Below, piece by piece: positions 1 to 64,000 of a stretch of 64,000 nucleotides of DNA. The DNA is from Candidatus Acidulodesulfobacterium acidiphilum (GTDB lineage Bacteria; SZUA-79; Acidulodesulfobacterales; Acidulodesulfobacteraceae). Location of the stretch: NCBI GenBank assembly GCA_008534395.1, contig SHMQ01000006.1:1-64000 (forward strand), written 5' to 3'. The position numbers and the translations under genes are program-made. Under the pieces are notes generated by a model. That model worked only from the letters and a program-made list of their open reading frames with translations, was not told the origin of the DNA and ran no database searches. Position 1 is the stretch's first letter; each line of letters begins with the position of its first letter.

Positions 1-2
1 GG

Positions 3-149
3 GCATGGGAATCTGAATTCCATATTATGGTCAAATTACCTACCGGTTTGAACTTTAAAAGATTAACGGGATTTACCGCCGCCGCTCCCGCAAGGACGGC
101 GGCGGTTTTTATAAAACTTCTTCTGGAAACGTTTTTTAAATCCATTTAA
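3..149 (+). CDS. C-terminal fragment of an unidentified protein, cut by the window start
   Basis: Frame 3 is open from the first bases and ends at a TAA at 147-149, giving about 48 residues. The tail contains LPTG, then an Ala/Pro-rich stretch (FTAAAPARTAAV) and a hydrophobic-basic end (LLLETFFKSI). The composition looks protein-like and the frame converges on the minus-strand DUF302 gene. I do not recognise the family. The same DNA holds a GC-rich 10-bp stem (75-84 with 97-106) followed by TTTTT, so an intrinsic terminator is the competing reading. If it is one, the true gene must end earlier in another frame. Confidence 0.4.
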   Translation, partial: AWESEFHIMVKLPTGLNFKRLTGFTAAAPARTAAVFIKLLLETFFKSI

Positions 150-217
150 AATGTACCCCCATTTTTTTTCAAATAAATCAAATAAATTTTATATTATATA
201 ATTTTGCCGATACCGTT

Positions 218-727
218 TTAAAATCCGGTCTTTACGGAATTCATTATGCTTATTATCTTCCTGGTAACTTTTATAACCGTTTTCTTTTGCTCAGGCGTAT
301 TTTTAAAAAATTTAGAAAAATAAGTTGGCAAATAAGATATCATAACGGTATATTTTCCGTCTTTGTATATGGCTATCCTGCACGGCATAAATGCCGAATA
401 ATTCATATTATTTTTTAAAAGGTCGTAACCGTCATGGAGGTTGCAAAAATCAATTACCCTCAGATGCGGTATTTTACGGCCTATGCCTTTTATGCCCGTC
501 GATATGGGAGCGACGGCAAGTATGCTGAAATTAGCGTCTTCTATCCCCTGTTTAAGGTCGAAAAGAGCGTTTTTAAATCTTTTTTTAACTTTTAAAATAT
601 AAAACGGCCCTTTGGGAATATTTGCTCCATATGAGTTTCCTGTAAATACAAGCGATCCGCAATAAACTACCGTTAAAACTATAACTAAAAATGCCGGAAG
701 CCCGATATTCTTTTTTTTATTAATCAT
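218..727 (-). CDS. DUF302-domain periplasmic protein
   Basis: 169 residues. An N-terminal hydrophobic segment (about 9-29) ending near SYGA looks like a Sec signal peptide, so the product is probably periplasmic or anchored. The rest matches the DUF302 fold: an IGRKIP turn at 82-87, FCN at 94-96 and the typical MPCRI at 114-118 before a beta strand. DUF302 proteins are small and of unknown biochemistry, and are often found beside sulfur-oxidation or redox genes. It is the last gene of the minus-strand group ccdA-trx-soxY-soxZ-DUF302 and starts 59 bases after soxZ ends, so co-transcription is likely. The ATG start places the hydrophobic segment properly. Confidence 0.75.
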   Translation of the reverse strand: MINKKKNIGLPAFLVIVLTVVYCGSLVFTGNSYGANIPKGPFYILKVKKRFKNALFDLKQGIEDANFSILAVAPISTGIKGIGRKIPHLRVIDFCNLHDGYDLLKNNMNYSAFMPCRIAIYKDGKYTVMISYLPTYFSKFFKNTPEQKKTVIKVTRKIISIMNSVKTGF

Positions 728-786
728 CCGCCCACCTCTCCAGTAGCCTATATCGTTAAACTTTAATATTTTATAATAAATTTTAT

Positions 787-1116
787 TTAAACTACGTTAA
801 TCGTAACCGTTTTCTTGTAAATATTATGATGGGTGTCATACATCACAAATTCTAAAGGCGCTTTTTTATCGGCTTTTAAATAAAATTCCAAAAAAGGATT
901 TGCCGAGACCGCAATTCCGTAATCGCAACTGGTTACTAATTTTTTATCGTAATAAATATCTACTTTATTAATAATCCACATAGGTATTATCTTTCCTGTT
1001 TTTGGATTTTTAACGAGACCGGTATCCATTGGATGTTTTGTTATGGACATTATTTTAAATATTTCGCCTTTTTTAACCTTCCTAGGTACTCTTACCATAA
1101 TGGTTCCTATTTTCAT
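787..1116 (-). CDS. soxZ: SoxZ, sulfur-oxidation carrier partner
   Basis: 109 residues, the normal length of SoxZ. SoxZ is an all-beta periplasmic protein that pairs with SoxY to form the carrier on which sulfur compounds are covalently bound during thiosulfate oxidation. Recognisable features are the start IGTIMVRVP, the SITKHPMDTG segment and the HPM/G-rich turn typical of the family, followed by an immunoglobulin-like strand pattern ending in TVTINVV. It has no signal peptide of its own, as expected, because SoxZ is exported with Tat-targeted SoxY. soxY lies 84 bases upstream in the same direction. The catalytic Sox proteins (SoxXA, SoxB, SoxCD) are not in this window. Confidence 0.9.
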   Translation of the reverse strand: MKIGTIMVRVPRKVKKGEIFKIMSITKHPMDTGLVKNPKTGKIIPMWIINKVDIYYDKKLVTSCDYGIAVSANPFLEFYLKADKKAPLEFVMYDTHHNIYKKTVTINVV

Positions 1117-1200
1117 TTTATACGCTCCTATTATTAATTCGTTATGATTTATCGTTTATACTTTTACATTTTTATACTTTTAAATTAAATAATTCAAATA

Positions 1201-1722
1201 TCAGCAACCGCCTACCGTAACTTTTATAGATTTTTTATTTCCGAACAATTTCCCGTCAGAAAACTCGGTAACAACCTGAACGTAAGAATCCTGCTGAATT
1301 TTAATTCTAGTAGATATGTAAGCCTTTCCGTTTTCCGGAGTCAAATTAAACGTTGCTATTTTAGCAACCGGATTGTTAAGATCGTAAACATGAAATGCTT
1401 TGACATAATTTCCTTTTTTCATAGGATGTTTAGAATCGATAGTCAAAGGAACCAGTCCTCCGTTCTGAGCTATAAGAGGCAAATGAATCTTAGGCAGCAT
1501 CATTTTTTTATACTCGGGAGAGTTTTCGGCGAGCCATATAACCTTTTTGCCATCTATCTCTTTTACGTCGGACTTAATAATTGGAGCAACGGAAGCTTTC
1601 TTTTTAGCCGCCGCAAAAACATTCTCCGCATCTAAAACGCCGGCCGCCGGACCAGCAAGAATCAATGCGGCGGCTGCGGCCGTTTTTTTCATAAAATCCC
1701 TTCTCGATACGTTGTTACCCAT
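1201..1722 (-). CDS. soxY: SoxY, Tat-exported sulfur-carrying protein
   Basis: 173 residues. A twin-arginine signal (SRRDFMKKT, Arg7-Arg8) and an Ala-rich hydrophobic core end in an AxA site near residues 36-39. The mature part is the beta-sandwich SoxY domain. The chain ends VTVGGC: the carrier cysteine is the very last residue, whereas most SoxY proteins end GGCGG. I checked the stop directly (GGC GGT TGC TGA). A strong AAGGAGG ribosome site precedes the ATG. The function, with SoxZ, is to carry sulfur intermediates as cysteine-linked thiosulfonate or persulfide. The adjacent thioredoxin and CcdA probably keep the cysteine reduced. Confidence 0.9.
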   Translation of the reverse strand: MGNNVSRRDFMKKTAAAAALILAGPAAGVLDAENVFAAAKKKASVAPIIKSDVKEIDGKKVIWLAENSPEYKKMMLPKIHLPLIAQNGGLVPLTIDSKHPMKKGNYVKAFHVYDLNNPVAKIATFNLTPENGKAYISTRIKIQQDSYVQVVTEFSDGKLFGNKKSIKVTVGGC

Positions 1723-1782
1723 CTTTAGAACCTCCTTAGTTAATAATTATTAAATAATGAAATTAAACTGCATCATCTGTTA

Positions 1783-2340
1783 TTATTTATTATAATTCTG
1801 CGAAAATTTTCTCAAACTTTCAATTTTATATCTACCCGAAGCGATCCATCTCGACACCAGCATAAAATCGCTCTTTTTCCAGTAACCCGGAAGCAGAAAT
1901 ATTTTCTTATAGTAAGGGGTATAAAAAATCTCCGTCGGAACTCCGGTAATGTTAAGTTTAGCGGCCAATTGTTTTTCCGTTAAATAAACGCCGTTAAAAT
2001 ATAAAATCTTTTTATTGCCGTAAATATCTATTAGTACGGGATGAAAATGTTTATTGACATAATTTATGACGCTTTTGCGGCTAAATACATGTTTGTCCAT
2101 TCTGATGCAGTATGCGCAGGTAGGAAAATAAAAGTGCAGTAAAAAAACTTTCTTATGCAGTTTATTATTTTTTATTGCAGCGGTAAGACTTTCCCATTTT
2201 ATCGTTCCCGAATTGTTTTGACCGCCGGCATAAGCATTAACGGGCGATAAAAAAGCCGACGCCGATAAAAAAAATATTGCCGGCAACAATAATAATAATA
2301 CCGAATAAACCAGCCATCTGTTTTGATATTTTTTTTTCAT
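1783..2340 (-). CDS. Periplasmic thioredoxin-like protein (SoxW-like)
   Basis: 185 residues. An N-terminal hydrophobic helix (about 9-30) with a downstream Ala-rich site gives a signal peptide or anchor. The thioredoxin-fold active site is CAYC at 75-78, preceded by the FYFPT strand, and the expected cis-proline occurs in GVPTEIFY (Pro135). This architecture fits thiol-disulfide reductases of the SoxW/DsbD-gamma type. It lies 60 bases upstream of soxY and downstream of the ccdA homologue. The simplest inference is that it passes electrons from CcdA to SoxY or to other periplasmic disulfides. A TlpA/ResA-type cytochrome c maturation role is the alternative. Confidence 0.8.
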   Translation of the reverse strand: MKKKYQNRWLVYSVLLLLLPAIFFLSASAFLSPVNAYAGGQNNSGTIKWESLTAAIKNNKLHKKVFLLHFYFPTCAYCIRMDKHVFSRKSVINYVNKHFHPVLIDIYGNKKILYFNGVYLTEKQLAAKLNITGVPTEIFYTPYYKKIFLLPGYWKKSDFMLVSRWIASGRYKIESLRKFSQNYNK

Positions 2341-2479
2341 TATTTTCTCTATTTTGAATATATAAATATTTGAATATAATTATATTTTAATTTATAAAAT
2401 AATAATATAATAAAACTTTATTATTATTGTATCATATAATCGTTAATTATCAATAGTAAGTTTTTTTATTTTTAATCAT

Positions 2480-3208
2480 TTAAAATTTGCCAATAATATA
2501 TTGCGAAATAGCTTCAAAATTGCCGGTAATAGTTAGTATCCCCATCAGTATCAAAAAAATACCGGAAATTTTGGAAAATAAATTAAGATGGGATTTAATT
2601 TTTTTAAAAAAAGCAATAAAATAAGTAATAAATATGCCCGTTAATATAAACGGTATTCCCAGCCCTATGCTGAATACGGACAAAAGTTCGGTTGACTTTG
2701 CGAGAGAAGCGCCCATAGACGTATAAAGAAGAATAGATGCAAGGATAGGCCCTATGCACGGCGTCCAGCCTACGGCAAACGCAATCCCAAGAAAAACAGA
2801 GCCGAATATTATCCCTCCTTTTTTCTTCCAAGGAAGAAAATTTACTTCCCTGTTTAAAAAACCTATTTTAAAAAGTCCCATACAGTATAATCCGAAAATA
2901 ATTATTACTATGCCGCCTACAATTCTGACTAAGTCGAGATGCGATTTCAGAAGATTACCGAAAATTGTTTCCGAGCCCATTCCTAATGCAACGAAAATCA
3001 TAGAAAAACCTATTACAAAAGAAATTGATGCTATAAAAACTTTAAGAATTACTTTATAGTCCTTTTTTTCGGAAATCAACCCCTCCATACCTACTCCGCT
3101 GATAAAAGATATATAGCCCGGTATAAGAGGAATAACGCAAGGAGAAAAAAATGCAAGTATGCCTCCGAAAAAAGCTACGACAAACGTAATGTTTAAATCT
3201 AATCCCAT
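2480..3208 (-). CDS. ccdA: CcdA/DsbD-type thiol:disulfide transporter (SoxV-like)
   Basis: 242 residues with six predicted membrane segments. The two hallmark cysteines are in FSPCVIPLIPGYISFISG (Cys24) and GWTPCIGPILA (Cys151); they carry reducing equivalents across the inner membrane from cytoplasmic thioredoxin. The frame can be extended to a GTG at 3217. I prefer the ATG at 3208 because GAGGT then sits about eight bases upstream, whereas the GTG is itself part of that GAGGTG. Neighbours are the periplasmic thioredoxin gene and soxYZ, so the role is probably SoxV-like. Cytochrome c biogenesis is the main alternative and may use the same protein. Confidence 0.85.
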   Translation of the reverse strand: MGLDLNITFVVAFFGGILAFFSPCVIPLIPGYISFISGVGMEGLISEKKDYKVILKVFIASISFVIGFSMIFVALGMGSETIFGNLLKSHLDLVRIVGGIVIIIFGLYCMGLFKIGFLNREVNFLPWKKKGGIIFGSVFLGIAFAVGWTPCIGPILASILLYTSMGASLAKSTELLSVFSIGLGIPFILTGIFITYFIAFFKKIKSHLNLFSKISGIFLILMGILTITGNFEAISQYIIGKF

Positions 3209-3405
3209 TTTATTCACCTCTTGTATTTATTTATATATTTAATAATTTATATATTTAATATATTTTTTAAATATATTTTTAACATATTTATTTTTATTTT
3301 ATATTTTGGAACGAATAATCTTAACTTTTTACTTTATCTTTTGATTATGCAAGAATAATGCCATATTTAAAAACGTTGTAAAACCCTCATTTTTTGTAAA
3401 GTATA

Positions 3406-3439
3406 TTTTACGGTTGTCCAAAAATGGACAACCGTAAAA
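3406..3439. repeat. Perfect 15-bp inverted repeat between divergent genes
   Basis: TTTTACGGTTGTCCA, a four-base AAAA loop and the exact reverse complement. It lies between the starts of ccdA (minus) and the chemoreceptor (plus), so it is not at the 3' end of either gene. It could be an operator, a cis-acting hairpin or a degenerate repetitive palindrome. The remaining 3209-3588 interval is AT-rich with no open frame I would call. Confidence 0.6.
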
Positions 3440-3473
3440 GTTTTAATTGTACCGAACAGGACAAAAAAAATCC

Positions 3474-3503
3474 TTTACATCTTATGCCTTTCTATGATAT
3501 TTT
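3474..3503 (+). promoter_or_regulatory. Possible sigma-70 promoter for the chemoreceptor
   Basis: TTTACA (3474-3479), an 18-base spacer and TATTTT (3498-3503), about 85 bases before the ATG at 3589. AAAAGGAG precedes that ATG. This is a consensus match by eye in AT-rich DNA and therefore weak. Confidence 0.3.
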
Positions 3504-3588
3504 TTTATAATCGTCGTTAAAAATTTTATAAAATTAAAATATGGAAAAATAGATAAAACAAATAGTTTGATAAAAGGAGTGTTAAATT

Positions 3589-5283
3589 ATGCTTTCGTCT
3601 TTTAAAAACAGGCTGTATTTTGCCGCAATAATATTATTTATCGCTTTTTTATTATTAAGTTTTTTTGTTTACGGTTTCGTCAGCGGTTTTAAAAATAGGT
3701 CTTATACCCAGCTTGTCCTTGGAAGCACCATGGTTTCTTTAATGCGTGTAAACAGAAACCTTACAAACCTTATATACTTAACAAAACTTAGAAAATCGGA
3801 AATCGACTTAAATAAACTAAGAAAACGTAAACTAGATATTTATAAAATAGACTCCGCTATAAAAACTTTAAAATTAAAGATCGGCAAGGCAAGAAAAAAT
3901 AATATACTTTCTATTAACGGATTTTATTCCGGTTTTTCGCATGAAAATTTTAAAACTCTCTACGGAATTAAAAAAAATTTATTAAAAAGACCTTCCGTAT
4001 TTAAAACCCCCGCAATGAAGCTCAAAGTCGAAAATCTTAAAAGATTTATGAAAAATTATAGGCCATATGTAGTTAAATTATTAAAAAATCCATATAAAAT
4101 AGGACCGCAAAGTAATATTTCTTTTTTCAAAATAGGCTCCAATAAAATTATTTCATACTTAGACTACTTCAGACATAATATTTCAAATAGCATGGCAAAA
4201 AAAATGACTACATTGTTAAATATGTTTATAATGGCACCTTTTTTAATATTTATAATTCTTTTACTTACAGTTTTCTATTTTAAAAAATATTTAGTGGACG
4301 AAATACAAACTGTCGTAAAATTTATTAGAAAAGTATCCGGCGGCGATCTTACCTCTAAAATTAATCTGAAAACAAATCCAAAAAGCGAAACCGGCATGCT
4401 TATCGACAGCATAAATTGTCTAATTGATTCTCTCCTTAAAAACGTTAGTTCTATATCTTCTGCATCAAAATCAATTTCGACTTCGGGAGTAAAATTTAAC
4501 GATTTGTCGAAAGAGCTTAAAAAAAACATGGATAATATGAAACAGGATAATACATCAATTATAGAATCTATTAAACAAATAACGCAGGCTATTCTTGAGG
4601 TCGCAAAAAACTCGGCTAACGGCGCGCAGGAAGCCGATAAAACCCAAAAGGCTACGCAGGACGGGTATTCATCCGTAAAAGAGGTAATTTCGAATATAAA
4701 CTCCATAGAGAACGCGGTAGATAAAGTAGGAGAAGTTATGGGGGAACTGGAACAATCTTCCCAAAGGATTGGCGAAATTATTTCGGTCATCGACGATATT
4801 GCCGACCAGACTAATCTTCTGGCTTTGAACGCTGCAATAGAAGCGGCGCGCGCAGGAGAACAAGGAAGAGGTTTTGCGGTAGTAGCCGACGAAGTAAAAA
4901 AATTAGCCGAAAGAACTACAAAAGCGACAAAAGAGATAACGGAAATGATAAAATCAATCCAGGAAGATTCAAAAAAAGCGTCCGATTCTATGGATACGGG
5001 AAAAATAGAAGTTAAAAACGGCGTAAATTCGGCGGAAAAAGCCGGCGAAAAAATAAAAATAATAATGGAACTTGCCGACAAACTGAAAGATATGATTACG
5101 CAAATTGCGGCGGCGGCGGAAGAGCAGTCGACGGCTACAGAGGAAATATCAGGTTCTACAGATTCGATATTGAAAGCCGGAGAGTTAAATTCTATAAGCG
5201 TCGAACAAATTTATTCAAATTCGATAGAACTGTCTAAAGTTTCCGAAAAGCTTTCTTCGGAAATAAATATGTTTAAAATTTAA
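3589..5283 (+). CDS. Methyl-accepting chemotaxis protein
   Basis: 564 residues. Membrane helix 1 is at about 9-33, followed by a basic, mainly helical periplasmic sensor region (34-209), helix 2 (210-231) and a HAMP domain (about 232-290). The cytoplasmic signalling domain has the conserved hairpin tip [20 protein letters not shown] starting near residue 402, continuing to [13 protein letters not shown]. This tip binds CheA and CheW. There is no C-terminal pentapeptide for CheR tethering. No other chemotaxis gene is nearby, so it is an orphan receptor; its ligand cannot be read from the sequence. It is transcribed away from the sox module. Confidence 0.92.
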
Positions 5284-5298
5284 AATGCTAAATTTATA

Positions 5299-6759
5299 TT
5301 ATTTATCGGAAAATAGATTGTATTTTTTTATTTTAGTGATGAGCCTTTTTCTGGTAATTCCGAGCGATGCGGCTGTTTTAGTCTGATTATGATTGTTTTT
5401 TTCGAGAGCGTTCTTTATCAGTTCCATTTCAAGCCCGTCAAGATTTATATTGATTTCGTTATCAAGATTTTCAGAGTCGGAATCGATATCTTGAAATCTT
5501 TCGGCTTCGGTTTTTGTTTTTGCGTCGCGCTCAGTTTCTGCGGTCAATGTTTTTGGCAGATGAACCGGCATTATAGAATCAGACGTGCAAACTACGACGG
5601 CTCTTTCGATTATGTTTTCAAGCTCTCTTATGTTTCCTGGAAATGTATAATTTTTTAAAAGATTTATAGCGGAATCGTTTATACCGCCGATATTTTTTTT
5701 ATTTATAGCGCAATACTTTTTAACAAAAAAATTTGCAAGCGGAATAATATCTTCCTTTCTCTCCCTTAAGGGCGGAATTTTAAAATGCAGTACGTTAATC
5801 CTGTAAAAAAGGTCCTCTCTGAACTTCTTTTCGATAACGGCATTCTCAAGAGGTATATTCGTAGCGGATATTATTTTTGCGTTAAGTTTTATTCCGTCGT
5901 TTGAACCTATTCTTGAGAATTCTTTATCCTGAATCACTCTTAGGAGCTTTACCTGCATCGACAGAGGCATATCCGCAATTTCATCCAAAAATAGTGTTCC
6001 GCCGTTCGCAGTTTCAAATTTTCCTTTTTTGCCGGAAACGGCGCCGGTAAACGCTCCTCTTTCAAAACCAAAAAGCTCGCTTTCCATAAGCCCTTCGGGA
6101 ATTGCGCTTAAATTTATCGGAATAAATTCTCCGCTTCTGTCCGAAAATATGTGGATAACCTTAGCCAATACCTCTTTCCCTGTTCCGGTTTCTCCCGTTA
6201 TAAGAACGTTAGACGGCGATTTAGAGGTAATTTTGACCTCGTTTAAAATTTCATTCATTGCGGAGCTTTTAAAAATAAAATCTTTAAAGATATTATTCTC
6301 ATTTAAACCAGGGTCGTTTTGAATTTCAAAATTATTTATTTTTTGATAATTCTTCCTACGCATGGCTAAATCTATGGTCTCTACAAGACTGTTTATATCG
6401 ACCGGTTTCGATATAAAATCGTCCGCTCCCAGTTTTATGGCTTCAACTGCCTGTTTAATCGTTCCAAATGCCGTTATAACTATAAATACGGTATTTTTAT
6501 TTCTTTTTTTATCATCTTCTTTAATTTTAGACAATAATTCTATTCCGCTCATGCCGCCCAAGCGGAGGTCGCAAATTATAACGTCGTAGCAGTCGTGACA
6601 GTCGTAACTTAAAAATTTTAGCGCTTCTTCCGCGCTTACAGCCGCATCGACAGAAAACCCACGTTTTGCAAGATTTAGGCTTACTACCCTCAAAAGATTT
6701 TTCTCGTCGTCCACTAAAAGCAATTTTAATTTTCTGTTTTTGCCAATCTTTTCAGTCAT
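5299..6759 (-). CDS. NtrC/AtoC-type sigma-54-dependent response regulator
   Basis: 486 residues in the standard three-domain layout. The receiver domain has acidic pocket Asp17-Asp18, phospho-acceptor Asp64 (ICDLRL) and Lys118 (SKP). The AAA+ domain has Walker A GETGTGKE (189-196), the sigma-54 contact loop GAFTGA (235-240) and Walker B ending DE at 259-260. A Fis-type helix-turn-helix lies near the C-terminus (NQTKTAASLGITRKRLITKI). It lies 53 bases downstream of the histidine kinase gene, which is presumably its partner. The divergent symporter genes beyond the kinase are the natural candidate target, though I found no convincing -24/-12 site there. Confidence 0.95.
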   Translation of the reverse strand: MTEKIGKNRKLKLLLVDDEKNLLRVVSLNLAKRGFSVDAAVSAEEALKFLSYDCHDCYDVIICDLRLGGMSGIELLSKIKEDDKKRNKNTVFIVITAFGTIKQAVEAIKLGADDFISKPVDINSLVETIDLAMRRKNYQKINNFEIQNDPGLNENNIFKDFIFKSSAMNEILNEVKITSKSPSNVLITGETGTGKEVLAKVIHIFSDRSGEFIPINLSAIPEGLMESELFGFERGAFTGAVSGKKGKFETANGGTLFLDEIADMPLSMQVKLLRVIQDKEFSRIGSNDGIKLNAKIISATNIPLENAVIEKKFREDLFYRINVLHFKIPPLRERKEDIIPLANFFVKKYCAINKKNIGGINDSAINLLKNYTFPGNIRELENIIERAVVVCTSDSIMPVHLPKTLTAETERDAKTKTEAERFQDIDSDSENLDNEININLDGLEMELIKNALEKNNHNQTKTAASLGITRKRLITKIKKYNLFSDK

Positions 6760-6812
6760 ATATCTCTAGTCTTTAATTTTTAATATTATATTCAGGCTTA
6801 TATTCTTATATT

Positions 6813-8381
6813 TTAATTGTTCAAATTAGTCATCGTATTTCTTCCGTAACCGCCTAACGGTATAATAATAATAAAAACGGTTTTACCTTCTTCGCTAAAA
6901 ACTTTTATGCTTCCGCCGTGCAATTTAATTATTCTTAAGGATATCGGAAGACCGAGTCCCGAACCTGAATTTTTAGTAGTAAAAAACGGATTAAATATTT
7001 TCTTTATATTTTCGGCGCTTATAGTCACTCCGTTATCGGCAATTTCTATATTTACGCTGTTGTCCTTTGAAAACGCCTTTATTTCTATTAATTTTTTATC
7101 GGTTCTATATTTTTTATCTATTGCATTAATAATCAAATTTAAAATAACCTGTTTAAGCATTTCGGCATCGGCTTGAACCGACGGAAGACTATAATCGATA
7201 TTTTTTTGAATCAGTTTTATTTTGGAATTTGCCGCTTCGAATTTAAGTATTCTTATTGAATCTTCAAGAAGCTTATTTATATCTACCGCGGCATAAACCG
7301 GATTCCTCTGTTTAGCAAAACTTAAAAACTCGACCGACATTTTATTTAACCGCTTAACCTCTTTGTTTATTATACCTGTAAACTCCAATACTATTTTATT
7401 TTTTGTTTCCTGCGATATATATTCGTTTGCCGAAGATATGACATAAATAGCGTTTTTAACTTCATGAGCAATATTTGCCGATAATTCGCCCATTACCGCC
7501 ATGCAGTTAAGCTCGTTCTTTTCTTTGTTTATAGACTCTACCTCCGAAATATATTTTTTTATAGAAAAAGCCATAGAGGATAGAGCGTCCATAACGTCGC
7601 CTATTTCATCGTTAAAACGCTTATCGAAATTTATATCGTAATCGCCTTCTTTTATTTTTTTTATGTTTTCTTTGATATCGCTCAGCGGATTGATTATTAT
7701 GGACGATATATAATAAAAAATTATCAATCCCGCGGTTACAAAAAACAAAGCAATCGACATAAACCTTATTCCTACCCAAAAGACGCGGTTATCGGTAGAT
7801 TTAATTTCTTTTTTTAAATTAAACTCTATAGATGCGAATCCTAATTGCCTGCCGCCGTATTCTATTTTTTTAATCAGCACGGGATATTGCATGGACGACT
7901 TCCTGTATCCTTTATAGCCGTAAAAGTTAGTTCCCATAAGGGTAAATTGAACTTCCATATTCTTGATAATATTAATTAATCCAGAATGATTGCCTCTATT
8001 TTTATTATTTTTCTCATTTGGCGGTATCGTTTTACCGTAATTGCCGTACAATGAGCCGCATTTTTCGGTTAATTTTCCTTTATCGTTATACAATCCTATT
8101 CCTTTTATGATTTTGTAATTTTTTATATCGTATAATAAGTTTTTTTTAATATATTCGGCGCCTGAAGATTTATTATAATGCAAAGAATAAGCTAACTCAG
8201 GAATTAAACTGTCCGCCAGCCTTTCGTCGTTTACGTAGTTTCGATAAGACAGCGTTTTATAAATGGTATAAAGAAATACGCCGTCGCTGATAAAAATCGT
8301 AAAGAAAAAAACCGCAAAAGCCCCTATTAAAATTTTCCATTTAATGCTTAAATTTTTTACCGCATGAGCAAGAATCTTCAT
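6813..8381 (-). CDS. Membrane sensor histidine kinase (NtrB/ZraS-like)
   Basis: 522 residues. Membrane helices lie at about 18-40 and 202-226 and bracket a periplasmic sensor of about 160 residues. A HAMP segment follows, then a HisKA helix with H-box ANIAHEVKN (phosphorylated His306), and a HATPase domain with the N box (NLIINAID), DNGVTIS and GSGLGLPIS. The AHEVKN-type H-box is typical of kinases paired with NtrC-family regulators, and such a regulator is the next gene. The periplasmic domain is not one I can assign. The 5' end faces the DUF3311 gene across a 194-base divergent intergenic region. Confidence 0.93.
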   Translation of the reverse strand: MKILAHAVKNLSIKWKILIGAFAVFFFTIFISDGVFLYTIYKTLSYRNYVNDERLADSLIPELAYSLHYNKSSGAEYIKKNLLYDIKNYKIIKGIGLYNDKGKLTEKCGSLYGNYGKTIPPNEKNNKNRGNHSGLINIIKNMEVQFTLMGTNFYGYKGYRKSSMQYPVLIKKIEYGGRQLGFASIEFNLKKEIKSTDNRVFWVGIRFMSIALFFVTAGLIIFYYISSIIINPLSDIKENIKKIKEGDYDINFDKRFNDEIGDVMDALSSMAFSIKKYISEVESINKEKNELNCMAVMGELSANIAHEVKNAIYVISSANEYISQETKNKIVLEFTGIINKEVKRLNKMSVEFLSFAKQRNPVYAAVDINKLLEDSIRILKFEAANSKIKLIQKNIDYSLPSVQADAEMLKQVILNLIINAIDKKYRTDKKLIEIKAFSKDNSVNIEIADNGVTISAENIKKIFNPFFTTKNSGSGLGLPISLRIIKLHGGSIKVFSEEGKTVFIIIIPLGGYGRNTMTNLNN

Positions 8382-8575
8382 TTATTAAATTTTATCATAA
8401 CGGTTTTTTTAAATCTATATTATATAATGAAAATAAGGCGCAGAATCAGAATTAAATATTTAAGGCGTTTTTTTTTAGTGTTTTTTTGCTGTTTTTTTTG
8501 CTTGATAATTTAATATATTTAAGATATATATAAAATTATAAATTATAATTTTTAATTAAACACAGGGAGGACTTT

Positions 8576-8785
8576 ATGAAGAATGCTTATCTATTGGCGG
8601 GAATACTGATTATTATTCCTATAGCAGTTCTTGCCGCAGTTCCTTTGTATAACAGAGTAGAGCCGGCGTTTCTTGGAATGCCGTTTTTCTACTGGTTTCA
8701 AACCTTATGGCTCGTTTTAGCGGCAATATTATACTCTGCCGCATCGAAATTAATTTCCAAAGAAAAAGGGGGCGGCGACCTATGA
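8576..8785 (+). CDS. DUF3311 small membrane subunit of a solute symporter
   Basis: 69 residues with two membrane helices, the pattern of DUF3311 proteins. These are encoded directly before SSS-family transporters and are thought to be accessory subunits. GGGAGG lies eight to nine bases before the ATG. The stop TGA overlaps the start of the symporter in an ATGA arrangement, so the two are translationally coupled. The product follows the family pattern PLYNRVEP...GMPFFYWFQ...W. The transcript starts in the region shared with the histidine kinase gene. Confidence 0.85.
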
Positions 8786-10296
8786 TAAGCTCAAACACCG
8801 TTATTACATTGTTAGTTTTTGCCGCTTTGTTTCTGGTTTTTGTTATTATAGGTTTTAAAGCCGCAAACTGGAGAAAGGGGGACATGAATATTCTGCATGA
8901 ATGGGCGCTGTCCGGCAATAAGATAGGCACGTTCCTGATGTGGTTTTTAGTCGGGGCAGACATATACACTGCTTATACTTTTATAGCCGTGCCGTCGGGC
9001 GTATTTGCCAAAGGAAGCATTTTTTTCTTTGCGGTTCCGTATGTTATGGCTACATTCGGTATAGCCATGGTGGTAATGCCGAGTTTGTGGAAAGTTTCTA
9101 AAGACAAAGGCTACGTTACCGCCGTAGATTTCGTAAAAGACAAGTTCAACAGCAAGACGCTTGCCATACTGATTGCCCTTACGGGGATAGTCGCCGAACT
9201 GCCTTATATAGCGCTTCAGATAGTCGGGATGAAAGCAGTTCTTCAGGTGATGCTTCTGCCTTTCGGCGACGTTAAGACTATAAGCGAAACGGCGCTGGTC
9301 GTATCTTTTGTAATTCTTGCGGTATTTACCTACTGGAGCGGAATCAGGGGTGCGGTTCTGACCGCCGTTATGAAAGACGTAATAATTTTAATAACGGTCA
9401 TAGTTATTATTATTTTCGTTCCTCTTGCATACGGCGGTTTTTCTCACGCCTTTGCGGCCGCCGGACATATAGGGGCGGGGAAAAAGCCTCCCGTGGATTA
9501 CGCGACTCTGCCGCCGGTGCTGGTAAACGCATATATAAGCCTTTTTATATTGAGCGCCCTTGCCCTTTATCTTTATCCTCACGCTATTAACGGCGTGCTG
9601 AGCGCCAAAAGCGCCAAAAGCGTCAGGCTGAGTACGGCGCTTTTGCCTATATACGGCATAGGGCTGGCTTTCCTTGCTTTATTCGGCATACTTGTATATG
9701 CCGTGCCGGCTGCGCTTAAAACGGTAGGAGGAAACGGAACGCTCGTCGTTCCGGCTTTAATTCAATCTACGATGCCTTCGTGGTTTACGGGTTTTGCTTT
9801 TTTGGGGATATTTATCGGGGGATTGGTTCCGGCGGCAATTATGGCTATATCCCAGGCTAATCTTTTGACAAGAAATATTATAAAAGAATTTAAACCCGAC
9901 CTAAGCGGCGAAACGGAAACTAAAATAGCTAAATGGTCGTCGGTAATTTTTAAATTTCTTGCCTTAGGTTTTGTTTTTTTGGTTCCCGAAACATATTCGA
10001 TACAGCTTCAGCTTCTCGGAGGAATACTTATAGTGCAGACCCTTCCCCCGATATTTATAGGTTTATACACTAAATGGTTAGATAAAAACGCTTTGATAGC
10101 AGGCTGGCTTGTAGGAACGGTATCGGGCATATATTTCGTACTGCGGGCTAACGCCGGTCATCCGATAGTTACGACCTTTATGAAAACGCCTTACGGATTA
10201 CTGTATGTTGCACTCGTAGCGCTTATTTTGAATCTTGTCGTTACGATTCTTTGGTCTATAATAGCGGGTGCTTTTAAAAAACCGGCTATTAGCTGA
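8782..10296 (+). CDS. Sodium:solute symporter (SSS family, monocarboxylate/acetate type)
   Basis: 504 residues from the ATG at 8782, with about 13 hydrophobic helices. Its N-terminal helices carry the SSS-family pattern ([25 protein letters not shown] shortened here to its key GADIYTAYT), and [20 protein letters not shown] matches the conserved helix 8-9 region. A start at 8707 is possible in frame but would overlap DUF3311 by 79 bases; the ATGA overlap start is far more likely. Relatives with a DUF3311 partner carry monocarboxylates such as lactate, pyruvate or acetate; the substrate here is inferred only. It may be controlled by the divergent two-component system. Confidence 0.88.
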
Positions 10297-10334
10297 CGGA
10301 AAATAAGCGGGTATTTGAAAAAATTAAAACAAAC

Positions 10335-10441
10335 AAAAACTCCCGGCTGCGTCAAACGCAGTCGGGAGTAAGAATACGGAGGCGGGCGTTTATAAAAGCG
10401 AAGCTTTTATGCCCGCTGGAGTGAATAAATCTGACACCTTT
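10335..10441 (-). repeat. Repeat family C, copy 1 (terminator plus hairpin unit)
   Basis: A 107-base unit nearly identical to 11068-11174: they differ only at a few bases in the first stem and at the T-rich end. On the minus strand it reads AAGGTGTCAGATTTATT, then a GCGGGC...GCCCGC hairpin with inner arms ATAAAAGC/GCTTTTAT, then the ACTCCCG stem. It begins 23 bases after the DUF2283 stop codon. Confidence 0.85.
10339..10369 (-). terminator. Rho-independent terminator (family C, copy 1)
   Basis: The stem ACTCCCG...CGGGAGT with inner pairs CTGCGT/ACGCAG is followed on the minus strand by TTTTTGTTTGTTTT. It would end transcripts from the DUF4258-DUF2283 pair. On the plus strand there is no U-tract. 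Confidence 0.75.
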
Positions 10442-10464
10442 ATTTTATTATCTTATGCATTATC

Positions 10465-10665
10465 TTATGCAGTTTCATACTGCAATACTTTTAACTGTTC
10501 AGGCTTTATCCTTGCGCTTAAACTAAGCATCTCTATTCCGACTACTTTACCGTCGGAATTAAAATCCAATATAATACCAGGCTCAACCTCTTCCGATTCT
10601 ATTATAGACGATTCATCTAATCTAAAATAAAGAGCGTCGCTTTCTTTATCAACAATTAATTTCAT
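10465..10665 (-). CDS. DUF2283 family small protein
   Basis: 66 residues, start MKLIVDKESDALYFRL, with the family pattern of short beta strands: D-x-ESDALY-x-RL, then VEPGIILDFNSDGKVVGIEML. DUF2283 proteins are cytosolic, of unknown function, and are often encoded next to DUF4258 proteins as here. It begins two bases after the DUF4258 stop codon, so the pair is one transcription unit. An antitoxin-like role for one partner is often suggested from this pairing but nothing in the sequence proves it. The gene pair is bounded by family C/D repeats on both sides. Confidence 0.8.
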   Translation of the reverse strand: MKLIVDKESDALYFRLDESSIIESEEVEPGIILDFNSDGKVVGIEMLSLSARIKPEQLKVLQYETA

Positions 10666-10667
10666 AT

Positions 10668-10940
10668 TTATTCCTCGCTTTTAACTCGCTTAATCGTCTT
10701 ATATTTTCTGTCAAAATAAACAGTCACTATTCTTTTTGGGTATGCATTATGATTAACTACTACATGCAATACTCTTCCGTTATTTTCTGCAATATTTTTA
10801 AAATAGTGCAAGTTTCCATCTTCTTCAACGGTATTCCAATCGGGGTTATTTAAAGCGTCAGAAATCCAACTTTCCGAAATTTTACGCTCTCTGATAACAT
10901 CGATAGCATGTGCTGTAAATTCATAGTCATTCAAAAACAT
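10668..10940 (-). CDS. DUF4258 family small protein
   Basis: 90 residues. The pattern FTAHAIDVIRERKISESWI (helix), DPW-like NPDWNTVEEDG, then two strands RVLHVVVNHNAYPKRIVTVYFDR matches DUF4258, a small alpha/beta fold related to RelE/BrnT-like proteins. It is directly upstream of DUF2283 (two-base gap). The family resemblance allows a toxin-antitoxin or RNA-binding pair, but I cannot identify catalytic residues with confidence. Repeat C1 lies downstream of the pair and repeat D1C2 upstream, giving a cassette-like layout. Confidence 0.78.
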   Translation of the reverse strand: MFLNDYEFTAHAIDVIRERKISESWISDALNNPDWNTVEEDGNLHYFKNIAENNGRVLHVVVNHNAYPKRIVTVYFDRKYKTIKRVKSEE

Positions 10941-11013
10941 AAATTATTAATTTAATGATTAATCTAATTTATTTATACATTATTTACGAAAAATAATCAA
11001 GTTTACATAACGA

Positions 11014-11174
11014 CAGTTTACATAATAAAGAATTATGTAACGTCAGGAAAGAAGGGGAATGGAAAATAAAAACTCCCGACCACGTCAAACGCAGTCGGGA
11101 GTAAGAATACGGAGGCGGGCGTTTATAAAAGCGAAGCTTTTATGCCCGCTGGAGTGAATAAATCTGACACCTTT
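11014..11174 (-). repeat. Repeat family D+C, copy 2
   Basis: The D part (11014-11067) carries the hairpin TTACATAAT...ATTATGTAA followed by CGTCAGG-AAGAAGG. The C part (11068-11174) is the 107-base unit shared with 10335-10441. The whole D+C arrangement recurs at 11542-11687. It starts 14 bases after the stop of the DUF1640 gene (minus-strand sense). Confidence 0.85.
11072..11102 (-). terminator. Rho-independent terminator (family C, copy 2)
   Basis: The ACTCCCGAC/GTCGGGAGT arms are followed on the minus strand by TTTTTATTTT. It is placed to end the DUF1640 transcript. Confidence 0.72.
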
Positions 11175-11188
11175 TTTCTTAGTTGAAT

Positions 11189-11428
11189 TTATTTAATATA
11201 TCTTAATAAAGCGATAAATATACTTATCACAAGACCTATTATTATACTAGAAAACCACTTAATCATTCTTATTTCTAAGTCTTTAATCTTATTTTCTAAT
11301 TCTTTTATGTCTCCTTTTGTTGCAACTTCGCCTTTAAATGCATCAGATAATGCTTCTGCTTGTACTTCTGCCTGCTTTTGCGGCACTCCTACTTCAATTA
11401 ATTTTTTTGCATAAGCTAACGTATCCAT
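11189..11428 (-). CDS. DUF1640/CCDC90-like coiled-coil membrane protein, paralogue 1
   Basis: 79 residues: an N-terminal motif TLAYAKKLIEVGVPQKQAE, a helical coiled-coil segment (VATKGDIKELENKIKDLE) and a C-terminal membrane helix (about 57-74), the usual order for DUF1640/CCDC90-like proteins. The function is unknown in bacteria. It is clearly related to the protein at 18613-18900, sharing the start motif, the VATK-D-KE linker and the MIKWF/LIKWF entry to the membrane helix. The gene is flanked on both sides by D+C repeats, so it looks like a discrete cassette. Its ATG and length agree with the paralogue. Confidence 0.75.
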   Translation of the reverse strand: MDTLAYAKKLIEVGVPQKQAEVQAEALSDAFKGEVATKGDIKELENKIKDLEIRMIKWFSSIIIGLVISIFIALLRYIK

Positions 11429-11541
11429 TATTAACCTCTAATATTATAAATTATGCTATAAAAAATTACTTTTTAAAATTATAACATATAAATTATAAAA
11501 TAAAAACTTAAAATAAAAAACTGCAAAGATCAAAATTAATG

Positions 11542-11687
11542 CAGTTTACATAATTAGAAATTATGTAACGTCAGGGAAGAAGGAGAATAGGAAATAAAAA
11601 CTCCCGACCACGTCAAACGCAGTCGGGAGTATGGAAATAAATAAATCTGACACCTTTTTTTAAATAAATAAATCTGACACCTTTTTT
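11542..11687 (-). repeat. Repeat family D+C, copy 3 (shortened C part)
   Basis: The D hairpin TTACATAATT...AATTATGTAA and CGTCAGGGAAGAAGG precede the C terminator stem at 11600-11630. The middle hairpin of C is missing here, and AATAAATCTGACACCTTTTTT is present twice in tandem instead. It ends two bases before the porin stop codon. Confidence 0.8.
11600..11630 (-). terminator. Rho-independent terminator of the porin-like gene
   Basis: The ACTCCCGAC...GTCGGGAGT stem is followed on the minus strand by TTTTTATTT. It lies about 60 bases beyond the porin stop codon. Confidence 0.72.
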
Positions 11688-11688
11688 A

Positions 11689-13413
11689 TTAGAAGTTCCA
11701 GATAACGGCAGTTCCAAGAGCCGTGATATCTTTATGAGTGGCTGTGGATGGTACTCCGCCAGTTGAAGTAGCGTTGTTGTAAGAATCTACGCCGCTTCCG
11801 GTCCACACATATCCGCCCCATGCCTGCCATGCAAGTGTCTTGGTAAAGTGGTGGGTAAAGTTGATATCGAATTCCGTTCCGATGTGATGTCCGCCGAACA
11901 TGCTGGTCGAGTAAGAGTCGCCGGGAACGGTTAAGCTAGTTTTAAGCCACTGAGCATAAATTATAGATTCCTGCAAGTCGTTCATTCCCGAAAAATGCTC
12001 CGTCGCATCTACCATAAGAGCCCATTTGTTTGAAAGGTTGGTGCCTAACGCCCAAGGGGTTCCGCCGTAAATATACTTGACGCCGGGAGAGTTAAATATA
12101 ATTGTCTGCCAGTTTGAACCGATTACATCGCCGAATAAGGTTCTCGTATTCTGAATCTGCGAATAGTATGTAAAGTTGTAATGTCCCGCAGAAATAGGAG
12201 CGCCGATGCCAAATTTAGCGCCGACCGTTACCGGAATCGAAGTATTAAGCAGTTGCGAACCCGTTAAATACAAGTCGTAAGAATTAACCGAATCATACTG
12301 GTTAGAGCCTGATGGCGCAACAGGTAAAAAATAACCAAAGTCCTGGGGATAAGTTGTTGGCTCTCCTGAAACGTAATTTGGATTTGGATTAGGATAATTG
12401 CTAATTGCCTCATTTGATGCAATTATACGCCCCCTGAAATAATCGAATTCGCCGGATAAATTAGTTCCCGCGTTCGAATACTTTACCGAAATACCGCCGA
12501 AGGTAATATTTGCAGTAGGATTATATATACTTGCTTGCGGAATATTTGCCTCTGCCAGTCCAGTTGCTGGGTTAATAACCGCACCCGGATATGCCCCAAA
12601 CTGATTCAAATGAGCTTCGGTCAGCCATAAGCTGTAAGACGTATGATTAATCGGCTTTAATGTCATAAGCTCCAAGGTAGGTATAGTGCCCATCTGGATG
12701 TGCGTATAGTAAGGGTTTGGAACGGGATATACTACTGCGGAAGCAGGAGAAGGCGTAGTAGTTCCATTTGAATTAAGTGTATAATCAGCATATGCCGTAG
12801 TTTCATTTCCGAAAAGTACTCCGAGAAACACTCCGAGGTCGGCCTGCTTTACCGGCAGGAAATCGCCAAGACCATCGGCATTAGTATTTACGGCAACGCC
12901 CATACCGAACTTAACGGGCATGCGCCCGAACATCCACATACCTATAGGCGTTACTAACCTTAAGTATGCCTGCCTTAAACCGAAGGTGGCAAAATCATGG
13001 TTAAAGCCGAGCGGCGCGGGAGTATATCCTAAAGTATCCCAGCCGTTCGTGCCGTAACCGTTCGGCGCTAATCCCGTAGGATTATAATCGTTTGTCATAT
13101 CAAACTGCACCGGAACGCTCACGAGAGGCATACCTCCGCCCGCGTTGCCGTAACTAATGTTAGCATTTAATCTTAACCTCTGAGTAAAATTTTGAAAGGT
13201 GTTTCTTGTCGGATAGCCTGCAGAATTGTTAAAGTCTTCTGCCTGATTCTGCGCCCAGAACGCCCTGCCGATAAACTGCCCGCTCAGCGAAAAACTGACT
13301 CCTTTTTTTGCAGCCTGCGCCGCGGCAAAAGACTTAGGAGCCATTGTCAAACTTAAAAAACCGGCTATTGCGACTGCTACTGCCAATGCCGGCAATGAAA
13401 ATCTTTTTTTCAT
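11689..13413 (-). CDS. Outer-membrane beta-barrel (porin-like) protein
   Basis: 574 residues. A clear Sec signal peptide (MKKRFSLPALAVAVAIAG...SFA) is cleaved near residue 30. The mature chain alternates short amphipathic strands rich in Gly, Asn, Tyr and Trp with loops, has almost no charged clusters or cysteine, and ends in phenylalanine (VIWNF), the usual signal for barrel assembly. I do not recognise a specific porin family; alginate-export or DUF-type barrels have similar composition. GGGAGG lies just before the ATG. Promoter and leader features are seen upstream and a terminator downstream, so it is probably a well-expressed single-gene unit. Confidence 0.75.
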   Translation of the reverse strand: MKKRFSLPALAVAVAIAGFLSLTMAPKSFAAAQAAKKGVSFSLSGQFIGRAFWAQNQAEDFNNSAGYPTRNTFQNFTQRLRLNANISYGNAGGGMPLVSVPVQFDMTNDYNPTGLAPNGYGTNGWDTLGYTPAPLGFNHDFATFGLRQAYLRLVTPIGMWMFGRMPVKFGMGVAVNTNADGLGDFLPVKQADLGVFLGVLFGNETTAYADYTLNSNGTTTPSPASAVVYPVPNPYYTHIQMGTIPTLELMTLKPINHTSYSLWLTEAHLNQFGAYPGAVINPATGLAEANIPQASIYNPTANITFGGISVKYSNAGTNLSGEFDYFRGRIIASNEAISNYPNPNPNYVSGEPTTYPQDFGYFLPVAPSGSNQYDSVNSYDLYLTGSQLLNTSIPVTVGAKFGIGAPISAGHYNFTYYSQIQNTRTLFGDVIGSNWQTIIFNSPGVKYIYGGTPWALGTNLSNKWALMVDATEHFSGMNDLQESIIYAQWLKTSLTVPGDSYSTSMFGGHHIGTEFDINFTHHFTKTLAWQAWGGYVWTGSGVDSYNNATSTGGVPSTATHKDITALGTAVIWNF

Positions 13414-13479
13414 CTTTACCTCCCTTAATTTTGGTTTTTTTTAATTTTTAAAGTCTAAATAAACCTTAATTACTTTAAT

Positions 13480-13500
13480 TTCTATAGTCCCCCTATAGAA
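13480..13500. repeat. Perfect 8-bp inverted repeat in the porin leader
   Basis: TTCTATAG, a five-base C-rich loop and CTATAGAA. It lies between the likely promoter and the start codon of the porin-like gene, so it would form a hairpin in the 5' untranslated RNA or serve as an operator. Confidence 0.5.
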
Positions 13501-13563
13501 TCTATCTCGTTTGACGCTAAAAAGCCGTTGATTTAAAAACTCCGTTTTTTAAACGTAAATTTT

Positions 13564-13593
13564 AAGTTATCATATATCCTATAAACTTGTCAA
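13564..13593 (-). promoter_or_regulatory. Likely sigma-70 promoter of the porin-like gene
   Basis: On the minus strand a perfect TTGACA (13588-13593) is followed by an 18-base spacer and TAACTT (13564-13569). It implies a leader of about 140 bases before the ATG at 13413. The -10 element is only a moderate match. Confidence 0.5.
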
Positions 13594-13667
13594 GAAAAAT
13601 TATAAATTTTTTAAAAAAAATTTATTATAAATTAAACTATTCAAATATTCTAATACGTATATAATCC

Positions 13668-14645
13668 TTATGCAAAAAGGGTTGCGACGGTTTTTCCTAC
13701 GGCAATAAAATTAGCCTCTTCTTTTTTTCCAAGCTGGGCATTCGGGGTTATTAAACACTCTCCTATTTTTTTCACTATTTTTGAATTCATATCGTGTCCG
13801 GTTTTTTTTGCAAGCACCCTGCCTTTGATTCGATAGCCGGCAAGGTATAAATCGCCGATAAGGTCCAAGACTTTATGCCTTATGAACTCGTCTTTATATC
13901 TTAAGCCGTCTTTATTTAGAACCGACGTTTCGTCCAAAACGAGCGCATTGTCGAGACTGCCTCCTAACGCTAAACCGCTCTTTTTTAAATATTCTACGTC
14001 TTTTAAAAAACCGAAAGTCCTTGCTTTTGAAATTTCGCCGTAAAAATTAAATCCGTCTATTTTCATATCGAACGAGCCGGACTGCACAAGCGGATGGTTA
14101 AAATCCATATCGTAGGATATTTCGAAATCGTCCGACGGATACAGCGCAATAGACGCACAGGTTTTATCTTCGCTTTCTATGCTTATCGGTTTAAGTATTT
14201 CTATATATTTTCTTTTTGCGTTAAGCTCTTTTATGCCGCTTTCGTAAAAAGATTCGTAAAATACCCTTGCGCTTCCGTCCATAGCAGGAATTTCGCATCC
14301 GTAAACTTCTATTAAAGCGTTGTCTATTCCTGCTCCCCACAGAGCCGACATAAGGTGTTCCACAGTCGAAATACATCCTGCGGCTTCTTTGCCGCTGCCT
14401 TCTTTTTTAAGCCCTATGCTCGTTCTCAGCATAGTAGAACAAACATTGTCTGCTTTTGCTTTTATTATTACGTTCGGATTTAAGTCTTTCCTGACGAAAG
14501 TAATGCCGGAATCGGCTTTCGCAGGTTTTATTATTATCTGCGACTCTTTGCCTGTATGCAGACCTATTCCTTTAAAATAAAGGATATTAGATACGGTGCT
14601 CTGTATTTCGCTCTTTTCTTCTTTTAATATCGCGTAATTTTCCAT
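13668..14645 (-). CDS. lpxC: UDP-3-O-acyl-N-acetylglucosamine deacetylase (LpxC)
   Basis: 325 residues, slightly longer than typical LpxC (about 305). It catalyses the committed step of lipid A synthesis, a Zn-dependent deacetylation in the cytoplasm. The zinc ligands are visible: His97 in TVEHLMSAL, and His257 and Asp261 in HKVLDLIGD. The general acid His284 is in KTGHDMNS, and RTFGFLKDVEYL is the conserved RTFGF motif. Two repeated alpha/beta domains fill the length. The presence of this gene supports an outer membrane with lipopolysaccharide. It stands apart from other lpx or cell-division genes; ruvB lies upstream beyond a 312-base gap holding a family A repeat. Confidence 0.96.
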   Translation of the reverse strand: MENYAILKEEKSEIQSTVSNILYFKGIGLHTGKESQIIIKPAKADSGITFVRKDLNPNVIIKAKADNVCSTMLRTSIGLKKEGSGKEAAGCISTVEHLMSALWGAGIDNALIEVYGCEIPAMDGSARVFYESFYESGIKELNAKRKYIEILKPISIESEDKTCASIALYPSDDFEISYDMDFNHPLVQSGSFDMKIDGFNFYGEISKARTFGFLKDVEYLKKSGLALGGSLDNALVLDETSVLNKDGLRYKDEFIRHKVLDLIGDLYLAGYRIKGRVLAKKTGHDMNSKIVKKIGECLITPNAQLGKKEEANFIAVGKTVATLFA

Positions 14646-14745
14646 AACGTTATCTAATCCTTTTATTAATTATAAATTATTAAATTATATATTACTTAAA
14701 TTACTTCCTTAATTTTTATTAATGCAATAATTATGCCATACGGAA

Positions 14746-14835
14746 GAAAAAGGTGTCAGATTTTATTTTCCGCAAGAACTTTATTAGCGATAAACAACAT
14801 TGCGTATGCGGAAAATAAAATCTGACACCTTTTTC
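14746..14835. repeat. Family A inverted repeat, copy A1
   Basis: Perfect 29-base arms (14746-14774 and 14807-14835) starting GAAAAAGGTGTCAGATT and ending at TGCG, separated by 32 bases. It lies between ruvB (3' end at 14959) and lpxC (start 14645), in the only notable feature of that 313-base gap. The arms contain an A-tract and T-tract, so the RNA from either strand could act as a terminator. Confidence 0.9.
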
Positions 14836-14958
14836 ATTTCCTTTTTATTTTATATGTGAGAATTATTTTTCGCATATATTTCGTTATATGGAAATATATT
14901 GCGAGAACAAAAGTTCACATTTTGACGCATACAAATAAATTAAACGTAAAAACTTTTC

Positions 14959-16047
14959 TCAAAACAGCGAATCTTCCGCGTCTCTTGAAAGACCGAAGTG
15001 TTTGTACGCAAGTTCGGTGGCTATTCTGCCTTTTTTGGAGCGCTGGATAAAACCGCATGAGACTAAATACGGCTCGACGGCATCTTCGAGAGTGTCCTTT
15101 TCGTCGTTCATAGCCTGAGCAATGGTTTCTATGCCGACGGGACCGCCGCCGAATTTTTCGATTACGGTTTTTAAGAAAAGTATATCGTTTGCGTCCAAAC
15201 CGAGTTCGTCTATTCCGAGGCTTTCTATGCCGAATTTTGCGACTTCGAGAGTTATGCGGTCTTTTTTAAGGTGCGTCATATAGTCCCTCAGGCGCCTTAA
15301 AAGCCTGTTGGCTATACGCGGAGTTCCTCTCGAACGGCGGGCTATTTCCATTGCGGCTTCGCTTTCTATTCCGATTCCGTATAGTTTTGCGCTTCTGGTT
15401 ACTATGACGGAAAGTTCGTCGATATCGTAATATTCCAAGCGCGCCGAAAAGCCGAACCTGTCTCTCAAGGGAGACGGTATGAGGCCTGCCCGCGTAGTAG
15501 CCCCGACTAACGTAAACCTCGGCAGATTTATTCTTATAGACTTGGCGGTCGCTCCCTCGCCTATAATAATGTCGAGCTTAAAATCTTCCATCGCCGGATA
15601 AAGCATTTCGGCGGCCGGTTTAGGAAGGCGGTGTATTTCGTCGATAAAAATTATGTCGCCGTTAGAAACGGCGGACAAAAGAGCCGCTACGTCGCCGGCT
15701 TTTTCTATGGACGGCCCTGAGGTGATTTTAATATTGACGCCGAGTTCTTTTGCTATAATGCCGGCAAGGGTCGTTTTGCCGAGACCGGGGGGACCGAAAA
15801 ACAGCAGATGGTCGAGGTCGTAATGTCCGATTTTTTCCGCTCTTTTTTTTGATGCGTTAATGAAAATCAGAAGGTTTTCTTTAAGTTTTTTCTGTCCTAT
15901 ATATTCGTCGAAAGACAGGGGTCTTACGGGATTGTCGAAATCGACCGATTCTTTTTTTTCAGGCGATACGTAAGAAGAGGCGGTTTCCGGCTTGCCGTCT
16001 AATAAAGTATCGGTTTCTTTTTTAAACTCTTTTTTAAAAGAAGTCAT
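14959..16047 (-). CDS. ruvB: Holliday junction branch-migration ATPase RuvB
   Basis: 362 residues. Domains: a variable N-terminal tail of about 40 residues, an AAA+ core starting VRPLSFDEYIGQKKLKENL with Walker A GPPGLGKT (85-92) and Walker B IIFIDEIHRL, sensor motifs including GATTRAGLIPSPLRDRFG, then a winged-helix C-terminal domain. RuvB forms hexameric rings that drive branch migration with RuvA. It starts 17 bases after ruvA ends, in the operon yebC-ruvC-ruvA-ruvB. Confidence 0.98.
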   Translation of the reverse strand: MTSFKKEFKKETDTLLDGKPETASSYVSPEKKESVDFDNPVRPLSFDEYIGQKKLKENLLIFINASKKRAEKIGHYDLDHLLFFGPPGLGKTTLAGIIAKELGVNIKITSGPSIEKAGDVAALLSAVSNGDIIFIDEIHRLPKPAAEMLYPAMEDFKLDIIIGEGATAKSIRINLPRFTLVGATTRAGLIPSPLRDRFGFSARLEYYDIDELSVIVTRSAKLYGIGIESEAAMEIARRSRGTPRIANRLLRRLRDYMTHLKKDRITLEVAKFGIESLGIDELGLDANDILFLKTVIEKFGGGPVGIETIAQAMNDEKDTLEDAVEPYLVSCGFIQRSKKGRIATELAYKHFGLSRDAEDSLF

Positions 16048-16064
16048 GGTTTACGTCGATATTT

Positions 16065-16877
16065 TTATAATTTTTTTTGAGAATAAATATATTTCAAACA
16101 CTCCCGCATTAAATCTTCGGTTTCTGCAAAAATTACGCCTTCGGTTTTATTAATGCCGAAGACTTTACCGGCGATATTGAATGAATCGAGTCTTGAATAA
16201 CCGAGCGCTTCAAGCGCAAGGGCAGACTCCATTATTATATCGGACGGCTGTTTTTCTTTTGTTTCAGCCGTTTTTCCTTTTGACGTTTTATCGCCGGCAT
16301 TTTTATTTTCATCTTCGCTTTTTTCGGTTTTGCTTCCGTTTTTGCTTTTGCTTTCATTTGCGTTAATATCAGCGGTCGGAGCATAATTTGAGTTTTCCGG
16401 TGCGTTCACATGCAGTTCGTTTGCATTTATATCGTTATAGAGAGACGTCTTTTTAAGGATTTTATTTTTGAGTTCCATTATAATTCTTTCGGCTTTAGAC
16501 TGCCCTATGCCTTTTATGGAACAAAGAGCCGATATATCCTGCGTAGTAAGAATATTTATAAGGCTGGATGCATTTATATTTGAGAGTATAGTAACGGCAA
16601 GTTTTGGTCCGACGTCTTTAACGTCCAAGAGAAGCGAAAATACGTCTCTTTCTAATGTTCCGTTAAAACCGTAAAGGGTTATCCTGTCTTCCCTGACATA
16701 AGTGTAAATAAACAGGCTGAGCCGTTTTCCGCCGCTTTCGTTTGCTCCGTAAAAAGATGCTCCGTTAAAATTAAGCATCGGAACGTAAACTTCGTAGCCT
16801 ACGCCGTTTACTTCCAGTATAATCAGCGACCTTTCAGGGTCCCTGTATATGACGTTTCCGTGAAGATAAGCTATCAT
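16065..16877 (-). CDS. ruvA: Holliday junction binding protein RuvA with an extended linker
   Basis: 270 residues against about 190-205 in most RuvA proteins. The OB-fold domain I (1-65) and helix-hairpin-helix domain II (about 75-145, with VKDVGPKLAVTIL and CSIKGIGQSKAERIIMELK) are normal, and domain III at the C-terminus (about 215-265, ALEALGYSRLD) that contacts RuvB is present. The extra length is a hydrophilic Lys/Glu/Asn/Ser-rich linker at about 150-212 between domains II and III. It starts 40 bases after ruvC ends. Confidence 0.96.
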   Translation of the reverse strand: MIAYLHGNVIYRDPERSLIILEVNGVGYEVYVPMLNFNGASFYGANESGGKRLSLFIYTYVREDRITLYGFNGTLERDVFSLLLDVKDVGPKLAVTILSNINASSLINILTTQDISALCSIKGIGQSKAERIIMELKNKILKKTSLYNDINANELHVNAPENSNYAPTADINANESKSKNGSKTEKSEDENKNAGDKTSKGKTAETKEKQPSDIIMESALALEALGYSRLDSFNIAGKVFGINKTEGVIFAETEDLMRECLKYIYSQKKL

Positions 16878-16917
16878 AGTATCGTATTTAGCACCGTTAT
16901 AATATTAAGTTAAGATA

Positions 16918-17439
16918 TTAAGCGTTTATAAAATTATTCATATCCGTCGCGCAGCATATTGCTATTGCCAGCGCGTCCGATATATTATCGTTAATTTTGC
17001 CGCTTAAAAATTCCGATACCCCGTAAGCGCCGGAAGAAGAGCATATGACTTTAAGAGCTTCTTTCATTCGGTTTTTATCTGCGCTTCCGCTGCCGGCGAT
17101 ACTTTTTTTAACAAACCTCGGCGGATATTCCCTGAGCTTTATATCCAAATCCGAAGAGAGCATGCATATGATGCCGCGAGCCTGAGAAAGCTTTATTAAC
17201 GAAGACGGATTTATGCCTGAAAATACGGATTCTAAGGACATTATATCGGGAGAATATTCGACGGCTATTTCTTTAAGTTCAGAGTACAATTTCGATAAAT
17301 TATAGGGAAATGTTTTATTTCTGACGTCTATTAAACCGCAGGACGATAATTCAAAGGGTCTGCCGAAAGACGGAAGATCTAAGACAGCCCATCCAGTAAA
17401 TCTTGACCCCGGGTCAACTCCTAAAATTCGATAGCCCAT
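16918..17439 (-). CDS. ruvC: Holliday junction resolvase RuvC
   Basis: 173 residues, normal length. The RNase H-like fold shows the four acidic catalytic residues: the Asp in GVDPGSRFTGWAV, the Glu in LESVFSGINPSS, and two Asp in DNISDALAIAI. It cuts Holliday junctions symmetrically together with RuvAB, encoded next. It lies 32 bases downstream of yebC. Confidence 0.97.
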   Translation of the reverse strand: MGYRILGVDPGSRFTGWAVLDLPSFGRPFELSSCGLIDVRNKTFPYNLSKLYSELKEIAVEYSPDIMSLESVFSGINPSSLIKLSQARGIICMLSSDLDIKLREYPPRFVKKSIAGSGSADKNRMKEALKVICSSSGAYGVSEFLSGKINDNISDALAIAICCATDMNNFINA

Positions 17440-17471
17440 AAAGCATTAAATAAAACATAAAAAAATAATTT

Positions 17472-18206
17472 TTAAGATAACTGTTCCTGTATGTCGAAAT
17501 TTGCGTAAACGTTCTGAATGCCTTCTATTTCTTCGAGCGCATCCATAAGTTTAAGCATCTGGTCAGCTTCCTTGCCTTTAAGTTCTATATTCGTCTGCGG
17601 AATATATGAAATTTCCGAAAATTTTTCTTTTACTTCTTTTGCTTCAAATGCAGATTTGAGGTTTTCAAAATCTTTAACGTCGCAATAAACTAAAATTTCG
17701 TCTTCTTCCGTTTTTACGTCTTCCGCTCCTGCTTCCAAAGCTATTTCCATAATAGAGTCTTCAGTATTGGAAGCCGCGTCGAAGCCTATTACGCCTTTTT
17801 TATTAAACATCCACATGACGCATCCGGATTCGCCCAAACTTCCGCCGTGTCTCGAAAGAGCGTGCCGGACTTCCGATACCGTCCTGTTTCTGTTGTCGGT
17901 CAGCGTTTCTATAAGAAGAGCTACGCCGGCAGGTCCGTATCCTTCGTATATTATCTCTTCGTAGGCTTCTCCCTCAAGCTCGCCTGCGCCTTTTTTAATT
18001 GCCCTTTCGATGTTTTCTTTAGGCATATTGTTTGCTTTCGCTTCGTCTACGGCAAGCCTTAGGCGCGGATTAGAAGAAATATCTTTTCCGCCTATTCTCG
18101 TGCTGGTGATTATTTCCCTTATTATATTCGTGAAAATCCTGCCTCTCTTTGCGTCTAACGCCCCTTTTTTTCTTTTAATGGTGCTCCACTTGCTATGACC
18201 AGACAT
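17472..18206 (-). CDS. yebC: YebC/PmpR-family protein
   Basis: 244 residues, start MSGHSKWSTIKRKKGALDAKRGRIF, shown here by its key MSGHSKW and KKG-D-KRG residues; these are the hallmark of the family. The three domains are of normal size, with the acidic pocket seen in GYGPAGVALLIETLTDNRNRT and the VMWMFNKKGVI segment. YebC proteins act as DNA-binding regulators in some bacteria and as translation factors relieving ribosome stalling in others. It is the first gene of the yebC-ruvCAB operon, the common arrangement. Confidence 0.96.
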   Translation of the reverse strand: MSGHSKWSTIKRKKGALDAKRGRIFTNIIREIITSTRIGGKDISSNPRLRLAVDEAKANNMPKENIERAIKKGAGELEGEAYEEIIYEGYGPAGVALLIETLTDNRNRTVSEVRHALSRHGGSLGESGCVMWMFNKKGVIGFDAASNTEDSIMEIALEAGAEDVKTEEDEILVYCDVKDFENLKSAFEAKEVKEKFSEISYIPQTNIELKGKEADQMLKLMDALEEIEGIQNVYANFDIQEQLS

Positions 18207-18278
18207 ACGGCTAACCTCCTAAAAAGTATAATAAAAATAAATGACATATATTGGATAAATTATTTATATATAATTATA

Positions 18279-18364
18279 TGGTGCGAAAGGGGGGACTCGA
18301 ACCCCCAAGGATTGCTCCGCTGGATTCTAAGTCCAGTGCGTATACCAGTTTCGCCACTCTCGCA
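18279..18364 (-). tRNA. tRNA-Leu (anticodon UAG)
   Basis: 86 bases including an encoded CCA end. The seven-base acceptor stem (TGCGAGA with TTTCGCA), a long variable arm typical of tRNA-Leu, the T-loop GTTCGAG and the anticodon loop CTTAGAA with anticodon TAG read cleanly on the minus strand. Confidence 0.95.
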
Positions 18365-18467
18365 AATATAAAATAACGATAAATAATTATTGTAAATTTT
18401 ATAATTATATCAAAAATTAAATAAAAGTGGAAATTTTTTGAGGTATTTTTAAAAGGCTTTTAAAAAG

Positions 18468-18544
18468 TGGCGGGGCCGACGGGGATCGAACCCGCGACCT
18501 CCGGCGTGACAGGCCGGCGTTCTAACCGTCTGAACTACAGCCCC
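18468..18544 (-). tRNA. tRNA-Asp (anticodon GUC)
   Basis: 77 bases with encoded CCA. Acceptor GGGGCTG pairs with CGGCCCC, discriminator G, anticodon loop CTGTCAC with GTC, T-loop GTTCGATCC. All arms fold on the minus strand. Confidence 0.95.
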
Positions 18545-18612
18545 GTATAATGTAATATAAATATATGAGATAAAACTATATAATAATAAAATCTTAAATT
18601 CAAACGCAAATT

Positions 18613-18900
18613 CTAATGCAAAAATTTTATTACGGTCAAAACAATGCCTACCGTAACGCCAATCTGTATAATGAATAATCCGGCAAACCACTTAATAAGC
18701 CTGATTTCCAGTTGATTCATCTTAACATCTATTCTTGTTTCCATCTCTTTTAAATCTGCTTTTGTAGCCACGGAATCTAATAAGCTTTTCGACATAATAT
18801 CAGCCTGAGCCTCAGCAATAACTCTTGCTTGTTTTTCAGGCATACCGGCATTAGTCAATTTTTCGGCATATGATAAAGTATCAAAAATAAAAGTTTCCAT
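18613..18900 (-). CDS. DUF1640/CCDC90-like coiled-coil membrane protein, paralogue 2
   Basis: 95 residues: TLSYAEKLTNAGMPEKQARVIAEAQ at the start (key residues TL-YA-KL---G-P-KQA), a coiled-coil segment around ATKADLKEMETRIDVKMNQLE, and a C-terminal membrane helix (about 72-92). It is a paralogue of the protein at 11189-11428. It lies between the tRNA-Asp and tRNA-Val genes, on the same strand. The function is unknown; the eukaryotic relatives include mitochondrial calcium uniporter regulators, but that should not be carried over. Both copies in this window sit in repeat-rich or tRNA-flanked positions. Confidence 0.75.
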   Translation of the reverse strand: METFIFDTLSYAEKLTNAGMPEKQARVIAEAQADIMSKSLLDSVATKADLKEMETRIDVKMNQLEIRLIKWFAGLFIIQIGVTVGIVLTVIKFLH

Positions 18901-18966
18901 GATGTTTAATGATAAACGAATAAATGGAAAAAGTCAAGAAAATTACGTGTGCTTTATGCCGAACAA

Positions 18967-19043
18967 TGGTAGGCGGAACAGGGTTCGAACCTGTGACCCC
19001 CGGCTTGTAAAGCCGATGCTCTAACCGGCTGAGCTATCCGCCC
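18967..19043 (-). tRNA. tRNA-Val (anticodon UAC)
   Basis: 77 bases with encoded CCA. Acceptor GGGCGGA pairs with TCCGCCT (one G-U at the end), anticodon loop TTTACAA with TAC, T-loop GTTCGAACC. Reads on the minus strand. Confidence 0.95.
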
Positions 19044-19134
19044 AAAAAACTACCCCCATTTTTAAAAATTCTATATAAGAGAAACAAGGCGCGTTTAATA
19101 ATAAAATGGAGGTATTTAAATTTAATGGGATAAA

Positions 19135-19416
19135 TTATTTTCCGGTATTGACAGCTTCCTTGAAAGATTTACCCGCTTTAAATTTAGGAGACTTAGATGC
19201 TTTAATCTGAATTTCTTTTCCGGTCTGAGGATTCCTTCCTTTTCTTGCCGCCCTTTTCGTTACTTCAAAAGTTCCAAAACCAACGAGTCTTACCGCATCG
19301 CCTTTTTTTAAAGCGGTGATTACCGCATTGATTGCCGCCGTAAGGGCTTTTTCGCTGTCGGCTTTAGTAAGCTTTGACGATTTTGCGATTGCATCTACTA
19401 ATTCTGCTTTTGTCAT
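19135..19416 (-). CDS. hup: HU/IHF-family DNA-binding protein
   Basis: 93 residues, typical for HU. The N-terminal helices (MTKAELVDAIAKSSKL) and the beta-ribbon arm with GFGTFEVTKRAARKGRNPQT (GRNPQTG, the DNA-intercalating proline) are intact, followed by SKSPKFKAGKSFKEAVN. HU bends and compacts DNA as a homodimer or heterodimer. It has its own consensus promoter and a hairpin leader, and lies downstream of clpX on the same strand. Confidence 0.96.
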   Translation of the reverse strand: MTKAELVDAIAKSSKLTKADSEKALTAAINAVITALKKGDAVRLVGFGTFEVTKRAARKGRNPQTGKEIQIKASKSPKFKAGKSFKEAVNTGK

Positions 19417-19464
19417 ACCAACTTCCTCCTTTTGTTTTAAGGGTTTAGATTTTTTAATTTAGTT

Positions 19465-19498
19465 AAGCGCCTTTTAAAATATATGTTTTGAGGCGCTT
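19465..19498 (-). promoter_or_regulatory. Hairpin in the HU leader RNA
   Basis: AAGCGCCT and AGGCGCTT (8 bp, perfect) enclose an AT-rich 18-base loop. With the promoter at 19516-19544 the hairpin would be near the very 5' end of the hup transcript; it could also end the clpX transcript, but no U-tract follows on the minus strand. Confidence 0.5.
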
Positions 19499-19515
19499 CA
19501 TTAAAGCATATATAA

Positions 19516-19544
19516 TATATATACGTTTTTTAACTATATGTCAA
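19516..19544 (-). promoter_or_regulatory. Sigma-70 promoter of the HU gene
   Basis: On the minus strand: perfect TTGACA (19539-19544), 17-base spacer, TATATA (19516-19521). It lies about 100 bases before the HU start codon. Confidence 0.6.
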
Positions 19545-19586
19545 CAAAAAAATGAATAATTTAATAATATTTTTTTGTATTTAAAT

Positions 19587-20975
19587 CTATTCTCCCCTTG
19601 AACTGCCGTTACCGGCGGCATATTCCGTCTCGTAAAGAAGAATAGGCTGTCCGCCGTTAATTATTACATCGTCGTTTATAACGCATTCTTTAATAGTAGG
19701 ATCGGTCGGTATTTCATACATAACGTCCAGCATTATCGATTCCAGTATAGTCCTCAGTCCTCTAGCGCCGGAACCGTGCTTTATAGCTTTTTTTGTAATT
19801 TCCTTAATTGCGGAGTCGGTAAATCTCAAGTTTACGTTTTCAAGCTCAAACAGTTTTTGATACTGTTTTATTAATGCATTTTTAGGCTTGGTTAAAATTT
19901 CGACTAAGGCTTTTTCGTCTAATTCCTCAAGCGTCGCAACCACCGGCAGTCTTCCAATGAATTCAGGAATTAAACCGTATTTCAAGAGGTCTTTTGTTTC
20001 AGTCTGCTTCATTATTTCGTATGGATTTGACGCTTTATCCGAACCCGCCGCGGCGTTAAAACCGATAGGCTGTTTATGTATTCTTTTTTCTATAATTTTC
20101 TCCAGTCCGTTAAATGCGCCTCCGCAAATAAAAAGAATATTGCTTGTATCTAATCTTATGAATTCCTGGTGGGGATGTTTTCTGCCGCCTTTTGGCGGAA
20201 CGTTTGCGACGGTTCCCTCGATAATTTTCAAAAGAGCCTGTTGTACGCCTTCTCCGGAAACGTCTCTCGTTATCGAAACATTATCCGTTTTCTTTGCTAT
20301 TTTATCTATTTCGTCTATGTATATTATGCCTTTCTGCGCTTTTTCAACGTCGTATTCCGCATTCTGTAAAAGCGAAAGTAAAATGCTTTCTACGTCTTCC
20401 CCGACGTAACCGGCTTCCGTAAGCGTAGTGGCGTCTGCAATGGCGAACGGAAGATCTAGCATGCGCGCCAAGGTCTGGGCAAGCAGAGTCTTTCCGCTTC
20501 CGGTAGGACCGATTATGAGAATGTTGCTCTTCTGCATTTCGACTTCCCCGATACCGCTTTTATCGTTAACGCCGTGCAAAACGTCTTCGTTCTTTGCGCT
20601 TTTAATAAATTTGCCCTGATTAGGTTTATCGTTTTTTTTAAACGAAAGATTATGCTCTAAACGTTTATAGTGGTTATAAACGGCAACGGAAAGAACTTTT
20701 TTAGCTCTCTCCTGTCCTATAACGTACTGATCTAAAAAAGCTTTGATTTCCGCCGGCTTATAGAGATAATTTTCTACCTTTACCTCTGCGGGAACCGGCT
20801 GTACTTCATCCGATATTATATCGTTGCATAGGCTTATACATTCGTCGCATATATATACCGAAGGTCCGGCAACGAGTTTCCTTACTTCGTCCTGCGACTT
20901 TCCGCAGAAAGAACAGTAAAGTTCCCTTTCGTAACCGTCGTCGTTATTGTTGTTTCCGTTATTTTTCTTAGCCAT
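19587..20975 (-). CDS. clpX: ATP-dependent protease ATP-binding subunit ClpX
   Basis: 462 residues. The N-terminal zinc-binding domain uses Cys21, Cys24, Cys43 and Cys46; the AAA+ module has Walker A GPTGSGKT (156-163), Walker [12 protein letters not shown], and the GYVGEDVE pore motif. The chain includes the IGF-like loop region (KQPIGFNAA) that docks on ClpP. It unfolds substrates and feeds them to ClpP. It is longer than E. coli ClpX (424) through an insertion at about 112-148 between the first core helices and Walker A. It lies 37 bases downstream of clpP. Confidence 0.98.
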
Positions 20976-21012
20976 TTTTATTATCCCCGGTATTATTCGT
21001 ATTATATTAAAT

Positions 21013-21612
21013 CTATTTTACTTCTTTAATCTCTTTTTTTTCTACGACTTTATCTATAATGCCGTATTCTACCGACTGATCTCCGCTCATAAAAAAGTCT
21101 CTTTCGGTATCTTCCCTGATTTTATCTATATTTTGCCCGGTATGTCCGGCAAGTATCTGATTTAATTCTTCGCGCATCCTTAAAATCTCCCTTGCCTGTA
21201 TATCGATATCGGTAGCCTGACCTTGAAAACCGCCGAGCGGCTGATGTATCATAATCCTGGAATGAGGCAGGGCAAATCTTTTTCCCTTAGCTCCAGCCGC
21301 AAGAAGAACGGCACCCATGCTTGCCGCCTGTCCCATGCATAAAGTAGATACGTCGGGCTTAATATACTGCATGGTATCGTAAATGGCAAGTCCGGCTGTT
21401 ATTACGCCTCCGGGGGAATTTATATATATGTTTATGTCTTTTTCCGGGTCTTCGGATTCGAGAAACAACAGTTGGGCAATAACGAGATTTGCGAATGTAT
21501 CGTCTATAGCTTCTCCTATAAATATAATTCTGTCTTTCAAAAGGCGCGAATATATATCGTATGACCTTTCGCCCCTGTGGGTCTGTTCTACTACTATAGG
21601 TACAAGCGACAT
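21013..21612 (-). CDS. clpP: ATP-dependent Clp protease proteolytic subunit ClpP
   Basis: 199 residues, normal length. The catalytic triad is Ser98 (GQAASMG), His123 (MIHQPLGG) and Asp172 (ERDFFMS). The starting residues [27 protein letters not shown] (key LVP---EQ--RGER) form the axial gate. ClpP assembles into a double heptamer in the cytoplasm. It is encoded 16 bases downstream of tig and just before clpX, the classical order. Confidence 0.98.
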
Positions 21613-21628
21613 TTTATTTTTATTCTCC

Positions 21629-22864
21629 TTAAATATATTCGACTTTATTTTGCGATAAGAAATCGAAGGTTTTATCTTCCAAAAGAGCGTTTTTCAAATT
21701 TTCCTGCGCTTCAGGCGAAGAATAAAACCCTTTAACCTCGTCTTCTTTCATATTGGATATTAATGCGGTATTTTTGTAGAAGTCTTCTAAGTCCGCATCC
21801 GTTACCGTTATATTTTCTTTCTTTTCGACGGCGGAAAGCAAAAGATATAGGGCTATATCGCGTTTTGCCATTATTTTTAATATTCCCATATATTCTTCGG
21901 ACTTGCCGTCTATATTTTTATATTTGCCCTGTTTTTTCATCTCTTCCAGTCTTGATTTTGCATCTTCTTCTACTATGCTTTCAGGAAGTTCGACGGGGTT
22001 AAGTTTAATCAACTCTTCCGAAATAGAAGCCCTCAAAGCATCTTTATATCTTTTCTCTTCGTATTCGTTAAGGCTCTTTTCGACGTATTTCTTAAATTCT
22101 CCGATGTCTTTGAAGTCTCCGAAATTTTTTATAGTTTCTTCGTTAAGTTCGGGCAGTATTTTCCTGTCTATTTCCCTTACGAAACCTTTTACGGTAACTT
22201 TTCTTTCTTTGTCGTCGTATTCGAATGCATCTCCTTTTTTCTTGCCTATGAATGCAGATTCAAAAGATTTGTCTATTATGCTTGAGTTTAAACTGATGGT
22301 ATAATCTTTTGCGCTGTCTATTTCTTTGCCGTTTTCGTCTATAGTAATATAATCTATCTTTGCGAAATATTTCCCGTCCGCATCTATAATTGCCGAATCG
22401 TCAAGCTTTTCCTGGTCGGCAAGTCTTTCTAAAAGAAAATTTATTTCTTCTTCTATTATTTTATCGGTAATTTCTCTTTTGTCTATTTTTTTAATTTTTA
22501 AGTCTAACTTTAAATCTTTAACTTCAGGCATTACGTCAAACGATATGGTATATTCGGCTTCGCTCTTTTTTTCCAGCGCTGGCGTTCCTATAACGTATAT
22601 TCCTTTTTCCGAAATAATTTTTCTAAAATCCTGATTTAAAATTTCCGCCGCCGCTTCTTCTAAAAGTTCCGCTTCGTAATATTTCTTGATTATAGACATA
22701 GGCGCTTTGCCGGGTCTAAAACCCTTTATATTGGCTTTTTTAGCCGCTTCGGATAATTTTTTCTGCAAAAGTTCCTGCGTCCTGTTTTCGTCTAATTTCA
22801 AATTAACGCTTTTTCTTACCGACGTTTCGTCTATTATTGCAATTTCGTTTGACGCATTATCCAT
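21629..22864 (-). CDS. tig: Trigger factor, ribosome-associated chaperone
   Basis: 411 residues. The N-terminal ribosome-binding domain carries the signature [17 protein letters not shown] (GFRxGKxP), followed by a peptidyl-prolyl isomerase domain around residues 150-240 and a long helical C-terminal domain. It is shorter than E. coli trigger factor (432). It binds nascent chains at the ribosome exit site. It is the first gene of tig-clpP-clpX; AGGAG lies 13 bases before the ATG. Confidence 0.95.
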
Positions 22865-22953
22865 AACCTACGATGTTCTCCTGTTTTAATATTTATGTTT
22901 TTTTATTTTTTTATATATTATATTATATTTATGCGAATTTGTCCTTATTATAT

Positions 22954-24891
22954 TTATCCGACGAATATAGGCCGTTTTGAAAGCATATCCGGCAATATAA
23001 GTTTTCTGTAAGGCATCCCTTTTGTTTCGGCTTTAATTTCTTTAATAAAATCGGCTTTGTCTATATTAAAATTCTTTCTTTCTTTATATCTGTTTCTAAT
23101 CGATAAAACTCCGCTTTCAGCTTCTTTTTGTCCTACGACGGCGATGTACGGAACCCATTCTTCTTCTGCAAACATTATCTTTTTGCCTAAGCTGAAATCC
23201 CTGTCGTCGATATCCGCCCTTATCCCCGAACCGCTAATTTCTTCTTTTAATTTAACCGCAATATCGTAAAACTTTTCCGATACCGGTATAATCCTGACCT
23301 GAGTGGGGCTTAACCATAATGGAAAAACCGGAATATCTTTTTTAAGGGCTTCTTCTATTATCAGATACATCCATCTTTCGATAGCCCCGACCGAAGAATG
23401 ACATATTATACATCCGGCTTTTTCGCCTGTTTCGGTAGTAAAATTCAAGCCGTATCTTTTGGCGTCTTCAACGTCGAGCTGAACCGTAGAAAGCTGGCAG
23501 GAACCGTTTACCGAGTCGACGCCTTGAAATTCGTGTTTAAGCGCCCAGTAGTGCTTCATTTTAGATAAAACTTCGATGAGAGCAGGTTTTTTAGAGTATT
23601 TTAACAGTTCTACGATTTTATCTTTATATTTTTCGTAATATTCTTTGACTATTCTAAAAACTACGGCGTATTCTATTCCGGTGCCTTCCGCAAGGTCGGC
23701 GTAAGTCCTGTAAAGAGCATGGTATTCGTTAAAACCTTCTTCGAGATTAAGGCAAAAACTGTGTATATCCGGCATAGTGAAGCCTCTCAGCCTTCTTAAA
23801 CCCGCTAATTCGCCGCTTTTTTCATACCTGAAACTCTTAGAAATTTCGTAAAATCTTAACGGAAGATGTTTATAGCTCATTTTAGTATCTTTAAGCATAG
23901 AAAAAAGTCCGAAGTCTCCAGCAAACCTCAATACGAATTCTTTGGAAGGAGCAAATCCGCCGGTTTCTGATTTTTCGTCCGGCACTAAAATAGAATAGTG
24001 CCTTTCGTGAAACGATTCGCCCTGCCCTTTTATCTCCGGTTTATTCCAGTTGTATATAAGCGGAGTTTCTATTTCCATACAGTTCAAACGGTTTAAAGCT
24101 ATATCTTCCGCCCAATCGGATAAAAGTTTAAAGAGCAAAGTTCCTTTCGGATAAAAGCGCAGATGCCCTGAATCGGAATTTTCTTCGTGGTCGGCAATCT
24201 CTAGACGCCTCATGGCGGAAACCGAAGGCGGCGTTTCTCCTTCTTTTATTTTAAATTCTTCGTATGCGATTACCTTTCTAAGCGACGGAAAATCTTTGAG
24301 CGATTTATCGTCTAAGACGCTTGCGTTTTTTAAATCAATTTTTGTTTCTTTGCCGTCGAAATTTAATATAAAAAATTCGCTTTCAACGTCTTTAACTACG
24401 TCTTCCCTTGTTTTTTTAGTTCCGTATGCTTTTGTCTGCGTATTTGGCGAACTTTCGGCCGGTAACTCGGTGATATGCCTCGACGATTCGCTTAACGGAT
24501 GACCCTTGCACGATATTTTAAAGCTCTTATACCATCCGAAAGGCGCTCTGTAAACCGGATAAAACGCCGCTATTTCGTTTTTTAACGATTCGAGCGTAGA
24601 AACTGCAAGTCTTGGGTCGGCAAGGCTATTGGAAAGATGTGCATAAGGATAGACTATAATTATGCGCGGTTTTAATTTGTCGGCTTTATCTTTGATTTGC
24701 GTAAAAGCCTGTTTTACTATATCTTCGTTGTTTTTAGCGTCTGCTTTTTCTACGGTGCAAAAAACTACTAACGGCTCTTCAAAAAAGTTGCCTGTATCCT
24801 TAACGGCAGATTTGTCTATTTCTTCGGCAACCGGAGTTTTCCCTGTTAAAGAATAGTTAAAATCGTCGGCATGAATTATTAATAGCTGCAT
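22954..24891 (-). CDS. thrS: Threonyl-tRNA synthetase with archaeal-type N-terminal editing domain
   Basis: 645 residues. The first 140 residues are not the usual bacterial TGS/N2 editing module. They read like the archaeal D-aminoacyl-tRNA-deacylase-like domain: start MQLLIIHADDFNYS, then VYPYAHLSNSLADP, APFGWYKSFKISCKGHPLSE (key PFG-YK-F----GHP). The class II catalytic core follows (motif 2 near LRRLRGFTMPDIHSFC; KAGCIICHSSVGAIERWMY near motif 3) and then the anticodon-binding domain (LWLSPTQVRIIPVSEK). The enzyme charges tRNA-Thr; the N-domain removes misattached serine. It begins 24 bases after flxA ends, apparently at the end of the hdr-flx operon, and precedes tig. Confidence 0.93.
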   Translation of the reverse strand: MQLLIIHADDFNYSLTGKTPVAEEIDKSAVKDTGNFFEEPLVVFCTVEKADAKNNEDIVKQAFTQIKDKADKLKPRIIIVYPYAHLSNSLADPRLAVSTLESLKNEIAAFYPVYRAPFGWYKSFKISCKGHPLSESSRHITELPAESSPNTQTKAYGTKKTREDVVKDVESEFFILNFDGKETKIDLKNASVLDDKSLKDFPSLRKVIAYEEFKIKEGETPPSVSAMRRLEIADHEENSDSGHLRFYPKGTLLFKLLSDWAEDIALNRLNCMEIETPLIYNWNKPEIKGQGESFHERHYSILVPDEKSETGGFAPSKEFVLRFAGDFGLFSMLKDTKMSYKHLPLRFYEISKSFRYEKSGELAGLRRLRGFTMPDIHSFCLNLEEGFNEYHALYRTYADLAEGTGIEYAVVFRIVKEYYEKYKDKIVELLKYSKKPALIEVLSKMKHYWALKHEFQGVDSVNGSCQLSTVQLDVEDAKRYGLNFTTETGEKAGCIICHSSVGAIERWMYLIIEEALKKDIPVFPLWLSPTQVRIIPVSEKFYDIAVKLKEEISGSGIRADIDDRDFSLGKKIMFAEEEWVPYIAVVGQKEAESGVLSIRNRYKERKNFNIDKADFIKEIKAETKGMPYRKLILPDMLSKRPIFVG

Positions 24892-24915
24892 AAATTTTAG
24901 TTTCAGTCGTTAGAA

Positions 24916-25740
24916 TTAGAAATCGTTGGGCAGGCTTTCAAGCTCTTTTGCCGTAAACACCGGGCCGTCTTTGCATACGTAAACGCTGCCAACGTTGCAT
25001 CTCCCGCATTTTCCTAGTCCGCATTTCATTCTGTTTTCAAGAGTAGTTATTATATTTTCTTTACTGAAACCCATTTTTTCTTCAAGAGTTTTTAAAGCAA
25101 ACTTAATCATAATCGGAGGTCCGCAAACCACCGCTATGCTGTTTTCGCCTTTAAGAGGAAGCTGTTCCAGAATAGTAGGAACGAAGCCGACTTTTCCTTT
25201 CCAGTCGGGAGTTTCTCCGCCGGGATCTACCGTTACGACAAATTCCGTATCTTTATGATTTTTCCATTCGTCGAAAATATTTTTATACAAAAGGTCGCCT
25301 ACGGTTCTAGCGCCGTATAGTATAGTAATTTTACCGTATTTATCGCGCTCGTCGAGACAATATTCCATAATAGACTTAACCGGAGCCATGCCTATGCCTC
25401 CGCCGACGAAGACGATATCTTTGCCGTGCATTTTCGACGTATCGAAATAGTTTCCGTAAGGACCCCTGAAAGCAATTTTATCGCCTTCGTTTAATCCGTT
25501 TATACCGGTCGTAGCACGTCCCGAAGTCCTGAAACTGAATTCAAAATATTCTTTTCTTAAAGGTGAGGATGAAAAACCGAAAGTAGATTCGCCTTCTCCT
25601 ATCAGCGAAAATTCGCCGAACTGACCTGGAAGAAAATCTATGCTTTTTCCGTCTATGGTAAGGCGTATCGTTTTAGTGTCCGCAGTCTCCTGAATAATTT
25701 CTTTTATTTCCGCCAGTTTAGGCAAATAGATATTTTCCAT
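24916..25740 (-). CDS. flxA: FlxA-like FAD/NAD(P)-binding oxidoreductase subunit
   Basis: 274 residues, ferredoxin-NADP reductase fold. The FAD-binding barrel has the RxxS-type motif region (FRTSGRATTGINGL), the nucleotide-binding part begins VFVGGGIGMAPVKSI, and a C-terminal 2Fe-2S cluster is bound by CGLGKCGRCNVGSVYVC. The order matches sulfhydrogenase gamma/AsrB proteins and FlxA of the flxABCD-hdrABC loci. Such subunits are the NAD(H) entry site. It lies 58 bases after the AsrA-like gene. In this context it should oxidise NADH and feed the Hdr complex, but direction and partner are inferred. Confidence 0.85.
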   Translation of the reverse strand: MENIYLPKLAEIKEIIQETADTKTIRLTIDGKSIDFLPGQFGEFSLIGEGESTFGFSSSPLRKEYFEFSFRTSGRATTGINGLNEGDKIAFRGPYGNYFDTSKMHGKDIVFVGGGIGMAPVKSIMEYCLDERDKYGKITILYGARTVGDLLYKNIFDEWKNHKDTEFVVTVDPGGETPDWKGKVGFVPTILEQLPLKGENSIAVVCGPPIMIKFALKTLEEKMGFSKENIITTLENRMKCGLGKCGRCNVGSVYVCKDGPVFTAKELESLPNDF

Positions 25741-25798
25741 TAACTATATGCTCCCGCTATATAATATTAATATTAAATTATATTTTTTATACTATTAT

Positions 25799-26821
25799 TT
25801 ACGCCATTTCGGCTAAATTTTTCGCAACTTCTTTTATATCTATGTCTTCGGGACAGTTTCTCGAACATCTGCCGCACCCTACGCATAAATATTTATCGAA
25901 TTTCTCGCTGTAAATTTTGAACTTATGCATTAATCTCTGTCTGTATCTGTCGCCCTGAGTAACCCTCGGATTATGGCCCGAAGTATGAAGAGTGAATATC
26001 CCGAACTGGCATGAATCCCAGTTGCGGATCCTCCTGCCTTCTTTAAGGTTGCCTTCGTCCTGAATATCGAAACAGTGGCATGTAGGACATGTGTAAGTAC
26101 AGACTCCGCAGCCTATGCACGATAAAAATCTTTCCTGAAAATAGTTATGCTCGAAATTTTTATCTAAAAAGCTTTTAGTCTTTTCTATTTCAAAAATCTT
26201 TTTCCAATCTTTATCTGCCGGAACTTTGTCTTTTGTAGTTTCGGTAAATAAATCCGAATATTTTTTTATAAGGTTTAGCCCTTTCTCTCCGGTAACTATA
26301 GCAAAATATTTATCGCCCGATTTTTTAAGAAGAACGTCCGAACCGTAAGAACTTTCAGGAGAAAGCTGCATTTCAGTGCAGAAGCAATAATTATCTGGTT
26401 TTTCGCAGGCTATAGAAATTATGGTCAGATTTTTAAATCTTTCGTTAAAGAATTCGTCCTTATAATCCCAGTTAAAAACTTTTTCCATTATGGGGCCTGC
26501 TCCGGCATCGCAAGGCCTTCCCCCGAAAATAACCCGTTTTTCGTTTGCGCCGGCAATACTTTGCAGGCCGTCTTTAATATCGGTATCGACTCCCGAAATC
26601 GAATACTCAAAAATCGTTTCGGTTTTAGGAAGAAGATATTCTTTATAAGACATCTTAGGCAATAAAATATCTAGGTTTGCTTCTTCAAACCTGCTTATTT
26701 TTCCGTAAAAAGTATCGCCGTCCTTATTGGTCGGCGCTATAACCTCATAGTTATCGGTTATCATCCCGTCAACAAATTTTTTAAGATTTTCCGAGGAAAT
26801 TTCAAAATATTTTTCTTCCAT
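25799..26821 (-). CDS. flxB: FlxB-like 4Fe-4S protein (AsrA/sulfhydrogenase beta type)
   Basis: 340 residues. A large N-terminal domain of the AsrA/HydB type (with GGRPCDAGAGPIMEKVFNWDY, key GxRPCD) is followed by two C-terminal 4Fe-4S motifs: CIGCGVCTYTCPTCHCFD and CVGCGRCSRNCPEDID. It is an electron-transfer subunit between the FAD/NAD protein and the Hdr complex. It is co-directional with its neighbours, 27 bases after the next 4Fe-4S gene. The label FlxB rests on domain order and neighbourhood. Confidence 0.82.
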   Translation of the reverse strand: MEEKYFEISSENLKKFVDGMITDNYEVIAPTNKDGDTFYGKISRFEEANLDILLPKMSYKEYLLPKTETIFEYSISGVDTDIKDGLQSIAGANEKRVIFGGRPCDAGAGPIMEKVFNWDYKDEFFNERFKNLTIISIACEKPDNYCFCTEMQLSPESSYGSDVLLKKSGDKYFAIVTGEKGLNLIKKYSDLFTETTKDKVPADKDWKKIFEIEKTKSFLDKNFEHNYFQERFLSCIGCGVCTYTCPTCHCFDIQDEGNLKEGRRIRNWDSCQFGIFTLHTSGHNPRVTQGDRYRQRLMHKFKIYSEKFDKYLCVGCGRCSRNCPEDIDIKEVAKNLAEMA

Positions 26822-26848
26822 TATAAGCCGTCTCCAATATCTTATTTC

Positions 26849-27754
26849 TTATTTTATAAAGTCGTTGAAATCGCTTTCGCTGAATACGCCGAAAACGGGT
26901 TTAGCATTGATATCCAGTCCTGATTTGTAGCCAAAAAGATTATATACGTCTCTTGCCATTTTTTCGTTTATCAGCATAAGCGGAATGTTCACGGGGCATG
27001 CTCTTTCGCACTCTCCGCATCCTATGCACCTGCCGGAAAGATGATAAGCTCTTATCATATTCCACTGTGCATTTCCGGGTTCTTCCGAATTGGTATCTAT
27101 CCACTGAGGCATATTTTTTTCTACTATGCATCTTGAGCAGAAGCAAAGCGGGCAAGCCTGCCTGCAGGCATAACATTTAATGCATTTATCAAACTCTTTT
27201 GCCCAGTAAGCATTTTTTTCTTCGGTACTCATAGCCTCTAATTTTTCTATCTCGGCATAAGGCTTAACGCTTCCCGACAGGCTCAATTCCGGTTCCTCGG
27301 TTTCAACAAGAAAATCGTAAAGAACGGGCGTATGTTCCTGACATACGAGGCATTTATCGTACACCGTAGTTTCCGAAACTTTTGTTTCGCCTTTATCTGC
27401 AAGATTTTGTTTTATTACGCCGTTGCACTGCATGCCGATTATTTTTATGTTGTCTCTCGATAATTGATACTCCTGAATTAAGGTATTAACGGCTTTTTCG
27501 TCGCATCCTTTAACGGTTATTCCTATTTTTCCGTATTTCTTAACTTCCTGTTTTTTTAAAAATACGGCTAAATCTTGAACGGCGTTATGGCTGAACGAAA
27601 GCTTTTCAACCTCTTCCGGTTTAGTTATAAAAACGGGTCTCATTCTTTGCGGATTAGAACCTTTGGTATATCCTATTATAAGATTCACTTCGCCGCTTTC
27701 GAGAAGATCTTTTGCTATTTTTTGCAGTTTTTCGTCTGTTTTTGTGTTTGCCAT
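26849..27754 (-). CDS. flxC: FlxC-like 4Fe-4S protein
   Basis: 301 residues. An N-terminal alpha/beta domain of about 150 residues (with ITVKGCDEKAVNTLIQEYQL, key KGCD) resembles the beta subunits of F420-type hydrogenases and formate dehydrogenases. Two ferredoxin motifs follow: CIKCYACRQACPLCFCSRC and CIGCGECERACPVNIPLM. An extra CLVCQEHTP pair precedes them. It sits 11 bases downstream of the MvhD-like gene and is likely the second Fe-S subunit of the Flx module. Exact equivalence to FlxC is inferred from position. Confidence 0.78.
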   Translation of the reverse strand: MANTKTDEKLQKIAKDLLESGEVNLIIGYTKGSNPQRMRPVFITKPEEVEKLSFSHNAVQDLAVFLKKQEVKKYGKIGITVKGCDEKAVNTLIQEYQLSRDNIKIIGMQCNGVIKQNLADKGETKVSETTVYDKCLVCQEHTPVLYDFLVETEEPELSLSGSVKPYAEIEKLEAMSTEEKNAYWAKEFDKCIKCYACRQACPLCFCSRCIVEKNMPQWIDTNSEEPGNAQWNMIRAYHLSGRCIGCGECERACPVNIPLMLINEKMARDVYNLFGYKSGLDINAKPVFGVFSESDFNDFIK

Positions 27755-27765
27755 AAATATATCCT

Positions 27766-28248
27766 TTATTTTTTTGTAAATATATCCGTCGTTTTATCCG
27801 GCAGAGATTTAATTTTATCCGTAAATTCGTTAATTACGGCAACCCATTTGTTTCCTTCCGATGCGCTTATCCAGGAAAATTCCACCCTGTTTAAATCTAC
27901 TCCGAGATAACCGAGTAAATCTCTAAACGTCGCATATTTTCTTCTTGAATGATAATTTCCGCTGGTATAATGGCAGTCGCCGGGGTGACAGCCGGAGACC
28001 AAAACTCCTTTTGCACCTTTTTTAAAAGCTTCTACTATAAAAAGCGGGTCTATTCTTCCGGTACACGGCAGTTTTATAACTCTTACGTTGTCGGAATACT
28101 TCATTCTGCTCGTTCCGGCAAGATCCGCGCCGTTGTAAGTACACCAGTTGCAGACGAAAGCTATTAACCTTGGATCGCTTTGACTGCCGGCATTAGTTGC
28201 CGCCGTTCCTTCTTTTTGTTTTTCCTTTTCTGCGTTCATATCTTCCAT
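27766..28248 (-). CDS. flxD: FlxD/MvhD-type iron-sulfur subunit
   Basis: 160 residues from the ATG at 28248; a 2Fe-2S MvhD-like domain with conserved cysteines in FVCNWCTYNGADLAG, KLPCTGRIDP and VSGCHPGDCHY. MvhD-type proteins link an electron-input module to HdrA. The open frame extends to a TTG at 28314, but that lies inside a family B palindrome; the ATG at 28248 has AAAGGAG about ten bases upstream and fits the family length. It is located between hdrA and flxC, as expected for the adaptor joining the Flx and Hdr halves. Confidence 0.88.
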   Translation of the reverse strand: MEDMNAEKEKQKEGTAATNAGSQSDPRLIAFVCNWCTYNGADLAGTSRMKYSDNVRVIKLPCTGRIDPLFIVEAFKKGAKGVLVSGCHPGDCHYTSGNYHSRRKYATFRDLLGYLGVDLNRVEFSWISASEGNKWVAVINEFTDKIKSLPDKTTDIFTKK

Positions 28249-28284
28249 GTCTGAAAGACTCCTTTTTTTCCGTTTTGTGGTAAG

Positions 28285-28302
28285 GACGGATTGAATTCCG
28301 TC
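28285..28302. repeat. Family B-like palindrome, copy B1
   Basis: GACGGA, TTGAAT, TCCGTC: a 6-bp stem around a core related to GAATTCAATTC. It lies between hdrA and flxD. Confidence 0.6.
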
Positions 28303-28320
28303 AATACGGTTCAATTTTGT

Positions 28321-28351
28321 GGGAGTACCGGAATTAAATTCCGATACTCCC
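28321..28351. repeat. Family B palindrome, copy B2
   Basis: GGGAGTA and TACTCCC arms around CCGGAATTAAATTCCG, with one A-C mismatch that becomes a G-U pair in minus-strand RNA. It lies six bases after the hdrA stop codon, so it may be a 3' stabilising or terminating hairpin within the operon. Confidence 0.7.
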
Positions 28352-28357
28352 TATAAG

Positions 28358-30340
28358 TTATACTGCTAACGATTTAATTTCCGCATATATCTGGTCGTCC
28401 ATAAAGCCTTTGACGTCGATAGATTTAGAGAAGCAGGCGTTCACGCATGCTCCGCATCCGGTGCAAAGTCCTGGATTTACGTTAGCAACGACTTTTACGA
28501 CGTTGCCGTTTCTGTCTTTAATTTCTTTTCTGGTAATAGCGTTATAAGCGCAGACTCTCTGGCAGTAGAAACAGGCAACGCAAGTCGCTTCGTTAACGCT
28601 CGATATAGTTCCTTCGACCTCGTACTCGCTTTTGGAAAACAAGCCGAGTATTTTTGAAGCCGCCGCAGAACCCGAAACTACCGATTCAGGAATGTCTCTG
28701 GGTCCCTGTGCCATACCGGCAAGAAATATGCCTGCCGTAGAAGATTCCGCAGGTCTCAATTTAGGATGAGATTCGGTTAAGAAACCATATTTATCGTATG
28801 ATATTCCAAGCATTTGAGCAAGTTTGTCGGAACCTTTTTTGGGTATTACGCCGGTTGCAAGAACAACCATATCGGCAGCTATTTCTACCTGATTCCCGGA
28901 AAGAGTATCGGCTCCTTTTACTATAAGTTTTCCGTTGTCTTCATATATTTTAGATACCCTGCCTCTTAAATAAACCGCTCCGTCCTGCTCCATAGTTCCT
29001 CTTACGAACTCTTCGTATCCCTTGCTTGTAGATCTTATATCTATATAAAAAACATAGCTTTGCGAGCCGTGAACCTTATGAGCAAAAAGTTTTGCGTGCT
29101 TTGCCGTGTACATACAACAAACTTTGGAACAATACGGAACTCCTTTTTCGGGGTCCCTCGAACCTACGCACTGAACAAACACTATAGTCTGAGGCGTTTT
29201 TCCGTCAGAAGGTCTTTTTATTACGCCCTCGGTAGGTCCGGAGGCAGAAAGAAGCCTTTCAAACTGCAATCCCGAAACCACGTCTTTATATTTTCCGTAA
29301 CCGTATTCGCCGTACATGGAAGTTTCCATGAGGTCGTATCCGGTTGCGGCTACTATTGCGCCGACCGTTTCTTCTATTATTTCGTCCTGCATGCTGAAAT
29401 CTATACACTTTGGACCGCAGGCGTCGAAACATTTCTGACATTTTCCGCCTTTTTTAAAATGAAGGCATACGGAGCGGTCTAACACGGGCACTAATGGCAC
29501 CGCCTGAGGAAACGGAACGTATATTGCGGTTCTTTCCGACAAGTTTAGATTAAACTCGCTTTTAACGTTTTTGTGCATAGGACAAGCATTCCAACATTCG
29601 CCGCATCCAGTACAGTCTTTTTCGACGACGCTTCTTGCCTTTTTCTTTATTTTTACTTTGAAATTTCCTATATAGCCGGAAACGTCTTCTATTTCGGAAT
29701 ATGTATATAATTTAATGTTCGGATGCTGGTTTGCTTCGACCATTTTCGGGGTCATTATGCAGCTGGAACAGTCTAAAGTAGGAAAGGTTTCGTCGAGCTG
29801 TATCATTCTGCCGCCTATAGACGGTTCTTTCTCGACTAATATAACTTCTACTCCGCCGTTCGCGATATCTAAGGCGGCCTGTATTCCCGAAATGCCTCCG
29901 CCTATAACCAGCGCTTTTTTATTTAATGGAACTCTGACGTCTTCTATGGGCTTATCTCTTTTTACCTTTTCAACCATCATTTTCATTAAATCGACGGCTT
30001 TTGCGGTAGCTCTTTCTTTATCTTCGTGAACCCATGAAACCTGTTCCCTGATATTTGCAATTTCTACGAAATACGGATTCAATCCTTCTTTTACCGCAGC
30101 TTTCCTAAATGTGTTTTCGTGCATATGAGGCGAACATGCGGCAAGAACGACGCCCGTTAAATTTTTCTCTTTAATTACGTTCCTCAAGCTGTTCTGTCCC
30201 GGGTCGGAACACATATATTTGTAATCGACGGCGCTGACTACTCCGGGTATTTTTGCAGCTTCCTCTCTTACTTTTTCTACGTCGACGGTGCTCGCTATAT
30301 TAGAACCGCACCAGCAGACAAACACGCCTATTCTTGACAT
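28358..30340 (-). CDS. hdrA: HdrA, flavin-containing heterodisulfide reductase subunit
   Basis: 660 residues. The N-terminal domain (GVFVCWCGSNIA, YMCSDPGQ, ACSPHMHENTFR) is typical of HdrA; then FAD-binding VIGGGISGIQAALDIANGG, Fe-S motifs CTGCGECWNACP, a Cys-rich middle (KCQKCFDACGPKC) and CSKVCCM, and C-terminal ferredoxin motifs CVACFYCQRVC and CTGCGACVNAC. HdrA is the flavin subunit where electron bifurcation is thought to occur. GAGAGGT precedes the ATG. It stands between hdrB (142-base gap) and flxD. Confidence 0.95.
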   Translation of the reverse strand: MSRIGVFVCWCGSNIASTVDVEKVREEAAKIPGVVSAVDYKYMCSDPGQNSLRNVIKEKNLTGVVLAACSPHMHENTFRKAAVKEGLNPYFVEIANIREQVSWVHEDKERATAKAVDLMKMMVEKVKRDKPIEDVRVPLNKKALVIGGGISGIQAALDIANGGVEVILVEKEPSIGGRMIQLDETFPTLDCSSCIMTPKMVEANQHPNIKLYTYSEIEDVSGYIGNFKVKIKKKARSVVEKDCTGCGECWNACPMHKNVKSEFNLNLSERTAIYVPFPQAVPLVPVLDRSVCLHFKKGGKCQKCFDACGPKCIDFSMQDEIIEETVGAIVAATGYDLMETSMYGEYGYGKYKDVVSGLQFERLLSASGPTEGVIKRPSDGKTPQTIVFVQCVGSRDPEKGVPYCSKVCCMYTAKHAKLFAHKVHGSQSYVFYIDIRSTSKGYEEFVRGTMEQDGAVYLRGRVSKIYEDNGKLIVKGADTLSGNQVEIAADMVVLATGVIPKKGSDKLAQMLGISYDKYGFLTESHPKLRPAESSTAGIFLAGMAQGPRDIPESVVSGSAAASKILGLFSKSEYEVEGTISSVNEATCVACFYCQRVCAYNAITRKEIKDRNGNVVKVVANVNPGLCTGCGACVNACFSKSIDVKGFMDDQIYAEIKSLAV

Positions 30341-30482
30341 AATATTTTACCTCTCGTATGTAACTTAATAAATAATCTTAATTTCCGATTTTAGGGAAAA
30401 CCTAAATATTCAATTTTATGAAATTAATTTCATTCAGTTTACTGCGAAACCGGAATTTATTTACATAAATAATCTATACTGC

Positions 30483-31361
30483 TTATTTAGATAATTCTTC
30501 TATTTTTTTTAGTACTCTGTCTGCCGCAACCATATGTCCGTCTATCGCAAGGTCTTTAGGATTAATTCCGAAAGAAAGGCCCAGAAGCTCCGTAATAAAC
30601 AAAACCGGCAGACCTATTTTTTCTTCGTATTTTCTTTCTATTTCTTTCTGCCTGACGTCTAAATTTGAATGGCACAGGGGGCAGGCGACTACTACGACGT
30701 CTGCTCCGTGATTTTTGGCATCGTACAAAACTTTTCCCGTCAAAGCCATAACTACGTCCGGTTTGGAAAGAGAATTAATAGCCCCGCAACATTCGGTTTT
30801 ATAAGAATAGTCGACCGGCTCCGCTCCGGTAAGAGAAACCAGCTCGTCCATGGTAACGGGATTTTCGGGATCGTCGAACTGCATAACTTTAGGAGGTCTT
30901 ACTAATAAACAGCCGTAATACGATGCAACCTTAAGTCCCGCAAGCGGTTTTTTAACCATCGATTTTATCTTGTCTTTGCCGACTATTCCTATGAGGAATT
31001 CGAGCATGTTATTTATGCTCATTTCGGAATCATAGGGCATTTCCAAAGAATTGGTTATTTTCTTTTTCAGTATATCGTCTCTTTTTAGTTCATAATCGGC
31101 GTTTTTGAGCCTGTTGGAGCATGCGGCGCATGGAGCAAGGACGGATTCGAAACCGTCCTTTTCGGCTATGGCAAGGTTTCTTGCCGGAAGAGCTATAGCA
31201 AGATTATGGTTTATGCTGTGGGCGGCTGAAGCTCCGCAGCAGTTCCAGTCGGGAATCTCCTTGACCTCTATGTTCATAGCTTCAAGAATTTTTAACAACG
31301 AAACTTCATATTCAAAAGACGTTCCTTTTAACGAACATCCGGGGTAATATGCTAATTTCAT
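30483..31361 (-). CDS. hdrB: HdrB, CCG-domain heterodisulfide/disulfide reductase subunit
   Basis: 292 residues with two CCG domains: YPGCSLKGTSFEYE ... WNCCGASAA ... CAACSNR, and YYGCLLVRP ... TECCGAINSL ... CPLCHSNLD. These bind the noncubane [4Fe-4S] clusters that reduce a disulfide in HdrB of methanogens. In bacteria with FlxABCD-HdrABC the substrate may be a DsrC-type trisulfide/disulfide or another thiol; no dsrC is in this window. AAAGGAG precedes the ATG, 25 bases after hdrC ends. Confidence 0.94.
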   Translation of the reverse strand: MKLAYYPGCSLKGTSFEYEVSLLKILEAMNIEVKEIPDWNCCGASAAHSINHNLAIALPARNLAIAEKDGFESVLAPCAACSNRLKNADYELKRDDILKKKITNSLEMPYDSEMSINNMLEFLIGIVGKDKIKSMVKKPLAGLKVASYYGCLLVRPPKVMQFDDPENPVTMDELVSLTGAEPVDYSYKTECCGAINSLSKPDVVMALTGKVLYDAKNHGADVVVVACPLCHSNLDVRQKEIERKYEEKIGLPVLFITELLGLSFGINPKDLAIDGHMVAADRVLKKIEELSK

Positions 31362-31386
31362 ATTTTTTAATTTCTCCTTTAACTTT

Positions 31387-31935
31387 TTACTCGAAATCCT
31401 TAAAAATTTTTGCTATTTGATTTAAGCCTGAAAGATTTTCTCCGTGCATTTTAAGTTTTCCTTTTTCAAACATTTTTGGAGCCAAAAACATATCTCTGAA
31501 AAGATGTTTTGTTTTTAATTTATATTTGCCGACCAATTCAAGTTCGAAAATTCTTCCGTGCGACTTGACGTTTTCCAGAAAAACTTCGTGAAACATCTGT
31601 ACTTCTTTTTCCGTTTTTGAAGTTATTCCTTTTCTTTCGGCTATTTCCCTAAGAACGTCCATTATTCCGGTAACTTCAAATCCTTTCGGACATCTGGTCG
31701 AACAGGTATTGCACGAAACGCACAGCCATATCGTTTTAGAATTTAAAACGGTATCTTCCATTCCAAGTTCGGTCATTTTTATAATCTGGTTTGGAGTATA
31801 ATCCATTTCAAAATTAACGGGGCATCCCGCCGAACATTTGCCGCATTGATAGCACTTGGATAGTTTGTCGTGCAGCATAGACTCGACCTGTGCGACAAAA
31901 TTCCGCCTGTTTTGTTCATTTAAAACCGTTTTCAT
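31387..31935 (-). CDS. hdrC: HdrC, 4Fe-4S subunit of heterodisulfide reductase
   Basis: 182 residues with two ferredoxin motifs, CYQCGKCSAGCPVNFEMD and CVSCNTCSTRCPKGFEV, and a helical C-terminus: the normal HdrC layout. It passes electrons from HdrA to HdrB. It is the first gene of the hdrC-hdrB-hdrA-flxD-flxC-flxB-flxA series, the Hdr half preceding the Flx half; in Desulfovibrio the flx genes come first. Upstream lies a 146-base AT-rich gap after rimO. Confidence 0.92.
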   Translation of the reverse strand: MKTVLNEQNRRNFVAQVESMLHDKLSKCYQCGKCSAGCPVNFEMDYTPNQIIKMTELGMEDTVLNSKTIWLCVSCNTCSTRCPKGFEVTGIMDVLREIAERKGITSKTEKEVQMFHEVFLENVKSHGRIFELELVGKYKLKTKHLFRDMFLAPKMFEKGKLKMHGENLSGLNQIAKIFKDFE

Positions 31936-32081
31936 AGCTATTGTCCCTGAATTAAAATTGAATTTATTTTATGTTTTCGGATTGAAAATCGTATATTTTT
32001 TGTTTTTTTATTCGATTTTAAAATGCCGTTCTTAAATTATAAACCTTAATTAAATTTTAGTCAAGAATTTTTTACTTCTAA

Positions 32082-33428
32082 TTATATAGCCGAGGGCGTG
32101 CATAACAGGTCGTAGCCCTTAATTTTATTGATGTTAACATATATAAAATTTTTTTTTGCAATATATCCGCGACTATTTTTTAAGTCTTCTGAATACATAT
32201 AAGTATATCCGTCGATATCGGGCGACTGAAAGTAAGTTCTAAGCTTTACCGTTTTATTGTTTATTTCGTCTATTACAGCTTCGTACGTCCGACCTATGTG
32301 TTTAGACATTATTGAGCCGATTAGCGATTTTTGAGTTTCCATTAAAATTTTATATCTTTCGGATTTAATTTTTGCGCTTACTTTTTGATTATATTTATAT
32401 GAAACGGCCGACATTTCGTCCGAATATTTAAAAACTCCGAGGTTGTCGAATTTTACGTCCTTAACGAACGCCGATAATTCTTCGAAGTCTTTATCCGTTT
32501 CTCCGGGGAAACCGATAATAAGGGAAGTCCTTAATGCGGCGCCGGGGATTTCGTTTTTTATTTTTTCTATAATTCTTAAAACGTCTTTTTTTGATTCGCC
32601 GCGTTTCATTAATTTAAGAATTTTATCGCTAATATGTTGAACCGGCATATCTATATATTTTAAAATTTTTTCTTCATTATTAAACAGGCTTATTAAATCA
32701 TCGGTAAACAAAGCCGCCGAAGGATAAAGATACATAAGCCTTATCCACTTGACGCCTTTTATTTTTATAAGCTCTTTCAGCAGAACGTATAAACCGTTTT
32801 TAACTCCCGCATCCGTTCCGTAATAAGATGTATCTTGGGAAACGATTATTAATTCTTCGACTCCGGCCGAAGCTAAATAGGCGGCTTCTTTTTTAATCTC
32901 TTCTATAGATTTCGAGCGGTATGCGCCCCTAATTGAAGGAATAGTGCAGAAAGAACAAGACCTGCTGCATCCTTCGGATATTTTAAGGTATGCCGTGCTT
33001 TTTAAGTTAAAATGCTCCCTTTCGAATTCTTTATATTCTTTTGAGGAAGCCTGCCTGCCCGATATTTTTTTTCCCGCCGCAGTTTCAATTTCTTCTACTA
33101 TTTTTTCTTCGTCGAAAGTAGCCAGAAAAATATCGACTTCGGGCAGTTCTTTTTTAAGTATTTCTATGTTGTTGTTTACCATGCATCCCGTCACCGCAAT
33201 ATATTTTACTGCGCCGGACTTTTTTTTCTCGACCGCTTCCATTATTACGCCTATAGATTCTTTTCTTGCCGCTTCTATAAAACCGCAGGTGTTTACTACG
33301 CAGATATCGCATGAATCGGAGTCGGAAGTAAATCTTATGTCCGACTTTTCGAGACGGGTAAATATATTTTCGGAATCTACCTGATTTTTAGGACATCCCA
33401 AACTTATTAGATTAAAACTTAACGGCAT
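32082..33428 (-). CDS. rimO: Ribosomal protein S12 methylthiotransferase RimO
   Basis: 448 residues. Domains: UPF0004 (ISLGCPKNQVDSE, VNTCGFIEAARKES, TGCMVNN with three cluster cysteines), radical SAM core (EGCSRSCSFCTIPSIRG; CxxxCxxC), and a C-terminal TRAM domain. The SLGCPKNxVDSE start and the IPSIRG motif separate RimO from MiaB and MtaB. It adds a methylthio group to Asp88-equivalent of ribosomal protein S12, using two 4Fe-4S clusters. It is apparently a single gene; its 5' end faces the divergent TolC-like gene. Confidence 0.95.
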   Translation of the reverse strand: MPLSFNLISLGCPKNQVDSENIFTRLEKSDIRFTSDSDSCDICVVNTCGFIEAARKESIGVIMEAVEKKKSGAVKYIAVTGCMVNNNIEILKKELPEVDIFLATFDEEKIVEEIETAAGKKISGRQASSKEYKEFEREHFNLKSTAYLKISEGCSRSCSFCTIPSIRGAYRSKSIEEIKKEAAYLASAGVEELIIVSQDTSYYGTDAGVKNGLYVLLKELIKIKGVKWIRLMYLYPSAALFTDDLISLFNNEEKILKYIDMPVQHISDKILKLMKRGESKKDVLRIIEKIKNEIPGAALRTSLIIGFPGETDKDFEELSAFVKDVKFDNLGVFKYSDEMSAVSYKYNQKVSAKIKSERYKILMETQKSLIGSIMSKHIGRTYEAVIDEINNKTVKLRTYFQSPDIDGYTYMYSEDLKNSRGYIAKKNFIYVNINKIKGYDLLCTPSAI

Positions 33429-33574
33429 CGGCTAGAAAATATTTATATTGACAAATGACTTTAAAGTCATTATGATTATTATTGATTAACATCATTTAAT
33501 GAATTATTATGCATTATATTTTTTGTTTATGATTTATTAATTATTTATTAACAATGCGACGTTATAATTTGTGA

Positions 33575-33601
33575 TGAGGACATAATTGAATTCTGTCCTC
33601 A
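33575..33601. repeat. Family B palindrome, copy B3
   Basis: TGAGGACA and TGTCCTCA (8-bp arms) around TAATTGAATTC. It is in the divergent gap between rimO and the TolC-like gene, so not at a gene end. Confidence 0.7.
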
Positions 33602-33653
33602 TAATTTAATATAATATCGATATATAATAATCTATATAATATAATAATATAAA

Positions 33654-35003
33654 ATGAATATTAATACCATAAAAAAAATAATATTGCCTTTTCTTTTCTT
33701 AATTATAGCTATATTATTTACCAACGCCGGAAATTCTTACGGCGCAACAAAAAAAAATATAACCTTTAAAGATGCGTTAAGGCTTGCGGTCAAACTTTAC
33801 CCCGGAATATTAACTTCAAAATATTCATATCTTTCGTCCGTATATACAAAAAATGAAACTCTTTCTCAATATTATCCGCAAATTTCCGCAAGCGCCGGAT
33901 TTTCAAAAAATTCGGTTATGGACGTAGATAATAATACCGTAATTTCCGGAGGACAGGTAATTACGGAACCTGGTATAAATTATTCGCTTAACGACTATTC
34001 GGCGTCTTTGAATGCGACGTATATGCTTTATTCTTTCGGCTCGCGCTATTACGGTTATCTTAACGCAAAATATCAGATGAAAGGCGCTGACGCAGGTTAT
34101 AATTATGCCGTAAACAGCGATTTATATAACGTTATTTTAAATTTTGCCGAATATTTTGCCGACAAAGAATTAATGAAAGCCGACAAAGAAAACCTTAAAA
34201 ACGACGAAATGCAGTATAAAGCCGCAGAAGCATTTTACAAAGTAGGTACGGGCGACCTTTTAGACGCGGAAACGGCAAAAGCGACAATGGAAACCGCAAA
34301 AGCCGCTTATATAAATTCTATATTCAACGTCCGCATAACAAGGCTGGCTCTTTTAAATTCCATAGGGCTTCCGCCTTCGAAAAACTACGTTTTCATAAAT
34401 ACCTTGAAATTTAAACCTTTTAAAAGCAAACTGCAAAGGCTGATTAAATCGGCAGTTAAAAATAATCCTCAGCTAAAACAGGCTCTGTATGCGGTAAAAG
34501 CGGCAAAAGCTTCCGTAAAACAGTCCGACAGCGGTTATTATCCGTCTTTTAACGCAGATTTTTCATATACCGGAGTAAATTCGGCTTTTCCGCTTAACAG
34601 AAATTATTCTGCGGGACTTTCCGTTTCAATACCTATTTTTAACGGATTTTTAACTCAAAATAAAATAGATTATTCCAAAGCGGCGTTAAACGGCTCCATT
34701 TGGAATAAAAAACTTACCGAAAACAACTTGATTTACGGCGTTTCAAGCGATTATTACGCTTTAAACAATCAGTATTTAACCGTTAAGGCGCTGAAATCTT
34801 CCGAAAAGGCTTCAAAACTTGCTTATACTCTTGCTTTTAAAAGCTACGAAGTGGGAGTAGGTTCCATGGTTCAGCTCGTAACGGCAAACGCCCAGTATAT
34901 TTCGGCATTGACAAGCTATATAAACGGCAGATACACATATTTTTATCTAAAAGCTAAACTATATTCCGACCTAGGATTAATACCGCAACATTATTTAAAA
35001 TAA
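33654..35003 (+). CDS. TolC-family outer-membrane efflux protein
   Basis: 449 residues with a signal peptide (hydrophobic 11-27, cleavage near SYGA at residue 34). Two OEP repeats rich in long helices alternate with strand segments; YYPQISASAGFSKNS and YYPSFNADFSYTG are the paired first strands of the repeats, as in TolC. It forms the trimeric outer-membrane channel for the efflux system encoded directly downstream (13-base gap to the adaptor). The substrate of the pump is unknown. Confidence 0.9.
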   Translation: MNINTIKKIILPFLFLIIAILFTNAGNSYGATKKNITFKDALRLAVKLYPGILTSKYSYLSSVYTKNETLSQYYPQISASAGFSKNSVMDVDNNTVISGGQVITEPGINYSLNDYSASLNATYMLYSFGSRYYGYLNAKYQMKGADAGYNYAVNSDLYNVILNFAEYFADKELMKADKENLKNDEMQYKAAEAFYKVGTGDLLDAETAKATMETAKAAYINSIFNVRITRLALLNSIGLPPSKNYVFINTLKFKPFKSKLQRLIKSAVKNNPQLKQALYAVKAAKASVKQSDSGYYPSFNADFSYTGVNSAFPLNRNYSAGLSVSIPIFNGFLTQNKIDYSKAALNGSIWNKKLTENNLIYGVSSDYYALNNQYLTVKALKSSEKASKLAYTLAFKSYEVGVGSMVQLVTANAQYISALTSYINGRYTYFYLKAKLYSDLGLIPQHYLK

Positions 35004-35016
35004 TAAAGGTGAAACA

Positions 35017-36207
35017 ATGAAAAAAAATAAAAAAATTATTATAATCGCGATTATAATTTTACTTGCGATATTTATCGCGTCTTATTTTATTATAAAGTCT
35101 AAAACGCATAAAGTTTCTTACGACCTTTATCAGGTAAAACCCATTACCATACAAAAATATGTTACTACTACCGGAACGGCTAATCCTATAAATACTATAA
35201 ACGTGGGAGCGCAGGTATCGGGAATATTTTCAAAACTTTACGTCTGGTACAACTCGATAGTTAAAAAAGGACAGCTTCTCGCTCAAATAGACCCTGCCCC
35301 CTTTATCCAAAAAGTCGACCAGGATAAAGCAAATCTTGCTTCCGCCGAAGCAAACGTCCTTAAGCAAAGGGCGGCGTTATCGTACGACAGGCTGACTTAT
35401 ATCAGGGACGAAAAACTATGGAAAGAAAACTTGATAGCGCATCAGACGGAACAAAACGCCTACAGCGTTTATCTGCAGGATATAGCCCAGCTTAAATATT
35501 TAGAAGATGCGGTAAATGCGGCTAAGGCGCAATTGGGTCAGGACGAAACAAACCTTTCTTACACAAATATATATTCGCCGGTTAACGGCATTATAATAAA
35601 CGTAGGGGTCGTGGTCGGTCAGACCGTCGCTTCAAGTTTTCAGACGCCGAACCTTTTCGTAATAGGCGAAAACATAAAAAAAATGGAAATAGATACGACT
35701 ACAAACGAAGCGGACCTCGGCGGCATTAAAAAAGGCGATGAGGCTTCATTTACCGTATATGCATATCCAGATAAAACCGTATGGGGCAGCGTTCATAATA
35801 TAAGAATTAATCCTACGACCGTTTCCGGAGTCGTCAGCTATAACGTCACGATATTTTTTAATAACGACGACGAGAAGGTGCTTCCTGGAATGACCGCTAT
35901 AGTTAAAATTTACGTTTCGGAAAAAAAAGGCGTCCTCGGCGTCCCTAATTCAGCTTTAAGATTTATTCCGACCGGAGAAAACAAACAGATTTTAAATAAT
36001 ATCACTAAAAAATTAAAAGTCGGCGAAGGCGTCGTATGGGTACTGGAAAACGGCGTTCCCAAACCGGTTATAGTAAAACTTGGTATAAATAACGACGAAT
36101 ATACGGAGGTCGCCTCGAAAGATATTAAGAGCGGCACCGAAGTAATAACGGGCATACAATCTTCCTCTAAAGGCGCCGCGGCTCCTGGAAGAAGGATGTT
36201 CTTCTAA
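35017..36207 (+). CDS. MacA/HlyD-type periplasmic adaptor
   Basis: 396 residues. An N-terminal membrane anchor (about 5-27), then the biotinyl-lipoyl half-motif (VGAQVSGIFSKLYVWYNSIVKKGQLLAQID, shown by key GxVxGxI...VKKGQ-LA-ID), a long coiled-coil hairpin (about 100-175), the second lipoyl half (YSPVNGIIINVGVVVGQTV), beta-barrel and membrane-proximal domains. It links the inner-membrane ABC transporter to the TolC-like channel. A 188-base gap containing family A copy A2 separates it from the ATPase gene, although the operon order is otherwise classical. Confidence 0.9.
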   Translation: MKKNKKIIIIAIIILLAIFIASYFIIKSKTHKVSYDLYQVKPITIQKYVTTTGTANPINTINVGAQVSGIFSKLYVWYNSIVKKGQLLAQIDPAPFIQKVDQDKANLASAEANVLKQRAALSYDRLTYIRDEKLWKENLIAHQTEQNAYSVYLQDIAQLKYLEDAVNAAKAQLGQDETNLSYTNIYSPVNGIIINVGVVVGQTVASSFQTPNLFVIGENIKKMEIDTTTNEADLGGIKKGDEASFTVYAYPDKTVWGSVHNIRINPTTVSGVVSYNVTIFFNNDDEKVLPGMTAIVKIYVSEKKGVLGVPNSALRFIPTGENKQILNNITKKLKVGEGVVWVLENGVPKPVIVKLGINNDEYTEVASKDIKSGTEVITGIQSSSKGAAAPGRRMFF

Positions 36208-36247
36208 AAAATGTGCAGAACAAGTTGCAAATGGAAAAAGACGCCAT

Positions 36248-36338
36248 GGAAAAAGGTGTCAGATTTTATTTTACGCATACGAAAAGAAACAATTAACTAT
36301 AAAAGATTTTGCGTAAAATTAATCTGACACCTTTTTCC
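36248..36338. repeat. Family A inverted repeat, copy A2
   Basis: Arms GGAAAAAGGTGTCAGATT...ACGCA and TGCGT...AATCTGACACCTTTTTCC; the interior ACGAAAAGAAACAATTAACT-ATAAAAGATTT is shared with A4. It lies between adaptor and ATPase genes of the efflux operon, 41 bases after the adaptor stop. A lone right-hand half (AAAATCTGACACTTTTTTT) follows at 36361. Confidence 0.88.
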
Positions 36339-36395
36339 AAAATCAAAAAATCTTGGTAGTAAAATCTGACACTTTTTTTCCTAAGGAAATATAAT

Positions 36396-37118
36396 ATGGC
36401 AAACAGCTATAATACTAAAGACGACGTTCCTCTGATAAGGCTTGAAAATATCGGCATGATTTATAAAATAGGCGATATTTCCTATGAAGTACTTAAAGGA
36501 ATAAACCTTACCGTAGAAAACGGGGAATTCGTTTCGATAATGGGCGCATCCGGCTCAGGGAAATCTACTCTAATGAACATATTGGGATGTTTGGATAAAC
36601 CTACTTCCGGAAGCTATTTTCTTGAAGGGAAGGATGTCTCCGGACTTACGCCGGACGAACTTGCCGAAATTAGAAATAAAAAAATAGGCTTCGTATTTCA
36701 GGGTTTTAATCTTATACAAAGGCTTTCTATTATTGAAAACGTTATGCTGCCTCTTTATTATTCGGGCTATCACTCAAAAGACTCCGAAGAAATGGCGCTA
36801 AAAGCTTTAAAACTCGTCGATCTTTCGGAAAAAGGAAATAAATTTCCGAATCAGATATCCGGCGGAGAACAGCAAAGAGTGGCTATAGCAAGAGCCGTAG
36901 TAAACGACGCTCCTATAATAATGGCTGACGAACCTACGGGTAATCTCGACTCCGTAAGAGGGGCGGACGTTATGAATTTTTTTGAAAAAATTAATACTGA
37001 AAGGGGCGCTACTATAATTCTGGTAACGCACGATAAGCATATAGCAGATTATGCAAAAAGACTTATAACGGTAAAAGACGGAATTATTTTGTCTTCGGAA
37101 ACCATAAAAAAAATATGA
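36396..37118 (+). CDS. MacB/LolD-type ABC transporter ATP-binding protein
   Basis: 240 residues. Walker A GASGSGKST, Q-loop FQGFNLIQRLS, signature ISGGEQQRVAIARA and Walker B IIMADEPTGNLD are intact; these are hallmarks of the MacB/LolD group. Its stop overlaps the start of the permease gene by four bases (ATGA), so the two are translationally coupled. It energises mechanotransmission through the MacB-like permease rather than classical transmembrane transport. Confidence 0.93.
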   Translation: MANSYNTKDDVPLIRLENIGMIYKIGDISYEVLKGINLTVENGEFVSIMGASGSGKSTLMNILGCLDKPTSGSYFLEGKDVSGLTPDELAEIRNKKIGFVFQGFNLIQRLSIIENVMLPLYYSGYHSKDSEEMALKALKLVDLSEKGNKFPNQISGGEQQRVAIARAVVNDAPIIMADEPTGNLDSVRGADVMNFFEKINTERGATIILVTHDKHIADYAKRLITVKDGIILSSETIKKI

Positions 37119-38350
37119 AACGAAAACGCGTAAAATTTGCTTTTTTTCTTGACTTGGAATCGGCATATAAAACCCTGTTGAGGAATAAAATAAGGTCGTT
37201 CTTGACGATACTCGGAATTATTATAGGCGTAGGCTCGGTTATCGCAACGATAGGCATCGGACAGGGCGCATCTAAAGCCATTCAGGCATCGATTAACTCG
37301 ATGGGTTCCAATATGCTGATTATACTTCCCGGTTCGTCGTCGCTCGGAGGAATACACAGCGGTTTCGGAGTTCTGCCTACGCTTACGCTGAACGATGCAT
37401 ATGCAATAAGAAAACTTTCTTCGGTTAAAACCGATACCGCAATGCTCGGAATGTCCCAGCAGGTAATATGGAGGGGAAACAACTGGTCAACTTTAATCAA
37501 CGGATCAAACTCTACATTTCCGATAGTAAGGAAATGGCCGGTAGCAAAAGGCGTTTTTTTTACTCACCAGCAGGTTGCTTCAGCGGCTAACGTAGCCGTA
37601 ATAGGAAACACGGCGGCAACCGAACTTTTCGGGCTTATAAATCCCATAGGACACATAATAATTATTCACAGCGTTCCGTTTACCGTTATAGGTCTTTTAT
37701 CTATTAAAGGATTTAACGCTTTCGGACAGGACCAGGACGACACGGTGATTATACCTATAACGACTATGATGGAAAAGATTGCCGGCACGACATGGGTGCA
37801 CGCCATAGCAGTTTCCGCAAAAACTCAGAAAGACACGGTTATTGCCCAGTCTCAAATTACGCGTCTATTAAGGCAAAGACATCATATACCGGTGAATAAA
37901 CCTAACGACTTTTTCGTCAGAAACCTTACCGAAATAGCCCAGGCGGCAAATTCCAGCGCCGCTACTTTTACCATTCTTCTCGCAAGCATTGCCGCAGTAT
38001 CCCTGCTGGTAGGCGGCATAGGCATAATGAACATAATGCTTGTTTCCGTAACCGAAAGAACCAAAGAAATAGGAATAAGAATGGCTATAGGCGCTAAAAA
38101 ATCCGATATCCTTAAACAGTTTCTGATAGAATCGGCCGTTTTAAGCCTTTTCGGCGGACTGCTCGGCATCGGTCTAGGCTTCGGAATTTCAAGCGCAATT
38201 TCCGCTTTCTCTCCCCTTAAAACCGTAGTGACGGCGGAACCTATAATAATCTCAGTCGTATTTTCCCTGTGCGTAGGAATATTTTTCGGCTTTTATCCGG
38301 CCTATAAAGCCTCAAGGATGAATCCCGTAGAAGCATTAAGGTACGAATAG
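37115..38350 (+). CDS. MacB-like ABC transporter permease
   Basis: 411 residues: membrane helix 1 (about 24-46), a large periplasmic MacB_PCD domain, then the FtsX-type domain with three helices. GGIGIMNIMLVSVTERTKEIGIRMAIGAK is the conserved coupling segment (key IGxMNIMLVSVxERTxEIG-R-A-GA). It ends NPVEALRYE. In E. coli ATPase and permease are one MacB chain; here they are separate. It forms a tripartite export system with the adaptor and channel. Its last nine codons are nearly duplicated about 180 bases downstream (38501-38530). Confidence 0.92.
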   Translation: MKRKRVKFAFFLDLESAYKTLLRNKIRSFLTILGIIIGVGSVIATIGIGQGASKAIQASINSMGSNMLIILPGSSSLGGIHSGFGVLPTLTLNDAYAIRKLSSVKTDTAMLGMSQQVIWRGNNWSTLINGSNSTFPIVRKWPVAKGVFFTHQQVASAANVAVIGNTAATELFGLINPIGHIIIIHSVPFTVIGLLSIKGFNAFGQDQDDTVIIPITTMMEKIAGTTWVHAIAVSAKTQKDTVIAQSQITRLLRQRHHIPVNKPNDFFVRNLTEIAQAANSSAATFTILLASIAAVSLLVGGIGIMNIMLVSVTERTKEIGIRMAIGAKKSDILKQFLIESAVLSLFGGLLGIGLGFGISSAISAFSPLKTVVTAEPIIISVVFSLCVGIFFGFYPAYKASRMNPVEALRYE

Positions 38351-38361
38351 ATTTGCCTAGA

Positions 38362-38485
38362 GGAAAAGGTGTCAGATTAATTTTCCGTAAATAACTTTTA
38401 ATAAATACTAGAACAGCATTCAATTATAACAAGTTGCAAATAAAAAACGTTACGTATGCGGAAAATAAAATCTGACACCTTTTCC
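38362..38485. repeat. Family A inverted repeat, copy A3 (longer interior)
   Basis: Left arm GGAAAAGGTGTCAGATTAATTTTCCG, right arm CGGAAAATAAAATCTGACACCTTTTCC, about 70 bases apart: a longer interior than other copies. It starts 12 bases after the permease stop. A fragment CTGACACCTTTTCCT follows at once. Confidence 0.85.
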
Positions 38486-38500
38486 CTGACACCTTTTCCT

Positions 38501-38530
38501 AACCCAGTTGAAGCATTAAGATATAAATAG
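38501..38530 (+). pseudogene. Remnant of a second MacB-like permease C-terminus
   Basis: The ten codons AAC...TAG translate as NPVEALRYK-stop, matching the true permease end NPVEALRYE-stop at 38315-38350 in eight of nine residues, yet differing in several synonymous positions. No upstream coding continues; it abuts the family A repeat. It looks like the last scrap of a tandem or former permease gene, the remainder lost or replaced by the repeat. Confidence 0.6.
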
Positions 38531-38643
38531 TCCTGTAGCCCGCTTTCATATTTTTTATATTTCTGTTATATTAATAAGATAAATATAAAAAATATTTGGA
38601 ATATTATTTCGTATTAATCATATTTTTATATACTGCGCAAAAG

Positions 38644-39294
38644 ATGTTTAAAACTCTAAGAGAAAATATAAATTCGGTTTACGAAAGAGATCCTGCCGCC
38701 AGAAACGCTCTGGAGGTTTTGCTCTGCTACCCGGGGCTTCATGCCGTATATTTTCATAAAATATCGCATTTTTTATGGAAACATAAATTCAGGCTTTTGG
38801 CAAGGCTCGTTTCGCAGGCGGGAAGATTTTTTACGGGAATTGAAATTCATCCCGGCGCAAAAATAGGCAGAAGATTTTTTATAGACCACGGCATGGGAGT
38901 CGTAATAGGCGAAACCGCTGAAATAGGAGACGACGTTACTATTTATCACGGCGTTACGCTTGGCGGGACAAGCTGGAAAAAGGAAAAAAGGCATCCTACC
39001 GTAGGGGACAGGGTGATAATAGGCACGGGAGCAAAAATACTAGGCCCTTTAACTATAGGGCACGACTCTAAAGTAGGGGCCAATTCGGTGGTCGTCAACG
39101 AAGTTCCTGCTCATTCTACGGTAGTCGGAATACCGGCGAAATCGACGAAGCGGGACGAATCGGAAGTTCACGACAATATAGACCTTGAACATAACAGACT
39201 TTTTGACCCCGCTTTTTACGAGATATCGCTTTTAAAATCAAAAATATCCGAGCTTGAAAACAGGATAAAAGAGATTGAGGCATCTAAAAAATAA
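38644..39294 (+). CDS. cysE: Serine O-acetyltransferase (CysE)
   Basis: 216 residues from the ATG at 38644. An N-terminal helical domain is followed by hexapeptide repeats of a left-handed beta-helix with the catalytic segment [20 protein letters not shown] and YHGVTLGGT. It makes O-acetylserine, the cysteine precursor. A TTG at 38596 in the same frame would add 16 hydrophobic residues not seen in the family; I reject it. The gene is followed after two bases by an Rrf2 regulator and then a cysteine desulfurase: a cysteine-supply/sulfur-transfer group. Confidence 0.94.
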
Positions 39295-39296
39295 AA

Positions 39297-39761
39297 ATGA
39301 AACTTTCTTCTAAAGGTCAATACGCCGTAAGGGCGCTGATATATCTGTCGTATAATTCAAAGGACAACTCGGTTCCTGTAAGTTTAAAGGATATTGCCGC
39401 AGGAGAATATATTTCCCTGCACTATTTGGAACAGATATTTTTTACTTTAAAAAAAGCCGGTATAGTAAGAAGTTTAAGAGGTCCGAACGGCGGTTATCTG
39501 CTTAATAAAAAACCTTCGGAGCTATTTATCGGAGATATAATAGAATCGGTAGAGCCGATAGAAATTACAAGCTGCATAAGCAAATCTAAAGCAAAAAAAG
39601 AATGCGGCAGAAAATCGTTTTGTTTAGCTTTCGATATGTGGAATTCCGTATCGAAGAAAATCACCGAATTACTTAATTCCATAACTATACAAGACGTAAT
39701 AGACGAATACAAACAAAAACTGTCATCATCTAATACATCTAATACATCTAATAGAACATAG
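39297..39761 (+). CDS. Rrf2-family transcriptional regulator (IscR/CymR-like)
   Basis: 154 residues. An N-terminal winged helix-turn-helix (MKLSSKGQYAVRALIYLS; LHYLEQIFFTLKKAGIVRSLRGPNGGYLL) is followed by a segment with three cysteines spaced C-x9-C-x5-C (CISKSKAKKECGRKSFC), the position where IscR binds a 2Fe-2S cluster. It probably senses Fe-S status or cysteine supply and controls the cysE-rrf2-desulfurase unit. The C-terminal codons include a ninefold-base tandem repeat (ACATCTAAT three times) encoding SNT-SNT-SNR, a hint of slippage. Confidence 0.88.
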   Translation: MKLSSKGQYAVRALIYLSYNSKDNSVPVSLKDIAAGEYISLHYLEQIFFTLKKAGIVRSLRGPNGGYLLNKKPSELFIGDIIESVEPIEITSCISKSKAKKECGRKSFCLAFDMWNSVSKKITELLNSITIQDVIDEYKQKLSSSNTSNTSNRT

Positions 39762-39783
39762 TGCCAGAATTCAATTCCGGCAC
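39761..39783. repeat. Family B palindrome, copy B4
   Basis: GTGCC and GGCAC arms around the exact core GAATTCAATTC; one A-C mismatch on the plus strand is G-U in minus-strand RNA. It begins at the last base of the Rrf2 stop codon and is followed by a CCGTAACAAAATAGAAAA tail reminiscent of the tails at B6 and B7. Confidence 0.7.
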
Positions 39784-39828
39784 CGTAACAAAATAGAAAA
39801 TAGCGCCAAAATTAAATAACGGAAATAT

Positions 39829-40995
39829 ATGCCGAGAATTTATTTAGATTATAATGCGACTACTCCGGTGGACACTGCGGTTCTTGAAGAAGTAGTAAAT
39901 ACCCTTAAAAATTATCAGGGCAATCCGTCTTCGGTTTATGAAGAAGGACGCGCCGCAAGAATACTGATAGAAGACTCCCGCGATTTAGTCAAATCTTTTC
40001 TGGATGCCGGAAATTCAGGAGAAGTTATTTTTACGTCTTCGGGTTCGGAATCCATTAACCTTGCGATAACGGGTTCCGTTTACGCTTATATGAAAAACAA
40101 TAAAAAAAAAGTTCCGCATATTATAACTTCCACTGTTGAACACCATGCTGTATTAAACACCTTTAAATTTTTGGAATCTATAGGCATAGAAACTACTTAT
40201 GTCGGAGTAAACGAATTCGGCATGATCGATATCGAGGAAATAACCGGAGCTATAAGGGAAAATACCTCGTTGGTTTCTATTATGGGGGCAAATAACGAAA
40301 CCGGTACGCTTTTCCCGATTAAACAAATTTTTGAAGAAGTTAAAAAAATTAAGGAAGACGTTATCTGCCACAGCGACTTAGTTCAAGTTATAGGCAAAGC
40401 GCATTTCAGCTTAAAAGACGTTCCTTTGGATATGTGCAGTTTTTCGGGACATAAATTTTATGCTTTAAAAGGATGCGGCGCTCTATATGTAAAAAAGGGG
40501 GTAAATATAGAGCCTATTATCCACGGCGGTCATCAGGAGCGAGGCTTAAGAGCCGGTACGGAAAATATAGCGGGTATAGTTTCTATAGCGAAAGGCATGA
40601 GCATATTAAAAAATATCATGAACGAAGAAGCGGCGAGAATTAATTCGCTTGGAAGCATTTTTCACGACAAACTTTTTTACGGCATAGAAGGCATAAAGCT
40701 TAACGGAAATCCCGTAAACAGGCTGAAAAATACCTTGAATGTTTCTTTTGACGGCGTCAAATCTGAAACCCTTCTGTTTAATCTCGACCTTTACGGAATA
40801 AGCGCTTCAGCCGGTTCCGCCTGCAATGCCGGAACGGTTTCGCTGTCTCACGTATTAAAGGCTCACGGATACGACGCAAAAAGAATAGAATCGGCTATAA
40901 GATTCAGCATAGGAAGATATACTACGGAAGACGATATAGATTATGCCGTAAGCGCTATTAAAAAGGGCGTGTTAAAATTGCGGACGGGCAGTTGA
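39829..40995 (+). CDS. iscS: Cysteine desulfurase (NifS/IscS type)
   Basis: 388 residues, PLP enzyme of aminotransferase class V. Features: start IYLDYNATTPVD, the PLP lysine in CSFSGHKFYALKG, and the catalytic cysteine loop SAGSACNAGTVSLSHVL. It removes sulfur from cysteine as an enzyme-bound persulfide for Fe-S clusters and for thiolation of tRNA. With the regulator and cysE upstream and mnmA downstream, it likely serves both. I cannot decide between IscS and NifS by sequence alone. No iscU follows in this window. Confidence 0.93.
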   Translation: MPRIYLDYNATTPVDTAVLEEVVNTLKNYQGNPSSVYEEGRAARILIEDSRDLVKSFLDAGNSGEVIFTSSGSESINLAITGSVYAYMKNNKKKVPHIITSTVEHHAVLNTFKFLESIGIETTYVGVNEFGMIDIEEITGAIRENTSLVSIMGANNETGTLFPIKQIFEEVKKIKEDVICHSDLVQVIGKAHFSLKDVPLDMCSFSGHKFYALKGCGALYVKKGVNIEPIIHGGHQERGLRAGTENIAGIVSIAKGMSILKNIMNEEAARINSLGSIFHDKLFYGIEGIKLNGNPVNRLKNTLNVSFDGVKSETLLFNLDLYGISASAGSACNAGTVSLSHVLKAHGYDAKRIESAIRFSIGRYTTEDDIDYAVSAIKKGVLKLRTGS

Positions 40996-41043
40996 TTTCA
41001 AAGTATATTTTCATCCTGCAATAGAACAAAAACCTATTGAATG

Positions 41044-41052
41044 TGTTATAAT
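41044..41052 (+). promoter_or_regulatory. Extended -10 promoter motif ahead of mnmA
   Basis: TGTTATAAT fits the extended -10 consensus TGnTATAAT exactly. No good -35 is present, as is usual for extended -10 promoters. The same nonamer is in the second composite element on the minus strand at 58640-58648. A hairpin (A4) lies between this motif and mnmA. Confidence 0.45.
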
Positions 41053-41070
41053 GACTATAAAACTGTCCAT

Positions 41071-41197
41071 GAAAAAGGTGTCAGATTTTATTTTATGCAT
41101 GAAAAATGAAAAAGGTGTCAGATTTTATTTTACGTAAACGAAAAGAGGCAATTAACGATAAAAGATTTTGCGTAAAATTAATCTGACACCTTTTTCA
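41071..41197. repeat. Family A inverted repeat, copy A4, with a duplicated left half
   Basis: The full hairpin is 41107-41197 (arms GAAAAAGGTGTCAGATT... / ...AATCTGACACCTTTTTC). A second left arm, GAAAAAGGTGTCAGATTTT..ATGCAT, lies directly before it at 41071-41100. The interior matches A2. It lies 76 bases after the desulfurase stop and 33 before mnmA. Confidence 0.88.
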
Positions 41198-41229
41198 CAA
41201 TGCAGGATTAAATATGTATTTATATTATT

Positions 41230-42318
41230 ATGCTTATTAAATCCAATAAAACCGTCGCAGTAGCAATGTCGGGCGGCGTCGACAGCTCGGTAAGCGCTAT
41301 AATTCTTAAAAAAAGGGGCTACTCGGTAATCGGCGTTTCTATGCATCTCGTTTCGGAAGATGCGTCCTCCGGAACTTTAAAAACCTGTTGCAGCACGGAC
41401 GATATAATTTCGGCAAAAAGGGTTTGCGTAAAACTCGGTATACCCCATTTCGTCGTAAATCTAGAAAATGAATTTAAAACCGAAGTAATAGACCGGTTCG
41501 TCACGGAATATTTAAACGGAAAAACGCCTAATCCCTGTATCGTATGCAACTGCGTTATGAAGTTTGACCTGCTGATTAAAAGAGCAAAAGAACTCGGCGC
41601 AGATTTTCTGGCTACGGGACATTATGCAAGAATAACGGCAGATACGGACGGACGCTATTTTCTCCTTAAATCTAAAGATTTATCTAAGGACCAGTCTTAC
41701 GTTCTTTACGGCCTTTCGCAGGAAAACCTTAAAAGCATAATGTTTCCGGTAGGCAATATGAATAAAATGCAGACGCGCAGGATAGCTTCGAATGCCGGAT
41801 TTACCGATATTTCCGGCAAAAAAGACAGCGTAGAAATATGCTTCGTTCCGGATAAAGATTATGCAGGATTCATTAAAAAGCATTCGGCGATATGCTTAAA
41901 AAAGGGGGTTATTAAAAATTTAAGAGGGGAAATAATAGGGGAACATAGCGGTATTTTTAACTACACCGTAGGGCAGAGGAAAAGGCTCGGAGTTTCTTCT
42001 AAAAATCCTCTATACGTAGTTAATATTTCGGCGGAAAATAATGAAATTTTCGTCGGAAATATGGAAGACTGTATGTCCGATTCTTTGACGGTTAAAAATT
42101 TTAATTTTATTAACCCCGAATATAAAAACTTGCTCGAAGAGATAAAAACCTCCGTAAAGATAAGATATTCTTCGCCTGATTATAGATGTAAAGCCCGTAT
42201 TTTAGAAGACGGCTCCGTAAAAATAAAATTCGGCGAAAAAGTTAAATTTATAACTCCGGGACAGTCCGCCGTACTTTATTCCGGAATTAAAGTTATAGGC
42301 GGCGGAATTATAGAATAA
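41230..42318 (+). CDS. mnmA: tRNA-specific 2-thiouridylase MnmA
   Basis: 362 residues. The ATP-pyrophosphatase P-loop is MSGGVDSSVSAI, the first catalytic cysteine is in TPNPCIVCN and the second in EICFVPDKDY; the C-terminal domain ends in a beta-barrel (GQSAVLYSG). It thiolates U34 of Lys, Glu and Gln tRNAs, taking sulfur from a cysteine desulfurase, encoded just upstream. The gene starts a run with mtaB, rnc and der at short spacing. It is preceded by the composite repeat element. Confidence 0.96.
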   Translation: MLIKSNKTVAVAMSGGVDSSVSAIILKKRGYSVIGVSMHLVSEDASSGTLKTCCSTDDIISAKRVCVKLGIPHFVVNLENEFKTEVIDRFVTEYLNGKTPNPCIVCNCVMKFDLLIKRAKELGADFLATGHYARITADTDGRYFLLKSKDLSKDQSYVLYGLSQENLKSIMFPVGNMNKMQTRRIASNAGFTDISGKKDSVEICFVPDKDYAGFIKKHSAICLKKGVIKNLRGEIIGEHSGIFNYTVGQRKRLGVSSKNPLYVVNISAENNEIFVGNMEDCMSDSLTVKNFNFINPEYKNLLEEIKTSVKIRYSSPDYRCKARILEDGSVKIKFGEKVKFITPGQSAVLYSGIKVIGGGIIE

Positions 42319-42340
42319 TAAATTAAAATATACGAAAAAC

Positions 42341-43660
42341 ATGACCATAACGGAAAATATAATTGCGGAACTGTTCGGGAAAGAAAATCTGCACGGCAAA
42401 AAGGAAACCGTTAAATGCGCCGTCGTTTCTTCGGGATGCAAACTTAACCAGTTTGAATCAGGCCAGCTTTCCGAAATATTTAAACGGTTTAATATTTCCG
42501 CCGCAGAATACGGCGAACCGGAAATCGACGTCTTTTTGATAAATACCTGTACCGTTACGGACAAAGCGGATATTGAAACCGAAAGAACCGTAAGAAAAAT
42601 TAAAAAACGCTATCCCGAAAGCCGTTTGATTATTACCGGATGTTCGGTTCAGATTAATAAAAACAGATTTTTGGACATCGACGGTTTAAAACTTATGGAT
42701 AACGCAAAAAAAGCCGAGCTTATAAAAAATTCTGCAGACGAATTTCCGAATTCGGTTTTTAATCAAAAACGAACCAGACCTTATTTGAAAATTCAGGAAG
42801 GCTGCGAACTTGAATGTTCTTACTGCATAATACCCAAAGCAAGACCCGTCAAATGGTCGCTGGGCATAAAAAAAGTTTTGCGTTATATAGAAGAATTCGA
42901 CAGACAAGGTTTTAGCGAAATAATATTAACCGGAGTAAATATAGGCTCGTATAAAGACAAAAAATCCGGCTCCGGATTAAAAGAACTGCTTATTGCCGCA
43001 GAAGAGCTAAAAAACGGGGTCAAAATAAGGATTAGCTCCATAGACCCTATATACATAGACGACGAAATGATTAAAATTTTTGCGGATTCTAGAAAAATCA
43101 GAAATCATTTTCATATACCTCTCCAAAGCGCTTCCAACCGAATACTTAAGCTAATGAAAAGAAATTATTCTTTTAACGACTATTTAAAAATTACGGAAAA
43201 AATTTGCGAATCGGTACCGGATGCCGCGATAGGAACGGACATAATAAGCGGCTTTCCGGGTGAAACCGAAAACGATTTTTACGAAACGATGGAAAATATT
43301 GAAAAATTGCCTATCTATTATATACATGCTTTTTCTTATTCCGACAGAGAAGGAACTGTATCTTATTTTTTAAAACCTAAAATTAAAGAGACTGAAATTA
43401 AAAGAAGAACCGGCATAATAAGAGAAATTTCTCTCAAAAAAAAAATAAAATTTCATAATAAATTTCGCGGTAAAACTTTAGAATTTCTCAGCCTTACAGA
43501 CGATAAAGCGATAAGTTCGAATTATATTAAAGCAAAAATATCGGGGAATCCTAAATTAACTCAAGGAACGGAATTTAAAGGAAAAATTATAAATATAGGC
43601 GGACGCGTTAGGAAAGACGAGGTTTCGGAAGTAACAGTAGAAATTGAAGCTTTTATATAA
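42341..43660 (+). CDS. mtaB: tRNA N6-threonylcarbamoyladenosine methylthiotransferase MtaB
   Basis: 439 residues. UPF0004 domain with three cysteines (SSGCKLNQFESG, INTCTVTDKAD, TGCSVQIN), radical SAM motif CELECSYCIIPKARP, and a C-terminal TRAM-like region. The GCKxNQ-ES start places it with MtaB rather than MiaB or RimO. It converts t6A37 to ms2t6A37 in tRNAs. It lies 22 bases after mnmA and 3 before rnc. Confidence 0.92.
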   Translation: MTITENIIAELFGKENLHGKKETVKCAVVSSGCKLNQFESGQLSEIFKRFNISAAEYGEPEIDVFLINTCTVTDKADIETERTVRKIKKRYPESRLIITGCSVQINKNRFLDIDGLKLMDNAKKAELIKNSADEFPNSVFNQKRTRPYLKIQEGCELECSYCIIPKARPVKWSLGIKKVLRYIEEFDRQGFSEIILTGVNIGSYKDKKSGSGLKELLIAAEELKNGVKIRISSIDPIYIDDEMIKIFADSRKIRNHFHIPLQSASNRILKLMKRNYSFNDYLKITEKICESVPDAAIGTDIISGFPGETENDFYETMENIEKLPIYYIHAFSYSDREGTVSYFLKPKIKETEIKRRTGIIREISLKKKIKFHNKFRGKTLEFLSLTDDKAISSNYIKAKISGNPKLTQGTEFKGKIINIGGRVRKDEVSEVTVEIEAFI

Positions 43661-43663
43661 GAA

Positions 43664-44356
43664 ATGGATTATAATATCATTGAAAAAAGAATAGGATATT
43701 CGTTTAAGGACAGGTCGTTAATAAACCTTGCTTTTACGCATAAATCCGTAAGCGCCGAGAAAAACTATGAAAGATTGGAATTTCTCGGCGATGCGGTTAT
43801 AGGCGCTATAGTAACGGAATATCTTTATAAAAATTACATAAATTTAAACGAGGGAGAACTTTCCAAATATCGGGCGTCGCTCGTAAGACTGGATGCTCTT
43901 TATAATATAGCTCAAAATATTAAGATTTCCGAGTTTATAATTAAAGAACGCGATAACGGCGCCGCAGAGTTAAAAGCTAAAAATAAAAGAATAATCGGCA
44001 ATGTTTACGAAGCCGTGATCGGAGCGGTATTTCTCGACTCATCCTTTGAAAAAACAAAAGAAATACTTATAAAACATATTTTAAAAGTTACTCCGGATAT
44101 CGATGAAGAAATCTTAAAAAATTCAGATTTTAAAACCGAGCTTCAGGAGATGGTTCAAAAAGAAACGGGCAGAACGCCGCGATATTTTACTATTAACAAA
44201 GAAGGTCCAGACCACAATGCCGTTTTTACGATATGCGTTAAAATAGACGACGAGATTTTTGCTTTAGGGCGCGGCAATACAAAAAAAGATGCTGAACAAA
44301 ACGGAGCCAAAATTGCAATTAAGAAATTTATGGAGAAACTAAATGATAAAAAGTAA
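43664..44356 (+). CDS. rnc: Ribonuclease III
   Basis: 230 residues. The signature ERLEFLGDAVIGAIV and VYEAVIGAVFLDS carry the acidic catalytic residues, and the C-terminal dsRNA-binding domain runs DFKTELQEMVQKETGRTP to AIKKFMEKL. It processes rRNA precursors and double-stranded RNA. Its stop overlaps the start of der by 14 bases. Confidence 0.96.
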   Translation: MDYNIIEKRIGYSFKDRSLINLAFTHKSVSAEKNYERLEFLGDAVIGAIVTEYLYKNYINLNEGELSKYRASLVRLDALYNIAQNIKISEFIIKERDNGAAELKAKNKRIIGNVYEAVIGAVFLDSSFEKTKEILIKHILKVTPDIDEEILKNSDFKTELQEMVQKETGRTPRYFTINKEGPDHNAVFTICVKIDDEIFALGRGNTKKDAEQNGAKIAIKKFMEKLNDKK

Positions 44357-45689
44357 AGATTTTTTCGTACTTATAATCGGCAGGCCTAATGTAGGAAAAT
44401 CGACGATATTTAATAAAATAACGGGGAAAACTTCGGCTTTGTCGTCTAAAATCGCCGGTACTACTTTAGATTTAAATATAAAAAAAATATCCTTTAACGG
44501 AACGGATTTTTTTATTTCAGACAGCGGAGGGTTTAACGTCTCGCCCGCAAACGAAACAGAAAAAAAAATCAGGGACAAAGTTTTCGAATATTCAAAAAAA
44601 GCCGGCTTAATTTTATTTGCGGTCGATTATAAAAGCGGGTTTTTACCGGAAGACAAAGAGATTTTTAAACGCCTTAAAAAAAACGGCTCTAATATTATCT
44701 TGGTAATAAATAAAGTCGATTCTCCCAAGGATGCAAACGGAGCGGAAAGCGAATTTATAGGTCTCGGCATAAAAACGGTTTTAACCGCAAGCGCGGAAAA
44801 AGGAACGGGCATATATGAAATTCTCGAAAAAATAGCCGAAGAAATAAATATTAAAAAACCGGTAAAACCTAAAAAAACCGGCGAAGAAAACGAAAATTCT
44901 TTTAAAATAGCCATAATCGGAAGACCTAACAGCGGAAAATCTACTTATATAAACACCTTGTTAAAAGAAGACCTGCTTTTTACCGACGACAAACCCGGCA
45001 CCACGCGCGATTCCATAGACACGTATATCAGATATAAAGGGCGTTCGATAACTTTAGTAGATACTGCAGGCATCAGAAAAAAAAATAAACTTGATTTAAA
45101 TTCCGAAGCCTTCCAAAAACAGAGCCTTAATCAAATAAAGAGGGCGGATGTGGTAGTTCTTTTTATAGATATAAATTCGGATGTTACGCATGAAGACCTG
45201 TCATTACTGAGAAGAATAACGCTTGAAAAAAAACCCGTCATAATAGCATTTACGAAGTGGGATTTAAAAGAAAAACTGCCGGAAAACGCAGTACAGTTAA
45301 AAAATGAAATTAAGTATAAGTTAAAAGAGTTTTCCGGAATGCCTTTCGTATATATTTCATCAAAGACGAATAAAAATTTAAACAAGATATTAGATATGTC
45401 TATGGAAATATTCGATTCAAAAAGCGTAAAAATAAAAAAGAAAGATTTAAACAGATTCATCGAAACCGCGAAAACTGAGCCGCGCAGCGGCAGGATTTAT
45501 AAATACATAAGCTACGGCGTACAAAAAGAAGGAGAAAAAATTCCTACTTTTATATTTTTTACGGGCAATAAAGGAAAAATATTTACTATGACGGATATAA
45601 AGTTTTTAAGAAACAGCATAAAAGAAGCATTCGGTATAAAATCGAACGTCGAAGTCGTAATGGAATATAAAAAATACGACGCCGATTAA
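44343..45689 (+). CDS. der: GTPase Der (EngA)
   Basis: 448 residues with two tandem GTPase domains: G1 motifs GRPNVGKST and GRPNSGKST, G2/G3 regions (AGTTLDLN; KPGTTRDSIDT; VDTAGIRKK), G4 motifs NKVD and TKWD, and the C-terminal KH-like domain (YISYGVQKEGEKIPTFIFF). It acts in 50S ribosome assembly. The first-domain G3 reads SDSGGF instead of DTAG/DTPG; tolerated in some Der proteins. It overlaps rnc by 14 bases. Confidence 0.96.
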   Translation: MIKSKDFFVLIIGRPNVGKSTIFNKITGKTSALSSKIAGTTLDLNIKKISFNGTDFFISDSGGFNVSPANETEKKIRDKVFEYSKKAGLILFAVDYKSGFLPEDKEIFKRLKKNGSNIILVINKVDSPKDANGAESEFIGLGIKTVLTASAEKGTGIYEILEKIAEEINIKKPVKPKKTGEENENSFKIAIIGRPNSGKSTYINTLLKEDLLFTDDKPGTTRDSIDTYIRYKGRSITLVDTAGIRKKNKLDLNSEAFQKQSLNQIKRADVVVLFIDINSDVTHEDLSLLRRITLEKKPVIIAFTKWDLKEKLPENAVQLKNEIKYKLKEFSGMPFVYISSKTNKNLNKILDMSMEIFDSKSVKIKKKDLNRFIETAKTEPRSGRIYKYISYGVQKEGEKIPTFIFFTGNKGKIFTMTDIKFLRNSIKEAFGIKSNVEVVMEYKKYDAD

Positions 45690-45705
45690 GATTAAGGGAT
45701 TACCG

Positions 45706-45999
45706 CTATTTTTTATTTGTAAGCTCTTCTATCTTTGCTTCTAATTTTTGGATTTTTTTGGTCAGCTCTTCTACGTCGTAAGTAGAAGCGAAATTCATTT
45801 CGTCAAGCAGAATATCGGCGACTTTTTCTTTTATAGACTTAAAAATAACGCCTGATTCATATTTAACGGTTTCGATAATCTGGTCTGCCGCTTCCCTGCT
45901 CTCTTCATCCGATATATCGACATAATCGTCTAATTTTTCCTGTGCGATAATCGAAAGACCTTTAAGTGCTTTAAGAACTACGTTTATAGTATCGGACAT
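45706..45999 (-). CDS. Small all-helical protein co-encoded with sdhABE
   Basis: 97 residues, predicted almost entirely helical: an amphipathic N-terminal helix (INVVLKALKGLSIIAQEKL), a central acidic helical part and a C-terminal heptad-like coiled coil (VEELTKKIQKLEAKIEELTNKK). No cysteines and no membrane helix. It starts 28 bases after sdhE ends, the last gene of that operon. I do not recognise the family; phasin-like or peripheral anchor proteins have similar shape. Because type-E succinate dehydrogenases lack normal membrane anchors, a role in tethering the complex is an appealing but unproven idea. Confidence 0.7.
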   Translation of the reverse strand: MSDTINVVLKALKGLSIIAQEKLDDYVDISDEESREAADQIIETVKYESGVIFKSIKEKVADILLDEMNFASTYDVEELTKKIQKLEAKIEELTNKK

Positions 46000-46027
46000 T
46001 TTAACCTTCCTCTTTTTATTTTTTTTA

Positions 46028-46915
46028 TTATATTTCGTTCTGCCTGACTTTGGCCATTACGCCCCTAAGCGAAACGTTATGCCTCGAAAAACCCATTTCG
46101 GCATAATCGGCGCCTAAGGCTATGCCTATTAGCTGAGGCAAATGAAGTATAGGCAGAGATAATTTTTTGTTTATGTTTTTTGCCGCAACCGTCTGATAAG
46201 TATCTAAACTTAAGTGGCATAAAGGGCAAGGGGTAACCATGACGTCGGCATTTTTCTCCTGAGCCTCGTAAATGGCGTTGCCCGCAAGCGAAGTAGAAGT
46301 TGATTCGTTTACGAGTATCGTTTGAAATCCGCAGCATTTGGTCCTTCTGACATAAGATACCGGTTCGCCGCCCAGAGCCTTAATCAGCTCTTCAAATCCT
46401 TGAGGATTTTCCACGTCGTCGAACTTAACTGCGCTTGACGGCCTGAGTATATGGCATCCGTAAAACGGGGCTATTTTTATTCCTTTCAGGCTTTTAACCG
46501 CTTTTTCTTTTAATTTATCGAATCCTATGTCGTCTCTTACGGCATATAAAATATGCTTCACTTTAACTTTTCCGGTATATCTCAGACCTATTTTAGCAAG
46601 ATATTGGTTTGTTTTTTCTAATGATTCGGGATTATTTATAAGTTCTTCGTTTACCTCGCTGAGAGTCAGAGTGCAGGTGTTGCATATAGTCATTATATCG
46701 AGCCCTTCTTTTTCCGCCAAAGCAAGGGTTCTTCCGTTTATAAAAAGCTTTAAGTTTTTATCGAAGCCGTCGATAACTCCGCCTCCGCAACATGATGCCT
46801 CAGGCATAGGAATTAAATTTATGCCTAATTTGCCTGCAATAAATTTTGTGGCGTTATCGAGTTCTTTGCCGCTTTCCTGAGCTACGCACCCCGGATAATA
46901 AGCATATGTAATCAT
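46028..46915 (-). CDS. sdhE: SdhE-type CCG-domain subunit of succinate dehydrogenase/fumarate reductase
   Basis: 295 residues with two HdrB-like CCG domains: YYPGCVAQESG ... ASCCGGGVIDG ... CNTCTLTL, and YGCHILRPS ... TKCCGFQTILV ... CPLCHLSLD. This subunit replaces the heme-bearing membrane anchors in type-E complexes (Sulfolobus SdhC/E, Campylobacter MfrE). Its start overlaps the sdhB stop by four bases. The position after sdhA and sdhB sets it apart from the HdrB at 30483-31361, with which it shares ancestry. Confidence 0.92.
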   Translation of the reverse strand: MITYAYYPGCVAQESGKELDNATKFIAGKLGINLIPMPEASCCGGGVIDGFDKNLKLFINGRTLALAEKEGLDIMTICNTCTLTLSEVNEELINNPESLEKTNQYLAKIGLRYTGKVKVKHILYAVRDDIGFDKLKEKAVKSLKGIKIAPFYGCHILRPSSAVKFDDVENPQGFEELIKALGGEPVSYVRRTKCCGFQTILVNESTSTSLAGNAIYEAQEKNADVMVTPCPLCHLSLDTYQTVAAKNINKKLSLPILHLPQLIGIALGADYAEMGFSRHNVSLRGVMAKVRQNEI

Positions 46916-47910
46916 AATTTATCCTCCAAGTCCAGCTCTTTATATGCAAGCCGAATATCTTCCATATCTTTTATTAATTTATGCCTGAAAGGCGGTATCT
47001 TCCCCTTTAGGCCTGCGCCGAACGCAACGGGCAGATCGTTTAAAAGCCCGGTAACGCCTCCGGATTCAAATGCAACTTTTATTTCGTCTAACCTTCCCGT
47101 TTCGCCTATAGATCTTGCTATAGAAACCACATGCTTTGAGCCTGACGAAAAAGTAATGGAATTTTTAACCGATTTTTCATGCAGCCTTACTATCGATTTT
47201 ACCGGAGAAATGCCTTTCGGGCAGAACTGTTCGCATGACTGGCAGTGAACGCAGTCCCAAAAACCGTTAGGCATAGAACCGTTTACTAAACGCGAACCGT
47301 TTTTATCGTTATCTCTCGGATCTTCGGCATATCTGTATAATTTAGCGAGAGCGGCAGGTCCAAGATAGTCTTTATTGCCGACTACTCCGCCGCATTCGGA
47401 ATAGCAACATTCGCATAAAATGCAATTGGGCGTATCTTCGTTTCCGGTCAAATTTTTAAACTCCGATTTATCGTAAACCGGCTGACTGATTTTTTCGCCT
47501 TCTTTTAATGCGTGGAAACGGTTATGCGCTTCGTCTTCCCTCTGTCCGAGCAGATAAGGTTTTATAGCTTTTATTTTATCGAAAAAGACCTCCTGATCGA
47601 CGATTAAATCGCGAATTACGGGCATATTGGCAAGTGGTTCGACGTTAAGTATTCCAAATTTATCGATTTCTAAACTAACCTGCGTTTTACATGCAAGCTT
47701 TGTTATTCCGTTTATTTTCATCGCGCAGGAACCGCAGATAGCGCTTCTGCATGACCTTCTAAAGCTGAGCGTTCCGTCAAGCTCCGATTTTATTTTTATT
47801 AAGGCGTTTAAAACCGTCATACCCGGATAGTCTTCTACCGTATATTCTTTGTAGTACGGTTTTTCGTCGGTTTCCGGATTAAATCTGTATGCTCTTACCT
47901 TGAATTCCAT
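46912..47910 (-). CDS. sdhB: Succinate dehydrogenase/fumarate reductase iron-sulfur subunit (type E)
   Basis: 332 residues, longer than classical SdhB (about 240). Cluster motifs: 2Fe-2S CRSAICGSCAMKINGITKLAC (read as C-x4-C-x2-C...C), first 4Fe-4S CILCECCYSEC, and CVHCQSCEQFCP for the third cluster. The third motif has an additional cysteine (C-x2-C-x2-C-x3-CP), so a [4Fe-4S] rather than [3Fe-4S] cluster is expected, as in type-E enzymes. A 75-residue C-terminal extension follows. It lies 26 bases after sdhA. Confidence 0.94.
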   Translation of the reverse strand: MEFKVRAYRFNPETDEKPYYKEYTVEDYPGMTVLNALIKIKSELDGTLSFRRSCRSAICGSCAMKINGITKLACKTQVSLEIDKFGILNVEPLANMPVIRDLIVDQEVFFDKIKAIKPYLLGQREDEAHNRFHALKEGEKISQPVYDKSEFKNLTGNEDTPNCILCECCYSECGGVVGNKDYLGPAALAKLYRYAEDPRDNDKNGSRLVNGSMPNGFWDCVHCQSCEQFCPKGISPVKSIVRLHEKSVKNSITFSSGSKHVVSIARSIGETGRLDEIKVAFESGGVTGLLNDLPVAFGAGLKGKIPPFRHKLIKDMEDIRLAYKELDLEDKL

Positions 47911-47936
47911 TATATTTTTTCCTCGCTATTAATACG

Positions 47937-49613
47937 TTAATACGTCCTCGGCTGAGGTTTAAATTTAGTTATCGCAACTTCGGAAAAATCGAATTTTATG
48001 TTTCCGTTTCCGTCTAATGTCGCAAGCGTATGTTTGAGCCAGTTGGAATCGTCTCTTTCCGGAAAATCCGTCCTGTAATGAGCTCCCCTCGATTCCTTCC
48101 TGAGTATAGCTCCTCTAGCGATTACTTCGGCTATAAGCAGTATATTGCTAAACTCGAATGCTTCTACGATATCTGTATTAAATGTTTTCGATTTGTCGTC
48201 TATTCCTATATTTTTTGCGCGTTCTTTGAGTTCGCTTATTTTATCTAAAGCCTTTTTCATGGCATTTTCTTCCCTGAATACCCCGACGTCCGCTCTCATC
48301 TCTTCCTGAAGTTCGGATTTTAAAAGGCCGTGTCTTTCTTTTCCCGACGATTTTTTTAATTTTTCGAATTTTTCTTCGTCTCTTTTTATCGCCGATTCGT
48401 CGAATTTTCTGTCTCCGGCGGCAGATTTAAGATATTCGGCTATGTCTATTCCCGCCCTTCTGCCGAATACTACCGTATCGAGAAGGGAATTTCCGCCGAG
48501 TCTGTTTGCTCCGTGGACGCTGACGCAGGCAGACTCGCCTGCCGAATAGTAACCTTCTATTACGGTTCTTCCGTTATAATCCGTTTTAATTCCGCCCATA
48601 GAGTAATGAGCGCCCGGTCTAATAGGAATAGGCTCGTGAATAGGATTAACGCCTTCAAAATCTATAGATAACTGCATAATCTGAGGTAGTCTTTCCATTA
48701 TTCTTTCTTTGCCGAGATGCCTTATATCTAAAAGAATTGCTCCGTCGACGCCCCTGCCTTCGTTTATTTCGGTCTGCTCCGCTCTTGCAACCACGTCTCT
48801 TGGCGCAAGTTCCATAGCTTTAGGAGCATATTTAGACATAAAGCGGACGCCGAGCGAATTAAGCAGATAAGCGCCTTCTCCTCTTGCTCCCTCCGTTACC
48901 AATATTCCGGTGCTTTTAAGCGTAGTTGGATGAAACTGTACGAATTCCATATCCATCAGCGGAACTCCGGCATTAATAGATATCGCCATGCCGTCTCCGG
49001 TATTTATTAACGCATTGGTATTGGAAGAATAAACCTGTCCGTAACCTCCGGTAGCGAATAAAACCGCCTTTGCGGCAATACCCTCGAATTTTCCGTTTTT
49101 AATATCGTATGCCACTACGCCGCTGACTTTTCCATTATCGGTAAGCAGGCTTGTAACGAAATATTCATACAAAATTTTGGTTTTATATTTAAGTACGTTG
49201 TCGAACAATCCGTGCAGCATCATATGTCCCACGGCATCCGCATAGTAGCAGGAACGAGGGAAACTTTGTCCGCCGAAAGGCCTCTGTGCTATGCCGCCTT
49301 TATCGTTTCTGTTAAAAACGACGCCCATGCTCTGAAGTTCAAGTATGTTTCCGGGGGCTTCGCTCGTCAGTATTTCTATGGCATCCTGGTCGCCGAGATA
49401 ATCGCTGCCTTTTACGGTATCGAAAAAATGGGATTCCCATGAATCGTTTTCGTCAAACGCGGCGTTGACTCCGCCTTGAGCCGCTCCCGAATGGGAACGC
49501 GTAGGATAAACCTTGCTGACTATTACGACATCTATGCCTTTTTTCCTAAGTTCTACGGCCGCCCTTAATCCCGCAAGTCCGGCGCCGACAATAACAACGT
49601 CATGTTTTAACAT
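47937..49613 (-). CDS. sdhA: Succinate dehydrogenase/fumarate reductase flavoprotein subunit
   Basis: 558 residues. FAD-binding start VVIVGAGLAGLRAAVELRKKG; the flavinylated histidine is in RSHSGAAQGGVNAAF (His about 43); substrate-site motifs QFHPTTL, RPGAHYSMGGI and ANRLGGNSLLDTVVFGRRAG are intact. No Tat signal, so the flavoprotein is cytoplasmic, unlike MfrA of Campylobacter. It is the first gene of sdhA-sdhB-sdhE-orf97. Direction of catalysis in vivo cannot be read from sequence. Confidence 0.95.
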   Translation of the reverse strand: MLKHDVVIVGAGLAGLRAAVELRKKGIDVVIVSKVYPTRSHSGAAQGGVNAAFDENDSWESHFFDTVKGSDYLGDQDAIEILTSEAPGNILELQSMGVVFNRNDKGGIAQRPFGGQSFPRSCYYADAVGHMMLHGLFDNVLKYKTKILYEYFVTSLLTDNGKVSGVVAYDIKNGKFEGIAAKAVLFATGGYGQVYSSNTNALINTGDGMAISINAGVPLMDMEFVQFHPTTLKSTGILVTEGARGEGAYLLNSLGVRFMSKYAPKAMELAPRDVVARAEQTEINEGRGVDGAILLDIRHLGKERIMERLPQIMQLSIDFEGVNPIHEPIPIRPGAHYSMGGIKTDYNGRTVIEGYYSAGESACVSVHGANRLGGNSLLDTVVFGRRAGIDIAEYLKSAAGDRKFDESAIKRDEEKFEKLKKSSGKERHGLLKSELQEEMRADVGVFREENAMKKALDKISELKERAKNIGIDDKSKTFNTDIVEAFEFSNILLIAEVIARGAILRKESRGAHYRTDFPERDDSNWLKHTLATLDGNGNIKFDFSEVAITKFKPQPRTY

Positions 49614-49772
49614 TTATAACCTCTATTATTTTAACAATTCTTGGCGGCGGCAGACTTCATCCCGCCGTTTAAATCGATTGATTTTTATTATAAGAATACG
49701 GTTTTTGATATTATAGGATAAACGTTTAAAATTTGCAATAAATTTTTTTAACCCAAATCCCGATTTAGGGTT

Positions 49773-50258
49773 TTACTTTCTTTTATACGTTCCGCTTTTT
49801 CCGCCTTCTTTGCTTATAAGGTAAATATCAGATATTTCTATGGATTTATCCGCAGCCTTCAGCATATCGTAAACGGTAAGCGCCGCTACGGATACGGCCG
49901 TCAAGCTTTCCATTTCTACGCCGGTTTTTCCCGATATTTTAACGGAGGATATTATATTGATAGAATTTTCTTTCTCGTCCGTTTTAAACAAAATATCGCA
50001 TCCTTCTATATTTAAAGGATGGCATAAAGGAATTAATTCCGACGTTTTTTTAGCCGCCATAATTCCGGCTATCTTTGCAGTTCCGAAGACGTCTCCCTTT
50101 TTTCCTCCTCCGCCGGTCGCAAGTTTAAAAGCTTCTTCCGACATAGTAACTTTTGCATGGGCGGAAGCTATTCTGACCGTGCCGTTTTTTTCAGACACGT
50201 CAACCATTTTAGGCATTCCGTTTTCGTCCAGATGAGTCAGCTTTGTTTCTTTTTCCAT
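49773..50258 (-). CDS. moaC: Cyclic pyranopterin monophosphate synthase MoaC
   Basis: 161 residues, the normal length. Conserved segments: THLDENGMPKMVDVSEK at the start, PLCHPLNIEGCDI (catalytic His), TGVEMESLTAVSVAALTVYDMLKAADK (catalytic Lys), and the C-terminal GGKSGTYKR. It forms cPMP in molybdenum cofactor synthesis together with MoaA (not in the window). mobB at 57.9 kb is the only other Mo-cofactor gene seen. It lies downstream of the peptide-type binding-protein gene with a 58-base gap. Confidence 0.97.
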   Translation of the reverse strand: MEKETKLTHLDENGMPKMVDVSEKNGTVRIASAHAKVTMSEEAFKLATGGGGKKGDVFGTAKIAGIMAAKKTSELIPLCHPLNIEGCDILFKTDEKENSINIISSVKISGKTGVEMESLTAVSVAALTVYDMLKAADKSIEISDIYLISKEGGKSGTYKRK

Positions 50259-50316
50259 TATAATTTCCTCCGCATTTAAGTTTATAACGTTCGAAAAAAA
50301 TTGAATAGTTTTTTAA

Positions 50317-51972
50317 TTAATCGTTAAATTCAGCGTAATACCATTTTCTTATATCGTAACCTATTCCTGCAGGCGCGGGCTTTATTCCCTTTACCGACCT
50401 GACGACAACAGGCATAGCATAAGGAACGTACAAAAAAGTATAAGGGGCATCTTTTGCGAGAATGCGCTGTATTTTAAAATAATACTTTTTCTGCTTTTTT
50501 AAATTAAACGTCGACCTTGCTTTTCTGAACAAATCGTCAATTTCGAGGTTATTAAAAGAGGTAAAATTTAAGCCTTTAGGAACAATATTAGAACCGGTAA
50601 ATATCGAAGCGTTATCATAAGGGTCTGGCGTTATGGTAAATCCCAGCAAAACGGTCTGAAAATTTTTTTTCATAATAAATTCGGATATCAAGGACGTCCA
50701 TTCCATAGCTCTTATGTCTGCTTTTATACCTATTTTTTTTAAATTTTGCTGTATTATCTCTGCAGCGGAAAGCCTTTCCTGATTTCCTTGCGGAGTGAGT
50801 ATCGTAAACCTGAAAGGAGTGCCGTTTTTTTCCAAAATTCCGTTTTTTAAGCGCCAACCGGCTTGCCTTAAAAGCCTAAGCGCTTTATCGGGGTTATAGC
50901 TGTATTTTTTTACGTTCTTATCATAAAAATAAGTTCCCGGCATAAAAGGGCCATAGCAGTGAACGCCTAATCCAAAAAGTGCGCCTTTTATTATCTCTTT
51001 TTTATTTATCGCATAGCTCAAAGCCTGCCTAACTTTTATGTTTTTAAAAAGAGGATCTAGAAGATTATAACCTAAAAAAGTAAAACTTAAAGAGGGATGA
51101 ATATATTTTTTGAACTTTGAATTAAACCCCTTTCCGTTGGATTCGTATTTATACTGAATAGGGCTTAACCCCATGTAACTTATGCCATTAGACTTAAGCA
51201 TCAGGAACATAGACGAAATGTCAGGCACTATCTTATATACGAGGCGCTTTATTTTTGGAGCGCCCATAAAATAATGAGGGTTGGCTTTCAGGACTATTTC
51301 GTATCCGTGAACCCATTTATCGAATTCGTATGGGCCGGTACCTATAGGATGGCTTCTCAATTTAGTAGTTAAAAGATTTTTTCCTTTTAAAAGTTTTTCC
51401 GGCAGTATGCTCAATCCCCATGAAGAAAGAGCGGGGGCGTAAGGCTTTTTGTAAGTTACCCGAAAAATATATTTTCCTATAGTTTGGGCTTTATAAACCT
51501 TAAGGTATTCTGCGGCATAAGGCGTGGGCGTTTTAGGGTTTACCATCAAGCGGTATGTAAACATAACGTCTTTTGCCGTAAATTTTTGTCCGTTCTGCCA
51601 ATAAACTTTGCGCCTTAAATAAAAAGTAATAGTTTTGCCGCCGTTGCTTATTTTCCAAGATTTTGCAAGATCGGGAACTATCTTGAAATTACGGTTATAC
51701 CTGACCAGCCCGTCGTAAATTTGAGAGGTAACTTCTGCGGTAGGCGCATCTGCCGCCATATTGCCTATAAGATTTGTCGCATCGGCAGGCAAACCGATAA
51801 TTAACGACGAATTTTTAATTTTTTTTATAGGTTTTACTATTTTATTGCGGTTATTTTTAGCGCCCGATTTTGATTTTGAATGAAAAAATACGGCCGATGC
51901 TGCAGATAGCGTTAAAACCGCAATAATAAGAAGCAGATACTTAGTTCGTTTTTTATATCCGGATAATTTCAT
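50317..51972 (-). CDS. Peptide/nickel-type ABC transporter substrate-binding protein
   Basis: 551 residues, SBP family 5. An N-terminal hydrophobic segment (about 13-29) serves as signal or anchor; there is no lipobox cysteine. Family motifs: KSWKISNGGKTITFYLRRKVYWQNGQKFTAKDVMFT (key W-----G--I-F-LR---W--G--FTA-DV), and HPIGTGPYEF. It binds oligopeptides or related ligands in the periplasm. No permease or ATPase genes are adjacent, so it is an orphan binding protein here; the ligand is unknown. Confidence 0.88.
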   Translation of the reverse strand: MKLSGYKKRTKYLLLIIAVLTLSAASAVFFHSKSKSGAKNNRNKIVKPIKKIKNSSLIIGLPADATNLIGNMAADAPTAEVTSQIYDGLVRYNRNFKIVPDLAKSWKISNGGKTITFYLRRKVYWQNGQKFTAKDVMFTYRLMVNPKTPTPYAAEYLKVYKAQTIGKYIFRVTYKKPYAPALSSWGLSILPEKLLKGKNLLTTKLRSHPIGTGPYEFDKWVHGYEIVLKANPHYFMGAPKIKRLVYKIVPDISSMFLMLKSNGISYMGLSPIQYKYESNGKGFNSKFKKYIHPSLSFTFLGYNLLDPLFKNIKVRQALSYAINKKEIIKGALFGLGVHCYGPFMPGTYFYDKNVKKYSYNPDKALRLLRQAGWRLKNGILEKNGTPFRFTILTPQGNQERLSAAEIIQQNLKKIGIKADIRAMEWTSLISEFIMKKNFQTVLLGFTITPDPYDNASIFTGSNIVPKGLNFTSFNNLEIDDLFRKARSTFNLKKQKKYYFKIQRILAKDAPYTFLYVPYAMPVVVRSVKGIKPAPAGIGYDIRKWYYAEFND

Positions 51973-52079
51973 ATTTATTTATTATCTCAGATTAAGAGGT
52001 AATGTTTCAAGGAAAAACAATATTCTTAATTCTGCAAATTTTCTTTAGAAAAAGTTATCGGATTTTATTTTTTGCATAA

Positions 52080-52188
52080 GAGAAAAAGGTGTCAGGAGAA
52101 AAAGGTGTCAGATTTTATTTTTTGCATGTTTAACAGTCAATTAATATTAAAAATTATTTGCAAAAAATTAATCTGACACCTTTTTCTC
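52080..52188. repeat. Family A inverted repeat, copy A5, with a stuttered left end
   Basis: The full hairpin is 52096-52188 (arms GAGAAAAAGGTGTCAGATT...TTGCA / TTGCA...AATCTGACACCTTTTTCTC). The first 16 bases of the arm are repeated just before (52080-52095), and a degenerate left arm (GAAAAAGTTATCGGATTTTA) starts near 52047. It lies in the 284-base gap downstream of argC. Confidence 0.85.
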
Positions 52189-52236
52189 GCAAACGCAGTC
52201 GGGAGTAAAAGAATAAATAGATCTGACACCTTTTTT
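52188..52236 (-). repeat. Family C fragment, copy 4
   Basis: CGCAAACGCAGTCGGGAGT followed by AATAAATAGATCTGACACCTTTTTT: the right half of the family C unit, fused directly to family A copy A5. It lies 20 bases after the argC stop codon, the same position relative to a minus-strand gene as the other C copies. The stem partner is lost, so it is unlikely to terminate on its own. Confidence 0.7.
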
Positions 52237-52256
52237 GTAAAAATAAACGGGGTCTA

Positions 52257-53342
52257 TTAAGGATACGGCGAATACTGCGGTATTCCGAAGTCGGGCTCCA
52301 AACCGAACATAAGATTCATATTCTGAATTGCCTGGAGGGAAGCTCCTTTTCCGAGGTTGTCTATGGCGCTGACTATTTTAACCATTAAACCTGCCGAACC
52401 TGCGGCGTTTTCTTCGCGTATTTCAAAAGCGATATGGCAGTTATTGGTATAGACGACGTTTTTTATATTGCAGTCTTCTATATTATTAAGTATCGATACA
52501 AAAGGGCTACCCGAATAAAAACTTTCATATATGCCGGCTATATTTTCCATAGTTGAATCTTTATTTAATTTTAAATATACAGTGGTCAGTATGCCTCTGG
52601 AAACCGGAATAACATGAGGAGTAAATATAACGTCGGGCGTAAGTTTGCAGGCTTTTTCTATTTTTTCTTTAATTTCCGGCAGATGCCTGTGCGTCCAGAC
52701 GTTATAGGCCTTTGCGGAATTTTCTATCTCGCAAAAAAGATTCTGCAGTTTTAAGCCTCTGCCTGCGCCGGAAATCCCAGACATAGAGTCTATTATAACC
52801 GGAAACGAAAAATCGACGCATCCTTTAAAAACAAGTGGCAATATCGGCAGTAAAGCGCCCGTCGGATAACAACCGGGATTGGCGATAAATTGCGAATTTT
52901 TGATTTTATCGTAAAAAACGTCGGAAAGACCGTAAACGAAACCGCCGTTTAATTCCGGAGCGTTATGCCTGCCATAATTCCGCTCATAGACCGATACGTC
53001 GTCGAATCTGAAATCGGCTCCTATATCGATTATTTTAACGTCTTTGTTTTTTTTTAAAACAGCCGGTATAAGTTTAGAACTTTCGTTGTGCGGAAGACAA
53101 AAAAATACGGCATCCGAAGACCCGCCTATTAAGTCTGCATCAAAAAGCGAAAATTTAATCTTGGATAATAAACTGTTTTTAGGAAATGTTTTTGCAAATA
53201 GCGGAAAAAAATCTGAAAGTTTTTTACCGGCATTACTGTTTGAAGTAATTACCGATATAGAAACATCCGGTCTTGACGACAGCGCCCGTATAAGATATAC
53301 GCCGCTGTAACCGGATGCCCCTACAATCGAAACTCTTATCAT
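52257..53342 (-). CDS. argC: N-acetyl-gamma-glutamyl-phosphate reductase (ArgC)
   Basis: 361 residues, type 1 ArgC. NADP-binding start VSIVGASGYSGVYLIRAL, catalytic cysteine in ANPGCYPTGALLP, and conserved GISGAGRG. It catalyses the third step of arginine synthesis. It starts 20 bases after rpsI ends, so the operon is rplM-rpsI-argC, a common order in deltaproteobacteria. Confidence 0.96.
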   Translation of the reverse strand: MIRVSIVGASGYSGVYLIRALSSRPDVSISVITSNSNAGKKLSDFFPLFAKTFPKNSLLSKIKFSLFDADLIGGSSDAVFFCLPHNESSKLIPAVLKKNKDVKIIDIGADFRFDDVSVYERNYGRHNAPELNGGFVYGLSDVFYDKIKNSQFIANPGCYPTGALLPILPLVFKGCVDFSFPVIIDSMSGISGAGRGLKLQNLFCEIENSAKAYNVWTHRHLPEIKEKIEKACKLTPDVIFTPHVIPVSRGILTTVYLKLNKDSTMENIAGIYESFYSGSPFVSILNNIEDCNIKNVVYTNNCHIAFEIREENAAGSAGLMVKIVSAIDNLGKGASLQAIQNMNLMFGLEPDFGIPQYSPYP

Positions 53343-53362
53343 TTATGGATATAACGATTATA

Positions 53363-53758
53363 TTATCTCTTAGAGAACTGGAATCTTGCTCTTGCCGCTT
53401 TCTGCCCGTATTTCTTTCTTTCTTTGACCCTGGGATCCCTTGTAAGCATAGAGGCTTTTGCAAGAGTTTCTTTTAATTCCGGATTTACAAGAAGAATAGC
53501 TTTTGCGAGAGCCAGTCTTACCGCTCCGGCTTGGCCGCTTAATCCGCCGCCGGATACGTTTATATATACGTCAAACTTATTTTCTATAGAATAAAAAGCT
53601 AAAGGTCTTACTGCAGAAACCCTGTGGCTTTCAAGCGGAAAATATTGCTCGAAATCTCTTCCGTTAATAATTATTTTGCCGGCGCCTTCTTTAAAATAAG
53701 CCCTTGCAATACCTGTTTTTCTTTTACCTACCGCGTGTATAATGCTTTTTTTAGCCAT
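53363..53758 (-). CDS. rpsI: 30S ribosomal protein S9
   Basis: 131 residues. GKRKTGIARAYFKEGAGKI at the start, GGGLSGQAGAVRLALAKAI, and the C-terminal tail KKYGQKAARARFQFSKR that reaches the P-site tRNA. It lies 62 bases after rplM, in the universal rplM-rpsI pair. Confidence 0.98.
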   Translation of the reverse strand: MAKKSIIHAVGKRKTGIARAYFKEGAGKIIINGRDFEQYFPLESHRVSAVRPLAFYSIENKFDVYINVSGGGLSGQAGAVRLALAKAILLVNPELKETLAKASMLTRDPRVKERKKYGQKAARARFQFSKR

Positions 53759-53820
53759 CAGCTTTTACCTTATTAATTATATCTTGATTTAATTTCTATA
53801 TTTTAATTGTTTACTTTATA

Positions 53821-54237
53821 TTACTTTACCTTATCGGCTATTTCTACCCTCACCGGCTTTTGCGCAGCATGAGGATGCTCTTCGCCTTCGTATATTTTAA
53901 CTTTTTTTATTACCGCGTCGGACAGTTTATTCTTCGGAAGCATTCCTTTTATAGCCGAAAGCAGAGGATACGAATGGTCTTTTTTTACCATATCTCTATA
54001 TTTGAACGTCTTAAGTCCTCCCGGATAACCGCTGTGAAAATGGTACTCTTTGTCTTCGGTTTTTTTTCCGGTTAATTTAGCTTTGGCGCTGTTTATTATT
54101 ATAACGAAATCTCCGTTGTCGGCATACGGCGTCCAGTCCGCTTTATCTTTGCCCATAAGCCTGTTGGCCGTAAAACTTGCTACTCTTCCAAGGCTTATAT
54201 CTTTTGCGTCAACCAATATCCACTTGCTTTCAGTCAT
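53821..54237 (-). CDS. rplM: 50S ribosomal protein L13
   Basis: 138 residues. Start WILVDAKDISLGRVAS, then NGDFVIIINSAKAKLTGKK and the conserved AIKGMLPKNKL; complete. It leads the rplM-rpsI-argC unit and has a recognisable promoter upstream. Confidence 0.98.
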   Translation of the reverse strand: MTESKWILVDAKDISLGRVASFTANRLMGKDKADWTPYADNGDFVIIINSAKAKLTGKKTEDKEYHFHSGYPGGLKTFKYRDMVKKDHSYPLLSAIKGMLPKNKLSDAVIKKVKIYEGEEHPHAAQKPVRVEIADKVK

Positions 54238-54298
54238 TCAAAATCTCCCGAAATAAAATATAAAATAATATATATGTATAATTTAAGCGTAGTTTTAT

Positions 54299-54327
54299 AT
54301 TATTAAATAATTATGCTTTTTTGTCAA
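54299..54327 (-). promoter_or_regulatory. Sigma-70 promoter of rplM-rpsI-argC
   Basis: On the minus strand: TTGACA (54322-54327), 17-base spacer, AATAAT (54299-54304) followed by TATAAAA. It lies about 65 bases before the rplM start. Confidence 0.5.
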
Positions 54328-54395
54328 GATTTTTTTTATGCTTGTCATTTAAATTTTAAAACCGAACCATTTTTATATAATTTAAATTTTAAAAC

Positions 54396-54483
54396 GAAAA
54401 AGGTGTCAGATTTATTTTACGCAACATCTTTTATCGTTAATTGTTCATTTTAGTATGCGTAAAATAAATCTGACACCTTTTTC
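54396..54483. repeat. Family A inverted repeat, copy A6
   Basis: Perfect 28-base arms (54396-54423 and 54456-54483), GAAAAAGGTGTCAGATT...ACGCA; the interior ATCTTTTATCGTTAATTGTT is the reverse of that in A2 and A4 and the same as A7. It starts 18 bases after the HPP gene stop codon. Confidence 0.9.
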
Positions 54484-54501
54484 TAGTTGACTTTTTCTAT
54501 C

Positions 54502-55050
54502 TTACCACCAATATTCCGGATATTTCCTGTATTTAGAAAAATTATTTACTACTACTGCGACTATTAATAGTATTAACGCTCCCAAACCTACCGGCATCAG
54601 CGGATAAAGAAAACCAAGCTTATAAATTCCTTTACCCCCTATAACCGCTATTAAAGCAGTGGCACCCCCTGGAGGGTGAAGGGTTTTAGTGGCATGCATA
54701 AGCATAATTGCAAACGAAACCGCCACCGCGGCCGCTAAAGGCATATTTATATGACCGAGCAGTTTATAGCTTGCGACTCCTACAAAACCTGAAAGAATAT
54801 GACCGCCCATAAGATTTCTCGGCTGTGCGAGAGGGGTTTTAATAGCGCCGTATATAAGAACCGCCGACGCTCCGAAAGAACCTATAAGTAAAGTCAAGTC
54901 GTACGGATTGAAAAATTTTGCGGATATATATGCAACCACGCCTATACCGATTATAGAAGCTAAACCCGACCAAAAGATTACGTGCAGGCTTATGGTAGTT
55001 GCGTTTTCTCCTCCGCCTTTCATTCTGTCAAAGTATTCTTTAATCCACAT
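54502..55050 (-). CDS. HPP-family integral membrane protein
   Basis: 182 residues with four hydrophobic helices after a short cytoplasmic N-terminus; signatures AQPRNLMGGHILSGFVGV and THPPGGATALIAVIG-like LHPPGGATALIAVIGG are those of the HPP family (Pfam HPP). Some cyanobacterial members move nitrite, but most are uncharacterised. It lies 43 bases after a CBS-domain gene; in many bacteria HPP and CBS domains are fused in one protein, so the two here probably work together. Confidence 0.9.
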   Translation of the reverse strand: MWIKEYFDRMKGGGENATTISLHVIFWSGLASIIGIGVVAYISAKFFNPYDLTLLIGSFGASAVLIYGAIKTPLAQPRNLMGGHILSGFVGVASYKLLGHINMPLAAAVAVSFAIMLMHATKTLHPPGGATALIAVIGGKGIYKLGFLYPLMPVGLGALILLIVAVVVNNFSKYRKYPEYWW

Positions 55051-55093
55051 TTTAGTTTCCCCGCTATAATTATAGTTAATTTTATTTATTTTT

Positions 55094-55699
55094 TTAATTT
55101 TTATCGATATGTTTTATTATATCCGTCATAGATATTACGCCGGCGAGTTTTCCGTTAATATCGACGACCGGCATAACTTTTATGCGTTTTTCGTTAAATA
55201 CCGACGCCGCTTTTTTAATACACGTGTCCGTCGATACGGTAATTGCGGGCGAAGTCATAATATCTTTAACATTTTTGGCATCGATAGTTCTTTGAGAATG
55301 AGGGGTAGGCTCGCCTATAAGGTGTCTTACCAAATCTTTAAACGTGTGTTTTTTTATGACTCCCGCGCTGGTTAAGATATCGGAATCGGACAGAAATCCG
55401 ACGACTGCGTTTTCGTCGTTAACTACCGGAGCGCATGTCAGCCTTTTTTCCGCAAGCAGATTCATTGCATCGTGTATTCCAGAATTTTCATGCACTGAAA
55501 CCGCATTTTTCGACATCACTTTATCGACGGTAATGCCATGAACTTTATCCTTCGCCAGCGCAAACGCATCTTTGTAAATTTTAATGAAATCGCCCAAAGA
55601 TATATCGATGTAAGTTTTGTGTTTTTCGAATGCTTCCCTGATATCTTCTTCGGTCACTTCTATGCAGCTTTTTTCTTTTTCTTCGTTTAAGTTTTCCAT
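55094..55699 (-). CDS. CBS-domain pair protein, partner of HPP
   Basis: 201 residues. An N-terminal helical part (about 1-60) is followed by two CBS domains: VDKVMSKNAVSVHENSGIHDAMNLLAEKRLTCAPVV and VKDIMTSPAITVSTDTCIKKAASVFNEKRIKVMPVV (key motifs only: VMSKNAVSV, CAPVV, IMTSPAITV, VMPVV). CBS pairs bind adenine nucleotides and control attached or partner domains. The downstream HPP gene suggests a split version of the common HPP-CBS fusion, giving nucleotide-gated transport. Inference only. Confidence 0.88.
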   Translation of the reverse strand: MENLNEEKEKSCIEVTEEDIREAFEKHKTYIDISLGDFIKIYKDAFALAKDKVHGITVDKVMSKNAVSVHENSGIHDAMNLLAEKRLTCAPVVNDENAVVGFLSDSDILTSAGVIKKHTFKDLVRHLIGEPTPHSQRTIDAKNVKDIMTSPAITVSTDTCIKKAASVFNEKRIKVMPVVDINGKLAGVISMTDIIKHIDKN

Positions 55700-55815
55700 A
55701 ATTTTTTCCTCAATTTTTAAAATTAAATTAGGGGATTTTTATTGTTTATTTATATTGTATGTTTTATTTAATATTAGCAAACGGTATATTTTTAATATAT
55801 GACTTATGTCACAAA

Positions 55816-56967
55816 TTAAAAATTATTTTTATTTTGAAGGAGAATTTTTTCTACGGAAATATCTTTTATGTCGGATGCCTTATACATTCTTATCGCTCCG
55901 AAACTGCATATATCCTTGCAAAGACCGCAGGAAGTACAAAAAAACGGCTCAAGCGATATTTTGTTTTCCTTAAAAATTAATGCGCCGGCAGGACACATTT
56001 CCCAGCAGTTAGAGCAAAAGACGCAATTTTCGTTTATTTTAGGCAGTTTTATATTAAAAAGCGGCACCAACTCTTTGTTTTCCTTCAAAAACTTATAAAT
56101 TTTTTTCTGCCTTTTTAATAACGAATAATTTATGTTTTTATCGTTTTTTCCGGCAGGAATGAATTGGGAATATAGTTCGGATAAAGGAAGGTCTTCGATA
56201 GAAACGTTTTCTGCGAGCTTTTTTGCGTTGTCTTTCAAACTTTTAAACGAATTTTTAAAAAACTCTCTTCGGTCTAACGTCCCCGCAGTTTTAACCCCGC
56301 CGGCGTTTTCAATACTTCTTTTATCCTTTTCGCTATCTGATGCTTTATCTCCGGTATGATTAAAATTATATACCCTTTTCTCTTTGTTATGCTTTTCCTC
56401 AAACTCTTTAAAATTAAAATCCTCCGCGTTAATTTCCTTAAAAGCGTTTTCTTCGTTTAAAAACTTTGTTATTTCGTTTATTCTTTTGATTTTTTTATTA
56501 TGAAAATATTTAAGCCTGCATGATTTGCAGTCGGACGAAACGAATGTTATGTCAAATCTATTTTTTAAGGAAGAAATTATATCTACGTCTTCTAATTCGT
56601 AAATACATTTTATAAGGTAATTAGCGCCGGCCGCGGAAATTTTAAAATTTTTAAAATATTTTTCGGTTTTACCGCAAAAATAAAAATTCTTTAAATTTTT
56701 ATCGGCTTCATCTTTCTTATTCTTATTCTTAACGTAAAAAACGGAATTAGGGCATAAGTAAAGACAAGCGTTGCAGTTTGAGCAGTTTTCCAGAATATTG
56801 ATTTCGGCATCGGTTATTTTTATAGATAAATCGGGACATCTTTCTATGCATTCATAGCAGCCCGCCATAGGGGTTTTAAGCCTGACGCAAAAATCGGAAT
56901 TTATCAAAATCCGTCCGTCATCTGCGCGTGCGTTTAAAAATTTATCCAGCAGATTCAGAATATTCAT
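55816..56967 (-). CDS. Polyferredoxin-like protein with split 4Fe-4S pairs
   Basis: 383 residues, family not recognised. Two N-terminal cluster motifs (CVRLKTPMAGCYECIERCP, a spaced variant, and CSNCNACLYLCP) are separated from two C-terminal motifs (CVFCSNCWEMCP and CTSCGLCKDIC) by about 240 residues. The middle contains a Lys/Glu-rich spacer, SSDCKSCRLKYF, and RREFFKNSFKSL, which resembles a Tat motif but is internal. No membrane helix. The start overlaps the dus gene by 26 bases. In the operon mobB-dus-polyferredoxin, it may support a molybdoenzyme such as a formate dehydrogenase or its maturation; this is inference. Confidence 0.75.
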   Translation of the reverse strand: MNILNLLDKFLNARADDGRILINSDFCVRLKTPMAGCYECIERCPDLSIKITDAEINILENCSNCNACLYLCPNSVFYVKNKNKKDEADKNLKNFYFCGKTEKYFKNFKISAAGANYLIKCIYELEDVDIISSLKNRFDITFVSSDCKSCRLKYFHNKKIKRINEITKFLNEENAFKEINAEDFNFKEFEEKHNKEKRVYNFNHTGDKASDSEKDKRSIENAGGVKTAGTLDRREFFKNSFKSLKDNAKKLAENVSIEDLPLSELYSQFIPAGKNDKNINYSLLKRQKKIYKFLKENKELVPLFNIKLPKINENCVFCSNCWEMCPAGALIFKENKISLEPFFCTSCGLCKDICSFGAIRMYKASDIKDISVEKILLQNKNNF

Positions 56968-57940
56968 TAGACGCTACTTGTGTTCTAAGCATTTTTAAAA
57001 TTTCGTCCGTCTCTTTTCCGCTTTTTGCGCTATTGACTGACGCCCTTAGTTCTTTGGAGCCTTTGAATCCCTTTAAAAAATTATAAAGATGCGGTTTAAT
57101 AATGTTACATCCTCTTGTTTCACCGTAAAAAGAAGATATTTCTTCGTTTAATTCAAGCAGTATATCTATTTTATCAGTCATATCCGTTTCTTTTTTTTCA
57201 GTCTGCCCCTGTCCGCCGGCATCCGATATATTTGCATAATCCCTGAATATCCATGGTTTACCTGCGGCTCCCCTTGCGAACATAATTCCGTCGGCGCCGG
57301 TATAACTCATCGTATTCAAGGCATCGTCCGCCGTAAATATGTCGCCGCTTGCATAAACTGGAATGCTAACTAATTCCTTAAGTTTTTTAGTCTGGGAATG
57401 GTCCGCCGTTCCGCCGAACATCTGAGAGCGCGTCCTCGGATGAAAAAAAAGAGCATTTATACCGGAATCTTCGGCAATTTTTCCTATCTCGACAAAATTT
57501 ACCGAATTAAAATCGAAACCGCTTCTAAATTTTACGGTGAAAAAAGCGTCTTTGACCGATTTTCTGACGGAAGCTGCTATGTCCGCAAAAAGAGCGGAAT
57601 CTTTTAATAATGCGCTTCCGGCGCCGGTTTTAACAACCTTTTTAACCGGACAGCCGGCATTTATGTCTATAACCTTAAACCCTTGATCGAATGCTTTTTT
57701 AGCGGCTTCCGACAATACGGCGGCAGAATTGCCGAATAACTGAATGCCCGTTTTTGAAATACCGCTTCCGGTTTCAAGAAGTTCAAGCGTTTTCTTATCA
57801 TTGCGCAAAAAACCTTCGGCGCTTATCATCTCCGTAAAAGAAAATTCCGCCCCGTATTTCAGGCATATTTTCCTGAAAGGATATCCCGTAATCCCCGCCA
57901 TGGGTGCCAAAATACTTCTGCCGAGGCTGATTTCTCTCAT
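56942..57940 (-). CDS. dusB: tRNA-dihydrouridine synthase (DusB-like)
   Basis: 332 residues. FMN-binding TIM barrel with LAPMAGITGYPFRKICLKYGAE, FTEMISAEG, the catalytic cysteine in DINAGCPVKKVVKTGAGSALL, FHPRTRSQMFGG and YASGDIFTADDA. It reduces uridines in tRNA D-loops. It begins eight bases after mobB and overlaps the polyferredoxin gene, so the three are co-transcribed. Confidence 0.93.
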   Translation of the reverse strand: MREISLGRSILAPMAGITGYPFRKICLKYGAEFSFTEMISAEGFLRNDKKTLELLETGSGISKTGIQLFGNSAAVLSEAAKKAFDQGFKVIDINAGCPVKKVVKTGAGSALLKDSALFADIAASVRKSVKDAFFTVKFRSGFDFNSVNFVEIGKIAEDSGINALFFHPRTRSQMFGGTADHSQTKKLKELVSIPVYASGDIFTADDALNTMSYTGADGIMFARGAAGKPWIFRDYANISDAGGQGQTEKKETDMTDKIDILLELNEEISSFYGETRGCNIIKPHLYNFLKGFKGSKELRASVNSAKSGKETDEILKMLRTQVASNEYSESAG

Positions 57941-57948
57941 ATGCTTAT

Positions 57949-58491
57949 TTATATATTATAATTAGTCAGAATAATCTCTTTTTCTATAAAATCAGATATT
58001 TTTTCTGCGTCGTTAATATTTATTTGAGGAACGCTCAAACCGCTTATCGGCTCATCGGCGCAGACAAGAATAAGGTTAGGGTCGTTTTTAAATCTTAATT
58101 CTAAACCGCCTGCATCTTTTCTCGCAAGCTCAACTTTTTTTATGCCGAGTTCTTTAAAACCCTCTACTATAACTATGTCGGATCCTTTAAAAAAATTAGA
58201 TTTTAAAAGGTCTATGTTGATATCGGCGGACGTCTCTATATCGCTGAAAAATGAAATTTTTTCTTTAGATATAAGCATTGTTGAAAATGCTCCGGCATTT
58301 TTATGCCTCCAAGAATCTTTCCCTTCCTTATCGGCAGAAACGTTATGGTCGGTGTGTTTTATAGAAGAGACTTTATATCCCTTTTGAGACAGTATTTTTA
58401 TTATTTTTTCTAATAAAGTCGTCTTACCCGTACCCGACCTTGCCAGAAAAGAAACGACTGCAGGAATTTTATCGCTTTTTGTTTTAATCAT
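57949..58491 (-). CDS. mobB: MobB, molybdopterin-guanine dinucleotide synthesis adaptor
   Basis: 180 residues. P-loop SGTGKTTLLEKIIKIL, SSIKHTDHNVSADKEGKDSWRHKNAGA with KHxxH/KD-S-rhk-aGA pattern, and VIVEGFKELGIKKVEL. MobB is a GTP-binding partner of MobA in adding GMP to molybdopterin. No mobA is in the window. It leads mobB-dus-polyferredoxin. The preceding composite element places TGTTATAAT on the minus strand about 150 bases upstream. Confidence 0.95.
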   Translation of the reverse strand: MIKTKSDKIPAVVSFLARSGTGKTTLLEKIIKILSQKGYKVSSIKHTDHNVSADKEGKDSWRHKNAGAFSTMLISKEKISFFSDIETSADINIDLLKSNFFKGSDIVIVEGFKELGIKKVELARKDAGGLELRFKNDPNLILVCADEPISGLSVPQININDAEKISDFIEKEIILTNYNI

Positions 58492-58532
58492 AAATTTTTA
58501 CCGTTTGTAAGTATTTTCATCCTGTATTAGAA

Positions 58533-58621
58533 GAAAAAGATGTCAGATTAATTTTACGCAAAATCTTTTATCGTTAATTGTTTCTTTCGGTATGCGTAAA
58601 ATAAAATCTGACGCCTTTTTC
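58533..58621. repeat. Family A inverted repeat, copy A7
   Basis: Arms GAAAAAGATGTCAGATTAATTT.. and ..AAATCTGACGCCTTTTTC, with G-to-A and A-to-G changes at the opposite positions of one base pair (GATGTC with GACGCC), and interior ATCTTTTATCGTTAATTGTTTC. The only copy not downstream of a gene. Confidence 0.85.
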
Positions 58622-58639
58622 TGACAAATCTTTCTAATC

Positions 58640-58648
58640 ATTATAACA
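58640..58648 (-). promoter_or_regulatory. Extended -10 promoter motif ahead of mobB
   Basis: TGTTATAAT on the minus strand, the same nonamer as at 41044-41052, pointing toward mobB across the family A hairpin. Confidence 0.4.
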
Positions 58649-58784
58649 TATCCAAGAAGTTTTTGTCGTTCTATTGCAGGATTAAAGCAGTATTTGTATG
58701 TATAAAGCATATTGATGTATAATATAAAATCGTAAAAATTAGAACACGACGTAAAAGCATTTATTAATAATTATAACATAATTA

Positions 58785-58827
58785 ATTAATTACAGGGACA
58801 GAATTCAATTCTGCCCCTGTAATTAAT
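58785..58827. repeat. Family B palindrome, copy B5 (extended)
   Basis: ATTAATTACAGGG and CCCTGTAATTAAT arms around CAGAATTCAATTCTG with one A-C mismatch. It ends about 20 bases before the ATPase ATG and so lies in its leader RNA. Confidence 0.8.
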
Positions 58828-58847
58828 TGGAAAGGATAAAGGATAAA

Positions 58848-61178
58848 ATGGATATGGACAAAGAAATAAAAGGGCTATCGTCTTCCGAAGCCGAAGAGTT
58901 AACTAAAAGGTACGGCTTAAACGAAATAAAAGAGAAAAAAAAGCATCCGGTTGAAATTTTTCTATTAAAATTTTGGAATCCTGTAGCATGGATGCTGGAG
59001 TTTACTTTTATAATCGAATTAATATTAGGAAAAAACATAGAAGCATATATTATTATCGGTTTAATCTTATTTAACGCTATTATATCGTTTCAACAGGAGA
59101 ACAAGGCGGAAAAAGCTCTGGAGCTTTTAAAAAAACAGTTAAAAATTATATCAAAGGTTTTAAGGGATGGAAAGTGGATCAAATTAAGCGCCGAACAATT
59201 AGTTCCAGGCGATATAATTCATGTAAGAATGGGTGATTTGGTTCCGGCGGATACCGAAATTATTTCCGGAAACGTATTGGTCGACCAGTCGGCATTAACC
59301 GGAGAATCACAGCCGGTGGACAGAAACGAAGGCGGACTTATATATTCCGGTTCAGTCATTAAAAGAGGGGAAGCCACCTGCAAGGTTACGGCGACCGGAG
59401 AAAAAAGCTATTTCGGGAAAACGGCGGAACTTATAAAATCGGCAAAAACTAAGGGTCACATAGAAGAATTAATTCTAAAAATCGTACGCTATTTTATTAT
59501 GATTGACGGCATTCTCGTAGTTTTAATACTTGCATACGCCCTTATATACAAATTGAATTTTGCCGAAATGCTGCCTTTTGCTTTAATCCTCTTAGTAGCG
59601 TCTATACCGGTCGCCCTGCCGGTTACTTTTACTTTGGCTACGGCGCTTGCTTCTATGGAACTTGCAAGCAGGGGAATATTGGTAACGCATCTTTCTGCAA
59701 TAGAAGATATTGCCTCTATGGAAGAATTATGTTCCGATAAAACAGGCACATTAACGGCAAATAAACTTTCTCTTACAGCTTTTAAACCGCTTGAACCTTT
59801 CGGCGAAAATGAACTTTTTGCATACGCAGCGGCGGCATCGGACGAGTCTACGCAGGACCCGATAGATTTATCCATACTGTCTTATATAAAAAACAATAAA
59901 TTAAATCTGCCTGAAATAGGAAAAACAGTTAAATTTATACCTTTTGACCCGCAGACTAAAAGAGCCGAAGCAGTAATGGAAACATACAAAAACGGAGAAA
60001 AAAATTTAATAACGTCCATAAAAGGTTCTCCTATAATAGTCGCAAAAAATTTGGATGAAACCGGAGCTAAAATATTGTCGGAAGAATCGGAAAAATTAGA
60101 GGCTATGGGGTATCGGGTAATAGCTGTAACGATAAAAAACGAAGAAAATAAATATTTTCCGGTGGGAATCCTTGGACTGTCCGACCCTCCAAGGGACGAC
60201 TCTAAAGAACTGCTAAAAGAACTTAAAGATTTAGGAATAAGGGTTAGAATGGTAACCGGCGATACGGAGCTTACGGCTAAAACGACTGCCCGCTTAATAG
60301 GACTTGGAGACGGCGTATGCACGAAGGAAAAATTTAAAAATCCATCCGGTTGCGATGTGTTTGCGGGAGTTTTCCCTGAAGACAAGTTTCATCTCGTACA
60401 GGGTTTGCAGAAACTAAAAAAGATTACAGGAATGACCGGCGACGGAGTAAACGATGCGCCTGCGCTTAAACAGGCGGAGGTCGGCATTGCCGTAGCTAAT
60501 GCTACGGACGTTGCAAAGGCATCGGCTAGCCTGATATTGACGGAACCGGGTCTTGCAAATATCGTGGATGCCGTAAAATACGGCAGAATGGTATACAGGA
60601 GAATGCTTACTTATACTTTAAATAAAATATCAAAAACCTTTCAGGTTGCTCTTTTTTTGAGTTTAGGTCTTATATTTTTCGGGAAGTTCGTTACTACCCC
60701 GAAACTTATTCTTATACTGATTTTTGCTAACGATTTTGTAACTATGTCCATAGCTAAAGACAATGCCGTATATTCCAATAAACCTGATAAATGGAAAATA
60801 AAACTTATAGTATCGGCATCTCTTATAATAGCAGGGGCATGGCTGATTTATTCTTTTATTTCATATTATATAGGATATTACGTTATAGGAATGAATATGC
60901 CGGAGGTTCAAACGTTTGCATTTTTATCGCTTGTATTCAGCGCACAGGCGACGGTATATTTAGTAAGGGAAGAACGTCATTTCTGGAGTTCTAAACCGGG
61001 AAACTATTTAATGCTGGCAAGCGCTTTAGATTTAATAATTATAACTTTAATGGCCGGTTTCGGCATACTTATGGCTAAAGTTCCTTTCACATATATATTT
61101 ATACTGCTTGTTGCAACTTTTATTTATATGGTTGCATTAGACTACGTCAAGAAACCCCTGATGGAAAAACTCAGATAA
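58848..61178 (+). CDS. Plasma-membrane H+-exporting P-type ATPase (type IIIA)
   Basis: 776 residues. Actuator motif ALTGESQPV, phosphorylation site LCSDKTGTLT (Asp297), nucleotide and hinge motifs GDTELTAKTTARLIG and MTGDGVNDAPALKQAEVGIAV, and membrane segment NDFVTMSIAKDNA typical of Pma1-type proton pumps. No N-terminal metal-binding domain. A function in proton export and pH homeostasis fits an acid-tolerant organism, but ion specificity is by family. The frame opens at a TTG (58827) inside the family B palindrome; ATG at 58848, with AAAGGATAAAGGATAAA before it, is preferred. Confidence 0.92.
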   Translation: MDMDKEIKGLSSSEAEELTKRYGLNEIKEKKKHPVEIFLLKFWNPVAWMLEFTFIIELILGKNIEAYIIIGLILFNAIISFQQENKAEKALELLKKQLKIISKVLRDGKWIKLSAEQLVPGDIIHVRMGDLVPADTEIISGNVLVDQSALTGESQPVDRNEGGLIYSGSVIKRGEATCKVTATGEKSYFGKTAELIKSAKTKGHIEELILKIVRYFIMIDGILVVLILAYALIYKLNFAEMLPFALILLVASIPVALPVTFTLATALASMELASRGILVTHLSAIEDIASMEELCSDKTGTLTANKLSLTAFKPLEPFGENELFAYAAAASDESTQDPIDLSILSYIKNNKLNLPEIGKTVKFIPFDPQTKRAEAVMETYKNGEKNLITSIKGSPIIVAKNLDETGAKILSEESEKLEAMGYRVIAVTIKNEENKYFPVGILGLSDPPRDDSKELLKELKDLGIRVRMVTGDTELTAKTTARLIGLGDGVCTKEKFKNPSGCDVFAGVFPEDKFHLVQGLQKLKKITGMTGDGVNDAPALKQAEVGIAVANATDVAKASASLILTEPGLANIVDAVKYGRMVYRRMLTYTLNKISKTFQVALFLSLGLIFFGKFVTTPKLILILIFANDFVTMSIAKDNAVYSNKPDKWKIKLIVSASLIIAGAWLIYSFISYYIGYYVIGMNMPEVQTFAFLSLVFSAQATVYLVREERHFWSSKPGNYLMLASALDLIIITLMAGFGILMAKVPFTYIFILLVATFIYMVALDYVKKPLMEKLR

Positions 61179-61180
61179 AC

Positions 61181-61295
61181 ACAGGGTCAGAATTCAATTC
61201 TGGCCCTGTCACAAATCGGAAAGTAAGGGGCAGAATTCAATTCTGACCCTGTCGCAAACTGGAAAATTGGAAAACAGGGACAGAATTTAATGCCC
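61181..61295. repeat. Tandem family B palindromes, copies B6, B7 and a truncated B8
   Basis: 61181-61209 (ACAGGGTC...GGCCCTGT), 61226-61250 (AGGGGCAG...CTGACCCT) and a half copy from 61275 (CAGGGACAGAATTTAAT), each with core GAATTCAATTC or its remnant. Copies are joined by related spacers (CACAAATCGGAAAGTA; CGCAAACTGGAAAATT). The array starts three bases after the ATPase stop and the last copy runs into the 3' end of the next minus-strand ORF. Confidence 0.8.
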
Positions 61296-61481
61296 GATGC
61301 TTAATGCGTAGTTGACGTATTTTATGAATTCTTCTTTCGTGGGGTAATTTTTAACGCCGATGTTAAAAACCTTCCTTTTCTTTTCATACCACTTATCGAA
61401 ATTTTCGGAAGATACGGAGCGCACTTCTATTAATAATTCTTCCAGTAAAACGGTAAGAGGTTTTTCGTTTTCGCTATTCAT
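61287..61481 (-). CDS. Hypothetical small protein
   Basis: 64 residues, acidic N-terminus (MNSENEKPLTVLLEELLIEV) then basic (WYEKKRKVFNIGVKNYPTKEEFIKYVNYALSIGH), predicted two or three helices, no membrane helix, no cysteine. Not recognised. Its last codons overlap the truncated palindrome B8. It stands alone between the convergent ATPase gene and the FAD oxidoreductase gene. Codon use resembles its neighbours, so a real gene is plausible. Confidence 0.5.
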   Translation of the reverse strand: MNSENEKPLTVLLEELLIEVRSVSSENFDKWYEKKRKVFNIGVKNYPTKEEFIKYVNYALSIGH

Positions 61482-61597
61482 AATTTATCACCGCTTTGTA
61501 TGCATAGTATATCTAAATTATATATTGTTAAATTAAATCTTCGACGTTAATAACATATTTTTTAACATATTAAGTATTTTAATATGTTAATTACCGG

Positions 61598-62923
61598 TTA
61601 CCGCCAGTTAGTCCTTGAAAATTCTGGAAGGTCTTCGAAATCTCCCCTTATGGCATAGCCTTCATTTATATTGTATATTTCAAATTCGTTATCTATTACG
61701 AATGAATATATGTTGCCGTTTAAAAATTCGTCTTTATATTTTAGGCATTTTAATCCCTGTCTTATAATTGCCGATAATATTCCGCTGCCGGAAATATCGC
61801 CTAGTAGTATAGCTCCTACGAGTACTTCTCCATCATATACTAATTTTCTGTAAATCTTATCGTCTTGAAATACGTAAACATTCTGCGTTTCGTTAGAAGG
61901 ATTGGTTAAACCTATAGTTACTATAGGAAGTCCATAAATTTCGACGGAATTTAAACCCATACCGCCAGGATATTCTCTGTAAACGCCCGCCATATTCGTG
62001 CCTGCAACCCTTCCTTCTTCACAGGCAAGCGGAACTATGGCTATTATATTTGGACGCTTGTTTATAACGTCATATATTACGGCGGCGTCCCCTCCGGCAT
62101 ATACGTCCTTAACGCTCGTCATCATAGTTTTATCTACTATTATGCCTCTGTCTATTTTTATTCCGCTGCCTTCAAGAAATGCAACGTTAGGCCTGACGCC
62201 TACACCGACTACTACGATATCCGCAGGCAATTCTTTCCCGCTTTTCAATAATACGCTGACGGGATTACCGGACTCGTCTAAATTAATTTTTGTGACAGTT
62301 TCGCCCGTAGCAGTATCTATGCCGTTTTCGTTCAGTTTTTTTGAAGTAATATTTCCTGATACTTCGTCGAGGGCAAGTCCTAGAACTCTCGGCAACAATT
62401 CTACTATCGTCGTATGAAGGCCTAATGCCCTTAGACCTTCGGATGCTTTAAGCCCTATAAGCCCGCCGCCTACGACTATCGCTTCTTTTCTTTTAGACAT
62501 TTTTGCGGCTTTTTCCATTTTTTTTGCGTCGTCGAATCGAGTAAAAGTACCCATCATTGGAGAATCGGGGTTAAATCCTTCCGTCGGCGGTATAAAAGGC
62601 GTTCCGCCGGGACCTATAAAAAGTTTGTCGTAATTCACGGCCGCTCCGTCATCCAAAACTAACCTTTTAGCCGAAGTATCTACTGAAACTACTTTTTTCC
62701 CGAGCATTAAATCGAAATTATTTTTTTCGTAATAATCGTCTTCTTTATACCATATTGTTTCGTCTGTAGTTTTTCCTTCCAAATAATATGAAATCAAAGG
62801 CCTTGCATAAGCCCTGTAGTTTTCGTCAGATATTATTACGACTTCTCCGGACTTGTCGAAACGCCTGATTGCATCGGCGCAGGATAAGCCCGCGTATGAA
62901 TTTCCTATAATAACGTATTTCAT
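61598..62923 (-). CDS. FAD-dependent pyridine-nucleotide-disulfide oxidoreductase
   Basis: 441 residues. FAD motif YVIIGNSYAGLSCADAIRR, NAD(P) motif AIVVGGGLIGLKASEGLRALGL, C-terminal FAD motif VYAGGDAAV, then a small C-terminal domain. No redox-active CxxxxC. This group (NirB N-terminal/rubredoxin-reductase/AorC-like) moves electrons from NAD(P)H to Fe-S partners. It starts 21 bases after the ferredoxin-like gene, so the two probably form one complex. Confidence 0.88.
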   Translation of the reverse strand: MKYVIIGNSYAGLSCADAIRRFDKSGEVVIISDENYRAYARPLISYYLEGKTTDETIWYKEDDYYEKNNFDLMLGKKVVSVDTSAKRLVLDDGAAVNYDKLFIGPGGTPFIPPTEGFNPDSPMMGTFTRFDDAKKMEKAAKMSKRKEAIVVGGGLIGLKASEGLRALGLHTTIVELLPRVLGLALDEVSGNITSKKLNENGIDTATGETVTKINLDESGNPVSVLLKSGKELPADIVVVGVGVRPNVAFLEGSGIKIDRGIIVDKTMMTSVKDVYAGGDAAVIYDVINKRPNIIAIVPLACEEGRVAGTNMAGVYREYPGGMGLNSVEIYGLPIVTIGLTNPSNETQNVYVFQDDKIYRKLVYDGEVLVGAILLGDISGSGILSAIIRQGLKCLKYKDEFLNGNIYSFVIDNEFEIYNINEGYAIRGDFEDLPEFSRTNWR

Positions 62924-62944
62924 AATCTTATCCCCTTTTTAATA

Positions 62945-63493
62945 TTACTTAACTATTGATTTTATATAAGGTCCGTATATTTTTTTTGCGACGGAAAGCC
63001 TTCTTTCATATGAATAATTTTTAATTCCTATTCTTTTTAACGCCCCTTTTTTACAGGCTTCTACGCATTTAGGGGTATCCTCGTCCGAACAGCCGTCGCA
63101 TTTTGAAGCAAAATGGCCTTTTCCTATTCTTTCTATAGCTCCGAACGGACACGACATTACGCACATCCAGCATCCGACGCATTTTTTATAGTTTGTTACC
63201 GTCCATCCCGATTCCAAGTCTTTATATCTTGCACCCGGCATACATGCATCGACGCATGGCGCTTCGTCGCAATTGTGGCATATCAGAGGGAAAAATTTGT
63301 TTCCTTTCTTTTTTATATTTATTCTGGCTCCAGTATATTTTGAGCCGTATTTTTCAGCCATATGCGATTCGCATGCTTTTACGCATGCCGCAAAACCTTC
63401 GCTTTCGCATCCGTCGCATTTTGAAGGATAGAGCATTATTTCTATTTGATTTTTCTTTAAATCTTCCTCTAAATTGGTAAGTTTTTTACTCAT
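62945..63493 (-). CDS. HycB/CooF-type electron-transfer ferredoxin with four 4Fe-4S motifs
   Basis: 182 residues. Cysteine groups: CDGCESEGFAACVKAC, CHNCDEAPCVDACMPG, CVGCWMCVMSCPFG and CDGCSDEDTPKCVEACKKG, the arrangement of 16-Cys electron-transfer subunits of molybdo/tungsto-oxidoreductases and hydrogenases. No signal peptide. It pairs with the FAD oxidoreductase downstream and follows, by 30 bases, the gene cut at the window end. Confidence 0.9.
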   Translation of the reverse strand: MSKKLTNLEEDLKKNQIEIMLYPSKCDGCESEGFAACVKACESHMAEKYGSKYTGARINIKKKGNKFFPLICHNCDEAPCVDACMPGARYKDLESGWTVTNYKKCVGCWMCVMSCPFGAIERIGKGHFASKCDGCSDEDTPKCVEACKKGALKRIGIKNYSYERRLSVAKKIYGPYIKSIVK

Positions 63494-63523
63494 AACAGCC
63501 TCTTTTTATTTTATTATTTTTGT

Positions 63524-64000
63524 TTACTTGCATATTTCTTGGCTAAATGCGCCTGCATCTCCTCGAATCGTTTTAATTAATTTTCCGCCCATAAAATCTA
63601 ATCCGCCTGCGTAATATTTGTCGGCGTCTTTTTTAAAATAGCCGTATGACTTTTTTAAATATATGAAATTTCCCGTTTTTGAATATATCCACCAATAATA
63701 AAGCGCGTTTGCAAGTATGCCCGACGGTTTTCCCGACGGATTTTTTACGTTGAAAAATCTGTTTGCCTTTCTTATTTTAACGCTTTTTGCGTATTTTTTT
63801 TTAACGGTATTAATTTTCTCCGCCAAGTAATTTTCAATATCTTCCTTAGAATTAATATTCATAAAAAATTCAATTTTTAAATCCGGATTTTTTTTTATAA
63901 TATCTAATATATTATAGTAATATACGGACGGCAAAAATCTTGAAATATTCACCGAATCCTTAAAAGGAAAATTTTTTTCTAGATTCAACGCATAATCGTT
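63524..64000 (-). CDS. C-terminal part of an unrecognised protein, cut by the window end
   Basis: The frame is open to the last base (an internal TTG at 63988 is not the start). At least 158 residues remain: FPFKDSVNISRFLPSVYYYNILDIIKK, a Lys-rich helical part, ALYYWWIYSKTGNFIYLKKSYGYF, and GGKLIKTIRGDAGAFSQEICK at the end (key features given as short motifs: YYWWIY, RGDAGAFS). It is followed after 30 bases by the ferredoxin gene, so it could be a subunit or accessory protein of that complex. I do not recognise the family. Confidence 0.7.
   Translation of the reverse strand, partial: NDYALNLEKNFPFKDSVNISRFLPSVYYYNILDIIKKNPDLKIEFFMNINSKEDIENYLAEKINTVKKKYAKSVKIRKANRFFNVKNPSGKPSGILANALYYWWIYSKTGNFIYLKKSYGYFKKDADKYYAGGLDFMGGKLIKTIRGDAGAFSQEICK

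Follow-up and report, generated by a model that had tools for sequence, protein, structure and literature searches.

Among complex II enzymes, those of type E include the SQR of Acidianus and Sulfolobus and the MFR of Wolinella and Campylobacter. They have no haem anchor and instead contain SdhE, an HdrB-like CCG protein. A second [4Fe-4S] cluster in SdhB together with a ten-cysteine SdhE is characteristic of the class (PMC2680327, PMC3578206). The association of type-E enzymes with the membrane has been credited to SdhE itself, through its amphipathic parts (PMC2680327, PMC10238741), and no structure of a type-E complex II had been solved as of a 2023 review (PMC10238741). How SdhE meets the membrane is a matter of conjecture.

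Small proteins called SdhF are known from two settings. In the Acidianus SQR, SdhF is described as a second, hydrophobic subunit, whose small gene accompanies the type-E sdh operon. Mycobacterial SdhF, a transmembrane helix of 3 kDa, belongs to a dihaem (type A) enzyme (PMC7447783) and resembles the protein discussed below in name and small size only.

Here, we analyze an sdhABE locus within a 64,000-nucleotide stretch of DNA from Candidatus Acidulodesulfobacterium acidiphilum (hereafter the window). We find that the enzyme itself is of a known kind. The new part is a small, lineage-specific phasin-like companion gene, which distinguishes this operon from known type-E SdhABE systems.

An ordinary type-E SdhABE operon

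Four minus-strand open reading frames are present where the preliminary description placed them (Table 1). By the sequence features of the first three, this is an sdhABE operon for an ordinary type-E (CCG-anchor) succinate:quinone oxidoreductase that faces the cytoplasm, in agreement with the earlier assignment. Quinone-linked succinate or fumarate activity is predicted from this class assignment.

Table 1. Features of the sdhABE locus and its surroundings (positions within the window).
Feature	Position	Strand	Evidence or remark
sdhA, flavoprotein subunit, 558 aa	47937..49613	-	TIGR01812, 795 bits, over cut-off
sdhB, iron-sulphur subunit, 332 aa	46912..47910	-	TIGR00384, 236 bits, over cut-off
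sdhE, HdrB-like, two CCG domains, 295 aa	46028..46915	-	PF02754, E 2.5e-29
Phasin-like small protein, 97 aa, last gene of presumed operon	45706..45999	-	28 family homologues
Promoter-like site TTGCAA-17-TATAAT, ~97 bp upstream of sdhA	49710..49738	-	Candidate only
der (name by eye)	44343-45689		Convergent neighbour of the small gene
moaC (name by eye), 161 aa			Upstream of sdhA

The third-cluster motif of SdhB, CVHCQSCEQFCP, contains C220, C223, C226, and C230. C223, previously highlighted as an extra cysteine, is indeed present, but it is not extra for the class: it is invariant in an alignment with other type-E proteins, and a fourth cysteine occurs in all 71 SdhB sequences that were readable beside sdhE among 80 public sdhE loci. 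The pattern CxxCxxCxxxCP is exact in 68 of these and has its final P replaced in three. We therefore dropped the fourth cysteine as a novelty, since it is universal in the type-E loci examined. The long C-terminal region of SdhB is likewise as in other type-E SdhB proteins.

SdhE carries two PF02754 domains, with ten cysteines arranged in two CX~31CCGX~34CX2C motifs, and stands in the place of the haem-binding SdhC/D, as had been proposed. A hydropathy scan of SdhE detected no segment of transmembrane hydropathy (maximum KD19 1.31). It is a full-length homologue of HdrB, subunit B of CoB-CoM heterodisulfide reductase (PDB 5odc, 7bkb), matching the HdrB chains in 5odc at E 3.4e-83, although its gene is partnered by sdhA and sdhB rather than by hdrA and hdrC. 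Its scores against the MFR SdhE model NF042965 (221 bits) and the HdrB model TIGR03288 (236 bits) are both below the equivalog cut-offs. SdhA contains the flavinylation motif SHSGAAQGG (His41) and starts MLKHDVVIVGAG, where no Tat signal was found, in contrast to MFR. All three MFR equivalog models (NF042982, NF042952, and NF042965) score below cut-off. The absence of a Tat signal on SdhA and the sub-cut-off MFR scores thus rule out the periplasmic MFR variant.

The sdhE gene overlaps the stop of sdhB by 4 nt, and the small gene follows sdhE after 28 nt. A second promoter-like site (46056-46027) lies directly before the small gene and would allow its separate expression; the total count of promoter-like sites in the window is at chance level. 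In one other genus of the family (g5, genome G019), moaC upstream of sdhABE is replaced by genes that resemble, by eye, soxY and soxZ.

A separate hdrABC set lies elsewhere in the window (27766-31935). It belongs to a minus-strand region (24916-31935) with the appearance of an electron-bifurcating Hdr cluster in which HdrA2 is split. The HdrA2-like gene (660 aa) has its C-terminal part encoded as a separate 182-aa MvhD/VhuD-like gene, and the region also encodes HdrB and HdrC homologues and sulfhydrogenase beta/gamma-like (or AsrA/AsrB-like) proteins. An adjacent minus-strand gene (22954-24891) encodes a threonyl-tRNA synthetase whose best model is PRK03991 (655 bits, over cut-off), which we take to be the archaeal type, unusual in a bacterium.

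A conserved small gene behind sdhE

The small reading frame is, by its sequence conservation, a real gene. It has 28 homologues that are 66-99% identical, with dN of 0.06-0.22 against dS of ~1.3 or more, and an AGGAAGG ribosome-binding site is visible by eye ~6 bases before the ATG. Invariant segments comprise LKA-KG, AQE-LDDYV, SD-ES, and KEK--DILLDEM-FA--YD, together with the coiled coil.

We searched 61 genomes, 30 of them from the family of the window, and found the small gene in 28 of the 30; matches outside the family were at chance level. In all 28 it is the next gene after sdhE, in the same orientation, at a distance of ~25-280 nt. The preliminary description had suggested looking for the gene after sdhE in relatives. 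Of the 29 family genomes with sdhE, 28 show this arrangement, which also bears out the positional analogy to archaeal SdhF. The remaining genome of the 30, G026 (78% complete), is without sdhE, the small gene, and der. No copy was found elsewhere in the 28 genomes, apart from a partial one at a contig edge (G021:C17:108-242; 71% identical over residues 52-96), which could reflect either fragmentary assembly or duplication.

This adjacency by itself is weaker evidence than it appears. Genes from ~38.6 kb to 53.7 kb, a region that spans der, sdhABE, and moaC, are largely collinear in the other genera, so adjacency alone would be expected. Evolutionary rate is more discriminating. Between the window and G019, dN is 0.079 for the small gene, 0.061 for sdhE, and 0.104 for sdhB, but 0.278 for der and 0.335 for rnc. 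The small gene thus evolves about as slowly as sdhE and sdhB, whereas its syntenic neighbours der and rnc change 3-4 times faster, and this points towards a functional tie with SdhABE. We regard the rate as the best evidence for such a tie, albeit indirect. The operon is not alone in evolving slowly: moaC is intermediate and nearer the sdh genes, with a dN of 0.171 between the window and G016, where the small gene has 0.160.

The preliminary description had assigned the small protein to no known family. We find instead that it is, at the level of distant homology only, a divergent phasin-like protein with three predicted helices. It matches TIGR01837 (E 5.4e-6; 26.5 of the 94.7 bits required) and PF05597 (E 1.4e-4; 22.3 of 28.8 bits), missing both cut-offs. 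We aligned eleven phasin-like proteins from other phyla. Profile-profile comparison with this alignment gives a probability of 89% (E 2.3e-6; 20% identity over 66 residues), and an HMM search with it finds the small protein at ~1e-8 among the ORFs of the window, the match covering residues 28-95. Shared with the TIGR01837/PF05597 proteins are this significant profile match over residues 28-95 and an architecture of a hydrophobic N-terminal helix, an acidic middle helix, a short 'FAxxxD' turn, and a C-terminal coiled coil. The sub-threshold scores, a conserved LDDYVDISDEES segment, and strict linkage to sdhABE set it apart.

AlphaFold2 places helices at residues 2-29, 32-73, and 76-95 (pLDDT 76); their packing is uncertain because pTM is 0.37. 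No PDB entry was matched significantly by sequence, and a Foldseek search of the model against the PDB returned nothing at E <= 0.001, only generic helical bundles. The last 22 residues form a regular coiled-coil heptad. The protein had been described as amphipathic and coiled-coil: the gene and the coiled coil stand, but amphipathicity is mainly that of the coiled coil, and the N-terminal helix is hydrophobic (H 0.57) with a moderate moment (0.31-0.37).

Phasin-like proteins without a link to sdh occur commonly across many phyla: TIGR01837 was matched in 57 of 99 sampled genomes, nearly always below cut-off. The genome that contains the window encodes a second phasin-like protein of 132 aa, conserved in the family (G000:C1:36485-36679; L061, L176) and 24% identical to the sdh-linked protein. 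Its gene sits between rplS-like and acylphosphatase-like genes, with a trmD-like gene nearby. Over the same distance this paralogue is less conserved than the small protein (70% versus 87%).

SdhABE without the small gene

In one 99%-complete family genome, G018, sdhE is present and the small gene is absent. Here sdhABE occupies a new site, followed by a sat-like gene. The old site has closed up, so that der adjoins a homologue of the window's 50317-51972 gene. No remnant of the small gene was found at the old or new sdh site, or anywhere else in the genome. In an SdhABE tree rooted on other phyla, G018 is nested within the family (support 62/98), and two genera, g6 and g2, branch before it. 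Because both carry the small gene, its loss in G018 is the likelier direction, although tree support is modest. SdhABE can be kept without the small protein, since G018 retains sdhABE alone; we infer that SdhABE benefits from the protein but does not require it.

The moved sdhABE (L073/L084; G018:C60) lies beside genes that by eye resemble sat, apr/qmo, and, upstream, dsrE/dsrC/dsrMK. This neighbourhood hints that this SdhABE may be linked to sulphur respiration.

Beyond the family, we inspected 74 type-E loci from other phyla, 64 of which have at least 450 bp after sdhE, and in none was the small gene or any phasin-like gene found next to sdhE. These loci represent at least 12 phyla (Nitrospirota 14, Thermoplasmatota 13, Actinomycetota 12, and others). 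Several Nitrospirota loci (within L092-L113), and L106 from Nitrospinota or a relative, often have a cupin-like gene after sdhE, encoding a conserved protein of 105-112 aa with the motif GHxHxxQDKVYxVLEGxG. This is another lineage-specific companion gene of type-E loci.

Possible roles of the small protein

We give a probability of about 0.5 to the small protein being a lineage-specific, soluble, phasin-like accessory of SdhABE rather than its anchor. Its C-terminal coiled coil would mediate oligomerisation, and its hydrophobic N-terminal helix would shield a hydrophobic face that is exposed on SdhE or on assembly intermediates. The protein would then act as a chaperone, solubility, or oligomerisation helper of SdhABE, and the subunit that anchors the complex would be something other than the small protein. 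Chaperone-like activity and coiled-coil tetramers have been reported for true phasins (PMC5658603). The slow evolution of the gene could alternatively stem from high expression or from another conserved partner. More tentatively, the protein may be a fourth subunit of type-E complex II, a phasin fold recruited to hold or organise the complex on a hydrophobic surface, either the membrane or an oligomer interface. In the papers that we found, no such role is described for phasin-like proteins, and no relevant paper turned up on a phasin linked to fumarate reductase operons.

The preliminary description had put the small protein forward as a candidate anchor, analogous in position to archaeal SdhF. 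In its most specific form, the N-terminal helix would bind lipid as a peripheral tether and so hold SdhABE at the membrane, which we now consider rather unlikely. The operon position of the gene, its conservation at an sdh-like rate, and the helix itself (H 0.57, moment 0.36) are consistent with tethering. So is the difference between the Wolinella MFR, which has no SdhF and is partly or loosely membrane-bound, and the tightly bound Acidianus enzyme with SdhF (PMC2680327). Unlike SdhF as described, however, the protein is acidic and soluble-looking (pI 4.55, net charge -8.5), and no transmembrane segment was found in it (maximum KD19 1.12). Residues 5-22 reach 0.96 on a HeliQuest-type index, for which 0.68 is the usual threshold, and peripheral membrane binding by this segment is possible, but 12 of 36 window proteins equal that score. 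In addition, the polar side of the helix and the loop LDDYVxxSDxxS are conserved like the hydrophobic side, and lipid binding needs neither. The gene is also missing from the 74 other type-E loci, and G018 lost it while keeping SdhABE. An anchor role is therefore possible, without specific support.

It is also conceivable, though we would not favour it, that the small protein is a phasin-like passenger with an unrelated job, such as a coat of lipid or sulphur inclusions or a general stress chaperone, held behind sdhE by regional synteny. The collinear stretch from ~38.6 kb onwards, which takes in der, sdhABE, and moaC, would explain its position, and the many phasin-like proteins without an sdh link, including the one encoded beside rplS/trmD-like genes in the same genome, fit this explanation, as does the loss of the gene in G018 when sdhABE moved. 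A passenger would not be expected to evolve at the rate of sdhE and sdhB, 3-4 times slower than its syntenic neighbours, and the loss in G018 coincides with the departure of sdhABE; the gene was not left behind beside der. Far less probable is a PHA granule phasin, the finding that the preliminary description had named as refuting an anchor. Distant likeness to TIGR01837 and PF05597 speaks for it, but the scores fall far under the curated cut-offs. PhaC_N (PF07167) was found in none of the 30 family genomes, with the control found, and the class III synthase model TIGR01836 was over cut-off in none of them (one weak sub-cut-off match, 18 bits). With no convincing PHA synthase in the family, the small protein is better called phasin-like than a PHA phasin, and the granule reading is largely refuted.

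If the small gene proves to be a passenger, the locus is ordinary. As an accessory of SdhABE, the small protein would be a conserved, lineage-specific companion that offers a handle for co-purification of a type-E complex II. Phasin-like proteins outside a PHA setting are widespread and of little-known function, and a strict link to one enzyme, as seen in this family, is a rare clue to what they may do.
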